The notes below the pieces were generated by a model, which saw only the letters and a program-made list of their open reading frames with translations, searched no databases and had not been told where the DNA came from. From Microcaldota archaeon (GTDB lineage Archaea > Micrarchaeota > Micrarchaeia > Micrarchaeales > CABMGC01): a stretch of 48,382 nucleotides of DNA. Every line of letters starts with the position of its first letter. The first letter of the stretch is position 1. The stretch lies in the NCBI GenBank assembly GCA_021797995.1, contig JAJZYR010000007.1:1-48382 (forward strand), read 5' to 3'. This document shows, in pieces, positions 1 to 48,382 of this stretch. The position numbers and the translations under genes are program-made.

Positions 1-1686
1 GCCGGCCTGCGTGAGCGCAAGCTGGTATGCTGAACCGGTTCCGCACGTCCCGCCGTCAAGGAAGACCTGCTGCGACGCATCGCCGGTCTTCAGCCAGAGA
101 GAGACGCTCTCTATGCCCGCCACTGCCGGAGCCAGCACGTAGCTTCCCGAGCCGTCAAAGCCGGTCGCAAATGCGGGGCTGCCCCACGAGGCGCCGCTGA
201 CGAATCCGTCGGCCCCGTATCCGCTTATGTCATACGCAGCAGTTCCGTATCCGAGGTTCAGTGGCCACCATGCCTGCAACGAGTTCTCCGTAAGGGCGTT
301 TCCGTTGAATGCGGTTGCCCTGGCAACCGTAAAGGCCTGCGTTGCAGTCCCGATTCCGTTATAGCTTACAAGTCCTGTCGAGAGCAGAGCAGTTGCGACG
401 CCATTCTGGTTTGTGTAGCTGGCAATGGCCGAATTGGAATCAGTGAATATGCCTGACGATGCAGTAAAACCGACCAGCACGTTCGCTGTCGGGCTCCCGG
501 CGCGGTCAAGAACCGTGGCGGAGAGCTGCGCAACGGGGGCGTATGGGACATAGCCGACCGCTGTGCCGTTCTTTGCATATCCGCTGTAGTCACGCGTGTT
601 TCCGTTCAGCGGCCACCATCCTACCAGGTTTCCGGTATAGATAGGAGAGCCCTGCACCCCGCCGCTGTACAGCGATGTCAGTTGGCTCTGCGTAAGCGCG
701 GTATTGTAGTACTGTATGTTCGACTCCATTCCGCTGTAAAACGCGTTGCCATATTCGACCCCTGCAGCATAGAGGGTCTGCAGCCCCTCCATGGTGTTCT
801 GGGAAGTTGAAAAGCTTCCGATCGGCAGTCCGTTAAAGTACAGGTTGTAGCTCGTTGCTGTGGGGCTTTCGTACTGCCATACTATTGCAAGCTGTTCCCA
901 GGCGTTTGCCGTGACGGAGTTTGCTGAGAGCGCGGCGTCGTTGCTTGAGCCAACTACAGCAAACGGATAGCCTGTACCCTCCTCTATCTGTATTGCAAGC
1001 CCATTGTCTGATATGCAGCCGTATAAGCCGCATGATGAGAGTTCCAGCACCCCGACCGGGTATGCCCCTTCTGGCGGCGCTACGGACGCAGACGGATTTA
1101 TCCAGACCGTAATAGTCCCGGAGTTCGACGCACCAACACTGTTTATGGCAATGTAATTAGGAGGGCTGGAGAAGAACGGAGCATGAAATGTCTGCGCTGA
1201 CAGCGTTATGCCTGCAGCCTGGTCCGTAACGTTCGGGCAGGAGTAGTCTACGCATAGCACGCCATATGCATTTTGAAGCGCGATGGTGCCGTTCCCTATA
1301 GGCACGGAATAAATGCCGTTTCCTGCTGCAGAGGCAAATGAGGAATTAGAGAGCACGCTGCCGGCAAGGCTATACGATACCGCACTGAACTTTTGCTGGC
1401 CTATTGTAGACCCCACTATTACCTGGCCGGCCTTGGTTATATTCAGGCTGTACGGGATCGCAGACCCGCTTGGTGGCAGCTTAACCAAGGACATGTATCC
1501 GTTTCCTGCCTGCGACGCGAGGTCAAGCTGGCTTGCTATATCCTCGGCAACTAACTGGAGCTGCGATCCGAGCTGGTCATTCGAGACTGTGGCGCGCTGT
1601 TTTGCAACTGTCACGAAGATTACCATGAAGATTAGGATGACAAATGCAAAAACTATCATGTATTCGAGCGCAACTTGGAGTCTCAT
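1..1686 (-). CDS. Large pilin-like LamG/Ig-like surface protein (3' end outside window)
   Basis: At least 562 residues; the frame is open to base 1, so the C-terminus lies outside the window. It begins MRLQVALEYMIVF, a class III (type IV pilin/archaellin) signal peptide with the Q-x-x-x-E-Y cleavage pattern followed by a hydrophobic helix (about residues 10-28). The rest is Ser/Thr/Asn/Gly-rich and secreted-looking. Two LamG (concanavalin-like) modules carry the hallmarks GWWPLNGNTRDYSGY and AWWPLN...DISGYGADG, and between them is a stretch resembling an invasin-type Ig fold (VLVGFTASSGIF...NQNGVATALLS). LamG domains usually bind carbohydrate or protein partners, so an adhesive or cell-surface role is likely but inferred. 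It follows the pilin-like gene by 11 bp on the same strand and looks cotranscribed with it. Confidence 0.85.
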   Translation of the reverse strand, partial: MRLQVALEYMIVFAFVILIFMVIFVTVAKQRATVSNDQLGSQLQLVAEDIASQLDLASQAGNGYMSLVKLPPSGSAIPYSLNITKAGQVIVGSTIGQQKFSAVSYSLAGSVLSNSSFASAAGNGIYSVPIGNGTIALQNAYGVLCVDYSCPNVTDQAAGITLSAQTFHAPFFSSPPNYIAINSVGASNSGTITVWINPSASVAPPEGAYPVGVLELSSCGLYGCISDNGLAIQIEEGTGYPFAVVGSSNDAALSANSVTANAWEQLAIVWQYESPTATSYNLYFNGLPIGSFSTSQNTMEGLQTLYAAGVEYGNAFYSGMESNIQYYNTALTQSQLTSLYSGGVQGSPIYTGNLVGWWPLNGNTRDYSGYAKNGTAVGYVPYAPVAQLSATVLDRAGSPTANVLVGFTASSGIFTDSNSAIASYTNQNGVATALLSTGLVSYNGIGTATQAFTVARATAFNGNALTENSLQAWWPLNLGYGTAAYDISGYGADGFVSGASWGSPAFATGFDGSGSYVLAPAVAGIESVSLWLKTGDASQQVFLDGGTCGTGSAYQLALTQAG

Positions 1687-1697
1687 GGGCAAAACAC

Positions 1698-2168
1698 TTA
1701 TACTATGGGGGATATATAAACGCACGGCAGCTGGGCATTGCCGGGGCATGACGATACTGCAGTAACATTGACCAGGTACGAGCCCGACGCCACTATCCCG
1801 CCGAGGTTTCCGCTTATATTTATGGGCGTATAAGCGGTTACGTAACTCAGGCCGGCTGGCGCCCCGACAACGAATATTACCTCATGCCCTATGTCGTTGT
1901 TCGTTGACCCGATATATATGTACCTTACCCCAGTGGGTACCTGGAGCTGCACAACCTGTTTTGCAGGAGGCCCCTCGCTGCCTACGAGCGTTGCGATGCC
2001 GGCGAGCTTGCTTGCCGCCTGCTGCGCTCCTATCGAAGAAAGAGAGGAATTCGCATTTGCAAGCTGTATGAATGCAATTGCCACTACGGGAAGGAGTATC
2101 GCCAGCCCTACGGATAGTGTTATAAGGAGCTCAAAGCTCGACTGCGCCTTACTCTTCTTCCCTATCAT
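1698..2168 (-). CDS. Type IV pilin-like protein with class III signal peptide
   Basis: 156 residues. The N-terminus MIGKKSKAQSSFELLITLS has a short basic leader, the QSSFEL cleavage pattern and a hydrophobic helix (about residues 12-33), as in archaeal pilins and archaellins processed by a PibD/FlaK-type peptidase. The remainder is a small, beta-rich, Gly/Val/Asn-rich extracellular domain with two Cys near the C-terminus (SSCPGNAQLPC) that could form a disulfide. Its start overlaps the end of the upstream CBS gene by 20 bp and its stop is 11 bp before the LamG protein, which argues for one operon of surface structures. The specific filament is unknown. Confidence 0.8.
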   Translation of the reverse strand: MIGKKSKAQSSFELLITLSVGLAILLPVVAIAFIQLANANSSLSSIGAQQAASKLAGIATLVGSEGPPAKQVVQLQVPTGVRYIYIGSTNNDIGHEVIFVVGAPAGLSYVTAYTPINISGNLGGIVASGSYLVNVTAVSSCPGNAQLPCVYISPIV

Positions 2169-3297
2169 ATGTCGAATCAGCCTCCCTTGCGCCTGTTACA
2201 AGTACGTCCTTCTTCTCTTCTATTACCTTGTAGAGCATGCGTTCAAGCGATTTAAGCGTCCTGTCGAGCATGAAGCCTGTTACCGACGCGTATACGGTGC
2301 CGCCCTTCTCGAGCCCGACTCTCGCCCTGAGCTCGTAGGCATTGCTCTTCGCCTGCTTCACGTTCAGCGCGAGGTACTCGACATTGACCTTGGCGAACCT
2401 GTTGATCTTGCTTATCATCTTGGAGATTGAGCTCTTCAGCTCCTCCCTGTACTCTTCATTCTGCCTTGATAGCCCGGTGATGAGTATCCTGTCCGTATCG
2501 CCTGCCTGCATCCCCTGTATTATGCTCTCAAACATGTCCCTTGTTGTTACCACCCCGCACGGCCTTCCATTCCTTGTAACTACAAGCGACGAGATGTTGT
2601 TCTGCACAAATTGCCTTATCGCGTCGTCGGCCCCTGCCTTGTAGTCTATGGTCTTGGGATCCCTGATGCAGATGTCTCCGACGCGCGCGTTCTGCTGCTT
2701 CATTGGATACGTCCTCCTGCTCTCCGATCCGCGCAGCCTTGCCGTGTACTTCGTGATGTTCCCGCCTGTCAGTATCCCGAAGAGGCTGCCGGCTGACACC
2801 ACAACGAGCCGGTTTACCCTGTGTTCGCCAAGCGCGCTCCTCGCCTGCTCTACGCCTGCATCTGAGTCTATCGCAATGGCCGGGGTCGACATGACCTTGC
2901 TGACCCTCACCTTTGAGAGCAGGTGCATCGACAGCACGGCCTTGAGCATCGCGTCCCTTCTGACGATGCCTGTTATCCTGCCGCCTTTCATGTAAGGGAG
3001 TGCCTTGGTTCCTATATGGTAGAAGTAATTTATCGCGTCCCCTATCGACGTTGTGTCTGTGACGACAGGAACCTTTCTTGCGAACTTGCCGCTTGCATAA
3101 CCTTCCTCCAGCCTGAGAAGCCCTTTCCTTGATATGGCCCGCTGATCCACGATGCCGGCATACTCGCCCCCGTTGTTTATGACAACGGCACCGAACCTCT
3201 CGACAGCGTCCAGCACGCTTGTTATAGGCACCTTTTGGTCGTAGGTCGCCGTCTTCGATACAAACTCCTCCGGTATGCTTTCGAACATCTCTCGCAT
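2149..3297 (-). CDS. Four-CBS protein with C-terminal HPF/RaiA-like domain (putative ribosome hibernation factor)
   Basis: 382 residues from ATG 3297. Four CBS repeats (two Bateman modules) run from about residue 20 to 260; the motifs SKVMSTPAIAI and VGDICIRDP mark repeats 3 and 4. The last about 100 residues begin DRILITGLSRQNEEY and follow the beta-alpha-beta-beta-beta-alpha order of hibernation promoting factor/RaiA, which binds the small ribosomal subunit in resting cells. CBS pairs usually bind adenine nucleotides, so a ribosome factor gated by energy charge is the natural inference. An in-frame TTG lies at 3312, but the TATA-like ATATTTAAATATG at 3324-3336 puts transcription near 3303 and favours ATG 3297. 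Its 3' end overlaps a pilin-like gene, an odd partner. Confidence 0.8.
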   Translation of the reverse strand: MREMFESIPEEFVSKTATYDQKVPITSVLDAVERFGAVVINNGGEYAGIVDQRAISRKGLLRLEEGYASGKFARKVPVVTDTTSIGDAINYFYHIGTKALPYMKGGRITGIVRRDAMLKAVLSMHLLSKVRVSKVMSTPAIAIDSDAGVEQARSALGEHRVNRLVVVSAGSLFGILTGGNITKYTARLRGSESRRTYPMKQQNARVGDICIRDPKTIDYKAGADDAIRQFVQNNISSLVVTRNGRPCGVVTTRDMFESIIQGMQAGDTDRILITGLSRQNEEYREELKSSISKMISKINRFAKVNVEYLALNVKQAKSNAYELRARVGLEKGGTVYASVTGFMLDRTLKSLERMLYKVIEEKKDVLVTGAREADSTYDREEE

Positions 3298-3371
3298 GCA
3301 ATCAGTAAACAATTGTGCGGTACATATTTAAATATGGCTAATCCTCAATAGCACCAGAGTCCAGAATTCCC

Positions 3372-3442
3372 GCCGGGATGGCAGATTGGCTATGCGTCCG
3401 CCTGCAGAGCGGAACAGGAGGATTCGATTTCCTCTCCCGGCT
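3372..3442 (+). tRNA. tRNA-Cys (GCA)
   Basis: A full cloverleaf folds: acceptor GCCGGGA/TCCCGGC, anticodon stem TCCGC/GCGGA with loop CTGCAGA (anticodon GCA), and T stem GAGGA/TCCTC with loop TTCGATT. The discriminator is T, the base expected for tRNA-Cys. The D stem is short (3 bp) and no CCA is encoded. No intron is seen. The 3' end of this gene is repeated downstream at 4233-4244 and 5189-5200, marking it as an integration target. Confidence 0.93.
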
Positions 3443-3611
3443 TTTGGTTTTTGTCATCGTAAAGATCGACTTTTGCCGTATGAGAATCTGCAAAAGTTCT
3501 TGCCGTCTAAAGGATATCCTATCTGGTTACGGAATACCGGGGATGCTACGCTTGGAGAGCTGTATAAGGTAATATGGTCAGGGCTATTGCCTTTTCGTAC
3601 AAATTCTCTCA
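3443..3611. other. Gene-poor remnant DNA between tRNA-Cys and the toxin-antitoxin pair
   Basis: No complete gene is seen. One plus-strand frame reads a protein-like stretch (about 3475-3570, including KGYPIWLRNTGDATLGELY) without a usable start, possibly the tail of a decayed gene. The last 34 bases (3577-3610) are repeated with 28 of 34 matches at 4203-4236, so the toxin-antitoxin pair is bracketed by direct repeats. Confidence 0.4.
3577..3610 (+). repeat. Left copy of a 34-bp imperfect direct repeat flanking the TA module
   Basis: Begins GTCAGGGCTATTGCC and matches 4203-4236 (GTCAGGACTATGGCC...) at 28 of 34 positions. The right copy continues into a tRNA-Cys 3'-end copy (4228-4244); here that part is degenerate. 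It ends 1 bp before the toxin stop codon, so the two copies bracket the toxin-antitoxin operon and its operator. Confidence 0.65.
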
Positions 3612-3863
3612 TCACTCATGATGCTCAAACGAGGTGAAGAGCACCTCGTGCGCTGCCTCGTCTATCCTGTACGTTATGACCAGCGGCCCAACATGGAACC
3701 TTCTTATTCCTGCAAGGGTGCCATGCAGCGGCTTTCCAATTAGCGGATTCTCTAGTATCTCGGCGATCTTCTTCATCGCCTGCCCGTACGTGACCCTGTC
3801 CTTCTTTCTCCTGAAAGCCAGCTCTCCCTGCATCTTCTCGGTAAAGGCCGGCTTATACGCCAT
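3612..3863 (-). CDS. RelE/ParE-superfamily toxin
   Basis: 83 residues, the usual size for the family. The fold signature is visible: an N-terminal helical part (KMKKIAEILENPLIGKPL), then HGTLAGIRRFHVGPLVITYRID and a final strand VLFTSFEHHE. RelE-type members cut mRNA in the ribosome and ParE-type members poison gyrase; the sequence alone does not decide, although the R-R-x-x-x-G-x-x-x-x-x-Y-R-I pattern and C-terminal His residues fit RelE-like nucleases. It lies 4 bp after its presumed antitoxin on the same strand, the classic antitoxin-first order. The pair sits in an insert beside tRNA-Cys bounded by direct repeats. Confidence 0.8.
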   Translation of the reverse strand: MAYKPAFTEKMQGELAFRRKKDRVTYGQAMKKIAEILENPLIGKPLHGTLAGIRRFHVGPLVITYRIDEAAHEVLFTSFEHHE

Positions 3864-3867
3864 AGGA

Positions 3868-4095
3868 TCAGCCTATTGCCTTCTCGAAGTCCTTCAGGCT
3901 ATTGTAGTGGTGGATCTTTACCCTCCCCTTCTCTATCTCCTTCCACTCCTTTGCTATCTTCTTGGCAAGTCTCCTATCAAGATCTTTATCTTCGTTTTCT
4001 GCCTTCTTGAGTAATTCATCAAGCATGATTGTGATCCTGTCGAGTTTGGCATTGATCTGTCTCTCAATGGTCAACTGTTCCTGTTTTTCCTTCAT
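3868..4095 (-). CDS. Antitoxin partner of the RelE/ParE-type toxin
   Basis: 75 residues from ATG 4095, preceded by AGGTG about 7 nt upstream. It is almost entirely charged helix: an N-terminal coiled-coil-like part (MKEKQEQLTIERQINAKLDRI) and a C-terminal segment ending VKIHHYNSLKDFEKAIG, typical of the unstructured part of an antitoxin that wraps its toxin. No clear ribbon-helix-helix or AbrB motif is seen, so the family is uncertain. A longer reading starts at ATG 4164, but that codon lies within the palindromic operator and is less likely. Function is assigned mainly from the adjacent toxin. Confidence 0.65.
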   Translation of the reverse strand: MKEKQEQLTIERQINAKLDRITIMLDELLKKAENEDKDLDRRLAKKIAKEWKEIEKGRVKIHHYNSLKDFEKAIG

Positions 4096-4156
4096 TTCCT
4101 GCACCTGGCTGCCTTGTTTATATTGTGGACAATTGATATTAAAGGCTTTCTGCGGC

Positions 4157-4202
4157 GATATCATTCGATATCAAAATATATCAATCGATATTAAATGATA
4201 TC
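4157..4202. promoter_or_regulatory. Palindromic operator of the toxin-antitoxin operon
   Basis: GATATCATT (4157-4165) and AATGATATC (4194-4202) are perfect inverted repeats, with further copies of the core CGATAT at 4166-4171 and 4186-4191. This cluster lies upstream of the antitoxin, where toxin-antitoxin complexes commonly repress their own promoter. A TATA-like AATATAAA on the minus strand sits between it and ATG 4095. Confidence 0.65.
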
Positions 4203-4244
4203 GTCAGGACTATGGCCTTTCCGTACGGATTCCCTCTCCCGGCT
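4203..4244 (+). repeat. Direct repeat plus second tRNA-Cys 3'-end copy (attachment-like site)
   Basis: The left 34 bases match 3577-3610 (28 of 34). Bases 4228-4244 match the tRNA-Cys 3' end 3426-3442 at 16 of 17 positions, including the exact 12-mer CCTCTCCCGGCT at 4233-4244. No cloverleaf can be folded upstream, so this is a fragment left by insertion, not a second tRNA. Confidence 0.7.
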
Positions 4245-4398
4245 CCTTACTGACAGTAATAAGCCCTCTTTCAGTCACGACGACAAGGATTTCTGGTGAT
4301 GTTTGACTTTGTTCTTATAATAAGCAGAAGAATCCGCCAAAGAAAACGTTTTCAGGTAGTGCAACAGCTATTTAAAGTGCGTCTCTCATTAAATTAAT
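4245..4398. promoter_or_regulatory. Promoter region of the phosphorylase-like gene
   Basis: A TATA box CTATTTAAAG at about 4369-4378 lies about 25 bp before ATG 4399, predicting a leaderless message. The rest of the interval is A+T-rich and shows no gene. Confidence 0.55.
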
Positions 4399-5112
4399 AT
4401 GTCAAAGTTTAGTAAGAACTACTTCAATACCAATCGCCTTCCACCACGCTGCATAATATACGCTGGTACATATGTCCCGGAGAGGAAAGCGTGGATAAGT
4501 AGTCTTTTTGATTCGATGGAGAGGATCCACGGAAGAAGAATAATATACTCATTTGCAAGGAAAGGAAGGAAGAGATACCTTGTGGTATTCAATATATATG
4601 GAGGTCCGGCCATCCTTCAAGCCATAAGGGTTATTGCAGAAGGTCACTGTAGACAGATTTTCTTCATAGGTTCAATGGGTGCAAAGAAGCTTGATGTAGG
4701 AACCATTGTACTACCAACCACAATAATAGACAAAACAGGTCTGGTGCATATTGATAGTCCTGGTAAGAGTGAGGTCATGGCTCCAGTATCAATTAATAAT
4801 AAAATAAGAGAGGCAAACCGTAGACTTGGCATTAGTTATGCCGAAGGCAAGATAGTCTCGGTTCCTGCACCGCTGCACAATATGGAGCACATACATGCCC
4901 TGAAAGCTAGTGATCCGAAGATACTTGGGGAGGAGATGGAGCTCTCCACGTTTTACCATTTTTCAAAGAAAGATAATCTTTACGCATATGCCCTTCTATA
5001 CGTGAGTGACAACCAAAGGATACATCTTACAAGTAATGAGACTGCAGCAAAAAGGGCTAGGCGATCAGGATTGCGTGCTGCAACAAGAGTTGCGCTTAAG
5101 GTACTACCGTAA
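4399..5112 (+). CDS. Nucleoside phosphorylase-family protein (PNP/UDP type)
   Basis: 237 residues, near the usual 230-260 for the family. Recognisable motifs are the glycine-rich FIGSMGAKKLDVGTIVLPTT, the substrate-region EEMELSTFYHF (position of the family's E-M-E ribose/phosphate motif) and YVSDN near the C-terminus in the place of the usual S-D. These enzymes cleave nucleosides with phosphate to a base and ribose-1-phosphate, and related proteins act on methylthioadenosine or in defence systems. The exact substrate cannot be read. The gene is A+T-richer than the core genes around it and lies between tRNA-Cys 3'-end copies (4233-4244 and 5189-5200), which suggests horizontal acquisition. 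Confidence 0.75.
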   Translation: MSKFSKNYFNTNRLPPRCIIYAGTYVPERKAWISSLFDSMERIHGRRIIYSFARKGRKRYLVVFNIYGGPAILQAIRVIAEGHCRQIFFIGSMGAKKLDVGTIVLPTTIIDKTGLVHIDSPGKSEVMAPVSINNKIREANRRLGISYAEGKIVSVPAPLHNMEHIHALKASDPKILGEEMELSTFYHFSKKDNLYAYALLYVSDNQRIHLTSNETAAKRARRSGLRAATRVALKVLP

Positions 5113-5188
5113 TAACATTGCCAGTTAGATTCCCTTCCCAGGCTTTGAACTCTGAGTATTTTTGACGTCTGAGAAAGCAGTACAGCCG

Positions 5189-5200
5189 CCTCTCCCGGCT
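5189..5200 (+). repeat. Third exact copy of the tRNA-Cys 3'-end 12-mer
   Basis: CCTCTCCCGGCT, identical to 3431-3442 in tRNA-Cys and to 4233-4244, all in the same orientation. The copies at 4233 and 5189 are both followed, two bases later, by TTACTG, so they share more than the tRNA core. Together they bound two small inserts. Confidence 0.7.
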
Positions 5201-5473
5201 TATTACTGCTGTGTTGCCATCGGAGCGGGTTTTGGAACCATTACTGGGTTCAAGGTCGCAGAGCATCCTTGCGTTGCCTCTTTGGCGGTATCAGTGCTCT
5301 CCTTGCATTTACCATTGGGGAGTCTGTGCTTGATTAGGCTGATGTTTGCACTTTCCGACGATAAACCATTCCAGGCCTCTTTTGAAATGGAGGCGTATTT
5401 TGATGCGCTTGTCGGAGCAGCTGAAGAGGGTAGGCCTAAGGCATTTGTTAGTTTTGCATTGGAGCAGTATTAG
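5201..5473 (+). pseudogene. Probable decayed small membrane protein gene
   Basis: Protein-like stretches appear in different plus frames: VAIGAGFGTITGF, then (other frame) CLFGGISALLAFTIGESVLD, then a tail DDKPFQASFEMEAYFDALVG ... KAFVSFALEQY ending at TAG 5473. The glycine-rich hydrophobic parts and the charged tail are plausible pieces of one protein broken by frameshifts. An unbroken reading from TTG 5162 would run through the tRNA-end copy and is less convincing. No family is recognised. Confidence 0.3.
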
Positions 5474-5554
5474 TTGCAGGTAAGGAAGTTTCTGTGGGTT
5501 CCAGAAGGCACTTAGCTGGCTATCGTGGCAGGGGAACGCCAGAAATGGCCAACG

Positions 5555-6037
5555 TTACTGTTTCCTGAGATCCACCTTTGTACGCCTGTCCTCTGTCCCG
5601 GTAACATAGAGCTCTTTGGTCTCTATCTTGAAGAACCTAAATTCTGCAGCATCGCCGTAATCTGAAGGATTGTAGCGGCTGCCGGCCGGCATGCCAGACT
5701 TTGGGAAGACTGCCATTTCATATTGTTTTATCGCCTTTACAAGCTCTTTCCCTGAAAGCGGTGATGCCCTTCCCGTGGCCTGCACCCCTTCCGAGGAACC
5801 TATGGGCTGTGCAGAGTCGAATATCGTAAATGCGACGTCTCTAGTCTTAGATATGTTCCTACCGTGCTGCGAATCGGTGGCGGAGAGGAAATAGAAATTG
5901 TAGTCGTCGTCGAATGCGTACAAAACAACCGCAACCCATGGACTTCCGTCCTTGCCTAGTGTTCCCAGCGACATATACCGGTTATCCCTGATTATCCGCC
6001 TTGCAACGCTGGCATAATCATCGTGCGCGTCTGCCAT
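5555..6037 (-). CDS. FMN-binding split-barrel protein (pyridoxamine 5'-phosphate oxidase-like)
   Basis: 160 residues. The pattern ARRIIRDNRYMSLGTLGKDGSPWVAVVLYAFDDDYNFYFLSA is the split-barrel core seen in PNPOx-related flavoproteins, followed by SQHGRNISKTRDVAFTIFDS. Members bind FMN, F420 or heme and reduce varied substrates; the substrate here is unknown. The frame extends to 6130, but a TATA box (TTTATATA, minus strand, about 6059-6066) lies about 25 bp before ATG 6037, so a leaderless start at MADAHDDYA fits best. ATG 6058 sits directly against the TATA box and is unlikely. Confidence 0.75.
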   Translation of the reverse strand: MADAHDDYASVARRIIRDNRYMSLGTLGKDGSPWVAVVLYAFDDDYNFYFLSATDSQHGRNISKTRDVAFTIFDSAQPIGSSEGVQATGRASPLSGKELVKAIKQYEMAVFPKSGMPAGSRYNPSDYGDAAEFRFFKIETKELYVTGTEDRRTKVDLRKQ

Positions 6038-6206
6038 GAATGGCTTTTGCGCAGCCATTATATAAATACATGCTGTCCAGGAGCGGTGAACCGAGGCCGC
6101 GTGCGCGGCAGCGGCAGGCATCGGGCGCAATGTCCAGCAGCCGCATTAGAGACTTGCATCGTACCGGAGCCAAAGATGATCCAAAGCCCCTAACGTGACA
6201 TCGCCG

Positions 6207-6647
6207 TCAAACATCGACTACCACGCTTATTGCATACCTGCCATCTCTCTTTTCAACCCTCAGGCCGTGTGGCGTGACAGCCTTTACAGAGAGCATCGCA
6301 AAATCCCCTTCAATGCGCTTGTACGAGAGCAGGCCCCTCACACAGATATGGCCGCCCTTCTCCTGCAGCCCGGTTACCGAGAATTTATATGCATTCATCT
6401 TCTCTGAGTCCACAATAGAGAGGATATCCTGGAGTACAAACCAGACAATGTCCTCCCTGCTCCTGCCCCTATCTGATATGGCCCTTGTCCTCACCGCTCC
6501 GCTTGCTTTTTTTATCCCACCAAGGTCGAGCATCGCGTTAAGCAGCGCAAGAGCCGAATTCTCCAGGGCAGCACTGAATGTTCGCCCGTAGGCAGTGAAT
6601 GCCATATCGGCGGTATGGGATGTATATCTGAATCTGTTAGAGTGCAT
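6207..6647 (-). CDS. Archease (RtcB RNA ligase / methyltransferase activator)
   Basis: 146 residues, typical length. Family features visible are RYTSHTADMAFTAYGRTFSAALENSALALLNAMLD at the N-terminus (metal-binding Asp in HTAD), a central DIVWFVLQDIL helix, and C-terminal AVTPHGLRVEK. Archease speeds guanylation and turnover of the RNA ligase RtcB, used in tRNA splicing, and can chaperone a tRNA methyltransferase. RtcB is not in this window. A TATA-like AAATATATATA (minus, about 6670-6680) is about 25 bp upstream of the ATG, so the message is probably leaderless. Confidence 0.88.
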   Translation of the reverse strand: MHSNRFRYTSHTADMAFTAYGRTFSAALENSALALLNAMLDLGGIKKASGAVRTRAISDRGRSREDIVWFVLQDILSIVDSEKMNAYKFSVTGLQEKGGHICVRGLLSYKRIEGDFAMLSVKAVTPHGLRVEKRDGRYAISVVVDV

Positions 6648-6774
6648 GACCGTATGTGCGGGTAAGGGTATATATATTTAACAAGTGCAATAGCACCGCC
6701 CGGTGAAGATAAGAGTAACTGCTGATATATGATGAAGTCCATATCGACTGAGGGCATGCGGTTCTGGTGAACGG

Positions 6775-8292
6775 ATGTTTTATGACAAGAGAAAGGGCAT
6801 AGTGATATTCACAATACTTGTGACAGTCGCCCTGCTGAACAGCTTCTTCATAACCCCGTTGACGATAAGCGATTCGGATTTCTCGACATACATAATCGTC
6901 CCGCTCATGCTGCTGCCCCTCCTTGCGCTCTTTACGCTTAAGGAGCGGATAATTCCTGACGTGAGGAAAAGAGATCTTCTCACCGGCGCTGCCGTCTTCG
7001 CACTGCTGGTCCTGATAACGATATACCTGAGGGTAAACCTCTCGTATCTATTTACGTCGCTCCACATCGACATGCTCCTCTTCCCCATGATGATTGCAGC
7101 ACTTGCCATACCCCTCTTCGGGGTCAGAAACATAAGCCGGTTCAAGGTGCTGTCCGTATACGCGCTGTTTGCCTCACCTGTGGTGCTCCTGTGGCTCAGT
7201 TCCGTAAACTCCGGGTTTGTCATAGGAAACACGCTTGTTATCTACGGGATAGTGGGGCACATCTTCCATAATGTGGGATATACCGCGCCGATAACGATAA
7301 CGGCAAACAGTTATTCGGTGGGCATAGGGAGCACATGCGTGGGAATAGGGGTTCTGGTCGGGATCGTCATGTTCCTCGTCCCTGTGGCATACCTGTATGA
7401 CGGAAGGCTGTCGAGGAAGGCGCTCTGGGTTGCAAGCGGCTTTGCTCTCGTCCTCGGGCTGAATATACTGAGGATGCTGGGAATAGCAATAGCGTGGTTC
7501 GCATACGGCCCTAGCAATGCAATACTTACCATACACCTGTTCGCAGGCGTGCTGCTCTTCTATCTCTCGATAATAATAATGCTCCTGCTGTCGGGAAGGT
7601 TCGGGCTGAGGTTTCCCGCGGAAGGGAAGGGGGGGAAGGCGCGGATCAGGATGGGCGGCGTTTACAAGGCAGGCATAGCCCTGGCAATAGCCTTTACGAT
7701 AATATATTTCATGCTGTCATCGGACTATCCTTCAGTGAGTATCATATCCCCCCTGGTCCTGTACAACCAGGTGGGCTTCAATGCGTCTAACATAAATCCG
7801 GTATCAGGAGCGGCGGTGAACCAGAGCGGGTTGGGCGAGGTCGCCATACAGAATAATGAGGAGAACAATCTCTATATAGAGTTGACAAATTCAACATTCA
7901 ACGCATCGGCGCCGATAGCAATGCTCGTCATGCCTAAGAGCTCCGGAGAGACTGCTGCGCTGCTCAGAAACAGCACGCTGCTCGGAAGCATGACGTTCCT
8001 TGGCAACGCCGGCAATGTCCAGACGGTGTACATGGTTGCATCGGCGGGCCGCAGCCTGCTCCTTTATGCGGAAACAATCCCATACGTGTTTCCCAACGGC
8101 ACCTCAACCGTAGCGAGCATATATGCAGTGCTTCCGGCCAACAGGACCTCTTCAGGCATAAGGTGCTACCAGAGCTACGACGTCCCGTATACTGCCTTAA
8201 TAAACGCGTTGAATCCAGATGCGTATAATGCAACTGCGAACAGCAGGATAATAGGTGCTTACTGCATAGTCAGGAGATTGGTGAGTCGATGA
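6775..8292 (+). CDS. Archaeosortase/exosortase-family membrane protein
   Basis: 505 residues. The first about 310 residues hold eight or more hydrophobic helices; the rest is a secreted-looking domain after a final helix (about 297-315). The three catalytic-type residues of the exosortase/archaeosortase family are in order: Cys188 in GSTCVGIG, Arg233 in LNILRMLG, and His254 in LTIHLFAG. These enzymes cut C-terminal sorting signals such as PGF-CTERM and attach surface proteins to lipid. The C-terminal about 190-residue extracellular domain is an addition to the minimal enzyme. Its stop overlaps the next start (ATGA), so it is translationally coupled to the Nudix-UDG gene. Targets are not known; the surface proteins in this window are candidates. 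Confidence 0.8.
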   Translation: MFYDKRKGIVIFTILVTVALLNSFFITPLTISDSDFSTYIIVPLMLLPLLALFTLKERIIPDVRKRDLLTGAAVFALLVLITIYLRVNLSYLFTSLHIDMLLFPMMIAALAIPLFGVRNISRFKVLSVYALFASPVVLLWLSSVNSGFVIGNTLVIYGIVGHIFHNVGYTAPITITANSYSVGIGSTCVGIGVLVGIVMFLVPVAYLYDGRLSRKALWVASGFALVLGLNILRMLGIAIAWFAYGPSNAILTIHLFAGVLLFYLSIIIMLLLSGRFGLRFPAEGKGGKARIRMGGVYKAGIALAIAFTIIYFMLSSDYPSVSIISPLVLYNQVGFNASNINPVSGAAVNQSGLGEVAIQNNEENNLYIELTNSTFNASAPIAMLVMPKSSGETAALLRNSTLLGSMTFLGNAGNVQTVYMVASAGRSLLLYAETIPYVFPNGTSTVASIYAVLPANRTSSGIRCYQSYDVPYTALINALNPDAYNATANSRIIGAYCIVRRLVSR

Positions 8293-9242
8293 GGTTCCAG
8301 CACTCGGCAGGCGCGTTTGTCTACAAGCTGGTTGGTAAAAGGGTGCTCTTCCTGCTGCTGATCCGGCCCAATGGCGGATATGACCTCCCAAAAGGGCACA
8401 TAGAAGAAGGCGAGTCCGACTATGGGGCTGCAAGGCGCGAGATAAGGGAAGAGACCGGGCTTAGGCCAGACTTCCTCCCGCACTTCAGCATGGTAACGGA
8501 GTATTCCTTCAAGGAAAGGGGCCACACGGCACACAAGACTGTAAGGTTCTTCATAGCAAAGGCAGATCCAAAGCAGAAGGTCAGGATATCGCATGAGCAC
8601 GCATCTTATAAATGGCTTGGATATCAAGAAGCTGCGAGCAGCCTGGAATATAGGGACCTGCTTAGGATACTGTCTGCGGTATCGGATTACATAAGCAGGT
8701 GGGAGAGGATGAATACCCTCAATACCGAGTATGCACGGCTCCCTAAAAAGGCCGGGGCCTGGAGCCTGAGCAGGAGGCATGTGGCTGGCGAGGGGCTGCT
8801 GAACGCGAAGGTCATGCTGCTTGGCCAGGCCCCCGGAAGGAACGAAGACATGATGCGGCGCCCGTTCATAGGAAGGAGCGGAAAGCTCCTTGACAACATC
8901 CTTGGGAAGAGCGGGATAAGGAGAGAGGAGGCGTACATAACCAGCGTCGTGCAGTTCTTTCCCGAGGGAAATAGGATGCCGACACGGGAAGAGATAAAGG
9001 CATGCAAGCCCTTCCTCCTCGAGCAGGTCGAGATAATAAAGCCTAAGTTCATCGTGCTCCTTGGGAACCTAGCGAGCGGCTCAATGCTTGATATAAGCGA
9101 GGTGAAGACGAACCACGGCAGGATAATTGAGAGAAACGGGGCAACGTACATGATAACATTCCATCCCGCTGCGGCGCTCAGGTCAACTACAACGCTGAAG
9201 CTGATGGAAAAAGACTTCGAAAAGCTGGGCAGGCTCCTCTAA
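8289..9242 (+). CDS. Nudix hydrolase fused to family 4-like uracil-DNA glycosylase
   Basis: 317 residues. Residues 1-135 are a Nudix domain with a complete Nudix box (G36...E41...REIREETG to residue 57), closest in look to diadenosine-polyphosphate/MutT types. Residues 145-317 resemble family 4 uracil-DNA glycosylases: GQAPGRNED at 179-187, RPFIGRSGKLLD, KPKFIVLLGN, and HPAAALR at 292-298. Family 4 enzymes normally hold a [4Fe-4S] cluster through four Cys; here only Cys239 remains and the motif usually written C-x-P-P-G-N-R reads FFPEGNR, so the cluster must be absent. The fusion would couple nucleotide-pool cleaning with base excision, an inference. Start overlaps the archaeosortase stop. 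Confidence 0.85.
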   Translation: MRFQHSAGAFVYKLVGKRVLFLLLIRPNGGYDLPKGHIEEGESDYGAARREIREETGLRPDFLPHFSMVTEYSFKERGHTAHKTVRFFIAKADPKQKVRISHEHASYKWLGYQEAASSLEYRDLLRILSAVSDYISRWERMNTLNTEYARLPKKAGAWSLSRRHVAGEGLLNAKVMLLGQAPGRNEDMMRRPFIGRSGKLLDNILGKSGIRREEAYITSVVQFFPEGNRMPTREEIKACKPFLLEQVEIIKPKFIVLLGNLASGSMLDISEVKTNHGRIIERNGATYMITFHPAAALRSTTTLKLMEKDFEKLGRLL

Positions 9243-9296
9243 CGCAGGCCGGAGGGGCATAATTTATATACTACCAACAACCACTTTTATCCCATC

Positions 9297-9371
9297 GGGT
9301 CCGTAGCTCAGCCTGGTTAGAGCGTTCGACTGATAATCGAAAGGTCATGAGTTCAAATCTCACCGGGCCCA
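9297..9371 (+). tRNA. tRNA-Ile (GAT)
   Basis: Cloverleaf: acceptor GGGTCCG/CGGGCCC (one T-G pair), anticodon stem TTCGA/TCGAA with loop CTGATAA (anticodon GAT), T arm TGAGTTCAAATCTCA, discriminator A, no encoded CCA, no intron. A TATA-like AATTTATATA at 9261-9270 lies about 30 bp upstream. Confidence 0.95.
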
Positions 9372-9736
9372 TTTACAAAAATCGACGACAAGACAGGGGT
9401 TCAAATCCAGATTTTGGGCCTGATTCTGGAAGCACAGAAAAGGCTGGTTCGGGGTGCGTTTTCAAAGGCTTCCGAAGGCCTGAAAAACAGGGTTCGGGGT
9501 TGGATTTCTCCACGTTTGCGTGTCACCATCCAATGATTAAGGTCGTTGGAGACTGTCACGTATAAACAGATGCAGATATCTAAACACGCAGATCGTTGTG
9601 AACGTATAAAAAGATGGGCGGTAATAGATAATTAATCTAGAGTATTACTCTGGCCTTGCGGCTCTTGCCGCTAGATGCCATTAGATCGGAGAAATTGGTA
9701 TAGCAGGATGTCATCCGCTTGAGGAGGTCGCAATCA
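9372..9736. other. Gene-free interval with tRNA trailer motif and tandem promoters
   Basis: No gene of normal size is seen. At +12 after the tRNA is CGACGACAAGACAGGG, matched at the same offset after tRNA-Leu. Further words CAGGGTTCGG (about 9487-9496) and GGATTTCTCC (about 9501-9510) also recur after tRNA-Leu in the same order. Two TATA-containing direct repeats (9558-9572, 9602-9616) precede a leader with a small hairpin (GCGGC-TCTT-GCCGC, about 9658-9671) and a possible 15-codon ORF at 9675-9722. Confidence 0.5.
9558..9616 (+). promoter_or_regulatory. Tandem TATA promoters upstream of homoserine dehydrogenase
   Basis: ACGTATAAACAGATG (9558-9572) and ACGTATAAAAAGATG (9602-9616) are near-identical 15-mers 44 bp apart. 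The second would start transcription near 9632, leaving a leader of about 100 nt before ATG 9737, long for this genome. Confidence 0.5.
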
Positions 9737-10861
9737 ATGGTGGAATCAGTATTCATAATCGGCGCAACGGGAAAGATCGGCAGCGAGCTGGCAAGGCAGA
9801 TAATCAGCAGCGGCGACACAGACTCAAGAAGGCACAGAAATCCGACAAGGATAGTCGGCGTGGCCTCAAGCAGCGGCTTTTTGTACGACGCCTCTGGAAT
9901 AAGCGATAGCGACGTGCTCGCCTTCTCCACAAAAAGAACCAAGGGCAGGGAGCATGCCGGGCTCGGCTCGCTCTTCGATTTTCTTGGCGGCATAGAGAAG
10001 CCTGTCAGGATAGTCGATGTTACCGCTTCGCCTGAGATGCTCTGGTTCCACAAGAGGATCATAAGCGAAACCTGCCATTCGATAGTTACCGCGAACAAGC
10101 TTCCGTTGGTGCTCAACTCGTTTGACGATTTCCAGCTCCTGACAGCCTCGCACGGCAGGTACGCTTACAGCTGTTCGGTCATGGCAGGGGCAGAGGCAGT
10201 TTCGTTTATGAGGGACATACCGGACTTAGGGGAGTCCTTTGTTGAGATTACAGGCTCATTCTCAGGGACGCTGGGATACGTGTCATCAGAGTTGGGGCGC
10301 GGAAGCCTGCTGTCCGAGGCGGTGCGAAAGGCGCTTGAGAAGGGATACACGGAACCGAACCCGTCGATAGATCTGAGCGGCAAGGATCTTGCATACAAGA
10401 TACTCACGCTCGCCAGGACAGCAGGGATGAGGGTGGACCTGGAGGAGATAAAGCTGACGCCGTTCGTACCAGATGAGTACCTGTCGTATGGCGATCCGGA
10501 GTTGCTGCTTGGCAGGCTAGGGGAGCTCGATTCGGCATTCGCAAGCCGCATTGCGCTGCTTAAGGGCAATGGAAAGGCGCTGAGATACGTTGCGAGGCTG
10601 TCTTGCGCTGAAAAGGGCGGCGTTCCGTCAGTCACCGTGGGCCTGGAGGAGCTCGAGGTAGCCCATCCGCTTGCGCAGCTTCAGGGCACCGCGAACATGA
10701 TAATAATAAGGGCGGGGCCGTACGGCGTCAACGGCAACCTTCCGTACATAATCGAAGCGCCAGGGGCAGGGATAGACATAACGGCAAGGAACATAAGGCG
10801 GGACCTGCTTAGCCAGATAGAGGACAGGCACTCCGCTCCGCCGGAACAGCCGCAGCCCTGA
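9737..10861 (+). CDS. hom: Homoserine dehydrogenase
   Basis: 374 residues. An NAD(P)-binding Rossmann motif (FIIGATGKIGSELARQI) opens the protein; the catalytic domain shows VTANKLPLV, GSFSGTLGYV and the family signature GYTEPNPSIDLSGKDLAYKI, and the C-terminus carries LQGTANMIII. The enzyme reduces aspartate semialdehyde to homoserine, the branch point to threonine and methionine. No regulatory ACT domain is present. A strong Shine-Dalgarno (GAGGAGGT) lies about 8 nt before ATG 9737, deciding against TTG 9719. No other threonine-pathway gene is adjacent, so pathway completeness cannot be judged here. Confidence 0.9.
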   Translation: MVESVFIIGATGKIGSELARQIISSGDTDSRRHRNPTRIVGVASSSGFLYDASGISDSDVLAFSTKRTKGREHAGLGSLFDFLGGIEKPVRIVDVTASPEMLWFHKRIISETCHSIVTANKLPLVLNSFDDFQLLTASHGRYAYSCSVMAGAEAVSFMRDIPDLGESFVEITGSFSGTLGYVSSELGRGSLLSEAVRKALEKGYTEPNPSIDLSGKDLAYKILTLARTAGMRVDLEEIKLTPFVPDEYLSYGDPELLLGRLGELDSAFASRIALLKGNGKALRYVARLSCAEKGGVPSVTVGLEELEVAHPLAQLQGTANMIIIRAGPYGVNGNLPYIIEAPGAGIDITARNIRRDLLSQIEDRHSAPPEQPQP

Positions 10862-10879
10862 TGCGGCATAGCAAATGCC

Positions 10880-11956
10880 ATGCAGGTTGCATATATGGTA
10901 AACACAAAATTCATGGCTCTCGGTGCGACGGCGCTTAGGAGCAACCTTGTGCATTTAAGGCACCCTTACAAACTTACCTTCTCAATCACATACAGATGCC
11001 AGAGCAGATGCATTACGTGCAATATATGGCAGATGAAGCCAGTAAACGAGCTTACCATTGAGGAGATCAGGGAGTTTGCCATGAAGAACAGCTACTTCAG
11101 GTGGATAGAGATAACAGGAGGGGAGCCGTTCCTAAGGGGCGATGTAGTCGAGATAGTAAGGGCATTCAGGGAGAGCTGCAAAGGCCTGTACCTACTCACG
11201 ATGCCTACAAATTCGCTATGCGGCACTGCCGCGGAGCTCAGGAAGATAGAGGAAATACTAAGCCTCGGGGTGCCAAAGGTCTCGATAACGGTAAGCCTTG
11301 ACGGATACAGGGAGCTCCATGACAGGATCCGCGGAATCCCGGGAAATTTTGACAGGGCCATTGCGATCTTCAAAGGGCTGAAGGAGCTCCGGAAGAGGCA
11401 CAGGAACCTCTTCATGGTCTTCGGATATACGATGAGCAGGTTCAACCAGGGCCAGTTCGCAAGGACATTCGCCGAGGTGCGGAAGGAGATACCAGACCTG
11501 GCGTACAACGACTTTCATCTCAACGCAGGCCAGGTATCTGACATATACTACAGCAACTTGGATCTGGATCTCGGCGTCTCAAAGGAGACGGCTGCAGGCG
11601 AGGTAAGGGAATTCCTGAAGATGCGGAAACCGCAGGTCGGCGCGATTCCCGCCATAGAAGGCGTCTTTCTAAGAAAGCTCCTCGAGTACATAAAGACCGG
11701 GAAGACGCCTATAAGGAGCAGGAGCCTTGACGCATCGCTGTTCCTTGACAGTTATGGTAACGTATTTCCGTCGATCATGTGGGGCAGGAGAATAGGGAGC
11801 ATACGCAGCACCAACTACTCGCTTGAGCCGATCTGGCACAGCAGGGAGGCCGAAGAGGTAAGGACCCTGATAAAGGCAGGCAAGGAACCGGACAGCTGGA
11901 CCGCATGCGAGGCCTACCAGGCGATAGTGGGAAACGTGAGCAGCTTTATTCTTTGA
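10880..11956 (+). CDS. Radical SAM protein
   Basis: 358 residues. The [4Fe-4S]/SAM motif C-x3-C-x2-C is in YRCQSRCITCNIW (about residues 39-48), followed by the GGEP motif (ITGGEPFLR) and a TIM-barrel-like SLDG segment. The C-terminal third has DASLFLDSYGNVFPSIMWGRRIGSI, a pattern common in SPASM/twitch-type radical SAM proteins, but only a lone Cys (TACEAYQ) is left, so a second cluster is doubtful. The substrate is unknown. The nearest upstream gene is homoserine dehydrogenase, 18 bp away, so they may be cotranscribed. An internal ATG at 10895 is an alternative start. Confidence 0.8.
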   Translation: MQVAYMVNTKFMALGATALRSNLVHLRHPYKLTFSITYRCQSRCITCNIWQMKPVNELTIEEIREFAMKNSYFRWIEITGGEPFLRGDVVEIVRAFRESCKGLYLLTMPTNSLCGTAAELRKIEEILSLGVPKVSITVSLDGYRELHDRIRGIPGNFDRAIAIFKGLKELRKRHRNLFMVFGYTMSRFNQGQFARTFAEVRKEIPDLAYNDFHLNAGQVSDIYYSNLDLDLGVSKETAAGEVREFLKMRKPQVGAIPAIEGVFLRKLLEYIKTGKTPIRSRSLDASLFLDSYGNVFPSIMWGRRIGSIRSTNYSLEPIWHSREAEEVRTLIKAGKEPDSWTACEAYQAIVGNVSSFIL

Positions 11957-11985
11957 CGATGTCAGCGGCATCGGCCAGCGCAAAT

Positions 11986-12993
11986 TCAGGCAACAAAGGC
12001 CGCGGTTATGGTTGCAAAGTAAAGCAGGATCAGAACGGCCCCCTGCATATAGGTAAGCCTGCCCCTGCTGAGGATTGTGATGGCTATCGTATTTATCACC
12101 ATCACGGCGATGAGTTCCGGCGCGGCAAAGCCTATGTAGACAGGGGATGCGGCGAATATGCCTATGATTCCGAGCAGCACAGTGTTGTTCTCCAGCTTGC
12201 CCCCTATAAAGCTGACTATGGCAGTCGAGCCGCCCCGCTGGGATCTCTGCGTTAGCCTGTATGCAGCCAGCTGCTCCTCGAAGTCCGAGGCGATAGGCGC
12301 AATCACAAGCGCAAGCCAGACTGCGGCAATTCCCGCGGTTCCGGCAATGCCTATGATGGTGGCTATGAAAGCGCTGGAGAAGAGCGCCACTATTGCGCTC
12401 CCTATCGCCATGAGCAGCACGCCCTCGAGGAATTCCCTCCTGCCCTTTTCAGTAGCCACGTGGCGCATTATCCTCGAGTGCACCTTAGTATACCTGTAAA
12501 CCACGTATGAGACATACAGGAGGATGAGCAGCACGCCGCTGGCCGCATCGAGCCTTCCGTACACCAGAAGTATGAGCAGGGCGAGCGTCGCGGCTATGAG
12601 AAACGCTATCTCAATGTGGTAGTCTTCCTTCATTGTTATGCCCTTCTTCCATTTTGCGAAGTAGGCGACGGCGACAAGCCCGATGCCGAGGGTGAAGAGT
12701 ATTATGTTTCCCCCGAGGGCGGTGCCCACCGCGACCGCATACGCGCCCTCTGCCACGGCTATTATCACGAAGATTGTTTCCGGGAGTGCGGCCATCAGCC
12801 CGAGAATGACGCCGCCAGCCATGCCCTGGCCCATCACGTCTTCGAACTTCTCTGTCCCCTTGCTGATAAACTCGGCAGCAATGCCGAAGACAACGAGGAG
12901 TCCTGCCATTATAAGTATGTCAGTAACGAGGGGTTGGCCCCTGGCTGCCGCAATTACAGCATTTGCGGCAATCGTGCCAAAGGGCGCTATCAT
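11986..12993 (-). CDS. Sodium/calcium exchanger (CaCA) family transporter
   Basis: 335 residues with about ten hydrophobic helices. The two inverted alpha repeats that bind the cation are visible: GVILGLMAALPETIFVIIAV in the first half and ALVIAPIASDFEEQL in the second, with acidic Glu and Asp in place. CaCA proteins exchange Ca2+ (or other divalent cations) for Na+ or H+ across the membrane. A polar loop of about 30 residues separates the halves. The gene is convergent with the radical SAM gene, 29 bp away. The transported ion is not determined by the sequence. Confidence 0.85.
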   Translation of the reverse strand: MIAPFGTIAANAVIAAARGQPLVTDILIMAGLLVVFGIAAEFISKGTEKFEDVMGQGMAGGVILGLMAALPETIFVIIAVAEGAYAVAVGTALGGNIILFTLGIGLVAVAYFAKWKKGITMKEDYHIEIAFLIAATLALLILLVYGRLDAASGVLLILLYVSYVVYRYTKVHSRIMRHVATEKGRREFLEGVLLMAIGSAIVALFSSAFIATIIGIAGTAGIAAVWLALVIAPIASDFEEQLAAYRLTQRSQRGGSTAIVSFIGGKLENNTVLLGIIGIFAASPVYIGFAAPELIAVMVINTIAITILSRGRLTYMQGAVLILLYFATITAAFVA

Positions 12994-13101
12994 GGAAAAA
13001 CCATACTGTTCTTTGCAAGCCCAAGGATTAAAACTCAGCGCTGGAATCGGCAGCTATATAAGTATTAGAGGTTTACTTATTATACTCCACTGGTTCCTGG
13101 A

Positions 13102-15009
13102 ATGAGAATACTTCAGCTTGACGTAAACGAGGTAGAGTACGAACTCGTAAAGCCCGAGGCAAAGATCTACGAGAAGTCAGATGAGAATAAGGTCAGGGTG
13201 GAAAATGCCCTGCTTCTCCTCGTCTCGATAGAAAAAGGCGATGACAAGTCGGTTGCGGAACAGGCGGTGGGCGCCGCAGCGGAGTTCGCGAAGAAGCAAA
13301 GGATAGGAACCATGGTGATCTACCCGTTTGCCCACCTCAGCAGCAGCCTTGAGGCTCCGTCAAGGGCGCTTGAGGTGCTCCATGAGATGAGAACTGCGGC
13401 GGGAACGCACGGCCTGAGGGTTGTGTCATCTCCATTCGGATGGAACAAGAAGCTCAAGATGGAGATAAAGGGCCATCCGCTTGCGGAGATGTCAAGGCAC
13501 TATAGCAGGGCGGGAGAAGCAGGCAGCACACCTAAGGAAAGGTCAAACGTAGCTCCGGAATCAGGGGTAGGGGAAGAGTCAACAGCCCTAAGGGATGAGG
13601 AGAAGGTCAGGTCTACCTGGTACATACTCGATACGGAGGGCAGGCTCGTAGAAGCCGGGAAGTTTGACTATTCAGGCCACAAGAACCTCAAAAAATTCGC
13701 CGATTACGAGATAAAGAAGGTAAGGGTCTATTCGCGGGCGCCGCCACACATCAGGCTGATGCAGAGCCACCAGTTGGTAGATTACGAGGCAGGATCAGAC
13801 GCCGGCAACCTCCGCTACTACCCAAACGGCAGGCTTGTCAAGAAGCTGCTGGAGAACTATGTGACCGAGAGGGTTGCGGAGTATGGTGCGGTGGAGGTTG
13901 AGACGCCTATAATGTACGATTACGAACATCCGGCACTGAAGGCATATCTCCACAGGTTCCCTGCCAGGCACTATGTCGTGACATCCGATGACAAGGAATT
14001 CTTCCTAAGGTTCTCTGCCGACTTCGGCCAGTTCCTCATGGTTCACGACGCCACTATCTCGTACAAGCAGCTTCCGTTCAGGTTCTATGAGCTTACCAGA
14101 TACAGCTTCAGGAGGGAGAAGAGCGGGGAGGTCGTAGGGTTAAAAAGGTTAAGGGCATTCACGATGCCTGATATGCACACTCTCTGCAAGGACCTGGAGA
14201 GCGCCAGGGAGGAGTTCGGTATGCAGTTCAGGTTCTGCCAGCAGACCCTGGCCGAGATAGGAATCGGGGAAGAGAAGTACGAGGCCGCAATAAGGTTTAC
14301 CGAAGAGTTCTGGACTGGCAATGGTGATTTCATAAGAAGGATAGTGAGGGAGCAGTTCAAGAGGCCTGTTCTTATAGAGATGTGGAGCTTCAGGTACGCA
14401 TACTTCGACCCAAAGTTCGAGTTCAACATGATAGACTCGATGGATAAGGCCACTGCCCTCTCCACGGTGCAGATAGACCACGAGAATGGGGAGAGGTATG
14501 GCATGTCCTACGTGGACAGCGATGGAAAGAAGAAATTCCCGAAGGTGCTGCACTGCTCCCCTAGCGGTGCAATAGAGAGGGTAATATACGCGTTGCTCGA
14601 ATTTGCAAGCATTAGGCAGGCAGAAGGGGGTGTACCATCCCTGCCCCTCTGGCTCTCGCCGTCTCAGGTGCGCTTCCTTTCCATGTCAAACAAGCATATT
14701 CAGAGATGCGTAGAGCTTGCCGAGAAGTTGAAGGAGCATGATATCAGGGCCGATGTAGACGATACAGATTCAACCATTGACAAGAAGATAAGGGCTGCAG
14801 AACAGGAGTGGGTCCCATACATCTGCGTAATCGGCGACAGGGAGGCCTCATCTAGTACCATTACCGTAAGGGTGAGGCAGGAAAAGAAGCAGGAGAAGAT
14901 GGAGCTTGAGAAGCTGGCTCAGATCATAGAGGCGGCTACGAAAGGGATGCCAAAGGCGCCACTCCCGCTTCCAGTACTCCTCTCAAAAAGGCCCATATTT
15001 ACAAGCTAG
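13102..15009 (+). CDS. thrS: Threonyl-tRNA synthetase, archaeal type
   Basis: 635 residues, normal for archaeal ThrRS. The first about 140 residues (MRILQLDVNEVEYELVKPEA...) are the archaeal D-aminoacyl-tRNA deacylase-like editing domain that removes Ser from tRNA-Thr. The class II core follows (about 230-530), with HRFPARHYVV, FRFYELTRYSFRREKSGE (motif 2) and HCSPSGAIERVIYALLE (motif 3), and then the anticodon-binding domain (LWLSPSQVRFLSMS onward). TATA-like sequence lies close upstream (about 13072-13081), suggesting a leaderless message. Confidence 0.95.
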   Translation: MRILQLDVNEVEYELVKPEAKIYEKSDENKVRVENALLLLVSIEKGDDKSVAEQAVGAAAEFAKKQRIGTMVIYPFAHLSSSLEAPSRALEVLHEMRTAAGTHGLRVVSSPFGWNKKLKMEIKGHPLAEMSRHYSRAGEAGSTPKERSNVAPESGVGEESTALRDEEKVRSTWYILDTEGRLVEAGKFDYSGHKNLKKFADYEIKKVRVYSRAPPHIRLMQSHQLVDYEAGSDAGNLRYYPNGRLVKKLLENYVTERVAEYGAVEVETPIMYDYEHPALKAYLHRFPARHYVVTSDDKEFFLRFSADFGQFLMVHDATISYKQLPFRFYELTRYSFRREKSGEVVGLKRLRAFTMPDMHTLCKDLESAREEFGMQFRFCQQTLAEIGIGEEKYEAAIRFTEEFWTGNGDFIRRIVREQFKRPVLIEMWSFRYAYFDPKFEFNMIDSMDKATALSTVQIDHENGERYGMSYVDSDGKKKFPKVLHCSPSGAIERVIYALLEFASIRQAEGGVPSLPLWLSPSQVRFLSMSNKHIQRCVELAEKLKEHDIRADVDDTDSTIDKKIRAAEQEWVPYICVIGDREASSSTITVRVRQEKKQEKMELEKLAQIIEAATKGMPKAPLPLPVLLSKRPIFTS

Positions 15010-15053
15010 GTCCCTGTAAATTCCCTATATAGGCATCTGGTTTTTGTAGTGCC

Positions 15054-15338
15054 TCAGACTTTTAGCATAACCTTCCCTATTACCTTCTCGCGCTTTACGC
15101 TTCCAAAAGATCTGCTGTCCTCGCTCTCCGCCTTGTTGTCCCCGACCACATAGAGGCTGTTGCCGCTGGCCGCAGATACCCTCTTCACTATCGAAATGTC
15201 TTTTGCCGGATGCCTTAGCACCACGATGTCGCCTGGCATCAGCCTGCAGTAGAGCCTGCTCACGATAAGATAATCCCCCTCCTTTATGGCAGGCTCCATG
15301 CTCCTGTCCCTGGCCTTGAATATCTTTATAGGCCACAT
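15054..15338 (-). CDS. sodX: S26 peptidase, nickel-SOD maturation protease-like
   Basis: 94 residues, with no membrane helix. The Ser-Lys dyad of signal peptidase I-type enzymes is present: Ser14 in RSMEPAIKEGDYLIV and Lys in SIVKRV, and the box GDNKAESEDSRSFG follows. Small soluble S26 proteins of this kind (SodX/CbiX-type naming varies) remove the N-terminal extension of nickel superoxide dismutase so that His1 can bind Ni. It lies 4 bp downstream of a gene with a clear NiSOD nickel hook, which strongly supports that role. Assignment as a general signal peptidase is less likely given the context and size. Confidence 0.85.
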   Translation of the reverse strand: MWPIKIFKARDRSMEPAIKEGDYLIVSRLYCRLMPGDIVVLRHPAKDISIVKRVSAASGNSLYVVGDNKAESEDSRSFGSVKREKVIGKVMLKV

Positions 15339-15342
15339 TTGG

Positions 15343-15846
15343 CTATACCCTTGGGTATACGAATTCGCGCTCCGTCGGGTAGAAGGACTTGACCCGCTTT
15401 GTCTCCACTCCCTTGGTCTTCCAGAAAATCTCCGCTATCTTCTCCACATCTGCAAGGAGGCTCTCCGCGTCCTTTATGTCCGTGCTCTGCTTGGCCTTCC
15501 CTGCTGCCTTCAGCGTATTCCACACCAGTTCATGGAGCCCGGGATTCGCCTTGACATGCTCGGGCTTGAAGTAATCGCCCCAGAGAACCTCGATCTCGTG
15601 CTTGCAGAGCTCGGCGTGCTGCTCCTTTACTTCTATGCACCTTACCAGCCTGTTCCTGTCCTCTGCAGAGACCCCTCCGGACTTCATTATGTCAGCTATG
15701 AACATGTCCATCCTTATTACTGTATGCGCCGCCACCTGCGCCGCATGCGGATCATAGATCCCGCATGGTATGTCGCAGTGGGCATAAGCCACGTCGAAAT
15801 GAACCAGTCTATCGGCGGCATCGAACACCTTCTTTGTTATAGACAT
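15343..15846 (-). CDS. sodN: Nickel superoxide dismutase
   Basis: 167 residues from ATG 15846. The nickel-hook motif HCDIPCGIYDP is intact (His1, Cys2, Cys6 of the mature protein bind Ni). It is preceded by a 22-residue extension ending AYA, which must be cleaved. The remainder has the four-helix-bundle pattern (VRMD...EDRNRLVRCIEVKEQHAELCKHEIEVLWGDYFKPEH). The enzyme converts superoxide to oxygen and peroxide. The frame is open to 15894, but ATG 15846 gives a normal propeptide, and the TATA-like ATATAAAG at about 15878-15886 lies about 35 bp upstream. NiSOD is best known from bacteria, so transfer is plausible. It is cotranscribed with sodX. Confidence 0.93.
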   Translation of the reverse strand: MSITKKVFDAADRLVHFDVAYAHCDIPCGIYDPHAAQVAAHTVIRMDMFIADIMKSGGVSAEDRNRLVRCIEVKEQHAELCKHEIEVLWGDYFKPEHVKANPGLHELVWNTLKAAGKAKQSTDIKDAESLLADVEKIAEIFWKTKGVETKRVKSFYPTEREFVYPRV

Positions 15847-16287
15847 GCAAACCACTGGTATTGAATCGCATGAAGACTTTATATCTATTTGCATGCCTAT
15901 CAGGCATACGCCACGATAGGGTTAACAAAGCGAGCGGGGAATCCCGCATCATTTATGGGTGGGATGAGAGCGAACCGCAGAGAAACAGGATGCCTCCTTA
16001 TACCATCGGAGGCTATGACTTCATATCGTTGTTTAATTCGGTATGTTTTCGCTTCATTGGATTTGCATGGTTGGATTCCACGTCTTATGTTCCCATCTAC
16101 GAAATTTATCCTTTCGGATTCCGCTGTGTCCCAGCGTATAGTATGATTTTGTCCGCAATGCATATAAATCTTCTCATCCATAATATCATCGTTGTTTAGT
16201 TCGGGGAGCCCACACCGCTTGCGGGTGGGAGGATGTCACAAATCCTCTTCCATATACCTGAAATTTAGTGCTATCAGTGGTAATATT
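15847..16287. other. Long intergenic region between divergent sodN and S8e genes
   Basis: No convincing gene. The sodN promoter lies at 15878-15886 (minus). Toward S8e there is a TATA-like GCATATAAAT (about 16159-16168), two adjacent hairpins (16209-16247) and a second TATA-like CATATA near 16251. The short frames crossing 15900-16190 on either strand show no recognisable protein character. Confidence 0.45.
16209..16247 (+). other. Two tandem RNA hairpins upstream of S8e
   Basis: Hairpin 1: CCCAC-a-CCGC/GCGG-GTGGG (16209-16229), TT loop. Hairpin 2: GAGGAT/ATCCTC (16229-16247), 7-nt loop. A TATA box at about 16159-16168 would start a transcript near 16190 through both. This could be an S8e leader or a small RNA; no known family is recognised. 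Confidence 0.4.
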
Positions 16288-16680
16288 ATGAGCCAATTCG
16301 GATCACAGTTTCACGGCAAATCTGGCAGGAAGCTGAACGGCAGCGGCAAGATAAAGCTCAAGAACCGCGATAAGAGGAGGCATGAGATGGGCGGCTACTT
16401 TGTCGCCACTAAGCTCGGCCAGGAGAACCAGGTAAAGATGGTAAGGTGCAGGGGAGGCGGCGTAAGAAGCAAGCTCACGCATGCCGGACTTGTGAACCTG
16501 CAGACCAAGGAGGGCTACAAGAAGGCAAAGATACGGACCATACTCGAATCCAAGGACAACAGGAATTTCGCAAGGCTTAACATCATTACAAAGGGCTCGG
16601 TGATAGACACGGAGTTCGGCAAGGCGGTTGTGACAAACCGGCCTGGCAAGGAAGGCTGCATAAATGCCCGCCTAACGTGA
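16288..16680 (+). CDS. rps8e: Ribosomal protein eS8 (S8e)
   Basis: 130 residues, the archaeal S8e length. Characteristic parts are the N-terminal GRKLNGSGKIKLKNRDKRRHEMGGYFVATKLGQ and the C-terminal ILESKDNRNFARLNIITKGSVIDTEFGKAVVTNRPGKEGCINA. eS8 is an archaeal/eukaryotic small-subunit protein binding 16S rRNA. The frame extends upstream to 16192, but conservation begins at MSQFGSQFHGKSG, so ATG 16288 is the start. It is followed after 4 bp by an uncharacterised gene and then argF and a UMP kinase gene in one direction. Confidence 0.93.
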   Translation: MSQFGSQFHGKSGRKLNGSGKIKLKNRDKRRHEMGGYFVATKLGQENQVKMVRCRGGGVRSKLTHAGLVNLQTKEGYKKAKIRTILESKDNRNFARLNIITKGSVIDTEFGKAVVTNRPGKEGCINARLT

Positions 16681-16684
16681 TAAT

Positions 16685-17059
16685 TTGCCACAGAGGGTAT
16701 ATAGTTGCAGTGCAGGAGACTCGCAGGCACTGAAGAAGCTCCTCGAGTACGATCCATATCTTGACAAGAGCCTCAACGAGGAGCAGCTTGCCAAGCTCAA
16801 GTCCGACTCCGATGCCAACACGATCTTTGCAAGGCAGGACTACCTCCTCAAAGATGGCATCTCCATCGGCCTCGATCGCGAGAAGTATTACCTGTATATA
16901 AACGCAAATGACGAATTCCTGGAGAGGGGAGAGAAGAAGCTCAAGGAGAAGGTCGGGAGCATAGCAAGGGTAGAGCCGGAGCTCGAGGCAGAGATAATTG
17001 CAGGCATAGAAGGCGAAAGAAGCGCAAGCGAACGTGGGATCGGCTCGATCTTTGGGTAG
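16685..17059 (+). CDS. Uncharacterised small protein downstream of S8e
   Basis: 124 residues from TTG 16685, four bases after the S8e stop. Composition is charged and mostly helical (KKLLEYDPYLDKSLNEEQLAKLKSD...; ELEAEIIAGIEGERSASERGIGS), with a central strand-like YYLYINAND. I do not recognise the family. Tight packing between S8e and argF and normal codon use argue that it is real. A TTG start is the only candidate near the expected place. No membrane segment, signal peptide or metal-binding motif is seen. Confidence 0.65.
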   Translation: MPQRVYSCSAGDSQALKKLLEYDPYLDKSLNEEQLAKLKSDSDANTIFARQDYLLKDGISIGLDREKYYLYINANDEFLERGEKKLKEKVGSIARVEPELEAEIIAGIEGERSASERGIGSIFG

Positions 17060-17064
17060 GTGTA

Positions 17065-17982
17065 ATGCACTTCCTGAGTTCCAATGACTTTTCAAAGAGC
17101 GACATCGAGCATGTATTCTCACTCGCCGATCGCTTCCTGGAAGGAAATTATGCATTTGTCGATGGCGGAACTACACTCGCACTGCTTTTTGAGAAACCCT
17201 CGACAAGGACAAGAGTCTCATTCGAGACCGCGATGATACAGCTGGGGGGCGTCCCGATATACATAGATGCGTCAACCTCGCAGCTCTCGCGCGGCGAGTC
17301 GATCGGAGACACTGCACGAGTCTTATCGTCGTATGTTGACATGATCGCCGCAAGGATGCACAGGCAGTCTGATCTCGCCGAGTTTGCAAAGCACTCAGAG
17401 GCGCCTGTCATAAACGCGCTCACAGATCTCGAGCATCCGTGCCAGGCCCTGGGTGATCTGTATACGATAAGGGAGGCAAAGGGGAGACTGGACGGGATAA
17501 GGATAGCATTTGTAGGGGATATCGCCGCAAATACGGCGAATTCGCTCATGGTGTCAGGGGCAAGGGTGGGTGCCGAGATCGTGCTTGTAGGCCCAGAGGG
17601 ATACAAGCCGAATGCGGGATATGTTGCGATGGCAAGGAAAGAGGGAGAGGTCATGATATCCGATGATCCGAGGCGCAGCCTGAAGGACGCCGACGTGATT
17701 TACACCGATACATTTGTAAGCATGGGCGAGGAAAAAGAGGCCGGCAGGAGAAGAAAGCTGTTTGCAGACTACCAGGTAAACGCAAGGCTTGTAGGATACG
17801 CAAAGGCCGGAGCTGCGGTCATGCACTGCCTTCCTGCGCACCGCGGGGAGGAAATAACGACAGATGTGCTTGATGGTGAGCAGAGCCTTGTCTGGAAGCA
17901 GGCGAAGAACAAGCTGCTCATAGAAAAGGCTATAATGTTATACCTGTATAAGAACAGGAGGAAGGAGCTCGGCTATCCGTGA
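17065..17982 (+). CDS. argF: Ornithine carbamoyltransferase
   Basis: 305 residues, normal length. The carbamoyl-phosphate motif EKPSTRTRVSFE, the HPCQALGD motif and the ornithine-binding MHCLPAHRGEEIT are all intact. The enzyme makes citrulline from ornithine and carbamoyl phosphate, or works in reverse in arginine fermentation. The MHCLPAHRG motif separates it from aspartate carbamoyltransferase. No other arginine gene or carbamate kinase is nearby, so biosynthetic versus catabolic use cannot be decided. It is followed after 5 bp by a UMP kinase-like gene; carbamoyl phosphate also feeds pyrimidine synthesis, a loose functional link. Confidence 0.93.
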   Translation: MHFLSSNDFSKSDIEHVFSLADRFLEGNYAFVDGGTTLALLFEKPSTRTRVSFETAMIQLGGVPIYIDASTSQLSRGESIGDTARVLSSYVDMIAARMHRQSDLAEFAKHSEAPVINALTDLEHPCQALGDLYTIREAKGRLDGIRIAFVGDIAANTANSLMVSGARVGAEIVLVGPEGYKPNAGYVAMARKEGEVMISDDPRRSLKDADVIYTDTFVSMGEEKEAGRRRKLFADYQVNARLVGYAKAGAAVMHCLPAHRGEEITTDVLDGEQSLVWKQAKNKLLIEKAIMLYLYKNRRKELGYP

Positions 17983-17987
17983 TATAT

Positions 17988-18671
17988 ATGGAAATAGTGT
18001 GCATATCACTGAGCGGAAACATCATTGCCGGTGATAGCGGCATCAAGGTTCCGTTCGTGAAGAAACTCGAGAAGATGCTGAAGAAGTACAGAAGCAGGTA
18101 CAAGTTCATAATCACAGTCGGAGGCGGATACTCGCTCAGGCTTTACATCAAATCGACCAGAAGCGCTGTGGCAAACAACTCGTTGCTTGACCAGATAGGC
18201 ATAGCCTTTACGAGGATAAATGCGCTTATACTGAGGGACCTGCTCTCGGACCTGGATGTATACCCTAATGTGGTGACGAGCCTTGAGGAGCTCAAGATGG
18301 CAATCACCACGAATGATGTTGCGATAATGGGCGGCCTCATACCCGGCGTATCCACCGATGCGGTCTGCGCCCTCGCCTGCGAGACGATGAACTGCAAGAT
18401 GCTTATCAACGTGAGCAACCTTGCCTACGTCTATGACAGGCCTCCATCGGAGAATGGATCAAAAAAGCTTGATACCCTTACGCACGACAGGCTCCTGGAG
18501 ATCGCCTTCAAGTACGACAACAGGATAGCCGGGTCTAACTTCATCTTCGACATGTTTGCGAGCAAGATAGCGAAGAGGGCCAACCTGAGGATCAAGTTCG
18601 TCAGCGACAACATAAATGACCTTGAGGCTGCAATACAGGGCAGGCCCTTCAATGGCAGCATAGTCAAGTAA
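17988..18671 (+). CDS. pyrH: Uridylate kinase, archaeal amino-acid-kinase family
   Basis: 227 residues from ATG 17988. The amino acid kinase fold is visible: a first-strand loop ISLSGNIIAG (usually SLGGS, so altered), a glycine-rich VGGGYSLRLY, and LIPGVSTDAVCALACETM, the archaeal UMP kinase PG-x-T/S-TDA motif, then NVSNLAYVYD. The enzyme phosphorylates UMP to UDP. The altered SLSGN loop and short length mark it as divergent; another kinase of the family cannot be fully excluded. A GTG at 17979 overlapping the argF stop is an alternative start. Confidence 0.8.
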   Translation: MEIVCISLSGNIIAGDSGIKVPFVKKLEKMLKKYRSRYKFIITVGGGYSLRLYIKSTRSAVANNSLLDQIGIAFTRINALILRDLLSDLDVYPNVVTSLEELKMAITTNDVAIMGGLIPGVSTDAVCALACETMNCKMLINVSNLAYVYDRPPSENGSKKLDTLTHDRLLEIAFKYDNRIAGSNFIFDMFASKIAKRANLRIKFVSDNINDLEAAIQGRPFNGSIVK

Positions 18672-18770
18672 CGCTTACCCGAGCCTGTCTGCTGAAGCAT
18701 AAATGATCCTGCTGCTGCGATATGCTTCTGGACTTGGCAACGGAATCTATCGTCGATTATGGATTGCGTG

Positions 18771-19529
18771 TCAGGTAATGAAGTTGGCTGTCAGCGTGCC
18801 TCCCATATTATTCGCGTATGCGTATGTGGATTGCGAAATGGAGTTTACGACAAAGACGTTTCCTGATGCTATCCATGCATTGAAGATCTCGTCGCTCTGC
18901 TGGGGTATTGCATATACGGAATAGTGCACGTTTGCGATAAGCGGGATCTGCGATCCGCCAGGGTATCTTGCACCCTGCACCACTATGTTTCCGCCTGCAG
19001 GTTGCAGCTCCAGTGTTACCGGCGCGCTGATGTTGCGATGGGGCGCTACAAAGAGCGTCGCAGTTCCTGAGGTGTTGTATATCTGGCTGGCGCACGCCTT
19101 CTGGCATATCTGGTATGTTATCGTAAATGCAGGATTGAGCTGCGCTCCTATCGCCGGCCTGAATCCCGGAATCGTTGCATTGCATATCTCAATTGATCCG
19201 CGTACGGCATTTGCAGGGTAGCACAACCCTTTCGCCGCGGGAATGCCAACGGCAGAGATTATGCTGAACGAGTTTGACGGAAACGCCAACCCGGTGCCAA
19301 GGTCGTTTATGAAGATCAGAGTTGCCGTTGCCCCAAGTGCATTTGTGGAGATCTCAAGGCCCTGGCACGGCAGGCTCGGTCCGAGATAACAGTAGGACGG
19401 CGAGTATGTGGTCGTTCCCCTGGTGAAGACAAATGCCGCTATCACCGTCATTGTTACAACAAGGATTATAAGAGACCACGAGTATACTGAAATGAACTCA
19501 ATGGCTGACTGGCCTTTTGATGACTTCAT
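18771..19529 (-). CDS. Pilin-like secreted protein with class III signal peptide
   Basis: 252 residues. The N-terminus MKSSKGQSAIEFISVYSWSL has the G-Q-S-x-x-E-F cleavage pattern, then a hydrophobic helix (about 17-36). The mature part is beta-rich with six Cys (SYCYLGPSLPC, GLCYP, EICN, ICQKAC), suggesting disulfides, and repeats of short hydrophobic strands (TLFVAPHRNISAPVTLEL). It stands alone, away from the pilus operon at 29536-35740. A minus-strand TATA (GATATATAC, about 19557-19565) lies about 28 bp before the ATG. Role in the filament or surface layer is inferred from the signal peptide only. Confidence 0.8.
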   Translation of the reverse strand: MKSSKGQSAIEFISVYSWSLIILVVTMTVIAAFVFTRGTTTYSPSYCYLGPSLPCQGLEISTNALGATATLIFINDLGTGLAFPSNSFSIISAVGIPAAKGLCYPANAVRGSIEICNATIPGFRPAIGAQLNPAFTITYQICQKACASQIYNTSGTATLFVAPHRNISAPVTLELQPAGGNIVVQGARYPGGSQIPLIANVHYSVYAIPQQSDEIFNAWIASGNVFVVNSISQSTYAYANNMGGTLTANFIT

Positions 19530-19607
19530 GTGACCGGTAATAAATCGTAAAAGAAGGTATATATCATTATTGATGGATAATTCGCCAAATCCGGCATGCC
19601 TGCCTGT

Positions 19608-20633
19608 TCAGTATACCATGAAGTCTATCACGATCTCGTCCTCCGCAGGCGAGTAGGTCCTTACGATCCTCTTAAGTAGGATTCTGACCTTCCTGCCCCT
19701 CGCGCCGAAGAACGACCTTAACAGCTCCAAGTGATGCGAGTATGGCTCGCCCTTCCCTGCAAATGCGTAATAATGTATTATGCACCTCTTGCCTGCCATT
19801 GCCGCCGCAGTCTCCAGGAAGTGGTGTGAGTCCCTCGGCAGCGGCATGACTATCCTATCAGCGAAGCCCCTGTACCTAGCGCCAAAATCCCTCACGTCCC
19901 CTAAGATCGGCACGACGTTTGCGACCTTGTTGAGCGCGATGTTCCTCAGGTGGTATCTATGGGCATCCCTATTCATCTCTATGGCGACTACCGCGTCGTG
20001 TACGTGCGACTTCGCAAGCAGTATGTCGAAAGGGCCGGCCCCGGCAAACATCACCACCACGTTCTCCCCGTCCCTTGCGGAGTCTGAGATGCGCTTCCTC
20101 TCGTATGCAAGCCTTGGCGAGAAGAATGCTTTCCTTATATCAAGCGACAGCAATATCCCATTCTCCCTGTACTCAACCTCGTAGCCCTTTCTCCCCCATA
20201 CATGCCTGAAGTCCCTTGTCCTGAAGCTGCCCTTCACTGCCCCTGCCTTCGATATAACCCTCTTTATCCTTCTGTCAGACACGGAGAGCGCCTTTGCGAT
20301 CTTCATGGCGAGGCCGTGCCGTGCATCTATTATTGCAGTGTCACCTACCAGATCATAGCTCTTCACGGCTTTCTCATAGCCCCGCATTCCAAGCTCCTTG
20401 AGCAGTGCGTCTCTATAGCCGCGGGGCATCTTCTGCCTCATGAAAGCCGCATCGGTGGGTTCTGCACCCAGCTTCTTCAAATGCGCCATCTCGCCTGCGC
20501 CTGGGCGGAGCATAGGAAAGTATATAAAAGAGTTCCTACTAAATACGCAATGTTGTTTATCCATTAGCTTGTGCGCTTTTAGGTATGCGCGCACAGCTTC
20601 GGCATTTTTCTTTTCCACTCTGATGCCGGCCAT
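19608..20633 (-). CDS. trm5: tRNA (guanine37-N1)-methyltransferase Trm5
   Basis: 341 residues. The class I SAM-dependent domain holds the Trm5 signature: FFSPRLAYERKRISD, VVMFAGAGPFDI (SAM loop), VAIEMNRDAHRYHLRNIALNKV and RIVMPLPRDSHHFLETA. The N-terminal D1/D2 parts are reduced relative to long Trm5 forms. The enzyme makes m1G37 next to the anticodon, which prevents frameshifting. Start is set at ATG 20633 because a minus-strand TATA-like TTTTAATT (about 20654-20661) predicts a leaderless message there; the frame runs on to 20651. It is divergent from nusG with interleaved promoters. Confidence 0.88.
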   Translation of the reverse strand: MAGIRVEKKNAEAVRAYLKAHKLMDKQHCVFSRNSFIYFPMLRPGAGEMAHLKKLGAEPTDAAFMRQKMPRGYRDALLKELGMRGYEKAVKSYDLVGDTAIIDARHGLAMKIAKALSVSDRRIKRVISKAGAVKGSFRTRDFRHVWGRKGYEVEYRENGILLSLDIRKAFFSPRLAYERKRISDSARDGENVVVMFAGAGPFDILLAKSHVHDAVVAIEMNRDAHRYHLRNIALNKVANVVPILGDVRDFGARYRGFADRIVMPLPRDSHHFLETAAAMAGKRCIIHYYAFAGKGEPYSHHLELLRSFFGARGRKVRILLKRIVRTYSPAEDEIVIDFMVY

Positions 20634-20666
20634 AAAGATATATAACAACAATGAATTAAAAGCAAT
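20634..20666. promoter_or_regulatory. Interleaved divergent promoters of trm5 and nusG/spt5
   Basis: GATATATAAC at about 20637-20646 lies about 25 bp before TTG 20667 (Spt5, plus strand). TTTTAATT (minus, about 20654-20661) lies about 25 bp before ATG 20633 (Trm5). Each TATA box sits in the other's initial transcribed region, so firing of one may interfere with the other. Confidence 0.5.
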
Positions 20667-21125
20667 TTGCGTGATAATTTGTACTTCATAGTCAGAGTAA
20701 CATCAAGCCAGGAGAGGATAACCGCCGACATATTGGAGAATAAGGTGCAAAAGTCAAGCACAGGCATATACTCGATAGTGCTTATCGAGGGCATGCGCGG
20801 CTATCTCATAGTGGAGGCGGAGAATGAGCTGGAATGCCGCGAACTCGTCATGAACGAACCGCATGTAAAGGGGATTCTCCCTGCCCCTCTGAGTGCAGAA
20901 GAGCTTGACAAGGCGCTGTCTGCGAGGAAGCACGTGCAGGAGATCGGCGTGAACGATGTTGTCGAGTTCCTTGCCGGCCCGTTCAAGGGCTATAAAGCAA
21001 AGGTTATAAAGGTCGACTCTGCAAAGGAGGATATGACAGTGGAGCTTATGGATGTTGCCGTGCCGATACCAGTCACAACAAAATCCAATATGGCAAGGGT
21101 AATAGAGAAGGCTGAGGCGGTATAG
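20667..21125 (+). CDS. spt5: Transcription elongation factor Spt5/NusG
   Basis: 152 residues, archaeal length. The NGN domain (LYFIVRVTSSQERITADIL ... GYLIVEAENELECRELVMNEPHVKGILP) is followed by a KOW domain (NDVVEFLAGPFKGYKAKVIKVD). It binds the RNA polymerase clamp, with Spt4, to keep elongation processive and to couple to ribosomes. The start is TTG 20667, supported by the TATA box 25 bp upstream; no ATG or GTG would give an intact first strand. L11 follows 2 bp later, the common archaeal Spt5-L11 order. Confidence 0.92.
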   Translation: MRDNLYFIVRVTSSQERITADILENKVQKSSTGIYSIVLIEGMRGYLIVEAENELECRELVMNEPHVKGILPAPLSAEELDKALSARKHVQEIGVNDVVEFLAGPFKGYKAKVIKVDSAKEDMTVELMDVAVPIPVTTKSNMARVIEKAEAV

Positions 21126-21127
21126 AT

Positions 21128-21595
21128 ATGGCTGAAGTAGTGATAAACGGACTGATAGAAGGTGGCAAGGCGACTAGCGGGCCGCCATTCGGACCTGCGC
21201 TTGGCCCGCTGGGGGTAAATGTGGCCGGCATCGTAAGCGAGATTAATTCAAAGACCGCCGCATTCGAAGGTATAAAGGTACCTGTAAAGGTCATCGTGGA
21301 TGGCGCGACAAAGACGTTCAGGGTCGAAGTCGGGTCGCCGACAACGAGCGCTTTGATACTGAAGGAGCTCGGGCTCCAGAAGGGCGCAAAGACGAAGGAG
21401 GAGGTGGCTGGAAACATAACAATCGAGCAGGTAAAGAAGATAGCAAAGGCAAAGGAGATGTCGATATACGGCAACTCCCTGAGGTCAAGGGTGACCCAGG
21501 TGCTTGGAACATGCAAGAGCATGAATATAACATGCGACGGCGCAGGCGCAAGGGAGACAATAGCAAAGATAGCGGCCAACGAGATAAAGATATAG
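21128..21595 (+). CDS. rpl11: Ribosomal protein uL11
   Basis: 155 residues. The N-terminal domain carries the conserved KATSGPPFGPALGPLGVNV proline-rich switch, and the C-terminal domain binds the GTPase-associated region of 23S rRNA (ITIEQVKKIAKAKEMSIYGNSLRSRVTQVLGTCKSMNI). Archaeal uL11 forms the stalk base for elongation factors. Directly downstream of spt5 on the same strand, 2 bp apart. Confidence 0.96.
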   Translation: MAEVVINGLIEGGKATSGPPFGPALGPLGVNVAGIVSEINSKTAAFEGIKVPVKVIVDGATKTFRVEVGSPTTSALILKELGLQKGAKTKEEVAGNITIEQVKKIAKAKEMSIYGNSLRSRVTQVLGTCKSMNITCDGAGARETIAKIAANEIKI

Positions 21596-21625
21596 CCTGC
21601 GCTCGTGCCCTGCAATTCCGGGTGC

Positions 21626-22309
21626 ATGGAGATGGAGGAGCTTTCGTATCCTGAACTGTATAAAAGGCTCAGGGCCAGCTTTGGGCACCTGGGCTGGTGG
21701 CCCGGCGAGACGCGCGACGAGATAGTAATCGGTGCCATCCTCACACAGCAGACCTCGTGGAAGAACGTGGAAAGGGCAATCGATGGCCTGAGGTCCGAGG
21801 GTCTGGTAGACTTGAAGAGGATAAGCGCAACAAACGTAAAAGTGATAGAGAGGGCCATAAGGCCGAGCGGATTCTACAGGCAGAAGGCGAGAAGGCTTAA
21901 GGGCATAGCCACATATCTCTGCAGGAACTACGGAACGCTGGACAGGCTGTTCAGGAAGGATGCCATCGCACTTAGAAAGGAGCTGCTCTCGCTCAACGGC
22001 ATAGGCAAGGAGACTGCCGATTCCATAATCCTCTACGCAGCTGAGAAGCCCATATTCGTCATAGACGCATATACAAGGAGGATAATGTCAAGGGCATACG
22101 GCACGGACCCTGAGATTGACTATGACGCACTCCAAGCCATGATAACCTCTGGGATAAGGAAGAACCTCGGGCTTTACAAGGATTTCCACGCACAGTTTGT
22201 CGAGCTTGGCAAGGCCAACTGCAGGACAAGGCCCATATGCGCAGGATGCCCGATCAGCGAATACTGCAGGTATTTCGCGCATGCCATCGGAACGCGGCAG
22301 GAAGCCTGA
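21626..22309 (+). CDS. HhH-GPD DNA glycosylase, MagIII-like (endonuclease III-related)
   Basis: 227 residues from ATG 21626. The fold is clear: GAILTQQTSWKNVERAI, the helix-hairpin-helix LLSLNGIGKETADSIILYA, catalytic Asp in FVIDAYTRRIMSR, and a C-terminal [4Fe-4S] loop C-x6-C-x2-C-x5-C (NCRTRPICAGCPISEYC). The lysine that endonuclease III uses for strand cutting (GRK) is replaced by Glu (GKE), as in monofunctional 3-methyladenine glycosylases of the MagIII type, so alkylation repair is the better guess. A second, true Nth lies at 35782. Start at GTG 21605 is possible; a GGTG sits just before ATG 21626. Confidence 0.85.
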   Translation: MEMEELSYPELYKRLRASFGHLGWWPGETRDEIVIGAILTQQTSWKNVERAIDGLRSEGLVDLKRISATNVKVIERAIRPSGFYRQKARRLKGIATYLCRNYGTLDRLFRKDAIALRKELLSLNGIGKETADSIILYAAEKPIFVIDAYTRRIMSRAYGTDPEIDYDALQAMITSGIRKNLGLYKDFHAQFVELGKANCRTRPICAGCPISEYCRYFAHAIGTRQEA

Positions 22310-22443
22310 CCTTGGGAGCAGACGGCTTGGTCCTAGTCACATAAGGTATTTTAACCGGTGCATCTCATATTAGAAGTGCCGGCGAATGGCCTGAAAACCG
22401 GATATGCGTGGCCCTGCTGCCATCCAGCCGCAAAGAGGATATA

Positions 22444-23466
22444 ATGGACTTTAAGGAGTACATAGAGACGATAAGGCATAGCGTGAACGCAGAGATAATG
22501 AAGCGCATGCCCCTGCGGCAACCGTACGAGCACTACAAGATCGCAAGGGACTACAGCGAGAGGATGGGAAGCTACCGCAGGCCTGGTCTGCTTATGCTCT
22601 GCGGCGAGATGTTTGGCGCCTCAAAGGAGGAGCTTCTCCTGCCGGCTGCAGCGATGCAGGCATCAGAAGACTGGATACTCATACACGACGATGTAGAGGA
22701 TGACTCGGAGATGCGGAGAGGCAAACCGACACTGCACAAGATGTACGGGATAGAGCTGGCCATAAACGCAGGCGACGCGGTGCATATCGTTATGTGGAAG
22801 CTGATAAAGGATTACATGGTGAAGGCAGGGATTGAGGCCGGAGGCGCATTCTTCGATAAGTTCTATGACATGATGACATACACAGTGGAGGGGCAGTTTC
22901 TCGAGACCAACTTTATCTATAATGTAAGGGACTTGAGCAAGGGCTCAGAAGAGCTATACCACAGGGTCATCAACAGCAAGACCTGTTACTATACCGTATA
23001 CGGACCCATGCAGCTCGGCGCCATAGTCGCAGGGCAGGGCGAAGGCGTAATGGAGGCGTTTATGGACATAGGGAAGCCGGCAGGAACTGCATTCCAGATA
23101 GCCGACGACATACTGGACATGACGGCAGATGAGAAGTCCTTTGGAAAGAAGAGGTATGGGGACTTATATGAGGGCAAGATAACGCTTATGATGCTTCATG
23201 CGTATGCACACGCAGCCAGTGGCGAGAAGTCGCAGATAGACAGGATATTCAAGAAGAACAGGGCAGACAAGACCCCTGAAGACATATCCTTCCTGTCAGG
23301 CCTCATAGACAAATACAAGAGTCTTGACTATGCAAGAAGCCAGGCCGAGATGTATGGCAAGAAGGCGAAGGAAGCTGTCGAGAAGTACTGGCCCCTCCTG
23401 CCAGACAATAAGTATAAGGAAATCCTGCTCTCGGCAATAGGCGAGCTGCACGTCAGAAAGAAGTAG
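22444..23466 (+). CDS. Polyprenyl (geranylgeranyl/farnesyl) diphosphate synthase
   Basis: 340 residues from ATG 22444. The two Asp-rich motifs that bind Mg-diphosphate are present: first HDDVEDDSEMRRGKPTLH and second QIADDILDM. The enzyme condenses isopentenyl diphosphate units to make the chains of archaeal ether lipids. The residues before the first motif (SEDWILIHDD) are fairly bulky (Trp, Ile), which may limit chain length, but product length cannot be read reliably. A GTG at 22408 is an alternative start; a GAGG sits 5 nt before ATG 22444. Confidence 0.9.
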   Translation: MDFKEYIETIRHSVNAEIMKRMPLRQPYEHYKIARDYSERMGSYRRPGLLMLCGEMFGASKEELLLPAAAMQASEDWILIHDDVEDDSEMRRGKPTLHKMYGIELAINAGDAVHIVMWKLIKDYMVKAGIEAGGAFFDKFYDMMTYTVEGQFLETNFIYNVRDLSKGSEELYHRVINSKTCYYTVYGPMQLGAIVAGQGEGVMEAFMDIGKPAGTAFQIADDILDMTADEKSFGKKRYGDLYEGKITLMMLHAYAHAASGEKSQIDRIFKKNRADKTPEDISFLSGLIDKYKSLDYARSQAEMYGKKAKEAVEKYWPLLPDNKYKEILLSAIGELHVRKK

Positions 23467-23517
23467 CGCAGCACGCAGTGCAAGACCTGCTGGCAGAGCT
23501 GGTCATTCGAATATAGT

Positions 23518-23632
23518 GCCAAACAGCAACATGCTTTCCCACCCCAAGGGGCAGTATTTCATGTCGTGAGCAGGCTTAGCTTCCGAGTTCGGAATGGGTT
23601 CGGGCGTTTCCCCGCTCCTATGGCCGTTTGAC
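23518..23632 (-). rRNA. 5S ribosomal RNA
   Basis: 115 nt on the minus strand. The terminal helix pairs the 5' GTCAAACG with the 3' TGTTTGGC (G-T wobbles included), and conserved 5S words are present: GGCCATAGGAGCGGGG, CCCGAACCCATTCCGAAC and CGGAAGCTAAGCC. A minus-strand TATA-like TTTAAAT lies about 25 bp upstream (about 23653-23660). No 16S or 23S gene is nearby, so it is transcribed on its own. Confidence 0.93.
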
Positions 23633-23690
23633 ATGATTATATGTTCAGTTAAGATTTAAAAGGTTATGTACCAGTACCAGGCATGCGCTA

Positions 23691-24746
23691 TCAGTACAGC
23701 GACTCTATTTCTCTGTACCTAATACGGCCTGCCCTGGTTCCTATGATGGGAATCAGGTAGCCGCAGCTCCTGCACCTATTCGTCTTGTCAAGGTGCCATT
23801 TTGTCAGATAGAGTCCCATCCTTTCTATTACCAGACCACTGCATCCTGGGCAGTATGTACTCTCATACGGGTTCCCGGCGATGTTGCCTATGTAAACATA
23901 TCTGAGCCCATTACCCTTCGCGATGTCGTAGTGCCTCTTTAGCGTCTCGTAAGGCGTCTCCGGGTAATCAAGCATCTTGTAATCTGGATGGAATGCAGTG
24001 AACTGGATAGATACATCTGGGCCCAGTTCGTCATGCAGCCTCTTTGTCAGGGCATCGCATGCCTCTGGAGACTCCCCGACTCTTGGTATGATAAGATCTG
24101 TAAATTCTATGTGGATGCCGCTCTTCCGCATCTCCCTTGCCGCCTCGAATATAGGATCGCATGACTGGACAGCCTCGAACTTGTTGGAGAACTTCTCCTC
24201 TCCGCTCCCTTTGAAGTTTATCACAGCGGCGTCTATGAAGCCCTTCATCTCCAGCACCGCTCCTTTCGTCAGGTAACCGTTTGTCACGAATACAGTATAA
24301 AGGCCGTTCTTATGTGCAAGCCTTGCAATGTCAAGCGCGTACTCTATGAAAATAGCCGGCTCGTTGTATGTAAATGCGATCCCCTGTGCTTTCTTCCTTA
24401 TTGCGAGTTTCACTACGCTCTCAGGTGGCATTCCCTCGCCGGTAATCTCCCTTTCCTTAGAAATGTTATGGTTCTGGCAGAACTGGCAGCCCCAGTTGCA
24501 TGAAGAGGTCCCTATCCCGAAAACATAGGTTCCTGGATGGAAGTGGTTGAACGGCTTCTTCTCTATCGGATCCACCTGCATCGCATTTACCATGCCGTAA
24601 GTAGCTAATTTCAGCCTGCCGTTGTCGTTCTGCCTGACGAAACAGAACCCGTGGGACCCAGCAGGTATTCTGCAGCGCCTGGCGCAGGCAATGCACTCGA
24701 CCTTGTTTCCTGGAAGCTTGTTGTAAAGGATGGCATCATGGAGCAT
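23691..24746 (-). CDS. amrS: AmmeMemoRadiSam-type radical SAM protein (PflA-like)
   Basis: 351 residues. N-terminal ECIACARRCRIPAGSHGFCFVRQN is a Cys-rich part typical of this family; the radical SAM motif is SCNWGCQFCQNHNIS (C-x3-C-x2-C), followed by AFTYNEPAIF. The C-terminus has two Cys pairs (TYCPGCSG and NRCRSCGY), a zinc-ribbon-like end. COG1180 proteins of this shape occur with AMMECR1 and Memo homologues and form a conserved but uncharacterised system; those partners are not in the window. A TATA-like CTTAAATAT (minus, about 24767-24775) lies about 25 bp upstream. Confidence 0.85.
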   Translation of the reverse strand: MLHDAILYNKLPGNKVECIACARRCRIPAGSHGFCFVRQNDNGRLKLATYGMVNAMQVDPIEKKPFNHFHPGTYVFGIGTSSCNWGCQFCQNHNISKEREITGEGMPPESVVKLAIRKKAQGIAFTYNEPAIFIEYALDIARLAHKNGLYTVFVTNGYLTKGAVLEMKGFIDAAVINFKGSGEEKFSNKFEAVQSCDPIFEAAREMRKSGIHIEFTDLIIPRVGESPEACDALTKRLHDELGPDVSIQFTAFHPDYKMLDYPETPYETLKRHYDIAKGNGLRYVYIGNIAGNPYESTYCPGCSGLVIERMGLYLTKWHLDKTNRCRSCGYLIPIIGTRAGRIRYREIESLY

Positions 24747-24979
24747 GGTCTTATGTCGTCATTTCTCATATTTAAGGATTTACCACGGAGTGACTATAGG
24801 ATATAGCATTAGCCACAGCCCAAATGGCATTTCCCCTGCAGCAGGGATAAAAATGGTGGTTCAGAGCCGGCAGGAATCCGTAATTATCCACTAGGAATCA
24901 TAGAAAAGGTTTTTAAGGCAATAGATGCCATACAAACCTGATAATACATGGAACTCAATGAGGCACAGCGCTGCGCGCC

Positions 24980-26377
24980 TTAATAGTAGCCCGTTTTCGG
25001 CAGGGGCGTCTCGCCGAACTCCTCCGTCAGTGTATTGTTTTGAAGCGAATAGGCGTTGTCAAACCTTCTGACGCAGAGCTTCCCTATAACTAATTCTGTC
25101 ACTATCGTAGCCGATAGCCTAATGCCCTTGGTCTTCGACAGCTCAGCCTTCGCCTTTTCGATGTCGCCTTCGTGGAATACATTGAGGAGTAAGAATACCC
25201 CATACGGCAGCCCGATATCCCCTACAAGCGCATACTTATTTACAGGAATATCGCTGCCGCTTATTATCTCCTTAAGGAGGTTCTTCCTTGTGGCGTAAAA
25301 CAGGTCGCTTTGCACATCCTTCATAAACAATGCTGCGGTATACTTCATCTCGCGCATATTCATCGATATCGTAGTCCTCTTGAGCAGGCCTTTCTCTAGA
25401 AGCCTGTGGTAGGAGTACTGTGCCCTCCCCTCGTCAAATCCGTATTTCCTGTCTATCTCGGTAAATTCTATCCTGCCGTTGTTATTAATCTCCTTCAGCA
25501 CTGCAAACTCCCTGTTTAATATTGTCTTCTCGCTCTTTGCGGGTTCCTCGCCAAGGATATCCGACTTTCTTCTGCCAAGCCTCTCCTTGAACGAGTCGAC
25601 AAAATCGTCGCGCAGCGGCACGAAATTATAGGACTCAGAAAATATTGTAGTTGTCCATTCTGAAGGATACCTCGACAGGGAGGTCAGCTTCCTCAAGTCC
25701 CGTTTAAGGAAGAGAACATCCAGGTTTTTCTCTGCGAGTACGTATATAACAAGGTGGTAATCGCCGCCGCTGAGCATCATGGCGCTCTGTATCCTTATCT
25801 CCTTACTCAGTATACTTCGTATCTCTTCTACAGGCGGCACCGTCTCAAAAAACTTGATAAATATAAGGAACTTTAGGTAGCCCATCTTCTCAATGTCTAT
25901 CTCGGCAGTGTAACTTATCCCGTATAACTTTTCAAGATGCTTTATCCTGTTATCAACTCCCGCCGTGCTTAATCCCACGCGCTCTGCAATGGACCGACGC
26001 GCCATCCTTGCATTCATGCTCAGTATCGTAAGAATCTTTGTGTCTATCTCATCCGGTGTAAATACCTCTGCGGAAGCGTTTTCATCCCCCTTCCCGGGTA
26101 GCAGCACCTTGCCTCCGGCTGACTCTATCACCGCCCTCGCGTTCGCAATCTTGTCGTCTTCGGAGAGGATCCTCCTCACGAAAAGACCATCGTCCGTTAT
26201 CCTTCCCATGTACTCCGAGAAGATCTTGCTCTTATTGCTTGCCTTGTCCTTGACTATACGATCTTTGTAGACATAAAATCCACCGTGTATCTTCCTTAAG
26301 ATTATGTAAGGTGGACGGGAGTGCTCCGCCCTTAATTTCTGCAATGTACGCATTACCTGTATCGGAACATCTGGCAT
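24980..26377 (-). CDS. Large Lrp/AsnC-like transcription regulator
   Basis: 465 residues, about three times a normal Lrp. Residues about 22-70 (YIILRKIHGGFYVYKDRIVKD...SEYMGRITDDGLFVRRI) resemble the N-terminus of IS1634/IS4-type transposases. Residues about 107-150 are an Lrp-type helix-turn-helix (DTKILTILSMNARMARRSIAERVGLS). Then a ligand-domain-like part, and a second winged helix at about 290-340 (LKEINNNGRIEFTEIDRKYGF) follows, with another alpha/beta tail. DNA binding is likely; effector and targets are unknown. A TATA (TTTATATA, minus, about 26400-26407) about 26 bp upstream supports ATG 26377 and a leaderless message. Confidence 0.7.
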   Translation of the reverse strand: MPDVPIQVMRTLQKLRAEHSRPPYIILRKIHGGFYVYKDRIVKDKASNKSKIFSEYMGRITDDGLFVRRILSEDDKIANARAVIESAGGKVLLPGKGDENASAEVFTPDEIDTKILTILSMNARMARRSIAERVGLSTAGVDNRIKHLEKLYGISYTAEIDIEKMGYLKFLIFIKFFETVPPVEEIRSILSKEIRIQSAMMLSGGDYHLVIYVLAEKNLDVLFLKRDLRKLTSLSRYPSEWTTTIFSESYNFVPLRDDFVDSFKERLGRRKSDILGEEPAKSEKTILNREFAVLKEINNNGRIEFTEIDRKYGFDEGRAQYSYHRLLEKGLLKRTTISMNMREMKYTAALFMKDVQSDLFYATRKNLLKEIISGSDIPVNKYALVGDIGLPYGVFLLLNVFHEGDIEKAKAELSKTKGIRLSATIVTELVIGKLCVRRFDNAYSLQNNTLTEEFGETPLPKTGYY

Positions 26378-26397
26378 AATATACGTTGTATAGAAGA

Positions 26398-26538
26398 TTA
26401 TATAAATTTAATGTTAAATCTGTTGTCCTGTAACATTATAATATCTGTCAGGATAGCAATCAGGCCTGCAATAATCAATGTCCAAATAGCCAGAAAAGCC
26501 AGTATATTCAAGGCATGTATATATACAAGGCCGTTCAT
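26398..26538 (-). CDS. Possible small single-helix membrane protein
   Basis: 46 residues from ATG 26538: MNGLVYIHALNILAFLAIWT then an extended hydrophobic helix (LIIAGLIAILTDIIML) and a polar end QDNRFNIKFI. The stop lies 21 bp before the Lrp-like regulator on the same strand, and its end overlaps that gene's promoter. A TATA-like TGTATATATAC (minus, about 26516-26526) falls inside the frame, so a shorter form starting at TTG is possible. No family is recognised; real but unproven. Confidence 0.4.
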   Translation of the reverse strand: MNGLVYIHALNILAFLAIWTLIIAGLIAILTDIIMLQDNRFNIKFI

Positions 26539-26695
26539 AATACTACCGTGGGACAGGGGAGTGATGGGTTGAGCGAAGAACACTGTACGTCTTTTTTCTC
26601 GTGCATATACCGACACCCCAACGTCGTAGATGCGGATCTGTCGCCTCTGTCCTGCAAACACATACGGAACTCGTGCTTGTGAATCGGTGGAATCA

Positions 26696-26821
26696 ATGGG
26701 AATAAGGAACATGCTATTCGGGAAGAGAAGGGTGGAGATGTACAGCACGCCTGACGACAAGAGGCCGGTGAAGCTGGTGCCTGACGGCCCAGACTCCTGG
26801 AGGGTCGTCTACGACGACTGA
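26696..26821 (+). CDS. Very small uncharacterised protein
   Basis: 41 residues starting MGIRNMLFGKRRVEMYSTPD and ending GPDSWRVVYDD. Codon use matches core genes (A/G-rich Arg and Lys codons, G/C third positions), which supports coding. The composition is mixed charge with no helix or signal. It begins a run of three small plus-strand genes. The frame is open upstream to 26630, but that part is Cys/Arg-rich and unlike a protein. Function unknown. Confidence 0.5.
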   Translation: MGIRNMLFGKRRVEMYSTPDDKRPVKLVPDGPDSWRVVYDD

Positions 26822-26896
26822 GCTCTTTGCGCCTTTGCTTCGAATCCGCAGTGCCTGCGCACGCCGTCTGCCGCGCAGGAGGGACGGTGGGCAATA

Positions 26897-27070
26897 ATGG
26901 CAAAACTGGTAAGCGTATCGAACAGGATTGCGGAATACTTCTTCAAGGAGATAGAGAAGAACATAACAGAGGCAGAAAGGTGCTGGAATGCCGGCGACGC
27001 AAGTTACGCAGCGTACATGCACAATGTCCGCAGGCTCCTTGACGAGTTTCACAGCATGTTTAACGACTGA
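26897..27070 (+). CDS. Small uncharacterised helical protein
   Basis: 57 residues from ATG 26897, beginning MAKLVSVSNRIAEYFFKEIE and ending FHSMFND. Two amphipathic helices are predicted by pattern (IAEYFFKEIEKNITEAERCW and AAYMHNVRRLLDEFHSMF), suggesting a helical hairpin that may dimerise. Codon use matches neighbouring core genes. It lies between two other small genes on the same strand. No family is recognised. Confidence 0.6.
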   Translation: MAKLVSVSNRIAEYFFKEIEKNITEAERCWNAGDASYAAYMHNVRRLLDEFHSMFND

Positions 27071-27112
27071 CTACTGATTACTGGCTGCGATTTACTCATA
27101 CTGGTGGGAAAA

Positions 27113-27376
27113 ATGGATAAAATTGCCAAGAACAGCAGAGCGTACAGCCTCTTCTTCGTGAGGCCGCAGAGGCAGGGTAACCTGCACGATAGCGCGAAGA
27201 GGCTCATGGGAATCAAGAGGGTGAGGCAGGTCCTCGTGACCGAGGGCGAATACGGCTTCGTGGTGATGGCCGACTCGCTCCTTGAGGACAGTATGCCTGT
27301 ATCTGACAGCATCTCGAGGGCGGTGGGCGGAAGGTCCAGCGCCGCGGTGTGCCACTGCCACTACAGAAGGCGCTGA
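27113..27376 (+). CDS. Small Lrp-ligand-domain-like protein
   Basis: 87 residues from ATG 27113 (GTG at 27104 is an alternative). The core AYSLFFVRPQRQGNLHDSAKRLMGIKRVRQVLVTEGEYGFVVMA has the beta-alpha-beta-beta-alpha pattern of the RAM/AsnC ligand domain, without any DNA-binding part. It ends CHCHYRRR, a cluster of Cys and His that could bind a metal. Stand-alone RAM proteins occur in archaea and often sense amino acids. It follows two other tiny genes; the role is inferred from pattern only. Confidence 0.6.
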   Translation: MDKIAKNSRAYSLFFVRPQRQGNLHDSAKRLMGIKRVRQVLVTEGEYGFVVMADSLLEDSMPVSDSISRAVGGRSSAAVCHCHYRRR

Positions 27377-27498
27377 TTTAGATAGGGAAGGCAGAAAAAG
27401 GCAAGGTCAAGGTCTTGGGTCGAGGCAACGGCAGATGGGTTCTAATGCAATTCATGGATTATATTATGCAGCCTCGAGGAGACCATCGGGTTGAGGCA

Positions 27499-28206
27499 TC
27501 AAAGCAGACCGGCAAGCCTGAGGAAATTTGACATGATGGCATTTCCAGCCCTCTCATATTTATCCCTGACTTTGCGGTAATCCCGCTCAAGCTCCCCGCT
27601 CCGGAGCGCCATGAGGTCGCCGTCCTGCACAGACCAGGCGCCGAGCAGCTCGGCGGTAAGCTCGAAGTGGCCCTGGAGCCCATAAGCAATCCTGCCTACC
27701 CTTACTGCCTGATTCATGCATGGTTCGCCTGTTGCGAGGAGCGCCATCGATGGAGTCGGCACCGCCAATTCCCCGTGGAGTTGAAAGACCGGCAACCTCG
27801 ACCTGAGGCCCTTGAATAAGGGATCTGCCACTCCCTCGGCAGTCAATACCATCTCAAAGAAGCGGCCCTCGCTGTCCTTCCAGCCTATTTCCTTTATGCC
27901 GCTCTTGACTACCTTCCCTCCGTTTGCCCTGACCAGCATCTGCATTCCAAGGCATATGCCAAGGTACGGTATCGATGCAACCGTTGCCCTACGTATCTGC
28001 GCAAGCGCGTTTCCCATCCTGCCCGTCCTGTCGTTCGCGCTGTCCGTGCCCCCGAGTATTACCATGGCCTTGTAGCGCAGTGGATCTGGGAAGCGCTCCG
28101 CTTTGCTGAGATCTACCAGGTCAAATCTTATCCCGTGCGCGTCAAGCAGGTTACCCAGCAGGCCAGGCGCTTCCCTTGTGGTATTCTTGACAACGAGAAC
28201 CTTCAT
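27499..28206 (-). CDS. Class I glutamine amidotransferase-like protein
   Basis: 235 residues from ATG 28206. The nucleophile Cys lies in LGICLGMQML and the His-Glu pair in YGLQGHFELTAE, so the glutaminase triad is complete. Proteins of this size, resembling the GuaA glutaminase half, release ammonia from glutamine for a partner or act on gamma-glutamyl compounds. No synthase partner is adjacent. The C-terminal about 45 residues (LEEDY... form a helical tail: ELERDYRKVRDKYERAGNAI) extend beyond the catalytic fold. Upstream in-frame ATG at 28221 is an alternative. Confidence 0.8.
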   Translation of the reverse strand: MKVLVVKNTTREAPGLLGNLLDAHGIRFDLVDLSKAERFPDPLRYKAMVILGGTDSANDRTGRMGNALAQIRRATVASIPYLGICLGMQMLVRANGGKVVKSGIKEIGWKDSEGRFFEMVLTAEGVADPLFKGLRSRLPVFQLHGELAVPTPSMALLATGEPCMNQAVRVGRIAYGLQGHFELTAELLGAWSVQDGDLMALRSGELERDYRKVRDKYERAGNAIMSNFLRLAGLL

Positions 28207-28246
28207 GGCAGAGACCAACAATAATACCCAGGCATCTTAAATGCCT

Positions 28247-28999
28247 TCAGATACCCGTATCCCATACGTCTGCGGAGATCCTCTCGGGCTTGACTCCGAG
28301 CGAGATCAGGGCCTCCTTTATGGCCTTGACAAAGGCAACAGGCCCGCATATGTAGCATGCCCTATCGGCAACATCTGGAGAGTGCCTCTTTATCATCTCC
28401 TCGTGTATATGCCCTTTCTCCCCGCTCCAGCCGTCATCAGGCGCGGGCCTGGTGACGGTAATCGTAGTCTTGAGCCCTATCTCCTTGGCATAGCCCTCGA
28501 GCTCCGCCTTCCTTATGATCTCTGTGGGATACTTTATGCTGTACAGCAGGTCGACATCGTTTCCCGTACCCGTATTCTTTATCTGCCTGAGCATGGAGAT
28601 GAACGGGGCAAGGCCTGTCCCTCCTGCAACGAAGAGCACCTTCTTGTTCTCCCTTGGATTGAACCGGAACTGCCCATAAGGCCCTTTTATGTAGTACCTG
28701 TCACCAAGCTTAGACTCCACGAAGTGTGAGGTATGTTCGATCGAGGTGCCTGCGTGCGACTTCTTGACTATGTAGAGCTCCATCACGGCCTCTGCAGGAT
28801 CCGACGCAATTGAGAATGAGCGGGCGACATACCTCTTGCCGGCACTGTCAATGCCTGAAATCATTATGAACATGCCAGGATCGAAGGCCATCGCAACGCC
28901 GTCATCAGGCTGAAACATGACCGTAAGGACCTCTGGCGTCTCGTCTACCTTCTTGATAAGCTTGTATAATTTCTCAGATGTGGGTATTGTTTCTACCAT
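28247..28999 (-). CDS. Ferredoxin-NADP reductase-family flavoprotein
   Basis: 250 residues from ATG 28999. The FAD site is RSFSIASDP, the flavin-adjacent loop IKGPYGQFRF, and the NAD(P) site VLFVAGGTGLAPFISML; CYICGPVAFV near the C-terminus completes the family pattern. It moves electrons between NAD(P)H and a partner. A PyrK-like iron-sulfur tail (four Cys) is absent, so it is closer to oxidoreductase FNR/flavin reductase types. No partner gene is adjacent. A TTG or ATG slightly upstream (to 29014) is possible. Confidence 0.85.
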   Translation of the reverse strand: MVETIPTSEKLYKLIKKVDETPEVLTVMFQPDDGVAMAFDPGMFIMISGIDSAGKRYVARSFSIASDPAEAVMELYIVKKSHAGTSIEHTSHFVESKLGDRYYIKGPYGQFRFNPRENKKVLFVAGGTGLAPFISMLRQIKNTGTGNDVDLLYSIKYPTEIIRKAELEGYAKEIGLKTTITVTRPAPDDGWSGEKGHIHEEMIKRHSPDVADRACYICGPVAFVKAIKEALISLGVKPERISADVWDTGI

Positions 29000-29058
29000 A
29001 TGCAACAGCCTCAAAAGCGGAGTATGTGCAGTTTCCTACAGAAGCTTTCTGCCTACCG

Positions 29059-29388
29059 CTACTTTATGTCAGTTATGCCTTCTACGGTCTTCTCGAACTT
29101 CTCCATCGACTTTACTATCTCCTTCAGCTTTGGGTTTATGTTATAGCCGAGGTCGTAGCCGCGTTCGGTCCTTATGTGCGTCGGCTGGAGGATGTTGAGG
29201 TTCATCGAAAGATTCCTCAGGGTTATAATAAGCGTCTTCCTTGTAAAGCTCTTCCCGAGCACCGTATACAGCTCCCTTGTAGTCCTGGGAGCCTTTACCA
29301 TAAGCAGCTTCAGCACTGCGTAGTTCGGTTTGCTGAAAAGTTTCCTCAAAAGCCATATCTCATCCCTATCCTTTTCCACTCTCGCCAT
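29059..29388 (-). CDS. Winged-helix transcription regulator next to the pilus locus
   Basis: 109 residues. The pattern LLRKLFSKPNYAVLKLLMVKAPRTTRELYTVLGKSFTRKTLIITLRNLSMNLNIL is a winged helix-turn-helix (helix 1 about 12-30, recognition helix about 50-62), followed by a wing and a helical tail (LKEIVKSMEKFEKTVEGI) that could dimerise. It is divergent from the pilus operon, with two palindromes in the 147-bp gap, so it probably regulates that operon and itself. This is inference from arrangement. Confidence 0.7.
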   Translation of the reverse strand: MARVEKDRDEIWLLRKLFSKPNYAVLKLLMVKAPRTTRELYTVLGKSFTRKTLIITLRNLSMNLNILQPTHIRTERGYDLGYNINPKLKEIVKSMEKFEKTVEGITDIK

Positions 29389-29464
29389 TGTGACACCGGT
29401 TTATGCTTATACCCATCCCTAAATCTGAGTATAACATCTTATATCTGGTTAGCCAGTATGCCAG

Positions 29465-29482
29465 AAAGGTATATATACCTTT
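29465..29482. promoter_or_regulatory. 18-bp perfect palindrome in the divergent pilus/regulator promoter region
   Basis: AAAGGTATATATACCTTT. It contains a TATA-like core readable from either strand and is a good candidate operator for the divergent winged-helix protein. Confidence 0.6.
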
Positions 29483-29495
29483 TTATCATATATTC

Positions 29496-29515
29496 AAGTA
29501 TATGGTCTTATACTT
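29496..29515. promoter_or_regulatory. Second inverted repeat before the pilus operon
   Basis: AAGTATA (29496-29502) and TATACTT (29509-29515) with a 6-bp spacer, placed just upstream of the ATPase start (29536). It shares the GTATA/TATAC core with the 18-bp palindrome. An AGGTG Shine-Dalgarno-like stretch lies at about 29525-29529. Confidence 0.55.
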
Positions 29516-29535
29516 TAATATAAGCAGGTGCATCG

Positions 29536-31062
29536 ATGCGTTTCAGTCTTGACGTTGTAAAGGCCATCAGGCACGGCGATGCTGAAAAGCCAGGCCGTCC
29601 TGTCTCCAGGATGTCCTTCGAGGTCTTGGAGCCCGGCGGAGGGGAGTGCATCGAGAAGCTTGGAATGGGAATCGACTCCGCAGTGGTAAAATCACCTGGG
29701 CCCATGAGCCCGTACGCATACGCAATCGGATATCAATTCAGAGTGTCCTCATCAGACCTCCGCACCATGGAAGCCGCAAAATCCGCGGTGATAGACAGCT
29801 TATGCACGACTTCTTCAGACATAGGGCTGGGGCTCTTTGCCCAGGCCAGGTCCATCGCGAGGGACGAGCTGGCAAGGCGCGCAGATCCGGCCAGGGCCGA
29901 ATGCCTGTCCTACTTTGTGGCCCACGATACCGTAGGATACGGCCCCATCAGCATCCTGCTGGAGGACAGGAAGAACATAGAGGAGATAGAGATAAACGCG
30001 CCCTCGCTGCCGATATCGGTATACACGACAAGATTTGGCAGGTGCCAGACCAACCTCAGGTTTGCCGGTGAGGATGCCTTCAGATACAGCATAAACAGGT
30101 ACGTCAGCGCTGGCGAGAAGGAGCTGTCAGAGGAAACGCCAATTATAGACGTGCAGGTAAGCGATGCAAGGGTGCATGCGCAGATAAAGCCGTATGTGCT
30201 CAGCGGAGCCGCAGCCTCTATCAGGCTCGGCGGGGAGAAGAGAGCTGGACTGGGCTTCCTGCTGAAGGCTGGCACGCTGAGCCCCGATGCGCTCGCCTAT
30301 CTCTGGCTCGCGGCGGATTCGGGGCTCAATGCCGTCATCGCTGGAGCGCCTGCGAGCGGAAAGACCACCCTGCTTGCATCAATCGCCGAGCTCATACCGC
30401 CGCACTACAGGATTATAACCATAGAGGAGGATATCAACGAGCTCAGGTTCGGCGGCGCGTTTGCAAACGTCATAGCGCTGTACGGGGAGAAGCTAAAGGT
30501 GACCACGAAGGAGCAGGTGCTCAACGCCCTGCGGCTCAGGCCTGACAGGATAGTAATAGGGGAGATCAGGGGAGACGAGGCGCGGGACCTCTTCTCAGGC
30601 GCCAGCATGGGCATTCCGTTCATGACGACCATGCACAGCAGCAGCGAGGACCTCGGGGTAATAAAGAGGCTTATGATCCGCCCAATGTCCGTGGAGACAA
30701 GGAGCATAAGCATGCTCGACCTCTCGCTTCACATGCTGCAGGTGGACACGCGCAGGAGGATGCTGAGCACTGCATACGAGTACAGGTGGCTCAGCCGCGC
30801 GGAGGCAGAGGAGGGGCTCGAGATAGGCGACGGCGACATGGTGAGCGTGTCGAAGGTCATCGAGGGCGGTGAGCTTGCAAAGAGTGCGCTTGCGGATTCG
30901 AAGGCCGTAGCGTGCTTTGGAAAGAGGCACGGACTTTCAAAGAGGCGCTCGATACAGGAGCTTGAGAAGAGGGCGGCTTTCCTCTCTGAGATCGCCTCTG
31001 GTAAAACGCAGGCGGGCGGCATGGGCTCGCTGGCGTCTCAATATGCAGGTCGAGTGGCATGA
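29536..31062 (+). CDS. Type II/IV secretion-family ATPase (TadA/ArlI-like pilus assembly)
   Basis: 508 residues. Walker A is GAPASGKTTLL (about residues 273-283), the Asp box IITIEEDINEL, Walker B RIVIGEIRGDEARDLF and a His box FMTTMHSSSEDLG. The N-terminal about 130 residues are less conserved. It is the motor that drives assembly of archaeal type IV pili or archaella; no archaellum accessory genes (arlF/G/H) are present, so a pilus is more likely. The first gene of a tightly packed operon; its stop overlaps the next start by 4 bp. Confidence 0.92.
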   Translation: MRFSLDVVKAIRHGDAEKPGRPVSRMSFEVLEPGGGECIEKLGMGIDSAVVKSPGPMSPYAYAIGYQFRVSSSDLRTMEAAKSAVIDSLCTTSSDIGLGLFAQARSIARDELARRADPARAECLSYFVAHDTVGYGPISILLEDRKNIEEIEINAPSLPISVYTTRFGRCQTNLRFAGEDAFRYSINRYVSAGEKELSEETPIIDVQVSDARVHAQIKPYVLSGAAASIRLGGEKRAGLGFLLKAGTLSPDALAYLWLAADSGLNAVIAGAPASGKTTLLASIAELIPPHYRIITIEEDINELRFGGAFANVIALYGEKLKVTTKEQVLNALRLRPDRIVIGEIRGDEARDLFSGASMGIPFMTTMHSSSEDLGVIKRLMIRPMSVETRSISMLDLSLHMLQVDTRRRMLSTAYEYRWLSRAEAEEGLEIGDGDMVSVSKVIEGGELAKSALADSKAVACFGKRHGLSKRRSIQELEKRAAFLSEIASGKTQAGGMGSLASQYAGRVA

Positions 31063-31772
31063 AGATACAAAACAAGCTATGGGTATCAGCACAGGTCATT
31101 GCGGCATCGGCGGCGCTTGCTCTCCTGCTGGCGTACATAAACGGGACCGGATCGCCATACTGGCTTCTTGCGTTTCTTATCGTCTCCGTGCCATTTGCCG
31201 CGTCCGCAGTCCTCCTGCTCCGCGGGACGAGGGCGATTGAGCGGGGCATGCGGCTTGAGGAGGAGCTTGCCGAAAGCCTGTACACATTGACTTACTATAA
31301 GTCAAGGGACCTTCCGCTCTGCAAGGCGCTGGCAAGGGCTGCAAGGGAGGCGCGGTCAGAGCAGGTGAGCTCCGCACTCGGCGCCATTGCACGGCGGATC
31401 AGGCTCGGCGAAAGTCCCGGAGAGGCGATGCATTACGTAGGCTCTGAGCGCGGGATGCCAATGCTCGCCGAATCATGCTCAGGAGATGCTGCTGACAGCG
31501 GCATCTCACAGGTGCACAGGCTGCTTGATGCGTACGAGTACCTGCTTGCAGAGAGGCGCTCCAGGGCCCTCGAATCAATGCAGAAGTATGCCACCATAAA
31601 CATGTTCCTCTCCACCATCCTCCCGGCATTCACCGTCTTCTCGTTTATGGGTGAGATAATCCTAGCGCAGAAGGACACAGGAATCTTTCTATTCTCGGTC
31701 ATGATGCTCGTCATGCTCCCGCTCATCTATGTCATCGGAATTGCTATGCAAAAGAGGAGATTGCTTGGTTAG
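31059..31772 (+). CDS. TadC-like pilus assembly membrane protein (first copy)
   Basis: 237 residues. Two N-terminal helices (about 8-27 and 32-54), a soluble helical part (LEEELAESLYTLTYYKSRDLPLCKALARAARE...GESPGEAMHYVG), and two C-terminal helices (about 180-205 and 211-230). This is the GspF/TadC half-protein pattern, the membrane platform worked by the ATPase. Its two conserved-type parts are spread over two genes here, as in Tad systems (TadB/TadC). It overlaps the ATPase stop by 4 bp and the next gene by 8 bp. Confidence 0.8.
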   Translation: MKIQNKLWVSAQVIAASAALALLLAYINGTGSPYWLLAFLIVSVPFAASAVLLLRGTRAIERGMRLEEELAESLYTLTYYKSRDLPLCKALARAAREARSEQVSSALGAIARRIRLGESPGEAMHYVGSERGMPMLAESCSGDAADSGISQVHRLLDAYEYLLAERRSRALESMQKYATINMFLSTILPAFTVFSFMGEIILAQKDTGIFLFSVMMLVMLPLIYVIGIAMQKRRLLG

Positions 31773-32520
31773 GGATGCCGGACTCATTGCAGCATTGGCG
31801 CAGATACCCCTGCTCTTCCTAGTGCTAGGCAGGGCCATAACCCCGTTTGTGCTTGTTCCCGGCATCCTCCTCATGTACCTTCTCAGGGACAGGCGCCCCG
31901 CAGGCGCAGAGACCGAGGTGCTGGTGTTCGTAAGGGAGCTCATCAGGAACTCCGGGCACAACCTCTCCCATTCGCTGGACTCGGCTCTGCATAAGGAGTA
32001 CTCATTCTCGGCAGATCTCAGGCGTCGCCTCGCAAGATTCAGGCTGGGCCACCACGATGCCCTCTCCGAACGCTCAGGTTCCGAGGGCAGGCATATGGCT
32101 GAGCTTCTATGCATACTCTCGGAGGGGCTGGCAAAAGGAGGCAGCACCTTACGTTCACTCGAGAGCCTCAAAGCCCGCCTCGAAGAGGAAGCGCGGGCGC
32201 GAAACAGGCTGAAAGCAGGTACCGGCGGCATGCAGTCTGTCACGTACCTTGGCATGGCCTTCTTCCTTCCGCTGTTCGGCGGAATAAGCTCTACGATACT
32301 CACGACCTCACTCGGGCTTCTCAACCAGGGAGGCGTGCCGCTGCAGCATGCCTTCATCTACGTGATATCGGCATATATCCTGATCGTGCTGGTAGCAAGC
32401 AGGCTCTTCAACGAACCGGGCATCGGGGCACCCAAATGCCTCTCAAGGGTAATCCCCATCTTCTCCGTATCGGTATTTATCATGACTCTCTCTGCGCTTT
32501 ACATTAACTATGCTATTTAG
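31765..32520 (+). CDS. TadC-like pilus assembly membrane protein (second copy)
   Basis: 251 residues from TTG 31765, overlapping the previous gene by 8 bp. Two N-terminal helices, a soluble region (VLVFVRELIRNSGHNLSHSLDSALHKEYSF ... ILSEGLAKGGSTLRSLESLKARLEEEARARNRLKAG), then three hydrophobic helices (SVTYLGMAFFLPLFGG, HAFIYVISAYILIVLVAS, VIPIFSVSVFIMTLSALYI). A paralogue or partner of the preceding TadC-like protein; together they would form the platform. An upstream start at 31729 exists but would deepen the overlap and lacks a fitting N-terminus. Confidence 0.78.
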   Translation: MVRDAGLIAALAQIPLLFLVLGRAITPFVLVPGILLMYLLRDRRPAGAETEVLVFVRELIRNSGHNLSHSLDSALHKEYSFSADLRRRLARFRLGHHDALSERSGSEGRHMAELLCILSEGLAKGGSTLRSLESLKARLEEEARARNRLKAGTGGMQSVTYLGMAFFLPLFGGISSTILTTSLGLLNQGGVPLQHAFIYVISAYILIVLVASRLFNEPGIGAPKCLSRVIPIFSVSVFIMTLSALYINYAI

Positions 32521-32529
32521 GTGAAATGA

Positions 32530-32811
32530 ATGAAAACAACAGAACTGGTAGAAAGAGTAAAAAGGGCAGAATGCGTGCTCCCTCCCGAGGTGAGGGCGGT
32601 GCTGCTCCTTGCAAGGAGCAGGAAGGGTCAGGGCTCCCTTGAGTACATAATGATGATAGCGGCAGCGAGCATCGTCATTGTCATGGCACTCGTGATGATG
32701 GTCAAGCTTAGGGGTGCTGTTCCGGCCACAGTGTCCGTCAACGGAACGAATGACAGCGTTACCGGGGCTATAGCCCAGCAGCTCGGGAAGCTCTCGAGCA
32801 ATATAGCATGA
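32530..32811 (+). CDS. Small type IV pilin with long leader
   Basis: 93 residues. A 32-residue, basic and amphipathic leader (MKTTELVERVKRAECVLPPE...) precedes the class III cleavage site KGQGSLEYIMMIAAASIVIV; the mature protein of about 60 residues is mostly the hydrophobic helix plus a short Thr/Asn-rich tail. Small pilins of this kind are major subunits in Tad-type pili. The long leader is unusual and may direct it to the pilus ATPase. Ten bp after the TadC-like gene; stop overlaps the next start. Confidence 0.8.
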   Translation: MKTTELVERVKRAECVLPPEVRAVLLLARSRKGQGSLEYIMMIAAASIVIVMALVMMVKLRGAVPATVSVNGTNDSVTGAIAQQLGKLSSNIA

Positions 32812-33185
32812 TGGCGATGAGGCTCCAGATCTCATTCGAGTTGCTCATCTACCTTACGCTGGCAGGGCTCTCCACCGTCTTCGCCCTGGCAGTGCTGGCA
32901 GCCAGATGGCCTGGCATAGTCAAGTCCATCGACTCTTACAGCGTATCATCGTTCGTAAGCTCGGTAAACGGGAAGATAGCGGCAGGGGCAACGGCCTTCA
33001 GCCTCTACGTTCCGCCAGGCCTGTGCAACTCCACCATCGTTGGTGACGAGATAAGGACAGAGTACGGCACCTACTATCTCGACTCTGCGGCAAGTGCGAA
33101 GAGCGGCATCTTCTGCCCAGGCGGTGCAGTATCGGGATTCACAGTCACGTACAGCGGCTCTGGGGAGTGGGTGTTAAGCAAGTAA
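32808..33185 (+). CDS. Pilin-like protein with class III signal peptide
   Basis: 125 residues; starts at 32808, 32811 or 32817 are possible (MMAMRLQISFELL). The RLQISFELLIYLTLAGLSTVFAL segment is a class III signal followed by a helix. The mature domain is small and Ser/Gly-rich with Cys residues GLCN and IFCPGG that could pair. Overlaps the previous stop, so translation is coupled. Probably a minor pilin. Confidence 0.75.
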   Translation: MMAMRLQISFELLIYLTLAGLSTVFALAVLAARWPGIVKSIDSYSVSSFVSSVNGKIAAGATAFSLYVPPGLCNSTIVGDEIRTEYGTYYLDSAASAKSGIFCPGGAVSGFTVTYSGSGEWVLSK

Positions 33186-33233
33186 ACGACTTCCTCCGCA
33201 GGATAAATCCTGCGGTTTCCGTCGGGTGATCTT

Positions 33234-33437
33234 ATGAGAGTCCAAGTAAGCATGGAAATGATGACAGGGCTGGTCCTAGCCATGCTCTTCGCCCTGTACT
33301 TCATAACCCTCCTTGCCGGCATTAAAACCGCTGCTGAATCCGATTCCGTAACTGTCGGCGGCTATGCCAACGCCTCGCTTTCGTACGTCAGGGAGCTCCA
33401 ACAGTCGTGCAGCTGCATTGCAAAGGCGGTGGTCTGA
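33234..33437 (+). CDS. Very small pilin-like protein
   Basis: 67 residues. MRVQVSMEMMTGLVLAMLFA has a Q-V-S-M-E pattern like class III signals and a hydrophobic helix, then a short soluble tail with a Cys cluster SCSCIAKAVV at the end. The stop overlaps the next start (TGATG). Could be a minor pilin or a tip component. It starts 48 bp after the previous gene. Confidence 0.7.
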   Translation: MRVQVSMEMMTGLVLAMLFALYFITLLAGIKTAAESDSVTVGGYANASLSYVRELQQSCSCIAKAVV

Positions 33438-33778
33438 TGCTGGTATACAACGATATGGCCATAGGCATTCCAATAGGCATGCTTGCGCTTGTTATCCTGG
33501 TAGCGGCCTTCTATGCAGGCCAGTCGCGCATCGTGCTGTCCGGGGCATACGAACTGCACATGCTCAACCTCTATGACAAGTCAGAGGAGCTTGTCAGCGC
33601 GATTACAGGCACCGGCAGCAACTACTCCCAGGCTGCACATCTGTCTGCATCCTTCGCATCGGCCTATAACCTGTCGGTCTCACTCGGCCCTTACACGCGG
33701 AGCGCAGCGTGCCCCCAGGGTGAGGTCTGCCGTATTATTACCGTCTCCGGCAAGCTCTATTCGATGGTGGTGAAATGA
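33437..33778 (+). CDS. Membrane-anchored small secreted protein of the pilus operon
   Basis: 113 residues from ATG 33437. An N-terminal helix (IGIPIGMLALVILVAAFYAG, about 9-28) anchors an extracellular domain with a Cys pair (AACPQGEVCRII). There is no clear class III cleavage motif, so it is a signal-anchored protein or a divergent pilin. Stop and start overlap the neighbouring genes (TGATG before, ATGA after), so it belongs to the operon. Confidence 0.7.
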   Translation: MLVYNDMAIGIPIGMLALVILVAAFYAGQSRIVLSGAYELHMLNLYDKSEELVSAITGTGSNYSQAAHLSASFASAYNLSVSLGPYTRSAACPQGEVCRIITVSGKLYSMVVK

Positions 33779-35064
33779 GGAGAGCGCAGACAAGCATAGA
33801 GTTCCTCCTGATAGCCAGCGCTGTCAGCGTGCTCTGCCTTGGAATCATTCTGCTGTACGGGAAAGACCTTTCAGTGCAGCAAAAGGCCGTAAACTCCATA
33901 ATCCTCTCCGACCTTCCCGTACCGGCACCGGCGCCAGGCAATGTGCCTGCGCAACCTGAGGCCAGCGTCTATATGCCGCTGAACTCGACGCTGGGCGGGC
34001 AGGACGCGCTCCAGATGCTCTTTTACGGATGCAGCTCCGGCAGGGCCCGCGCCACGCTCTCGTCGAACTCCCTGCTCCTGTCAAGCAGCTCTGTGGATAC
34101 CGGCTTTTCGGGCATCTACGAGGAGAATGTCTACTTTACGCCGCTCTTCGAAGGCATCGATTCCCTCAGCCTGAGCTATAACGTAAGCTGCAGCTCCAAA
34201 AGCCTTGCGAGAAACCTGACCCTCCATACATACGCCATAGAAGCGCTCGGAGGCATATCCAACGCCACCCTCAGCGCGTACATAACCGGAAGGAACGAGT
34301 CGGAGTCATACGCGCTTGATTCCCAATCGCCGGTATACTCGCTGAGCCAGACGGATAGGTGCACTCAGATAGGGTTCTTTGGCGGGAATCTCGACATAGG
34401 GGTGCAGTGCGGGACATCGGATGCGTGGGACTACAACGTTTTCTCGATGTACTGCTTCACCGAAGGGGGCAGCCAGACAAGGACGTACTGCACAGTCCCA
34501 TATCCGTCTGGATACAATTACACGGAAACGAATCCAGGGCATGCTGCTTATATATACTCATTCCGGCTGCACATAAGGAGCCCGTACGGCTCATTGACCT
34601 CGAACCTCTCCAGCTCGTCAAAGAGCTCCAATGTGATCCTTGACGGCAGGGTTGTAGGCACAGCGGCCGTTACCAACGTAACCAGCGGCTATCAGCCCGC
34701 AGCGCAGGCGTTTGTGGCGTCTGGCGGCAGGTACTACCAGGCAAACCAGTCGCAATACTCCCAATATGTGCAGGCGCGCAACAACCTTTACAGCGTGCTC
34801 GGCTATTATAACCAAAGCGACGTCTCCGGGGATGTGCAATCGACGGAACAGCAGGCAATCACTGCATACCAGAAGGCGGCATCAGTCCTTGTCTCCTCGG
34901 CAACCCAAAGCGCTCAGGGGTGCAGCATATCCGGCAGGAACTATACATGCGCCTCGCCATATCCCTTTGCATACGTGATAAACATCAGGCTGAACGGCTA
35001 CCGCGTCCTGGGAAACCAGACGCTCTCATACCTGAACTCAGTAATAAACCTAAACGAGAGCTGA
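33775..35064 (+). CDS. Large pilin-like protein with class III signal peptide
   Basis: 429 residues. MRRAQTSIEFLLIASAVSVL is a clear class III signal (Q-T-S-I-E-F) with a helix. The mature part is long, Ser/Tyr/Asn-rich with many N-x-S/T sites and seven or so Cys, and has no recognised domain; a helical stretch with ARNNLYSVLGYYNQ and QSTEQQAITAYQKAASVL lies near 340-375. A major pilin or adhesin of the filament, much larger than the other subunits here. Confidence 0.75.
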   Translation: MRRAQTSIEFLLIASAVSVLCLGIILLYGKDLSVQQKAVNSIILSDLPVPAPAPGNVPAQPEASVYMPLNSTLGGQDALQMLFYGCSSGRARATLSSNSLLLSSSSVDTGFSGIYEENVYFTPLFEGIDSLSLSYNVSCSSKSLARNLTLHTYAIEALGGISNATLSAYITGRNESESYALDSQSPVYSLSQTDRCTQIGFFGGNLDIGVQCGTSDAWDYNVFSMYCFTEGGSQTRTYCTVPYPSGYNYTETNPGHAAYIYSFRLHIRSPYGSLTSNLSSSSKSSNVILDGRVVGTAAVTNVTSGYQPAAQAFVASGGRYYQANQSQYSQYVQARNNLYSVLGYYNQSDVSGDVQSTEQQAITAYQKAASVLVSSATQSAQGCSISGRNYTCASPYPFAYVINIRLNGYRVLGNQTLSYLNSVINLNES

Positions 35065-35068
35065 TTGC

Positions 35069-35458
35069 ATCAAAGCACAATTTGCAACCTTCGAAGCGCT
35101 GATTGCGCTCCTCCTGTCGCTGTCCCTGGCCTCAGCCTTGAGTTACCGCATCGCTGCGGTAAGTGGCGGGTACTACGCGGCACGTACGGTCCTTGCGTTC
35201 GACATCCTCTCATACGACTTCATGAACAACGCGGCAAATAATGCGACAAGCTCGGCGTGCCTTGATGCGTATGCTGCAGGAAATGCGGCCTGTATGTATT
35301 CCTACCTAGCAGGATATTCATCGGCATACGGCATAGGGAATATTTCCGTGATAGCGCCAGGACAGCATGCTAATGCCTCACTGGCGCAGTATGTACGGTG
35401 TTTCCCGCATCAGTTCAATGGATCCGCGCAGACTTTCTGCCTTGCTCTTGGTGGTTAA
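35069..35458 (+). CDS. Pilin-like protein with no canonical start codon
   Basis: About 129 residues. The reading frame between an upstream in-frame TAA (35051-35053) and ATG-free coding has no ATG, GTG or TTG until 35138, but codons ATC AAA GCA CAA TTT... from 35069 encode a perfect class III signal (KAQFATFEALIALLLSLSLA). ATC 35069, five bases after the previous stop, is thus the likely initiation codon, or a start was lost by mutation or sequencing error. The mature part (SYRIAAVSGGYYAARTVLAFD...) has Cys residues SACLDAY, AACMY and TFCLALGG. Starting at TTG 35138 would remove the signal. Confidence 0.55.
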   Translation: MKAQFATFEALIALLLSLSLASALSYRIAAVSGGYYAARTVLAFDILSYDFMNNAANNATSSACLDAYAAGNAACMYSYLAGYSSAYGIGNISVIAPGQHANASLAQYVRCFPHQFNGSAQTFCLALGG

Positions 35459-35740
35459 ATTTCATTTTACGGATTTTGTATCGTGTTGACGCTCCTTACC
35501 TCTGCGGTCTATGCCCAATTTGCCATAAGCTCACTTTCGCAGCTCAGCTCCGTACAGTCGGCTTTCTACCAGAGTGGGGAGATCGTCATGACCCAGGCGT
35601 ACCTCAACGCCTTCCTCTCAGGGAATGCCAGCGCTGCCTCGCTTGATTACGCTTCCCAGACAAGCGGAATCGAAATAAGCGGCTCAAACAGCGTCCTGAT
35701 AGAGAGGACCCCAGATGGCATTTATATCGCCCAAAGGTAA
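35459..35740 (+). CDS. Small secreted protein, last gene of the pilus operon
   Basis: The frame opens directly after the previous stop (TAA 35456-35458) with ATT TCA TTT TAC, giving an N-terminal hydrophobic stretch FYGFCIVLTLLTSAVYAQF. The first ordinary start is GTG 35483, which would keep only part of that stretch (85 residues). As for the previous gene, initiation at AUU is possible but unproven. The rest is polar (SSLSQLSSVQSAFYQSGEIV ... SGIEISGSNSVLIERTPDG), resembling a short minor pilin head. Same frame and immediate adjacency suggest derivation from a longer fused gene or read-through. Confidence 0.55.
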   Translation: MSFYGFCIVLTLLTSAVYAQFAISSLSQLSSVQSAFYQSGEIVMTQAYLNAFLSGNASAASLDYASQTSGIEISGSNSVLIERTPDGIYIAQR

Positions 35741-35781
35741 AGAACAGCATTGCTTATATTTGTGCGGCGAGCAGTCAGCTC

Positions 35782-36420
35782 ATGGATCAGGCCGCATACG
35801 TAAAGGCCGTACTGGTTAGGCTGGAGGCAAGGTACGGGAAGCATCCCCGCACGCAGCTGAGGCACAGGAATCTTACCGAGCTGTTCGTGGCCGTGCTCCT
35901 CTCCCCGCAGTGCAACGATAAGCAGGTAAACAAGGTTACGGAAGGCCTCTTCAGGCGCTACCATACCTTCGATGACTATGCCGGTGCGGACATAAAGGAG
36001 CTCCGGAAGGACCTGGGCGGGCTCAATTATTACAAGACGAAGGCCAGATACCTAAAGCGCTCGGCAGGGATCGTCGCAGGCAGGTTCGGCGGTAAGGTTC
36101 CGAAGAGCATCGCGGAGCTCACTGAATTATACGGGGTCGGGAGGAAGGTGGCGAACGTGATACTCAACGAGGGATACGGAATAGACGAGGGCATAGCGGT
36201 GGACACGCACTGCGGCAGGGTCTCGCGGCGCCTCGGCCTTAGCAGGCACAGGGATCCGGCGATGGTGGAGCTCGACCTGATGAGGAAGGTGCCGAGGGAC
36301 GAGTGGTCCAGGACATCGAACCTTCTCATAGCCCTGGGCAGGGATGCATGCACGGCGAGGAACAGGGAATGCGTCAGGTGCACATTAAGGAAGATCTGTC
36401 CCAGCAGCCTGGCGAAATAG
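35782..36420 (+). CDS. nth: Endonuclease III (Nth)
   Basis: 212 residues, standard length. It carries LLSPQCNDKQVNKV, the hairpin LYGVGRKVANVIL with the catalytic Lys, the catalytic Asp in AVDTHCGRVSRRLGL, and a [4Fe-4S] loop C-x6-C-x2-C-x5-C (ACTARNRECVRCTLRKIC). It excises oxidised pyrimidines and cuts the abasic strand. Unlike the MagIII-like enzyme at 21626, the Lys-Asp pair is complete, so it should be bifunctional. The gene lies close after the pilus operon and convergent to top6A (2 bp apart). Confidence 0.94.
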   Translation: MDQAAYVKAVLVRLEARYGKHPRTQLRHRNLTELFVAVLLSPQCNDKQVNKVTEGLFRRYHTFDDYAGADIKELRKDLGGLNYYKTKARYLKRSAGIVAGRFGGKVPKSIAELTELYGVGRKVANVILNEGYGIDEGIAVDTHCGRVSRRLGLSRHRDPAMVELDLMRKVPRDEWSRTSNLLIALGRDACTARNRECVRCTLRKICPSSLAK

Positions 36421-36422
36421 GA

Positions 36423-37538
36423 TCACGGAAGGAACTCCTTGTTCTTTATCTTGTCCTTTATATAGTCATCGACAAACGTGAGCCTTGGCCCCTGAAGCGC
36501 GTCCTGCTCGAGCTTCTTCTTCGATTTTATCATCCTTTCGAGCTCTGCAACCCACTCCTTGCTCCTGCTGATCCAGCTGTAGTTAAGCATCTCCTGCGCC
36601 CTCTTCAGGTCGACCTCGCTCGCGTTTATTGTCATCTTGTTGAGAAAGTCGTATTTGTCCAAGTCCGACATCGTGACCCCTATGAATCTCGCTTCAGGCG
36701 TTGCGACATCGGCGCCGATGTACGCCAGGTTTATGCTCCCGGTCTTTATCGTCCAGTAGATATACCACCCCCACGCATCCGAGTCGGTGAACAGGTATAC
36801 CGGAAGACCCATGTCGGCGAGCTTCCTTATAAGCCTCCTTATGCCCCTTGAGGCCTGCCCCTGCGGAGTTATAAGTATGAAGTTATCCTTCTTCCACAGC
36901 CCATCCTCATTTAGCCGCTGCCATAGTGCGTCCTTTTCTACCACAAGCACAAACTTGGCTTTTACATCTACAAACTCTATGTCGTTGTCTACGTCGCTCG
37001 GCACAGCCCAGCCACTCCTGCCCTGCTTGCTGCAGTCGATCTCGAGCTTCTCTCCGTTAAACGTGTCCATGACCTTCATGTTTCCTGCAAGCACTCCCTT
37101 CCTGTTTGCGTTGAGGTTCAGGTCCTCCCTCTTCACCTCCAGCGCGACCTCTATGTCCTCTATGAGCGGATTTGATTCAGACTGCTCGCTGAAGACGTTC
37201 TCGTCTATGTCCTCCCCAAGGGAGTACTTGAGCTGGTAAAACAGCCCCCTTATCGTCGTATGCAGGTTCTCCTTTACGAACTTGTGGCACTTAGAAGCGA
37301 CTGCAACCGTCTGCATAAATCTCCTCGACTGGGCATAGTTGAGGAAGGTTCTCTCCTCCTTTGACTTTCCAAGCCTTAGATAGCCCTCCTTCGAATCGTA
37401 TAAGATGTTTGAGCGCGTTCTTGCAAGCGTGGTGAACTTCGGATTCCTTCCCCCCCTTATGTCATTTACTATCGCCTTGCCCATCTGTTCTATCCTGCTT
37501 CCAGAGTCGTGAGCCTGCGCTCTTGGTTTTGCCGCCAT
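36423..37538 (-). CDS. top6A: DNA topoisomerase VI subunit A
   Basis: 371 residues. The winged-helix CAP domain has the catalytic Tyr (about Y101) in TTIRGLFYQLKYS; the Toprim domain follows, with VVEKDALWQRLNE and the Mg-binding FTDSDAWGWYIYW. Together with subunit B it cuts both DNA strands to relax and decatenate, and it is the archaeal relative of Spo11. Subunit B is not in the window although the two are often adjacent; here the upstream neighbour is lonB, 6 bp away on the same strand, likely in one operon. Confidence 0.94.
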   Translation of the reverse strand: MAAKPRAQAHDSGSRIEQMGKAIVNDIRGGRNPKFTTLARTRSNILYDSKEGYLRLGKSKEERTFLNYAQSRRFMQTVAVASKCHKFVKENLHTTIRGLFYQLKYSLGEDIDENVFSEQSESNPLIEDIEVALEVKREDLNLNANRKGVLAGNMKVMDTFNGEKLEIDCSKQGRSGWAVPSDVDNDIEFVDVKAKFVLVVEKDALWQRLNEDGLWKKDNFILITPQGQASRGIRRLIRKLADMGLPVYLFTDSDAWGWYIYWTIKTGSINLAYIGADVATPEARFIGVTMSDLDKYDFLNKMTINASEVDLKRAQEMLNYSWISRSKEWVAELERMIKSKKKLEQDALQGPRLTFVDDYIKDKIKNKEFLP

Positions 37539-37544
37539 TAAGCA

Positions 37545-39524
37545 TCACTCCATGTCGCCGCCTACTATAAGGGGAGCCCTCTCCTTCGAGTCGCTCGTCA
37601 TGTAGTGCCTCAACTCCCTTATCATCGCATCCCTCCTCTGGCTCTTCTTCAGCGCATGCTCCAGCACATCTGCTATGTTCTTTACCGGGATTACCCTCGT
37701 GTTCTTCATGTCCTTCCTGTCTATGAAGATGTCCTTGGCATTCGTGTCAGGGATCAGCACGGCCTTCATCCCTGCCTCTATTGCGGCCTGCACCTTGTTC
37801 GAGACGCCACCGACAGGTAACACGTCGCCCCTTACGGAAAGGGATCCGGTCATGGCCATCTCCTGGTCGACAGGTATGCCTTCCATCGCAGAGATCACGG
37901 CCACGGCAACGGAGATGCTTGCGCTGTCACCCTCTACTCCTTCGTATGTCTGGAGGAACTGCACATGGATGTCATAGCCTGCCACGTCCCTTCTCATGTG
38001 CTTCTTGATTATGGCACTTATGTTCTTCACTGCCTCCTGTGCTATCTTTCCGAGTTTGCCTGTCGGTATCAGCTTGCCCTCCGTTCTTGAGCTTGCAGGC
38101 GTTACCTCTGCAACGATGGGCAGCACTATCCCTGCAGAGAGATATGATGAACCCACTATCGCAAGCCCATTGACCCTTCCTATCGCAAATCCCGTAGTCT
38201 TGAATATCTTGTAGTCCTTCCTATAATCGAGCGACTGCTCCACAAACTGGGCCTCTATGGGCCGTGCGAGCTTTGATGCCGACTTTATATCCTCTACAGT
38301 AACTGTCTTCCCGCCGCGTTCTACAGCAACGTCACCCGCTGCCCTTATCAGCCCACCAAGGTCCCTGAGTATGAGGGTAAGCCTTCCCCTTCGTCCGCTC
38401 CTCCTCCGCGCCTCATCAAGCAGGTACATGCATGCAGCGAAGTCAAAGGCAGGAATCTTAGTATCCTTCTTGACCTCTTGGGCTATAAATCTGAATATCC
38501 TCTCCCTGTTTGCCGCATTATCCGGCATTGATGACTCCATATAAATCTCATATCCGTATCCCCGGATCCTTGATCTGAGCGCGGGATGCATCTTCTGCAG
38601 GTCCTGTAGGTTTCCTGCCGCAACAAGCAGGAAGTTGCACGGAACTGGTTCAGTACGCACAATCGCGCCTGAGCTCAGCTCGCTCTGGCCCGTTATCGGA
38701 TACTTCTTCTCCTGCATGGCCGTGAGGAGCTCCTGCTGCGATTTCGGCTCAAGGTCTGCAACCTCATCTATGAACAGCACGCCTTTGTTCGCCCTGTGGA
38801 CCGCCCCGGCTTCGACCCTCAGGTGCGGCGGAGTGCCAAGCCCGCCCGACTGCAGGGGGTCGTGACGGACGTCGCCGAACAGCGCGCCTGCCCGGGATCC
38901 GGTCGCGTCAACAAACGGGGCATGCGTCATCCCTGTATTGTCTATTATCAGTTTTGACTCCCCCGAATCAAACATTCCCGGCATTATGCCCCCCATCCTC
39001 CTGAAACCGCTTACAAATAGGGCTACGGAGCCGAAAATCATCACGCCGAGTATCACGGCCGCAAAGATGAGAAGTTCATATCCGGAAAATATTCCAAGGA
39101 GCGATACGGCAATAAGCGCAATGACTATGACTGCCAGTATCGGCGTTATGATATTCTTTCCCCTTCCGTGATCGACCCTTCCCTTCATCTTATCCTTTTG
39201 CACGATCTGCCTGCCCTGGCCGTCGCCGAGCGGCTTTCCCGGTACAGGCGGCGTCGGATAGGTCTTTACTGACTTTATGATCGGCCTGTTCTCGTCATTG
39301 ACGTTTCTGTAGACGAGCACATCCTCGAGTTCGGCTGCAGAGAGAAGCTCGGCAATTGCCTGCGCCAGCATTGTCTTCCCGGTGCCGGGCTCCCCTATCA
39401 GCAGCACATTGCGATGCTGCCTTGCCGCCTTCTTTATTACCTCTACCGCTTTCTCCTGCCCTATTACCTGGTCGACTATCTTGTCAGGGATCTTAATATC
39501 TGCAGTCGTCTTAAATCTCTTCAT
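37545..39524 (-). CDS. lonB: Archaeal Lon protease (LonB, membrane-anchored)
   Basis: 659 residues, typical. AAA+ module first: Walker [14 protein letters not shown] (about 42-54), split by an insert with two hydrophobic helices ([20 protein letters not shown] and [20 protein letters not shown], about 122-172) that anchor LonB in the membrane, and Walker [11 protein letters not shown]. The C-terminal protease has the Ser-Lys dyad: Ser in [16 protein letters not shown] and Lys in [15 protein letters not shown]. It degrades damaged and unassembled membrane and cytosolic proteins. A minus-strand TATA (TTTATAAA, 39552-39559) about 30 bp upstream is its promoter. Confidence 0.95.
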
Positions 39525-39578
39525 GATAATGGCATTAATACTACTCTAATGTTTATAAATGGATGCTGAGATTCCCGG

Positions 39579-39714
39579 AAAAATGCTTCACGCGGAGGGC
39601 AGGGACAGGCAGAGCCGAGGCACTGAGGCGCTGGGTATGGCTCGGCCTGGCGGCAACATCGTAAGAGCGTTTAGAGGGTGGGGAAGGATAAATAGGATAA
39701 TCTCTAAACGCTAT
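39579..39714 (-). ncRNA. Candidate structured small RNA between aRF1 and lonB
   Basis: No gene fits in 39525-39777. Reading the minus strand: a TATA box TTTATAAA (39737-39744) about 25 bp before 39714; a hairpin AGCGTTTAGAG/CTCTAAACGCT with perfect 11-bp arms (39702-39712 and 39666-39676) and a 25-nt loop; a second stem GCCGAG/CTCGGC (39641-39646/39614-39619); then a run of five T (39579-39583) that could terminate. The TATA box is palindromic, so a plus-strand transcript is also possible. No known RNA family is recognised. Confidence 0.4.
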
Positions 39715-39777
39715 GCGTACTCATTGCAGAAATAGGTTTATAAACATGATGCGCATTTTTTGGGAAGTCGATAAATG

Positions 39778-40977
39778 TCAGAGCCTGTACCTGAGGATAG
39801 CGCCAATGCCCTCAAAACCCAGAAGGAACTCCTTCCCGTACGAGCTCTCGCTCGATACGAAAACCGTGTCGACGCCGTTCTTGTCAGCAAGGGCTATTAA
39901 ATCCCCGATAACATCAACCTCGGAGACGACTTCGAGGTTTCCGCTGTCTGATGCATGCTTTAGCATGCGGTCTTTTCCCGTTTCCACAGCGCTGAAGGTC
40001 TTGTTGCACGAGTTGCATTTATATACCACTTCATGCATCTCAAGCTCATCGTTGACTATGAGCGTACTGACCTGATTGTTCTCAAGCGCCCTCCTTGTCT
40101 TGTCGTATCCGTACGTTGCAAGTCCGCCTCTGACCAGTTCCTGCTTGAACCTCTCTATTACCTTCCTTTCCTGATACGCCTCCTGCTCCCTGAGAAGATC
40201 CGACGCCTTCTCCACAATCTCCCCAAGCCCTGTCTCATCAGTGTACCCAGTATCGTATGTTCCGAGGACTTTTATCTGGTAGTTCAGCGTATTGGACTTG
40301 ACAAAGTTCTCTTTTGTAGGACCTGGCCCTCCTACTATGAGCCCCTTTATCTTGAATTGATTTGAGGCGAACGTGGCGTTTATTATCTCCGAGATCCGCT
40401 TGTAATAGTCATCTATGCTCTCCTCAATCGCGCGCTCGTACCTTCTTGCAGACTGGCCCCCCTTCCTGACCTTTGCATGCGCCATGGAGTTTAGTTTCTT
40501 CACCACTTGGATATGCGAACCCTTGAGGGTCGCCACGGTGGCCTCCCGGCCGTCAAGGACCACGAGTGCATACATGTCAGTCGCACCTACCATCTCTTCA
40601 ATCGGACCGAGAAGGAATGTAGAATCGCACCTGTAGATGTTGATCTTCAGCGGCAGTGGAGGCTCCATGGAAAAGAGCTCGATATCGGTCTTTCCCGCGT
40701 CCTTGGAAATGTTGCCGCAGAAGACGACAAGCCCGTTCTTGGGGGTCTCCCTGTAGAGCCTGAGGTACTGAAGTATCTTGTCTATCGCGCCCTGGACATT
40801 CTGCCGTGTCTGCTTTGACTTGATGTTGCCTGATTCGCTGTGCTCCTGCCTGAGCTTCGCGACCTCCTCCGCAATTGCATACCCTGCAGGGATATAGATG
40901 CTTATCAGCTCCGTGCCGTAGCCCCTTACGGTCTTCAGCCTCTTTATGTCCCTTATGATATCGTACTCCTTCTTCAT
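39778..40977 (-). CDS. prf1: Peptide chain release factor subunit 1 (aRF1)
   Basis: 399 residues from ATG 40977. The stop-codon-reading motif NIKS is in SGNIKSKQTRQNV and the catalytic GGQ in VRKGGQSARRYERAIEE. The C-terminal domain has a Cys pair (YKCNSCNKTF) in a mini-zinc-finger-like loop. aRF1 reads all three stop codons and frees the peptide. A GGGAGG Shine-Dalgarno just 4 nt upstream supports ATG 40977; ATG 40998 is an alternative. Same-strand neighbour of the HAD gene. Confidence 0.94.
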   Translation of the reverse strand: MKKEYDIIRDIKRLKTVRGYGTELISIYIPAGYAIAEEVAKLRQEHSESGNIKSKQTRQNVQGAIDKILQYLRLYRETPKNGLVVFCGNISKDAGKTDIELFSMEPPLPLKINIYRCDSTFLLGPIEEMVGATDMYALVVLDGREATVATLKGSHIQVVKKLNSMAHAKVRKGGQSARRYERAIEESIDDYYKRISEIINATFASNQFKIKGLIVGGPGPTKENFVKSNTLNYQIKVLGTYDTGYTDETGLGEIVEKASDLLREQEAYQERKVIERFKQELVRGGLATYGYDKTRRALENNQVSTLIVNDELEMHEVVYKCNSCNKTFSAVETGKDRMLKHASDSGNLEVVSEVDVIGDLIALADKNGVDTVFVSSESSYGKEFLLGFEGIGAILRYRL

Positions 40978-41008
40978 TGTCCTCCCATAACTATCCAATG
41001 ACTAGTAT

Positions 41009-41686
41009 TTATCTATTGGCGTCAGCCAGCTCCTGCAGGGCGCTGTATATGTCCTGAGCTGATCCATGTCCCCCGACGCTGTACTGCCTGCCATTGCAGA
41101 TCAGAATGGAATTGATGCCGAGCTTCCTTGCATTTTCGACGTTCTTCCTGCCGTCGTCAAGGAAGGCGACCCTGCCTGGCTTTGCAGACAGTATCCCAAG
41201 CAGAATCACAAGGGAGGCCATGGACGGCTTGATGACCCTTCCATTATCCAGGGACTCCAGCGTAACGATATTCCTCCTCGGTATCAATTTTCTCACCCCT
41301 ATGCTTGTCAGGGTGCGCAGCGCCCAAATTGCAGGAGAGTTTGTAAAGACAGCCAGTGTTGCCCTTCTCTTCGCCTTTTTCAGCAGCCTTATGATCCTCT
41401 CATCTCTGGTTATCCCAAATTTCCCTGGATCCAGATCGTATGCATAATCGAGGAACTTCTTCCTGTCGATTCCGTATCGCCTTGACATCTCCCGTATCGG
41501 ATACGTCATCTTTCCCCTGTTGACATACTTCCTTACGAATCTTGCCACCACGGCTTTAGGAACGCCCCTGGCCAGTGCATAGCTATTGATCCTTTTTGCC
41601 CCAGCACGGCAGGCCATGAGATATTTACTATTTCGGTAAAGCGTCCCGTCTACGTCCAGGATTATGTAGTCGTAATTGGATCCCAT
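41009..41686 (-). CDS. HAD-superfamily hydrolase (nucleotidase/phosphatase-like)
   Basis: 225 residues. HAD motif I is ILDVDGTLY, motif II TLAVFTNSPA, motif III Lys in VIKPS, and motif IV AFLDDGRKNVENARKLG. The helical cap follows motif I (RGVPKAVVARFVRKYV...). The overall pattern resembles pyrimidine 5'-nucleotidase-type HAD enzymes. Substrate unknown. It sits between serS and the aRF1 gene on the same strand with short gaps, so cotranscription with translation genes is likely. Confidence 0.82.
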   Translation of the reverse strand: MGSNYDYIILDVDGTLYRNSKYLMACRAGAKRINSYALARGVPKAVVARFVRKYVNRGKMTYPIREMSRRYGIDRKKFLDYAYDLDPGKFGITRDERIIRLLKKAKRRATLAVFTNSPAIWALRTLTSIGVRKLIPRRNIVTLESLDNGRVIKPSMASLVILLGILSAKPGRVAFLDDGRKNVENARKLGINSILICNGRQYSVGGHGSAQDIYSALQELADANR

Positions 41687-41697
41687 ATGCCCCCCTG

Positions 41698-42996
41698 CTA
41701 GCCAATCTTTCTCTTTCCCATGTATGGGACAAGGGCATCGGGCATCGTTACTGTGCCGTCGTCATTAGAGTAATTCTCGACAATTGCCACTATGAGCCTC
41801 TCTATCGACCCGCTTGCCGTGGAGTTGAGCGTGTGCGCATACTTTCTCTCACCTCTGTCGTCATACTTTATGTCGAGCCTAAGCGCCTGCCAGTCGGTGC
41901 AGTTCGAGCAGGAGACGAGTTCCCTGTACTCCCCTGTTGCGGGCATGAACACCTCAAGGTCGTATTTCTTCGCTGCGACTATCCCTATGTCTCCGGTACA
42001 GATGTTCACTATCCTGTATGGCAGCTCCAGCTTCCTGAAGATCTCCTCAGCATTGCCGATCAGCTCCTCGAAGATGCTCCAGGAATCCTCCTGCCTCGAT
42101 ACAACAAACTGCTCAACCTTGTAGAACTGGTGAACCCTGAATATGCCCTTCGAGTCCTTTCCATGCGCTCCGGCCTCTCTCCTGAAGTTTGGGCTTATTC
42201 CGACATACCTGAGCGGCAGGTCCCTCGCCGAGAAGACCTGCTCTGCAACAAGGGCAGCGATTGCATGCTCCGAAGTGCTGATAAGGAAGAGCTCCTCCTC
42301 AAGCCGCTCAAGCCCTGCACCTTTCTCAGCCTCCTTGGGATCCGAGACCCTGTACAGCGCCTCCTCGAAGTCGGCAAGTGAGGTGGCTCCCTTGTAATAT
42401 TTCTTCCTTAGCATGAGCGGGGGAGACACGAGCGTAAAACCTTTCTTTATCATTATGTCTATGGTGAACCTGATTAGCGCCTGCTCGAGCAGGGCTAGGT
42501 CCCCTTTCAGGTAGTAAAAGCGCGAGCCTGCGACCTCGGCGGCCTTGTCGAGGTCCAGAAGCCCGAGCCTCTTCAGTAGATCGGCATGGTTCTCCGCTTT
42601 CCTGTTTTTAGGAATGCCCCACTTCCTTACCTCTATGTTCTCCGAGGAGTCCTTACCGTATGGAACAGAGCCGTGGAGCACGTTTGGCAGGCCAGTCAGG
42701 AGAGCTTCGAGCCGCTCCCGACGCTGCGGCAGCTCGGCTTCTATCCTTTCTATCCTCTCCTTTGTTGCGGCAAGCTCACTGATCTTCCCGGATGCGCCTT
42801 CCCCTGCCTTCTTCAGCCTTGAGACTTCAAGGCTGCCCCTGTTCCTCGCGGTCCTGAGCTCTTGCAGCTCTGCGCCAAGCTCCCTATCCCTCTCGTCAAG
42901 CACAAGAAGCTCGTCAATTGGATAGTCAGACTGCCTTCTCTCCAGAGATTCCCGTATCTCAGCGATATGCTCCCTTACGTACCTTGAAGTTATCAT
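41698..42996 (-). CDS. serS: Seryl-tRNA synthetase, common (bacterial/eukaryal) type
   Basis: 432 residues from ATG 42996. The N-terminal coiled-coil arm that grips the long variable arm of tRNA-Ser is visible (about residues 25-105, LERRQSDYPIDELLVLDERDRE...). Class II motifs: RYVGISPNFRREAG (motif 2) and LNSTASGSIERLIVAIVENY (motif 3). It is the common type and not the rare methanogen type with a zinc site. A TATA-like TTTATATG (minus, about 43023-43030) supports a start at MITSRYV or one codon earlier. Divergent from tRNA-Leu. Confidence 0.93.
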   Translation of the reverse strand: MITSRYVREHIAEIRESLERRQSDYPIDELLVLDERDRELGAELQELRTARNRGSLEVSRLKKAGEGASGKISELAATKERIERIEAELPQRRERLEALLTGLPNVLHGSVPYGKDSSENIEVRKWGIPKNRKAENHADLLKRLGLLDLDKAAEVAGSRFYYLKGDLALLEQALIRFTIDIMIKKGFTLVSPPLMLRKKYYKGATSLADFEEALYRVSDPKEAEKGAGLERLEEELFLISTSEHAIAALVAEQVFSARDLPLRYVGISPNFRREAGAHGKDSKGIFRVHQFYKVEQFVVSRQEDSWSIFEELIGNAEEIFRKLELPYRIVNICTGDIGIVAAKKYDLEVFMPATGEYRELVSCSNCTDWQALRLDIKYDDRGERKYAHTLNSTASGSIERLIVAIVENYSNDDGTVTMPDALVPYMGKRKIG

Positions 42997-43054
42997 CATT
43001 GTCAATGATATTAAAATGCTCACATATAAATATGTTTTAAAGGAAGGAGAAGCA

Positions 43055-43141
43055 TGCAGGGGTGGCAGAGCCTGGCCAAATGCGACGGGCTTAGGACCCG
43101 TTTCCGTAGAGGATGCGAGAGTTCAAATCTCTCCCCCTGCA
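43055..43141 (+). tRNA. tRNA-Leu (TAG)
   Basis: 87 nt. Acceptor GCAGGGG/CCCCTGC, anticodon stem ACGGG/CCCGT with loop CTTAGGA (anticodon TAG), long variable arm (TTCCGTAGAGGATGC) as in class II tRNAs, T stem GAGAG/CTCTC with loop TTCAAAT, discriminator A. TATA-like TTTTAAA at 43034-43040. No intron. Its 3' 26 bases (43116-43141) recur at 47050-47075, so it is the integration target of the downstream island. Confidence 0.95.
43116..43141 (+). repeat. attL-like: 3' end of tRNA-Leu
   Basis: 26 bases within the tRNA (T arm plus acceptor end) identical to 47050-47075 except one position (C at 43134, A at 47068). This is the classic archaeal arrangement in which an element inserts at a tRNA 3' end and leaves the gene intact. 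Confidence 0.85.
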
Positions 43142-43301
43142 AATCCAATTTGCGGCGACAAAGCAGGGTTCGGAAATCCGGAACTGGAATCACCAAGGAA
43201 GGAAGATTTCGAGGATTTCTCCGAAACCCTCAAGCAGGTGTCCATGAACATATCATGGCACCAATTACAAAAGCTACAATCAGTTTTACATAAAACTCAG
43301 A

Positions 43302-43532
43302 TCAAGAGGTTTGCAGGTAAGAGGCCGATACGACTTCCTCTTTTATAGAAGGCGGTATCGGCTCGTTGTGCTTCTTAAGACTAGCCAGATAACCGGCTAT
43401 GGCGTCCTTGACGTTCTCTATGGCCTCTTTTCTAGTTTTGCCATCAGAAACGCATCCGGGCAGCTGCGGTACGGTAGCTACGAATACGCCGTCTTCGTCC
43501 TGCTCTATTTCAACCCTGAAATATCTTCTCAT
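43302..43532 (-). CDS. hicB: HicB-like antitoxin (orphan)
   Basis: 76 residues. YFRVEIEQDEDGVFVATVPQLPGCVSDGKTRKEAIENVKDAI is the HicB/UPF0150 partial RNase H-like fold, followed by a helical end. HicB normally neutralises the mRNase HicA; no HicA-sized gene is adjacent, so it is an orphan antitoxin or a repressor. A palindrome GTATACTATAC lies 11 bp upstream of the start (43544-43554), a likely self-binding site. It lies in the tRNA-Leu island. Confidence 0.82.
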   Translation of the reverse strand: MRRYFRVEIEQDEDGVFVATVPQLPGCVSDGKTRKEAIENVKDAIAGYLASLKKHNEPIPPSIKEEVVSASYLQTS

Positions 43533-43543
43533 ATCCGTTCACT

Positions 43544-43554
43544 GTATACTATAC
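43544..43554. promoter_or_regulatory. Palindrome upstream of the HicB-like gene
   Basis: GTATACTATAC (arms GTATA/TATAC around one base), 11 bp before ATG 43532, with a minus-strand TATA-like ATTTAAAT at about 43565-43572. Probable autoregulatory operator. Confidence 0.5.
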
Positions 43555-43593
43555 AACCCAAGCTATTTAAATTTAGAAGGCGTCACGGCCGTA

Positions 43594-43737
43594 ACTAAAG
43601 ACCTCTGGGCGACTAAAGACCCTAAGCCCAAAAGGCCTTTAGTAGGCTCTCGACGACAACCTAAAGACCCCTCCGTTTTCACGAGGGGCTTCTAACCATC
43701 AATAATACTGTGTACCTCTTAAGTTGAGGTCTTTAGT
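43594..43737. repeat. 144-bp segment with 12-bp terminal inverted repeats
   Basis: ACTAAAGACCTC (43594-43605) and GAGGTCTTTAGT (43726-43737) are perfect inverted repeats. Inside are further copies of CTAAAGACC (near 43612 and 43661), an inverted CCTTTAGTAGG (near 43637), and a hairpin CCCCTC/GAGGGG (43668-43688). It looks like a small non-autonomous insertion or an IS end rather than a gene. Confidence 0.5.
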
Positions 43738-43990
43738 AAGCCTCCGCTGCCTCACGCCCTTCACCTGTTCTGTGCAGGTTCGGGCGTGCCGAACTTCGTT
43801 CGGACGGCGGCTACTGCTACTAGACCCAACTGGCAAGGCTGCTTCTGCCCCAGCCCAGAAGCAGCCGTAGAGGTTCCTTCAAGGCTGGGATAACCGCTGC
43901 TAGGTTGCTAGCTTGCAGACCGTTGGGCCATTAGCCCATGTAAATCCAAGGGATGAACGTGCTGGCGTAGCTTAGGACTAAGGTTTCCTA
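43738..43990 (-). pseudogene. Hairpin-rich stretch, possible remnant of an IS200/IS605-type tnpB end
   Basis: Strong hairpins: CACGCCC/GGGCGTG (43753-43759/43782-43788), CCGAAC/GTTCGG (43789-43803), and perfect 11-bp GGCTGCTTCTG/CAGAAGCAGCC (43837-43847/43856-43866). On the minus strand a frame ends in ...VRTKFGTPEPAQNR then stop, reminiscent of TnpB C-terminal tails, but an in-frame stop interrupts it shortly upstream and no zinc-ribbon or catalytic motif remains. It could instead be a structured RNA. The TnpB reading is a weak inference. Confidence 0.3.
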
Positions 43991-44026
43991 AAAAGCTATG
44001 TTTATGCATGCGGTGCGTCCAAAGAA

Positions 44027-44055
44027 TTATAAATATGATTGGCTATTCATATACT
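44027..44055 (+). promoter_or_regulatory. Promoter and probable ArsR operator of the mercury operon
   Basis: TATA box TTATAAAT at 44027-44034, 25 bp before ATG 44056, predicts a leaderless message. The inverted repeat ATATGA (44033-44038)/TCATAT (44047-44052) lies between the TATA box and the start site, where a bound ArsR repressor would block transcription. Confidence 0.6.
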
Positions 44056-44568
44056 ATGGCAAAAGTCAATGGAGCAATAAGCGCGATTCGCCGTGTGTTC
44101 AATTCTAAGGCATACTCTGTAGCATTTTTATTGATAGTCATACTGTCCTTTCTTGGCTACTCTTATCTGCTTTCTAGCTCTTCGTTAAACCTCCCGCTTC
44201 CAAAAATAGCCTTTGGGTTAAACATCTATTCATTAATTGTATCAATATCGATCAGTCTGCTTCTCGCACTCTCTTTGGTGATGAACACGTTCGCGTTTGT
44301 AAATGGAGCTGCACTGAGCGGAAGAGTGAGCTTAGGTGCTATTATAGCAGCAATAATCCCCAGTGGTCTTTGCTGTACGTCTGTGATACCGGCCATCTTG
44401 ACCGCCTTCGGCGCATCCACTGCTACAGTAATAGGGGTTACGGGTAAACTCCAGGGTCCCTTTGCTACTTATGAAACGCTGTTCATTACCCTCTCGATAG
44501 GTCTTCTCTTGCTAAGCGTTTTGTTGGCTTCAAGGAACATTGCCAAATGCTGCACGGTGAAGAAATGA
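44056..44568 (+). CDS. MerT-like membrane protein with two vicinal Cys pairs
   Basis: 170 residues from ATG 44056 (leaderless, TATA 25 bp upstream; the frame extends back to 44008). Four hydrophobic helices (about 20-40, 52-79, 92-120, 140-159). A Cys pair Cys106-Cys107 lies in the third helix (IPSGLCCTSVIPAILTAFG) and a second pair Cys165-Cys166 at the cytosolic-looking end (AKCCTVKK). MerT and MerF mercury importers also use one vicinal pair in a membrane helix and another on the cytosolic side to hand Hg(II) to MerA. Overall sequence is not a standard MerT, so the role rests on the motif plus the operon. Its stop overlaps the next start (ATGA). Confidence 0.65.
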   Translation: MAKVNGAISAIRRVFNSKAYSVAFLLIVILSFLGYSYLLSSSSLNLPLPKIAFGLNIYSLIVSISISLLLALSLVMNTFAFVNGAALSGRVSLGAIIAAIIPSGLCCTSVIPAILTAFGASTATVIGVTGKLQGPFATYETLFITLSIGLLLLSVLLASRNIAKCCTVKK

Positions 44569-45122
44569 AAAAGAACGTAGTAGTCGGAATCGTAGCGCTC
44601 GCTGCCGTGGTGACGATAGCACTATTGTTACTGAAATTTAATTCGAACGGTGGAAATGCAGGACCTCAGAATATTACTGTTGGGTCGATAACCCCCGATT
44701 ATGGCTTCCGTCTAGCCAATGGTTCGTATACGAACTTGTCTGCATACAAAGGGCATGTTGTAGTCCTCTGGTTCGTGGCCACTTGGTGCCCGTCATGCGC
44801 ACAGGGTAACGAAGAGATAAACCAGAACTATCAATTTTTCGAGCGGCGCGGGATTAAGATTATTGAACTGGAGCTTTACAATGACTTGGGGTACAGCGGG
44901 CCACCCATATCGAGCTTCGTGAGTTCATATGCTCCGGGCGCATACTCTAACGATACAATAATCCCGGCACTTGCGGGTTATAACATGACGGCAGTTTATG
45001 ATCCAAAAGGCTATCTGGATATATATTACCTTATCTCCGAAAACGGCACTGTATTGTATATAAACGGCTCACCATCATCAACTCTTGGGCAGCTAGAGGA
45101 AGCCATAAACAGCTCTTTATAG
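44565..45122 (+). CDS. Membrane-anchored thioredoxin-like protein (TlpA/ResA type)
   Basis: 185 residues from ATG 44565, overlapping the previous stop by 4 bp. One N-terminal helix (about 5-23) anchors an extracytoplasmic thioredoxin fold. The active site is WCPSC (Cys75, Cys78) in VVVLWFVATWCPSCAQGNEE, and the C-terminal part (YLISENGTVLYINGS) has the usual strands. Placed between a MerT-like protein and MerA, it could bind or deliver external Hg(II), as MerP does in bacteria, or keep the importer thiols reduced. The role is inferred; the fold is clear. Confidence 0.8.
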   Translation: MKKNVVVGIVALAAVVTIALLLLKFNSNGGNAGPQNITVGSITPDYGFRLANGSYTNLSAYKGHVVVLWFVATWCPSCAQGNEEINQNYQFFERRGIKIIELELYNDLGYSGPPISSFVSSYAPGAYSNDTIIPALAGYNMTAVYDPKGYLDIYYLISENGTVLYINGSPSSTLGQLEEAINSSL

Positions 45123-45129
45123 TGGTTGA

Positions 45130-45462
45130 ATGAACAAACTCGAGTTCAAAGCATTCTTCTATGCGATAGGCGATTATAGTAGGTTCAGTATATTGAGCTC
45201 TCTGGCAAAAAGGGATCTGAACGTAAGCGAAATAACGGCTATGACCGGAATCGAACAGAGCAATGTCTCTCACCACATGCATTGCCTTTTGAATTGCGGG
45301 TTTGTAAACGTGAGAAATGATGGTAACAAGCACATTTATGCAATCAACCCTGAAGTGAGGCAAACAGTAGATAGCATAATAAGCCACATAGCGTCTTACA
45401 AAAAACAAATAATATCCTGCGATATAGCAAACAAGGCGTATATTTCCAAGGTGATTAAATAG
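45130..45462 (+). CDS. merR: ArsR/SmtB-family metalloregulator of the mercury operon
   Basis: 110 residues. The winged helix-turn-helix is typical: AIGDYSRFSILSSLAKRDLNVSEITAMTGIEQSNVSHHMHCLLNCGFVNVRNDGNKHIYAI. Cys52 and Cys56 sit just after the recognition helix and Cys97 lies in the C-terminal helix; three thiols would suit Hg(II), which likes two or three Cys ligands. Archaeal mercury operons (known from Sulfolobus) use an ArsR-type repressor named MerR; the role here is inferred from that and from the operator upstream. The symbol reflects that usage, not homology to bacterial MerR. Its stop overlaps the ATA of merA. Confidence 0.8.
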   Translation: MNKLEFKAFFYAIGDYSRFSILSSLAKRDLNVSEITAMTGIEQSNVSHHMHCLLNCGFVNVRNDGNKHIYAINPEVRQTVDSIISHIASYKKQIISCDIANKAYISKVIK

Positions 45463-46874
45463 AAGAATTTGAGTATGTAATACTGGGGCAGGGGTCTGCC
45501 GCTTTCGCAGCAGCAATAAAAGCGAATAGCATCGGAATCAAAACGGCCATGATAGGTAGCGGCGCCACTAAGGGCGCGGTACTTGGAGGCACTTGCATAA
45601 ATGTGGGATGTGTGCCTAGCAAGAGGCTCATAACCGTGAGCACATTTATAGAGGAGCTTCAGAAAAGGCGATACGCAGGATTAGATTACACCATTGGAAA
45701 GCCGGACTATGCAAAAATAATCAAAGAGAAGAACAAGATCGTAGACGACCTTAGGGATGAAAAATACAAGAATGTATTATCGGAGATGGAAAACGTAACT
45801 TTCATGGACGGGATAGGAACGTTCATGGATGCAAACACAGTCATGGCTGGGACGAAGGAGATAAGGTCAAAACACATGCTTATAGCCACCGGCGCAAGAG
45901 CTATGGTACCACGAATAAAAGGGATAGAAAAAGTAGACTATCTCACAAATGAAGAAGCTCTATCGATAGACAAGCTCCCAGAATCGCTCATAGTTGTAGG
46001 TGGTAGAGCATTGGGGCTAGAATTTGCCCAGCTATTTGCTGGGTTAGGCGTCAGGGTTACCTTGCTACAAAGGAGCGAGAGGATAATACCGAACTGGGAG
46101 CCGGAAGTGAGCAGCCATCTGGCCGAATACCTGAAGGGGAGCGGAGTTGATATAGTAACTAATGCAACTTTAGTCGAGATAGACTCTAGGAACGGATTAA
46201 AGAGTGTAACGGCCAGAGTCAAGGAAACTGAAACCATTTTTGATGCAGAAGAGATACTTTTTGCTACCGGGAGAACTGCGAACGTAGAAAAGCTGGACCT
46301 GAATGCTGCCGGCGTCCAGCTTACCGAGAGAAACTTCATCAAAGTTGATAAGACGCTCAAGACGACCGCTGGAAACATATACGCAGCCGGTGACGTTACC
46401 GGAGAACCTATGCTTGAAACCTTGGCCGCGAAGGAAGGCAACACGGCAACCTCTAACATTTTTGAGAATGCTAACAAGATAATAAATATGAATGAAGTGC
46501 CGAGCGCTATATTTACTTACCCGGAGGCTGCAATGGTCGGCATGACCGAAGAGCAGGTGATAGAAAACAGGATAAAATGCAGTTGCAGCCCAGTGGAATT
46601 TAAGTTTGTGGCAAAAGCAGCAATAATCGGGGATACGCGAGGGCTTGCGAAAATAGTGATAGACAGCAAAACCAAGAGAATACTCGGAGTGCACATCCTG
46701 GCGCCACACGCAGCAGACCTCATACACGAAGGCGTGTTGGCAGTTAAATTCGGCCTAACAATAGATGACATAATAGACACAGTACATGTCTTTCCAACGC
46801 TTAGTGAGGGGCTGAAGCTAGCGGCTCAGGCTTTCTACGAAGACGTTTCCAAGCTTAGTTGCTGCACAGTATAG
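45459..46874 (+). CDS. merA: Mercuric reductase MerA
   Basis: 471 residues if read from ATA 45459. The N-terminal FAD fold (YVILGQGSAAFAAAIKANS), active-site pair GGTCINVGCVPSKRL (Cys46, Cys51), NADPH site VVGGRALGLEFAQLFAGLGV, FAD site IYAAGDVTGEP and the C-terminal pair KLSCCTV (Cys468, Cys469) are all present. The last pair distinguishes MerA from dihydrolipoamide dehydrogenase. It reduces Hg(II) to volatile Hg(0) with NADPH. No N-terminal NmerA domain. The first ATG (45549) would delete the FAD-binding strand, and no ATG, GTG or TTG lies before it in frame; ATA 45459, overlapping the regulator stop as ATAG, is the likely start. Confidence 0.9.
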   Translation: MEEFEYVILGQGSAAFAAAIKANSIGIKTAMIGSGATKGAVLGGTCINVGCVPSKRLITVSTFIEELQKRRYAGLDYTIGKPDYAKIIKEKNKIVDDLRDEKYKNVLSEMENVTFMDGIGTFMDANTVMAGTKEIRSKHMLIATGARAMVPRIKGIEKVDYLTNEEALSIDKLPESLIVVGGRALGLEFAQLFAGLGVRVTLLQRSERIIPNWEPEVSSHLAEYLKGSGVDIVTNATLVEIDSRNGLKSVTARVKETETIFDAEEILFATGRTANVEKLDLNAAGVQLTERNFIKVDKTLKTTAGNIYAAGDVTGEPMLETLAAKEGNTATSNIFENANKIINMNEVPSAIFTYPEAAMVGMTEEQVIENRIKCSCSPVEFKFVAKAAIIGDTRGLAKIVIDSKTKRILGVHILAPHAADLIHEGVLAVKFGLTIDDIIDTVHVFPTLSEGLKLAAQAFYEDVSKLSCCTV

Positions 46875-47095
46875 TCGGTCCAAATCCCGGGAAATTTGAA
46901 CCGTTTCTGCTTATATACCTTGCTCGGCCATTATTCATGGTTCAGATGAACCTGCTTGGGCTTAGAATCTTGCGTTGTTTTGGTGTGGAATATGGCTATG
47001 GATATGGATGTGAAACAGCTAGGAAACGCTCTCAGGCCCATAGCTGGCTCGAGAGTTCAAATCTCTCACCCTGCATAATATGAAGGGGTGATAAG
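46875..47095. other. Island right end and start-proximal region of the hydrolase gene
   Basis: No gene is seen. A TATA-like TATATACC lies at about 46912-46919. The second tRNA-Leu end copy is at 47050-47075. GAAGGGGTGAT at about 47081-47091 provides a Shine-Dalgarno (GGGGTG) for ATG 47096. Confidence 0.5.
47050..47075 (+). repeat. attR-like: second copy of the tRNA-Leu 3' end
   Basis: 26 bases matching 43116-43141 with one difference (A at 47068). No acceptor 5' strand or anticodon arm can be folded upstream, so this is a fragment, not a tRNA gene. It marks the right end of the mercury island. Confidence 0.85.
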
Positions 47096-47677
47096 ATGAC
47101 AACGGTATTCATCATTCACGGTGCGTACGGGAATCCAGAAGAGAACTGGTTCCTTTGGTTGAAGGAGAAGCTGACCGAGATGGGCTGCGTGGTCTTCACG
47201 CCAACGTTCCCTACCCCAAAGGACCAGAGCCTGGACAACTGGCTCAAGGCTCTCAAGCCGTTCGAGGGATATATCGACGAGGACACCATATTTGTCGGCC
47301 ATTCGCTCGGGTCAACGTTCATACTCAGCGTTCTTGAGAAGCTCAGCAAGAAGGTGAAGGGCACATTCCTTGTTGCCGGGTTCATAGGGCCTGTCAGAGA
47401 CTCAAGAGACACGATGAACAGGATAAACAGCACGTTTTGCGACAGGAACTTCAAGTGGGACAAGATCAAGGGCAACTGCGGCAAGTTCGTCCTGATAAAC
47501 TCGGACAACGACCCGTACGTTCCACTCGAGATTGCGGAGAACGTATCAAGGCCGCTCGGCGTGCCGCTTACCATAATAAGAGATGCAGGTCATTTCAACA
47601 AGGACTCTGGATATACGCGGTTCCCAGAGCTGCTCGATATGATAGAGGACCTCATCAGCTCCGGGCAAGTAAAGTAG
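47096..47677 (+). CDS. Alpha/beta hydrolase of the RBBP9/YdeN type
   Basis: 193 residues, the size of this subfamily. Nucleophile Ser in FVGHSLGSTFIL, Asp in NSDNDPYVP and His in DAGHFNKDSGYT complete the Ser-Asp-His triad; the N-terminus TTVFIIHGAYGNPEENW holds the oxyanion-hole HG. Serine hydrolases of this group have no firmly known physiological substrate in archaea. The gene lies just outside the tRNA-Leu island and its codon use is core-like. A GGGGTG Shine-Dalgarno is upstream. Confidence 0.88.
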   Translation: MTTVFIIHGAYGNPEENWFLWLKEKLTEMGCVVFTPTFPTPKDQSLDNWLKALKPFEGYIDEDTIFVGHSLGSTFILSVLEKLSKKVKGTFLVAGFIGPVRDSRDTMNRINSTFCDRNFKWDKIKGNCGKFVLINSDNDPYVPLEIAENVSRPLGVPLTIIRDAGHFNKDSGYTRFPELLDMIEDLISSGQVK

Positions 47678-47757
47678 CGCCAGCTCCAGCCCACAGTGTG
47701 TAAATAATAAATAGCTATCAGTTCATAGATATATGCTAATTGTTAGGTTGTGATCTG

Positions 47758-48382
47758 ATGGAAGTGCTGGACAGACCCTGGACGGAGAAATACAGGCCAT
47801 CTAGCCTCAAGGAGGTCATAGGCCAGGATGCGATTGTCGACAAGCTGAAGGAATTTGTCAAGGCAAAGAGCTTTCCAAGCATGATCTTCTCAGGCCCGGC
47901 GGGAATCGGCAAGACCACCGCGGCAATAGCCCTGGCCAGGGAGCTGTACGGGGACAAGCTGAACGAGGCGCTTCTTGAGCTTAATGCGAGCGATACCAGG
48001 GGCATCGATGTAATAAGGGGGAGGGTAAAGGACTTTGCGAGGACGCTTCCTCTCTCCGGAGGCATGGTCAAGATAATCTTCCTTGACGAGGCCGATGCGC
48101 TTACGCCTGAGGCACAGCATGCGCTCAGGAGGACAATGGAGAAATATTCGTCATCGACAAGGTTCATACTCAGCGCGAACTATGCGAGCAAGATAATAGA
48201 ACCGATACAGAGCAGGTGCGTCGTCCTTAGGTTCAAGCCGCTGAACGAGGGCGAGATGAAGAGGTACATAGAGCGGATTGCCAAGAGCGAGGGCCTCGAG
48301 GTCGATGATAAGGCTGTTGAAGCATTGATATACGTGAGCGAGGGGGACCTCAGGAAGATGACCAACATCATGCAGAGTACTG
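47758..48382 (+). CDS. rfcS: Replication factor C small subunit (5' part; continues beyond window)
   Basis: The first 208 residues; the frame is open at the window edge. RFC boxes visible: [18 protein letters not shown] (box II), Walker [28 protein letters not shown], Walker [21 protein letters not shown] (DEAD), sensor 1 [18 protein letters not shown] with the SRC motif. The RFC complex loads the PCNA clamp at primer ends. The GPAGIGKT loop and an intact SRC arginine indicate an active small subunit. Translation from ATG 47758. Confidence 0.95.

Follow-up and report, generated by a model that had tools for sequence, protein, structure and literature searches.

A mercury-resistance island at a tRNA-Leu gene of a Micrarchaeota genome as a probable crippled member of an integrative element family with a self-splitting integrase

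The mercury-resistance (mer) island of the window, as the whole analysed stretch of 48,382 nucleotides is called here, most likely (a probability of roughly 0.88) belongs, as a crippled copy that carries mer, to a family of small integrative elements with a self-splitting integrase. In the circular form of such an element, the attachment site (att) would lie inside the integrase gene, where 28 codons from an element-borne promoter are followed by the tRNA-like end and the catalytic body. The integrase would then recombine att with the 3' end of tRNA-Leu(TAG), and integration would restore the tRNA and cut the integrase gene into an intC part beside the tRNA and an intN part at the right end. 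Because the gene is cut in this way, the element could not leave unless a full-length integrase were supplied in trans. The host is a tiny acid-mine archaeon.

Island boundaries and the empty tRNA-Leu site

43055 to 43142, plus strand: tRNA-Leu gene, anticodon TAG, the integration target (ARAGORN, Rfam)
43116 to 43141: left attachment core in tRNA-Leu(TAG) (repeat search)
47050 to 47075, plus strand: right attachment site, the displaced tRNA-Leu 3' end (repeat and comparison with the empty site)
47096 to 47677, plus strand: chromosomal serine hydrolase gene (PF06821), which adjoins tRNA-Leu in the empty site of genome G009

The repeat of the tRNA-Leu 3' end on which the original prediction was built was borne out, the two copies being identical at 25 of 26 bases, while the next-best match to the 26-base core elsewhere in the window reaches 18 of 26 and shuffled sequence matches it at 16 to 19 bases. 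The island between tRNA-Leu(TAG) and the displaced 3' end measures 3.9 kb and is A+T-richer, as had been claimed, with a G+C content of 46.1% compared to 52.6% for the rest of the window, a value below all 196 same-size windows tested. The empty tRNA-Leu site expected in a relative was found in the same-genus genome G009, where serS, tRNA-Leu(TAG) and the serine hydrolase gene are joined directly and uninterrupted. When the flanks of the window are joined, they align to G009 without a gap at the junction, and the two are collinear to the base. Both marks of a tRNA-integrated island are therefore present: the tRNA 3' end is directly repeated, and a relative has the site without the insertion.

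Element ends, split integrase and decay of the window copy

43142 to 43324, plus strand: element left end, an intC remnant with the first 61 integrase codons after the crossover, ...KEDFEDFSETLKQVSMNISWHQLQKLQSVLHKTQIKRFAGKR (homology, open frame, junction)
43302 to 43532, minus strand: orphan hicB antitoxin gene (PF15919)
43324/43325: deletion joint, integrase body and hicA gone, about 0.93 kb (comparison with G079, G146 and G091)
43837 to 43866, plus strand: hairpin GGCTGCTTCTG...CAGAAGCAGCC (compensatory changes in other elements, from the alignment)
43897 to 43977, plus strand: conserved backbone segment resembling a structured RNA, with three helices and strong covariation
46893 to 47049, plus strand: element right end with a degenerate palindrome, a TATA box and intN (similar right ends elsewhere)
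46992 to 47075, plus strand: intN, the first 28 integrase codons (MAMDMDVKQLGNALRPIAGSRVQISHPA), in frame through att with intC

The left end of the window island is homologous to element left ends in many genomes (77-91% DNA identity), and right ends like that of the window, where the TATA box lies at 46910-46918, occur in about 25 genomes (77-88% identity). Ends of this type are common to elements with other cargo in other genera and in another family. In the window, intN, att and intC share one frame, though the integrase body is deleted and the intC remnant stops before every catalytic residue. The original prediction had missed both the integrase remnant at 43142-43324 and the fragment at 46992-47075 at the right repeat.

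The splitting of the gene can be followed in the relatives. When eight Leu-type elements whose ends are intact were joined end to end in silico, an integrase frame of 315-326 amino acids was restored, its ATG lying 27-28 codons before the junction; the frame is shorter in G083, and none is restored in the degenerate copies G043, G052:C6 and G022. Frame restoration by the same joining was also obtained for Glu, Gln, Val and Pro elements, placing att inside an integrase frame that would become whole on circularisation of these elements. An unlikely alternative is that the integrase starts inside intC and its gene is never split, the open frame into the right end being a by-product of the tRNA sequence, as there is an ATG inside the Leu-family intC (SMNVSWHQ) and another archaeal type (pNOB8) keeps an intact gene beside the tRNA. 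Against it, in elements of five tRNA types (Leu, Glu, Gln, Val, Pro) the frame runs open across the junction and has an ATG 27-28 codons upstream of it, in G001 and G052:C1 the two sides shift frame together, the residues upstream of the internal ATG are conserved, and the TATA box and palindrome of the right end point into intN.

Regarding the restored protein, the catalytic residues are conserved, the integrase is presumably active, and PF00589 was found in all eight representatives of the integrase subfamilies. PF16795 (Phage_integr_3) was absent from the same eight up to E = 10 in a search run without a positive control; likewise, the SSV1 integrase was not among the PDB matches up to E = 10, the best solved relatives being XerA-like recombinases.

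The window island can be read from its sequence as a decayed member of the family. The segment deleted at the joint is still present in G079, G146 and G091, with hicA read in G079, and positions 43325-43560 share 97% DNA identity with these three genomes. The last codons of hicB, an orphan gene that had been overlooked, derive from across the deletion joint. As the integrase body and hicA have been lost from this copy, it is probably fixed; an intact integrase was not found in its own genome, where the only other copy is cut short (C10, adjoining tRNA-Leu(CAG)). The left and right ends of the island may not stem from a single insertion event, and a cargo swap by homologous recombination between tandem elements could have occurred. 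The structured RNA-like segment at 43897-43977, also unnoticed before, sits between integrase and cargo in the element family; positions 43143-44060 gave only a chance match to Rfam.

The mercury-resistance cargo and its movement

44035 to 44568, plus strand: membrane protein with an invariant CC pair, a putative Hg(II) carrier of no known family (start possibly 44059)
44565 to 45122, plus strand: membrane-anchored thioredoxin-like protein, WCPSC, AhpC-TSA, ResA/TlpA-like (profile matches)
45130 to 45462, plus strand: ArsR/SmtB regulator (NF033788 above cut-off)
45459 to 46874, plus strand: MerA mercuric reductase (TIGR02053)

The four genes announced for the island are a membrane protein, a thioredoxin-like protein, an ArsR/SmtB regulator and MerA, and all are present, but the MerT-like reading of the first is not supported. 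No Pfam or NCBIfam model matches the membrane protein, none of 19 homologs gave a MerT match up to E = 10, and no member of the MerT, MerP or MerC families was recognised in the operon. The structure predicted for it (mean pLDDT 68) had no match among solved structures at E <= 0.001. What is left of the MerT-like reading is a membrane protein whose CC pair is invariant: Cys105-Cys106 is kept in 19 of 19 homologs at the end of a hydrophobic stretch, which gives the vicinal cysteines in a membrane helix that characterise MerT. The start at 44035 was chosen from the MIGYSYIM sequence conserved in relatives. The thioredoxin-like gene overlaps the preceding one by ATGA, and its extracytoplasmic product may handle Hg(II) together with the CC membrane protein. 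The regulator keeps Cys52, Cys56 and Cys97 in 32 of 32 homologs, a spacing that we take to be the same as that of Cys57, Cys61 and Cys102 in CmtR, and it would be a repressor sensing metal through these residues, perhaps at a CmtR-like alpha4C site, which has two cysteines four apart in the recognition helix and a third at the C terminus; the CmtR model scores 32.9, under its cut-off of 150.

MerA scores 542.8 bits against the curated equivalog TIGR02053 (cut-off 454.5) and, judged by its sequence, is a genuine mercuric reductase, which would reduce Hg(II) to Hg(0). The redox C-x4-C motif (CINVGC) and the C-terminal SCC are found in the window and in all compared homologs. It is highly improbable that this is instead a dihydrolipoamide dehydrogenase or some other disulfide reductase: the flavoprotein fold is shared and the lipoamide dehydrogenase model gives 375.6 bits, but this lies under the 408.8 cut-off of that model, the C-terminal CC is missing from the paralogs, and the best solved relatives are mercuric reductases. 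The MerA tree, proposed from the outset as a check, groups the protein with known MerA, apart from dihydrolipoamide-dehydrogenase-like paralogs. Translation appears to start at an ATA codon that precedes the first ATG. Re-initiation is favoured there over a -1 frameshift from arsR into merA, which was set aside, because the ATA and the arsR stop share a conserved ATAG, preceded in the window by GGTGAT.

The lineage suggested originally agrees with the labels of the relatives, as 22 of the 24 named ones with this MerA are labelled Candidatus Micrarchaeota. The claim of novelty stands only for the vehicle, the integrative element family; mer in Micrarchaeota is not new, since the survey of Christakis et al. 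2021 (PMC8261052) already lists 22 MerA homologs of this group, and 56 of the 164 genomes of the order have MerA. Sequence comparison indicates that MerA moved between families: the window MerA is 95% identical to that of G052, from another family, whereas serS is only 58% identical, MerA identity within the genus is 71-73%, and a single MerA clade for the genus was rejected (p-AU 4e-8).

These results bear on a further reading, in which mer has long been inherited vertically within the serS/tRNA-Leu/RFC interval and an element unrelated to it, but with matching ends, inserted later around or beside it. The occurrence of mer at the same tRNA-Leu locus with no right-hand repeat, named beforehand as a refuting case, was in fact met with in three genomes of other genera (G031, G079, G020), and G079 has its mer genes immediately outside an element that carries none. 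This reading is nevertheless very improbable, as the interval is empty in same-genus G009, G003 has its mer beside tRNA-Glu and none near tRNA-Leu, and the genus clade is rejected with the nearest MerA in another family. In addition, mer adjoins the right end in G140, in G083 and, truncated, in G052. The integrated island thus stands despite the three genomes, because a genome of the same genus has the empty site, the element ends match, and G140 has a complete mer element, which runs from the tRNA through an intact intC, the RNA segment and the same four genes to the right end and att. For the loci without the right-hand repeat, decay or another route of arrival is therefore needed.

The element family and known systems

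The family consists of small Micrarchaeota elements of 2-9 kb integrated in tRNA-Leu, -Glu, -Gln, -Val and -Pro genes and also found adjoining tRNA-Ala and -Arg genes. Each has a tyrosine integrase gene containing the attachment site, no replication gene was seen, and the cargo varies (mer, metal ATPases, toxin-antitoxins, nucleases); the integrase family is present in 108 of 301 genomes of the phylum. Other mer copies were found in a tRNA-Val element of G078 and next to related integrases at tRNA-Ala, -Arg and -Glu. The copy G052:C22, which does not adjoin a tRNA, retains nothing of the right end beyond its first bases. The mer loci at tRNA-Val (G027), tRNA-Glu(CTC), tRNA-Asn, tRNA-Glu(TTC) and tRNA-Ala are not claimed as bounded elements, since no repeat of the adjoining tRNA was found in the stretches examined. 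The family was not found in a search of the literature on Micrarchaeota or DPANN integrases and mobile elements that covered few subscription papers.

Tycheposons of marine bacteria are cargo elements that target tRNA genes, carry tyrosine recombinases and occur in streamlined genomes. The Micrarchaeota elements resemble them in these features of design, and we know of no split integrase in tycheposons. The term is used in PMC10872708.

The closest design is that of the SSV-type integrases (suicidal, type I), known from SSV1, pTN3 and pT26-2 and described in a 2021 review as an archaeal peculiarity of single origin, with PF16795 given for all three families and neither DPANN nor Micrarchaeota named in its text (PMC8371274). 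They share with the present elements attP in the integrase gene, integration at the tRNA 3' end, the intN/intC split and the tyrosine recombinase, but the Micrarchaeota integrase shows only PF00589, XerA-like relatives and an intN of 28 codons. From their sequences, the elements appear to follow the suicidal design, though in the absence of the Pfam domain that is said to characterise every known case. It is an even bet that they form a large suicidal-integrase family that arose from XerA-like recombinases independently of SSV, pTN3 and pT26-2, serving at least five and probably seven tRNA types, always split 28 codons upstream of the tRNA end, with an undescribed structured RNA in the backbone, and acting as a main route of metal-resistance and defence genes between families. 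A DPANN family that lacks the marker domain, and in which the 28-codon geometry recurs across many tRNA specificities, would provide a second case for asking why an element destroys its own integrase. It would also be a concrete vehicle of gene flow for genomes of about 1 Mb or less; mercury resistance travelling between families on such elements would help to explain the gain of metal resistance in reduced genomes, and the covarying RNA segment adds another component open to testing.

Thaumarchaeota also have cryptic integrated elements, one of which has a split integrase of SSV1-like type (PMC6563490), and these are likewise small archaeal integrase-plus-cargo elements with short att repeats; they differ in phylum and integrase, and in the Micrarchaeota family the ends, split gene and RNA segment are conserved across many tRNA specificities. 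Finally, the cargo resembles the TIGR02053 mer operons (PMC8261052) in its MerA core, with Hg(II) reduction expected, and departs from known mer operons in combining a CC membrane protein and a thioredoxin-like protein with no recognised MerT, MerP or MerC, in its ArsR-type regulator, and in having an archaeal suicidal-integrase element as its likely carrier.

Boundaries of the island and its mer operon

The first part of the island and the gene at which it begins comprise the following features:
43055-43142, tRNA-Leu with anticodon TAG (ARAGORN and Rfam)
43302-43532, orphan hicB
43897-43977, + strand, RNA-like segment of three helices with strong covariation

As the original prediction stated, the 3' end of the tRNA gene (43116-43141) has a second copy at 47050-47075, identical in 25 of 26 bases; the next-best match anywhere else in the window reaches 18/26, and shuffled sequences gave 16-19 matching bases. 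The island was also said to be A+T-richer than its flanks, and its G+C content is indeed 46.1%, against 52.6% in the remainder of the window, being lower than every one of 196 same-size windows. An empty site, proposed as a check, is found in the same-genus genome G009, where serS, tRNA-Leu(TAG), the serine hydrolase gene and RFC follow consecutively and the island is absent; the window flanks, fused at 43141/47076, align to it gap-free over the junction. Since the base following the repeat in G009 is a T, matching the right copy of the window and differing from the left one, the right repeat is the chromosomal end, moved aside by the insertion, and the left repeat was brought by the element. 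Mer genes at this tRNA without a repeated end, which had been named as an argument against insertion, occur to some extent: in G031, G079 and G020, mer lies near tRNA-Leu and the right repeat is absent.

Regarding the operon, MerA (45459-46874) scores 542.8 bits against TIGR02053 (cut-off 454.5), while its score against the lipoamide dehydrogenase model lies under that model's own cut-off. Its closest solved structures are mercuric reductases, and in the suggested tree it clusters with these enzymes, away from the paralogs that resemble dihydrolipoamide dehydrogenase and are encoded in the same genomes; by family and phylogeny, it is thus predicted to be a genuine mercuric reductase. The ArsR/SmtB regulator and thioredoxin-like protein were also confirmed. 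The protein described as MerT-like keeps an invariant CC pair, but the family name did not hold, as neither a family nor a solved fold was matched. The ArsR protein (45130-45462) has Cys52, Cys56 and Cys97, present in 32/32 homologs, with a spacing that we take, as a lead, to be that of the Cd/Pb sensor CmtR, and this likeness suggests a possible metal site. Judging from families and gene order, the operon would be released when Hg(II) binds these three cysteines; inward passage of Hg(II) would fall to the membrane CC protein together with the thioredoxin-like protein, and its reduction with NADPH to MerA.

The merA gene apparently begins at an ATA that overlaps the stop codon of arsR as ATAG (45459-45462) and is preceded by AAGGTGAT. 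In most arsR-merA loci compared, this ATA is the sole candidate codon from the upstream in-frame stop to the FAD motif, and the overlap is kept across such loci of more than 15 genera; most merA loci without arsR directly upstream have an ATG instead. Standard gene calling would place the start at 45549, and the FAD-binding motif would then be lost.

A family of elements and the decay of the window copy

The left end of the element (43143-43324, the 182 bases that adjoin the tRNA) and its right end (about 157 bases ahead of the right repeat, 46893-47049) recur in many genomes of the order, in families f1 and f2, mostly at 75-91% identity, adjoining tRNA-Leu genes and with cargo mostly other than mer: PD-(D/E)XK nuclease, AbiEii toxin, NosD-like and HATPase proteins, a heavy-metal P-type ATPase and dienelactone hydrolase. 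Intact copies are laid out as tRNA-Leu, integrase, small genes (some hicA/hicB-like), RNA-like segment, cargo, right end and attachment site. G140 has this layout with the mer operon as cargo and, by sequence, represents the complete counterpart of the decayed window element. Elements stand in tandem in G052 and G022. In G040:C1 (L317, oriented 7124-11760), the tRNA-Leu 3' end is repeated near 8.9, 10.2 and 11.7 kb, which suggests accretion in tandem at one tRNA gene.

The RNA-like segment shows 62 double-sided changes in 392 cells, compared to 20.2 in shuffles, none reaching the observed value, and 4-19 in slid versions. Its model matches 53/164 genomes, and 39 of 78 examined matches lie on the same strand and at most 4 kb downstream of a family integrase, mostly 0.2-1.3 kb, the integrase list being incomplete. 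An Rfam search of the segment gave no match. Lying between integrase and cargo, it may act as a regulatory RNA or, folded as a single strand, take part in mobility.

In the window, the left end breaks off at 43324 with 61 codons of the tRNA-side integrase piece remaining, and the next base resumes with sequence situated past the integrase and hicA in G079, G146 and G091 (hicA was read directly in G079). About 0.93 kb is deleted, including every catalytic residue and hicA. The sole other family integrase of this genome, on C10 next to tRNA-Leu(CAG), is shortened and lacks the C-terminal catalytic residues; as the genome is 94.6% complete, a helper integrase might be encoded elsewhere in it. This divergent second element (L223, 190-3391) continues with a P-type ATPase bearing a YHS domain.

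Movement of the mer operon

MerA occurs in 56/164 genomes of the order (E <= 1e-100). The window protein shares 95% identity with its counterpart in G052, from a different family, and 71-73% with the nearest same-genus proteins; the operon-region DNA of G052 is 91.5% identical, versus 58% for serS. A single MerA clade for the whole genus is rejected (p-AU 4e-8). The operon is followed by the right end in G140 and G083, by only its first bases in G052, by an attachment-site remnant in G149, and by a divergent right end and tRNA-Val 3' end in G078, where tRNA-Val(CAC) lies upstream. Mer genes also adjoin related integrases at tRNA-Ala, -Arg and -Glu (G035, G129 and G073, respectively). The original prediction had called new a four-gene archaeal version on a short tRNA-targeted island in a reduced-genome lineage; mer as such is already on record for Micrarchaeota (PMC8261052).

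A second MerA clade, sharing 47-50% identity with the window protein, comprises L104, L103 and L348-L353 (G002, G035, G085, G094, G129, G114, G093 and G116). Its members are highly alike across families and adjoin related integrases at tRNA-Arg(TCG) in G129 and tRNA-Ala(CGC) in G035; from sequence, we read it as a second travelling mer cassette.

Split integrase and comparison with known systems

The left-end integrase frame runs open back into the tRNA without an obvious start. When right and left ends are joined in silico, as in an excised circle, eight Leu-type elements whose ends are intact yield a single frame of 315-326 residues, its ATG lying 27-28 codons ahead of the junction and preceded by a TATA box and a palindrome. 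The joined ends give a shorter frame in G083 and restore none in the degenerate copies of G043, G052:C6 and G022; in the G040 copy with several repeats, it is not clearly seen. A search with the Leu-type integrase found relatives in 108/301 phylum genomes, at most eight being scored in any one genome; they lie on the 3' side of genes for tRNA-Leu, -Glu, -Gln, -Val, -Pro, -Ala and -Arg, and the catalytic residues are conserved. For the first five tRNAs, the displaced tRNA end lies 1.8 to 9 kb off, and joined tRNA-Glu, -Gln, -Val and -Pro elements also restore the frame, the ATG standing 28 codons ahead of the tRNA end.

These elements share the SSV-type, or suicidal, arrangement, in which the integrase gene is split at the attachment site. 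One thaumarchaeal element has been reported with a split integrase of SSV1-like type. A review whose text mentions neither DPANN nor Micrarchaeota assigns PF16795 to all three suicidal families and argues that they had a single origin (PMC8371274). In contrast, the Micrarchaeota integrases matched PF00589 only, in a search run without a PF16795 positive control; their PDB matches are XerA-like recombinases, SSV1 integrase not being among them up to E = 10. Because of this domain content and the XerA-like matches, an independent origin of the split integrase in Micrarchaeota is plausible, although not proven.
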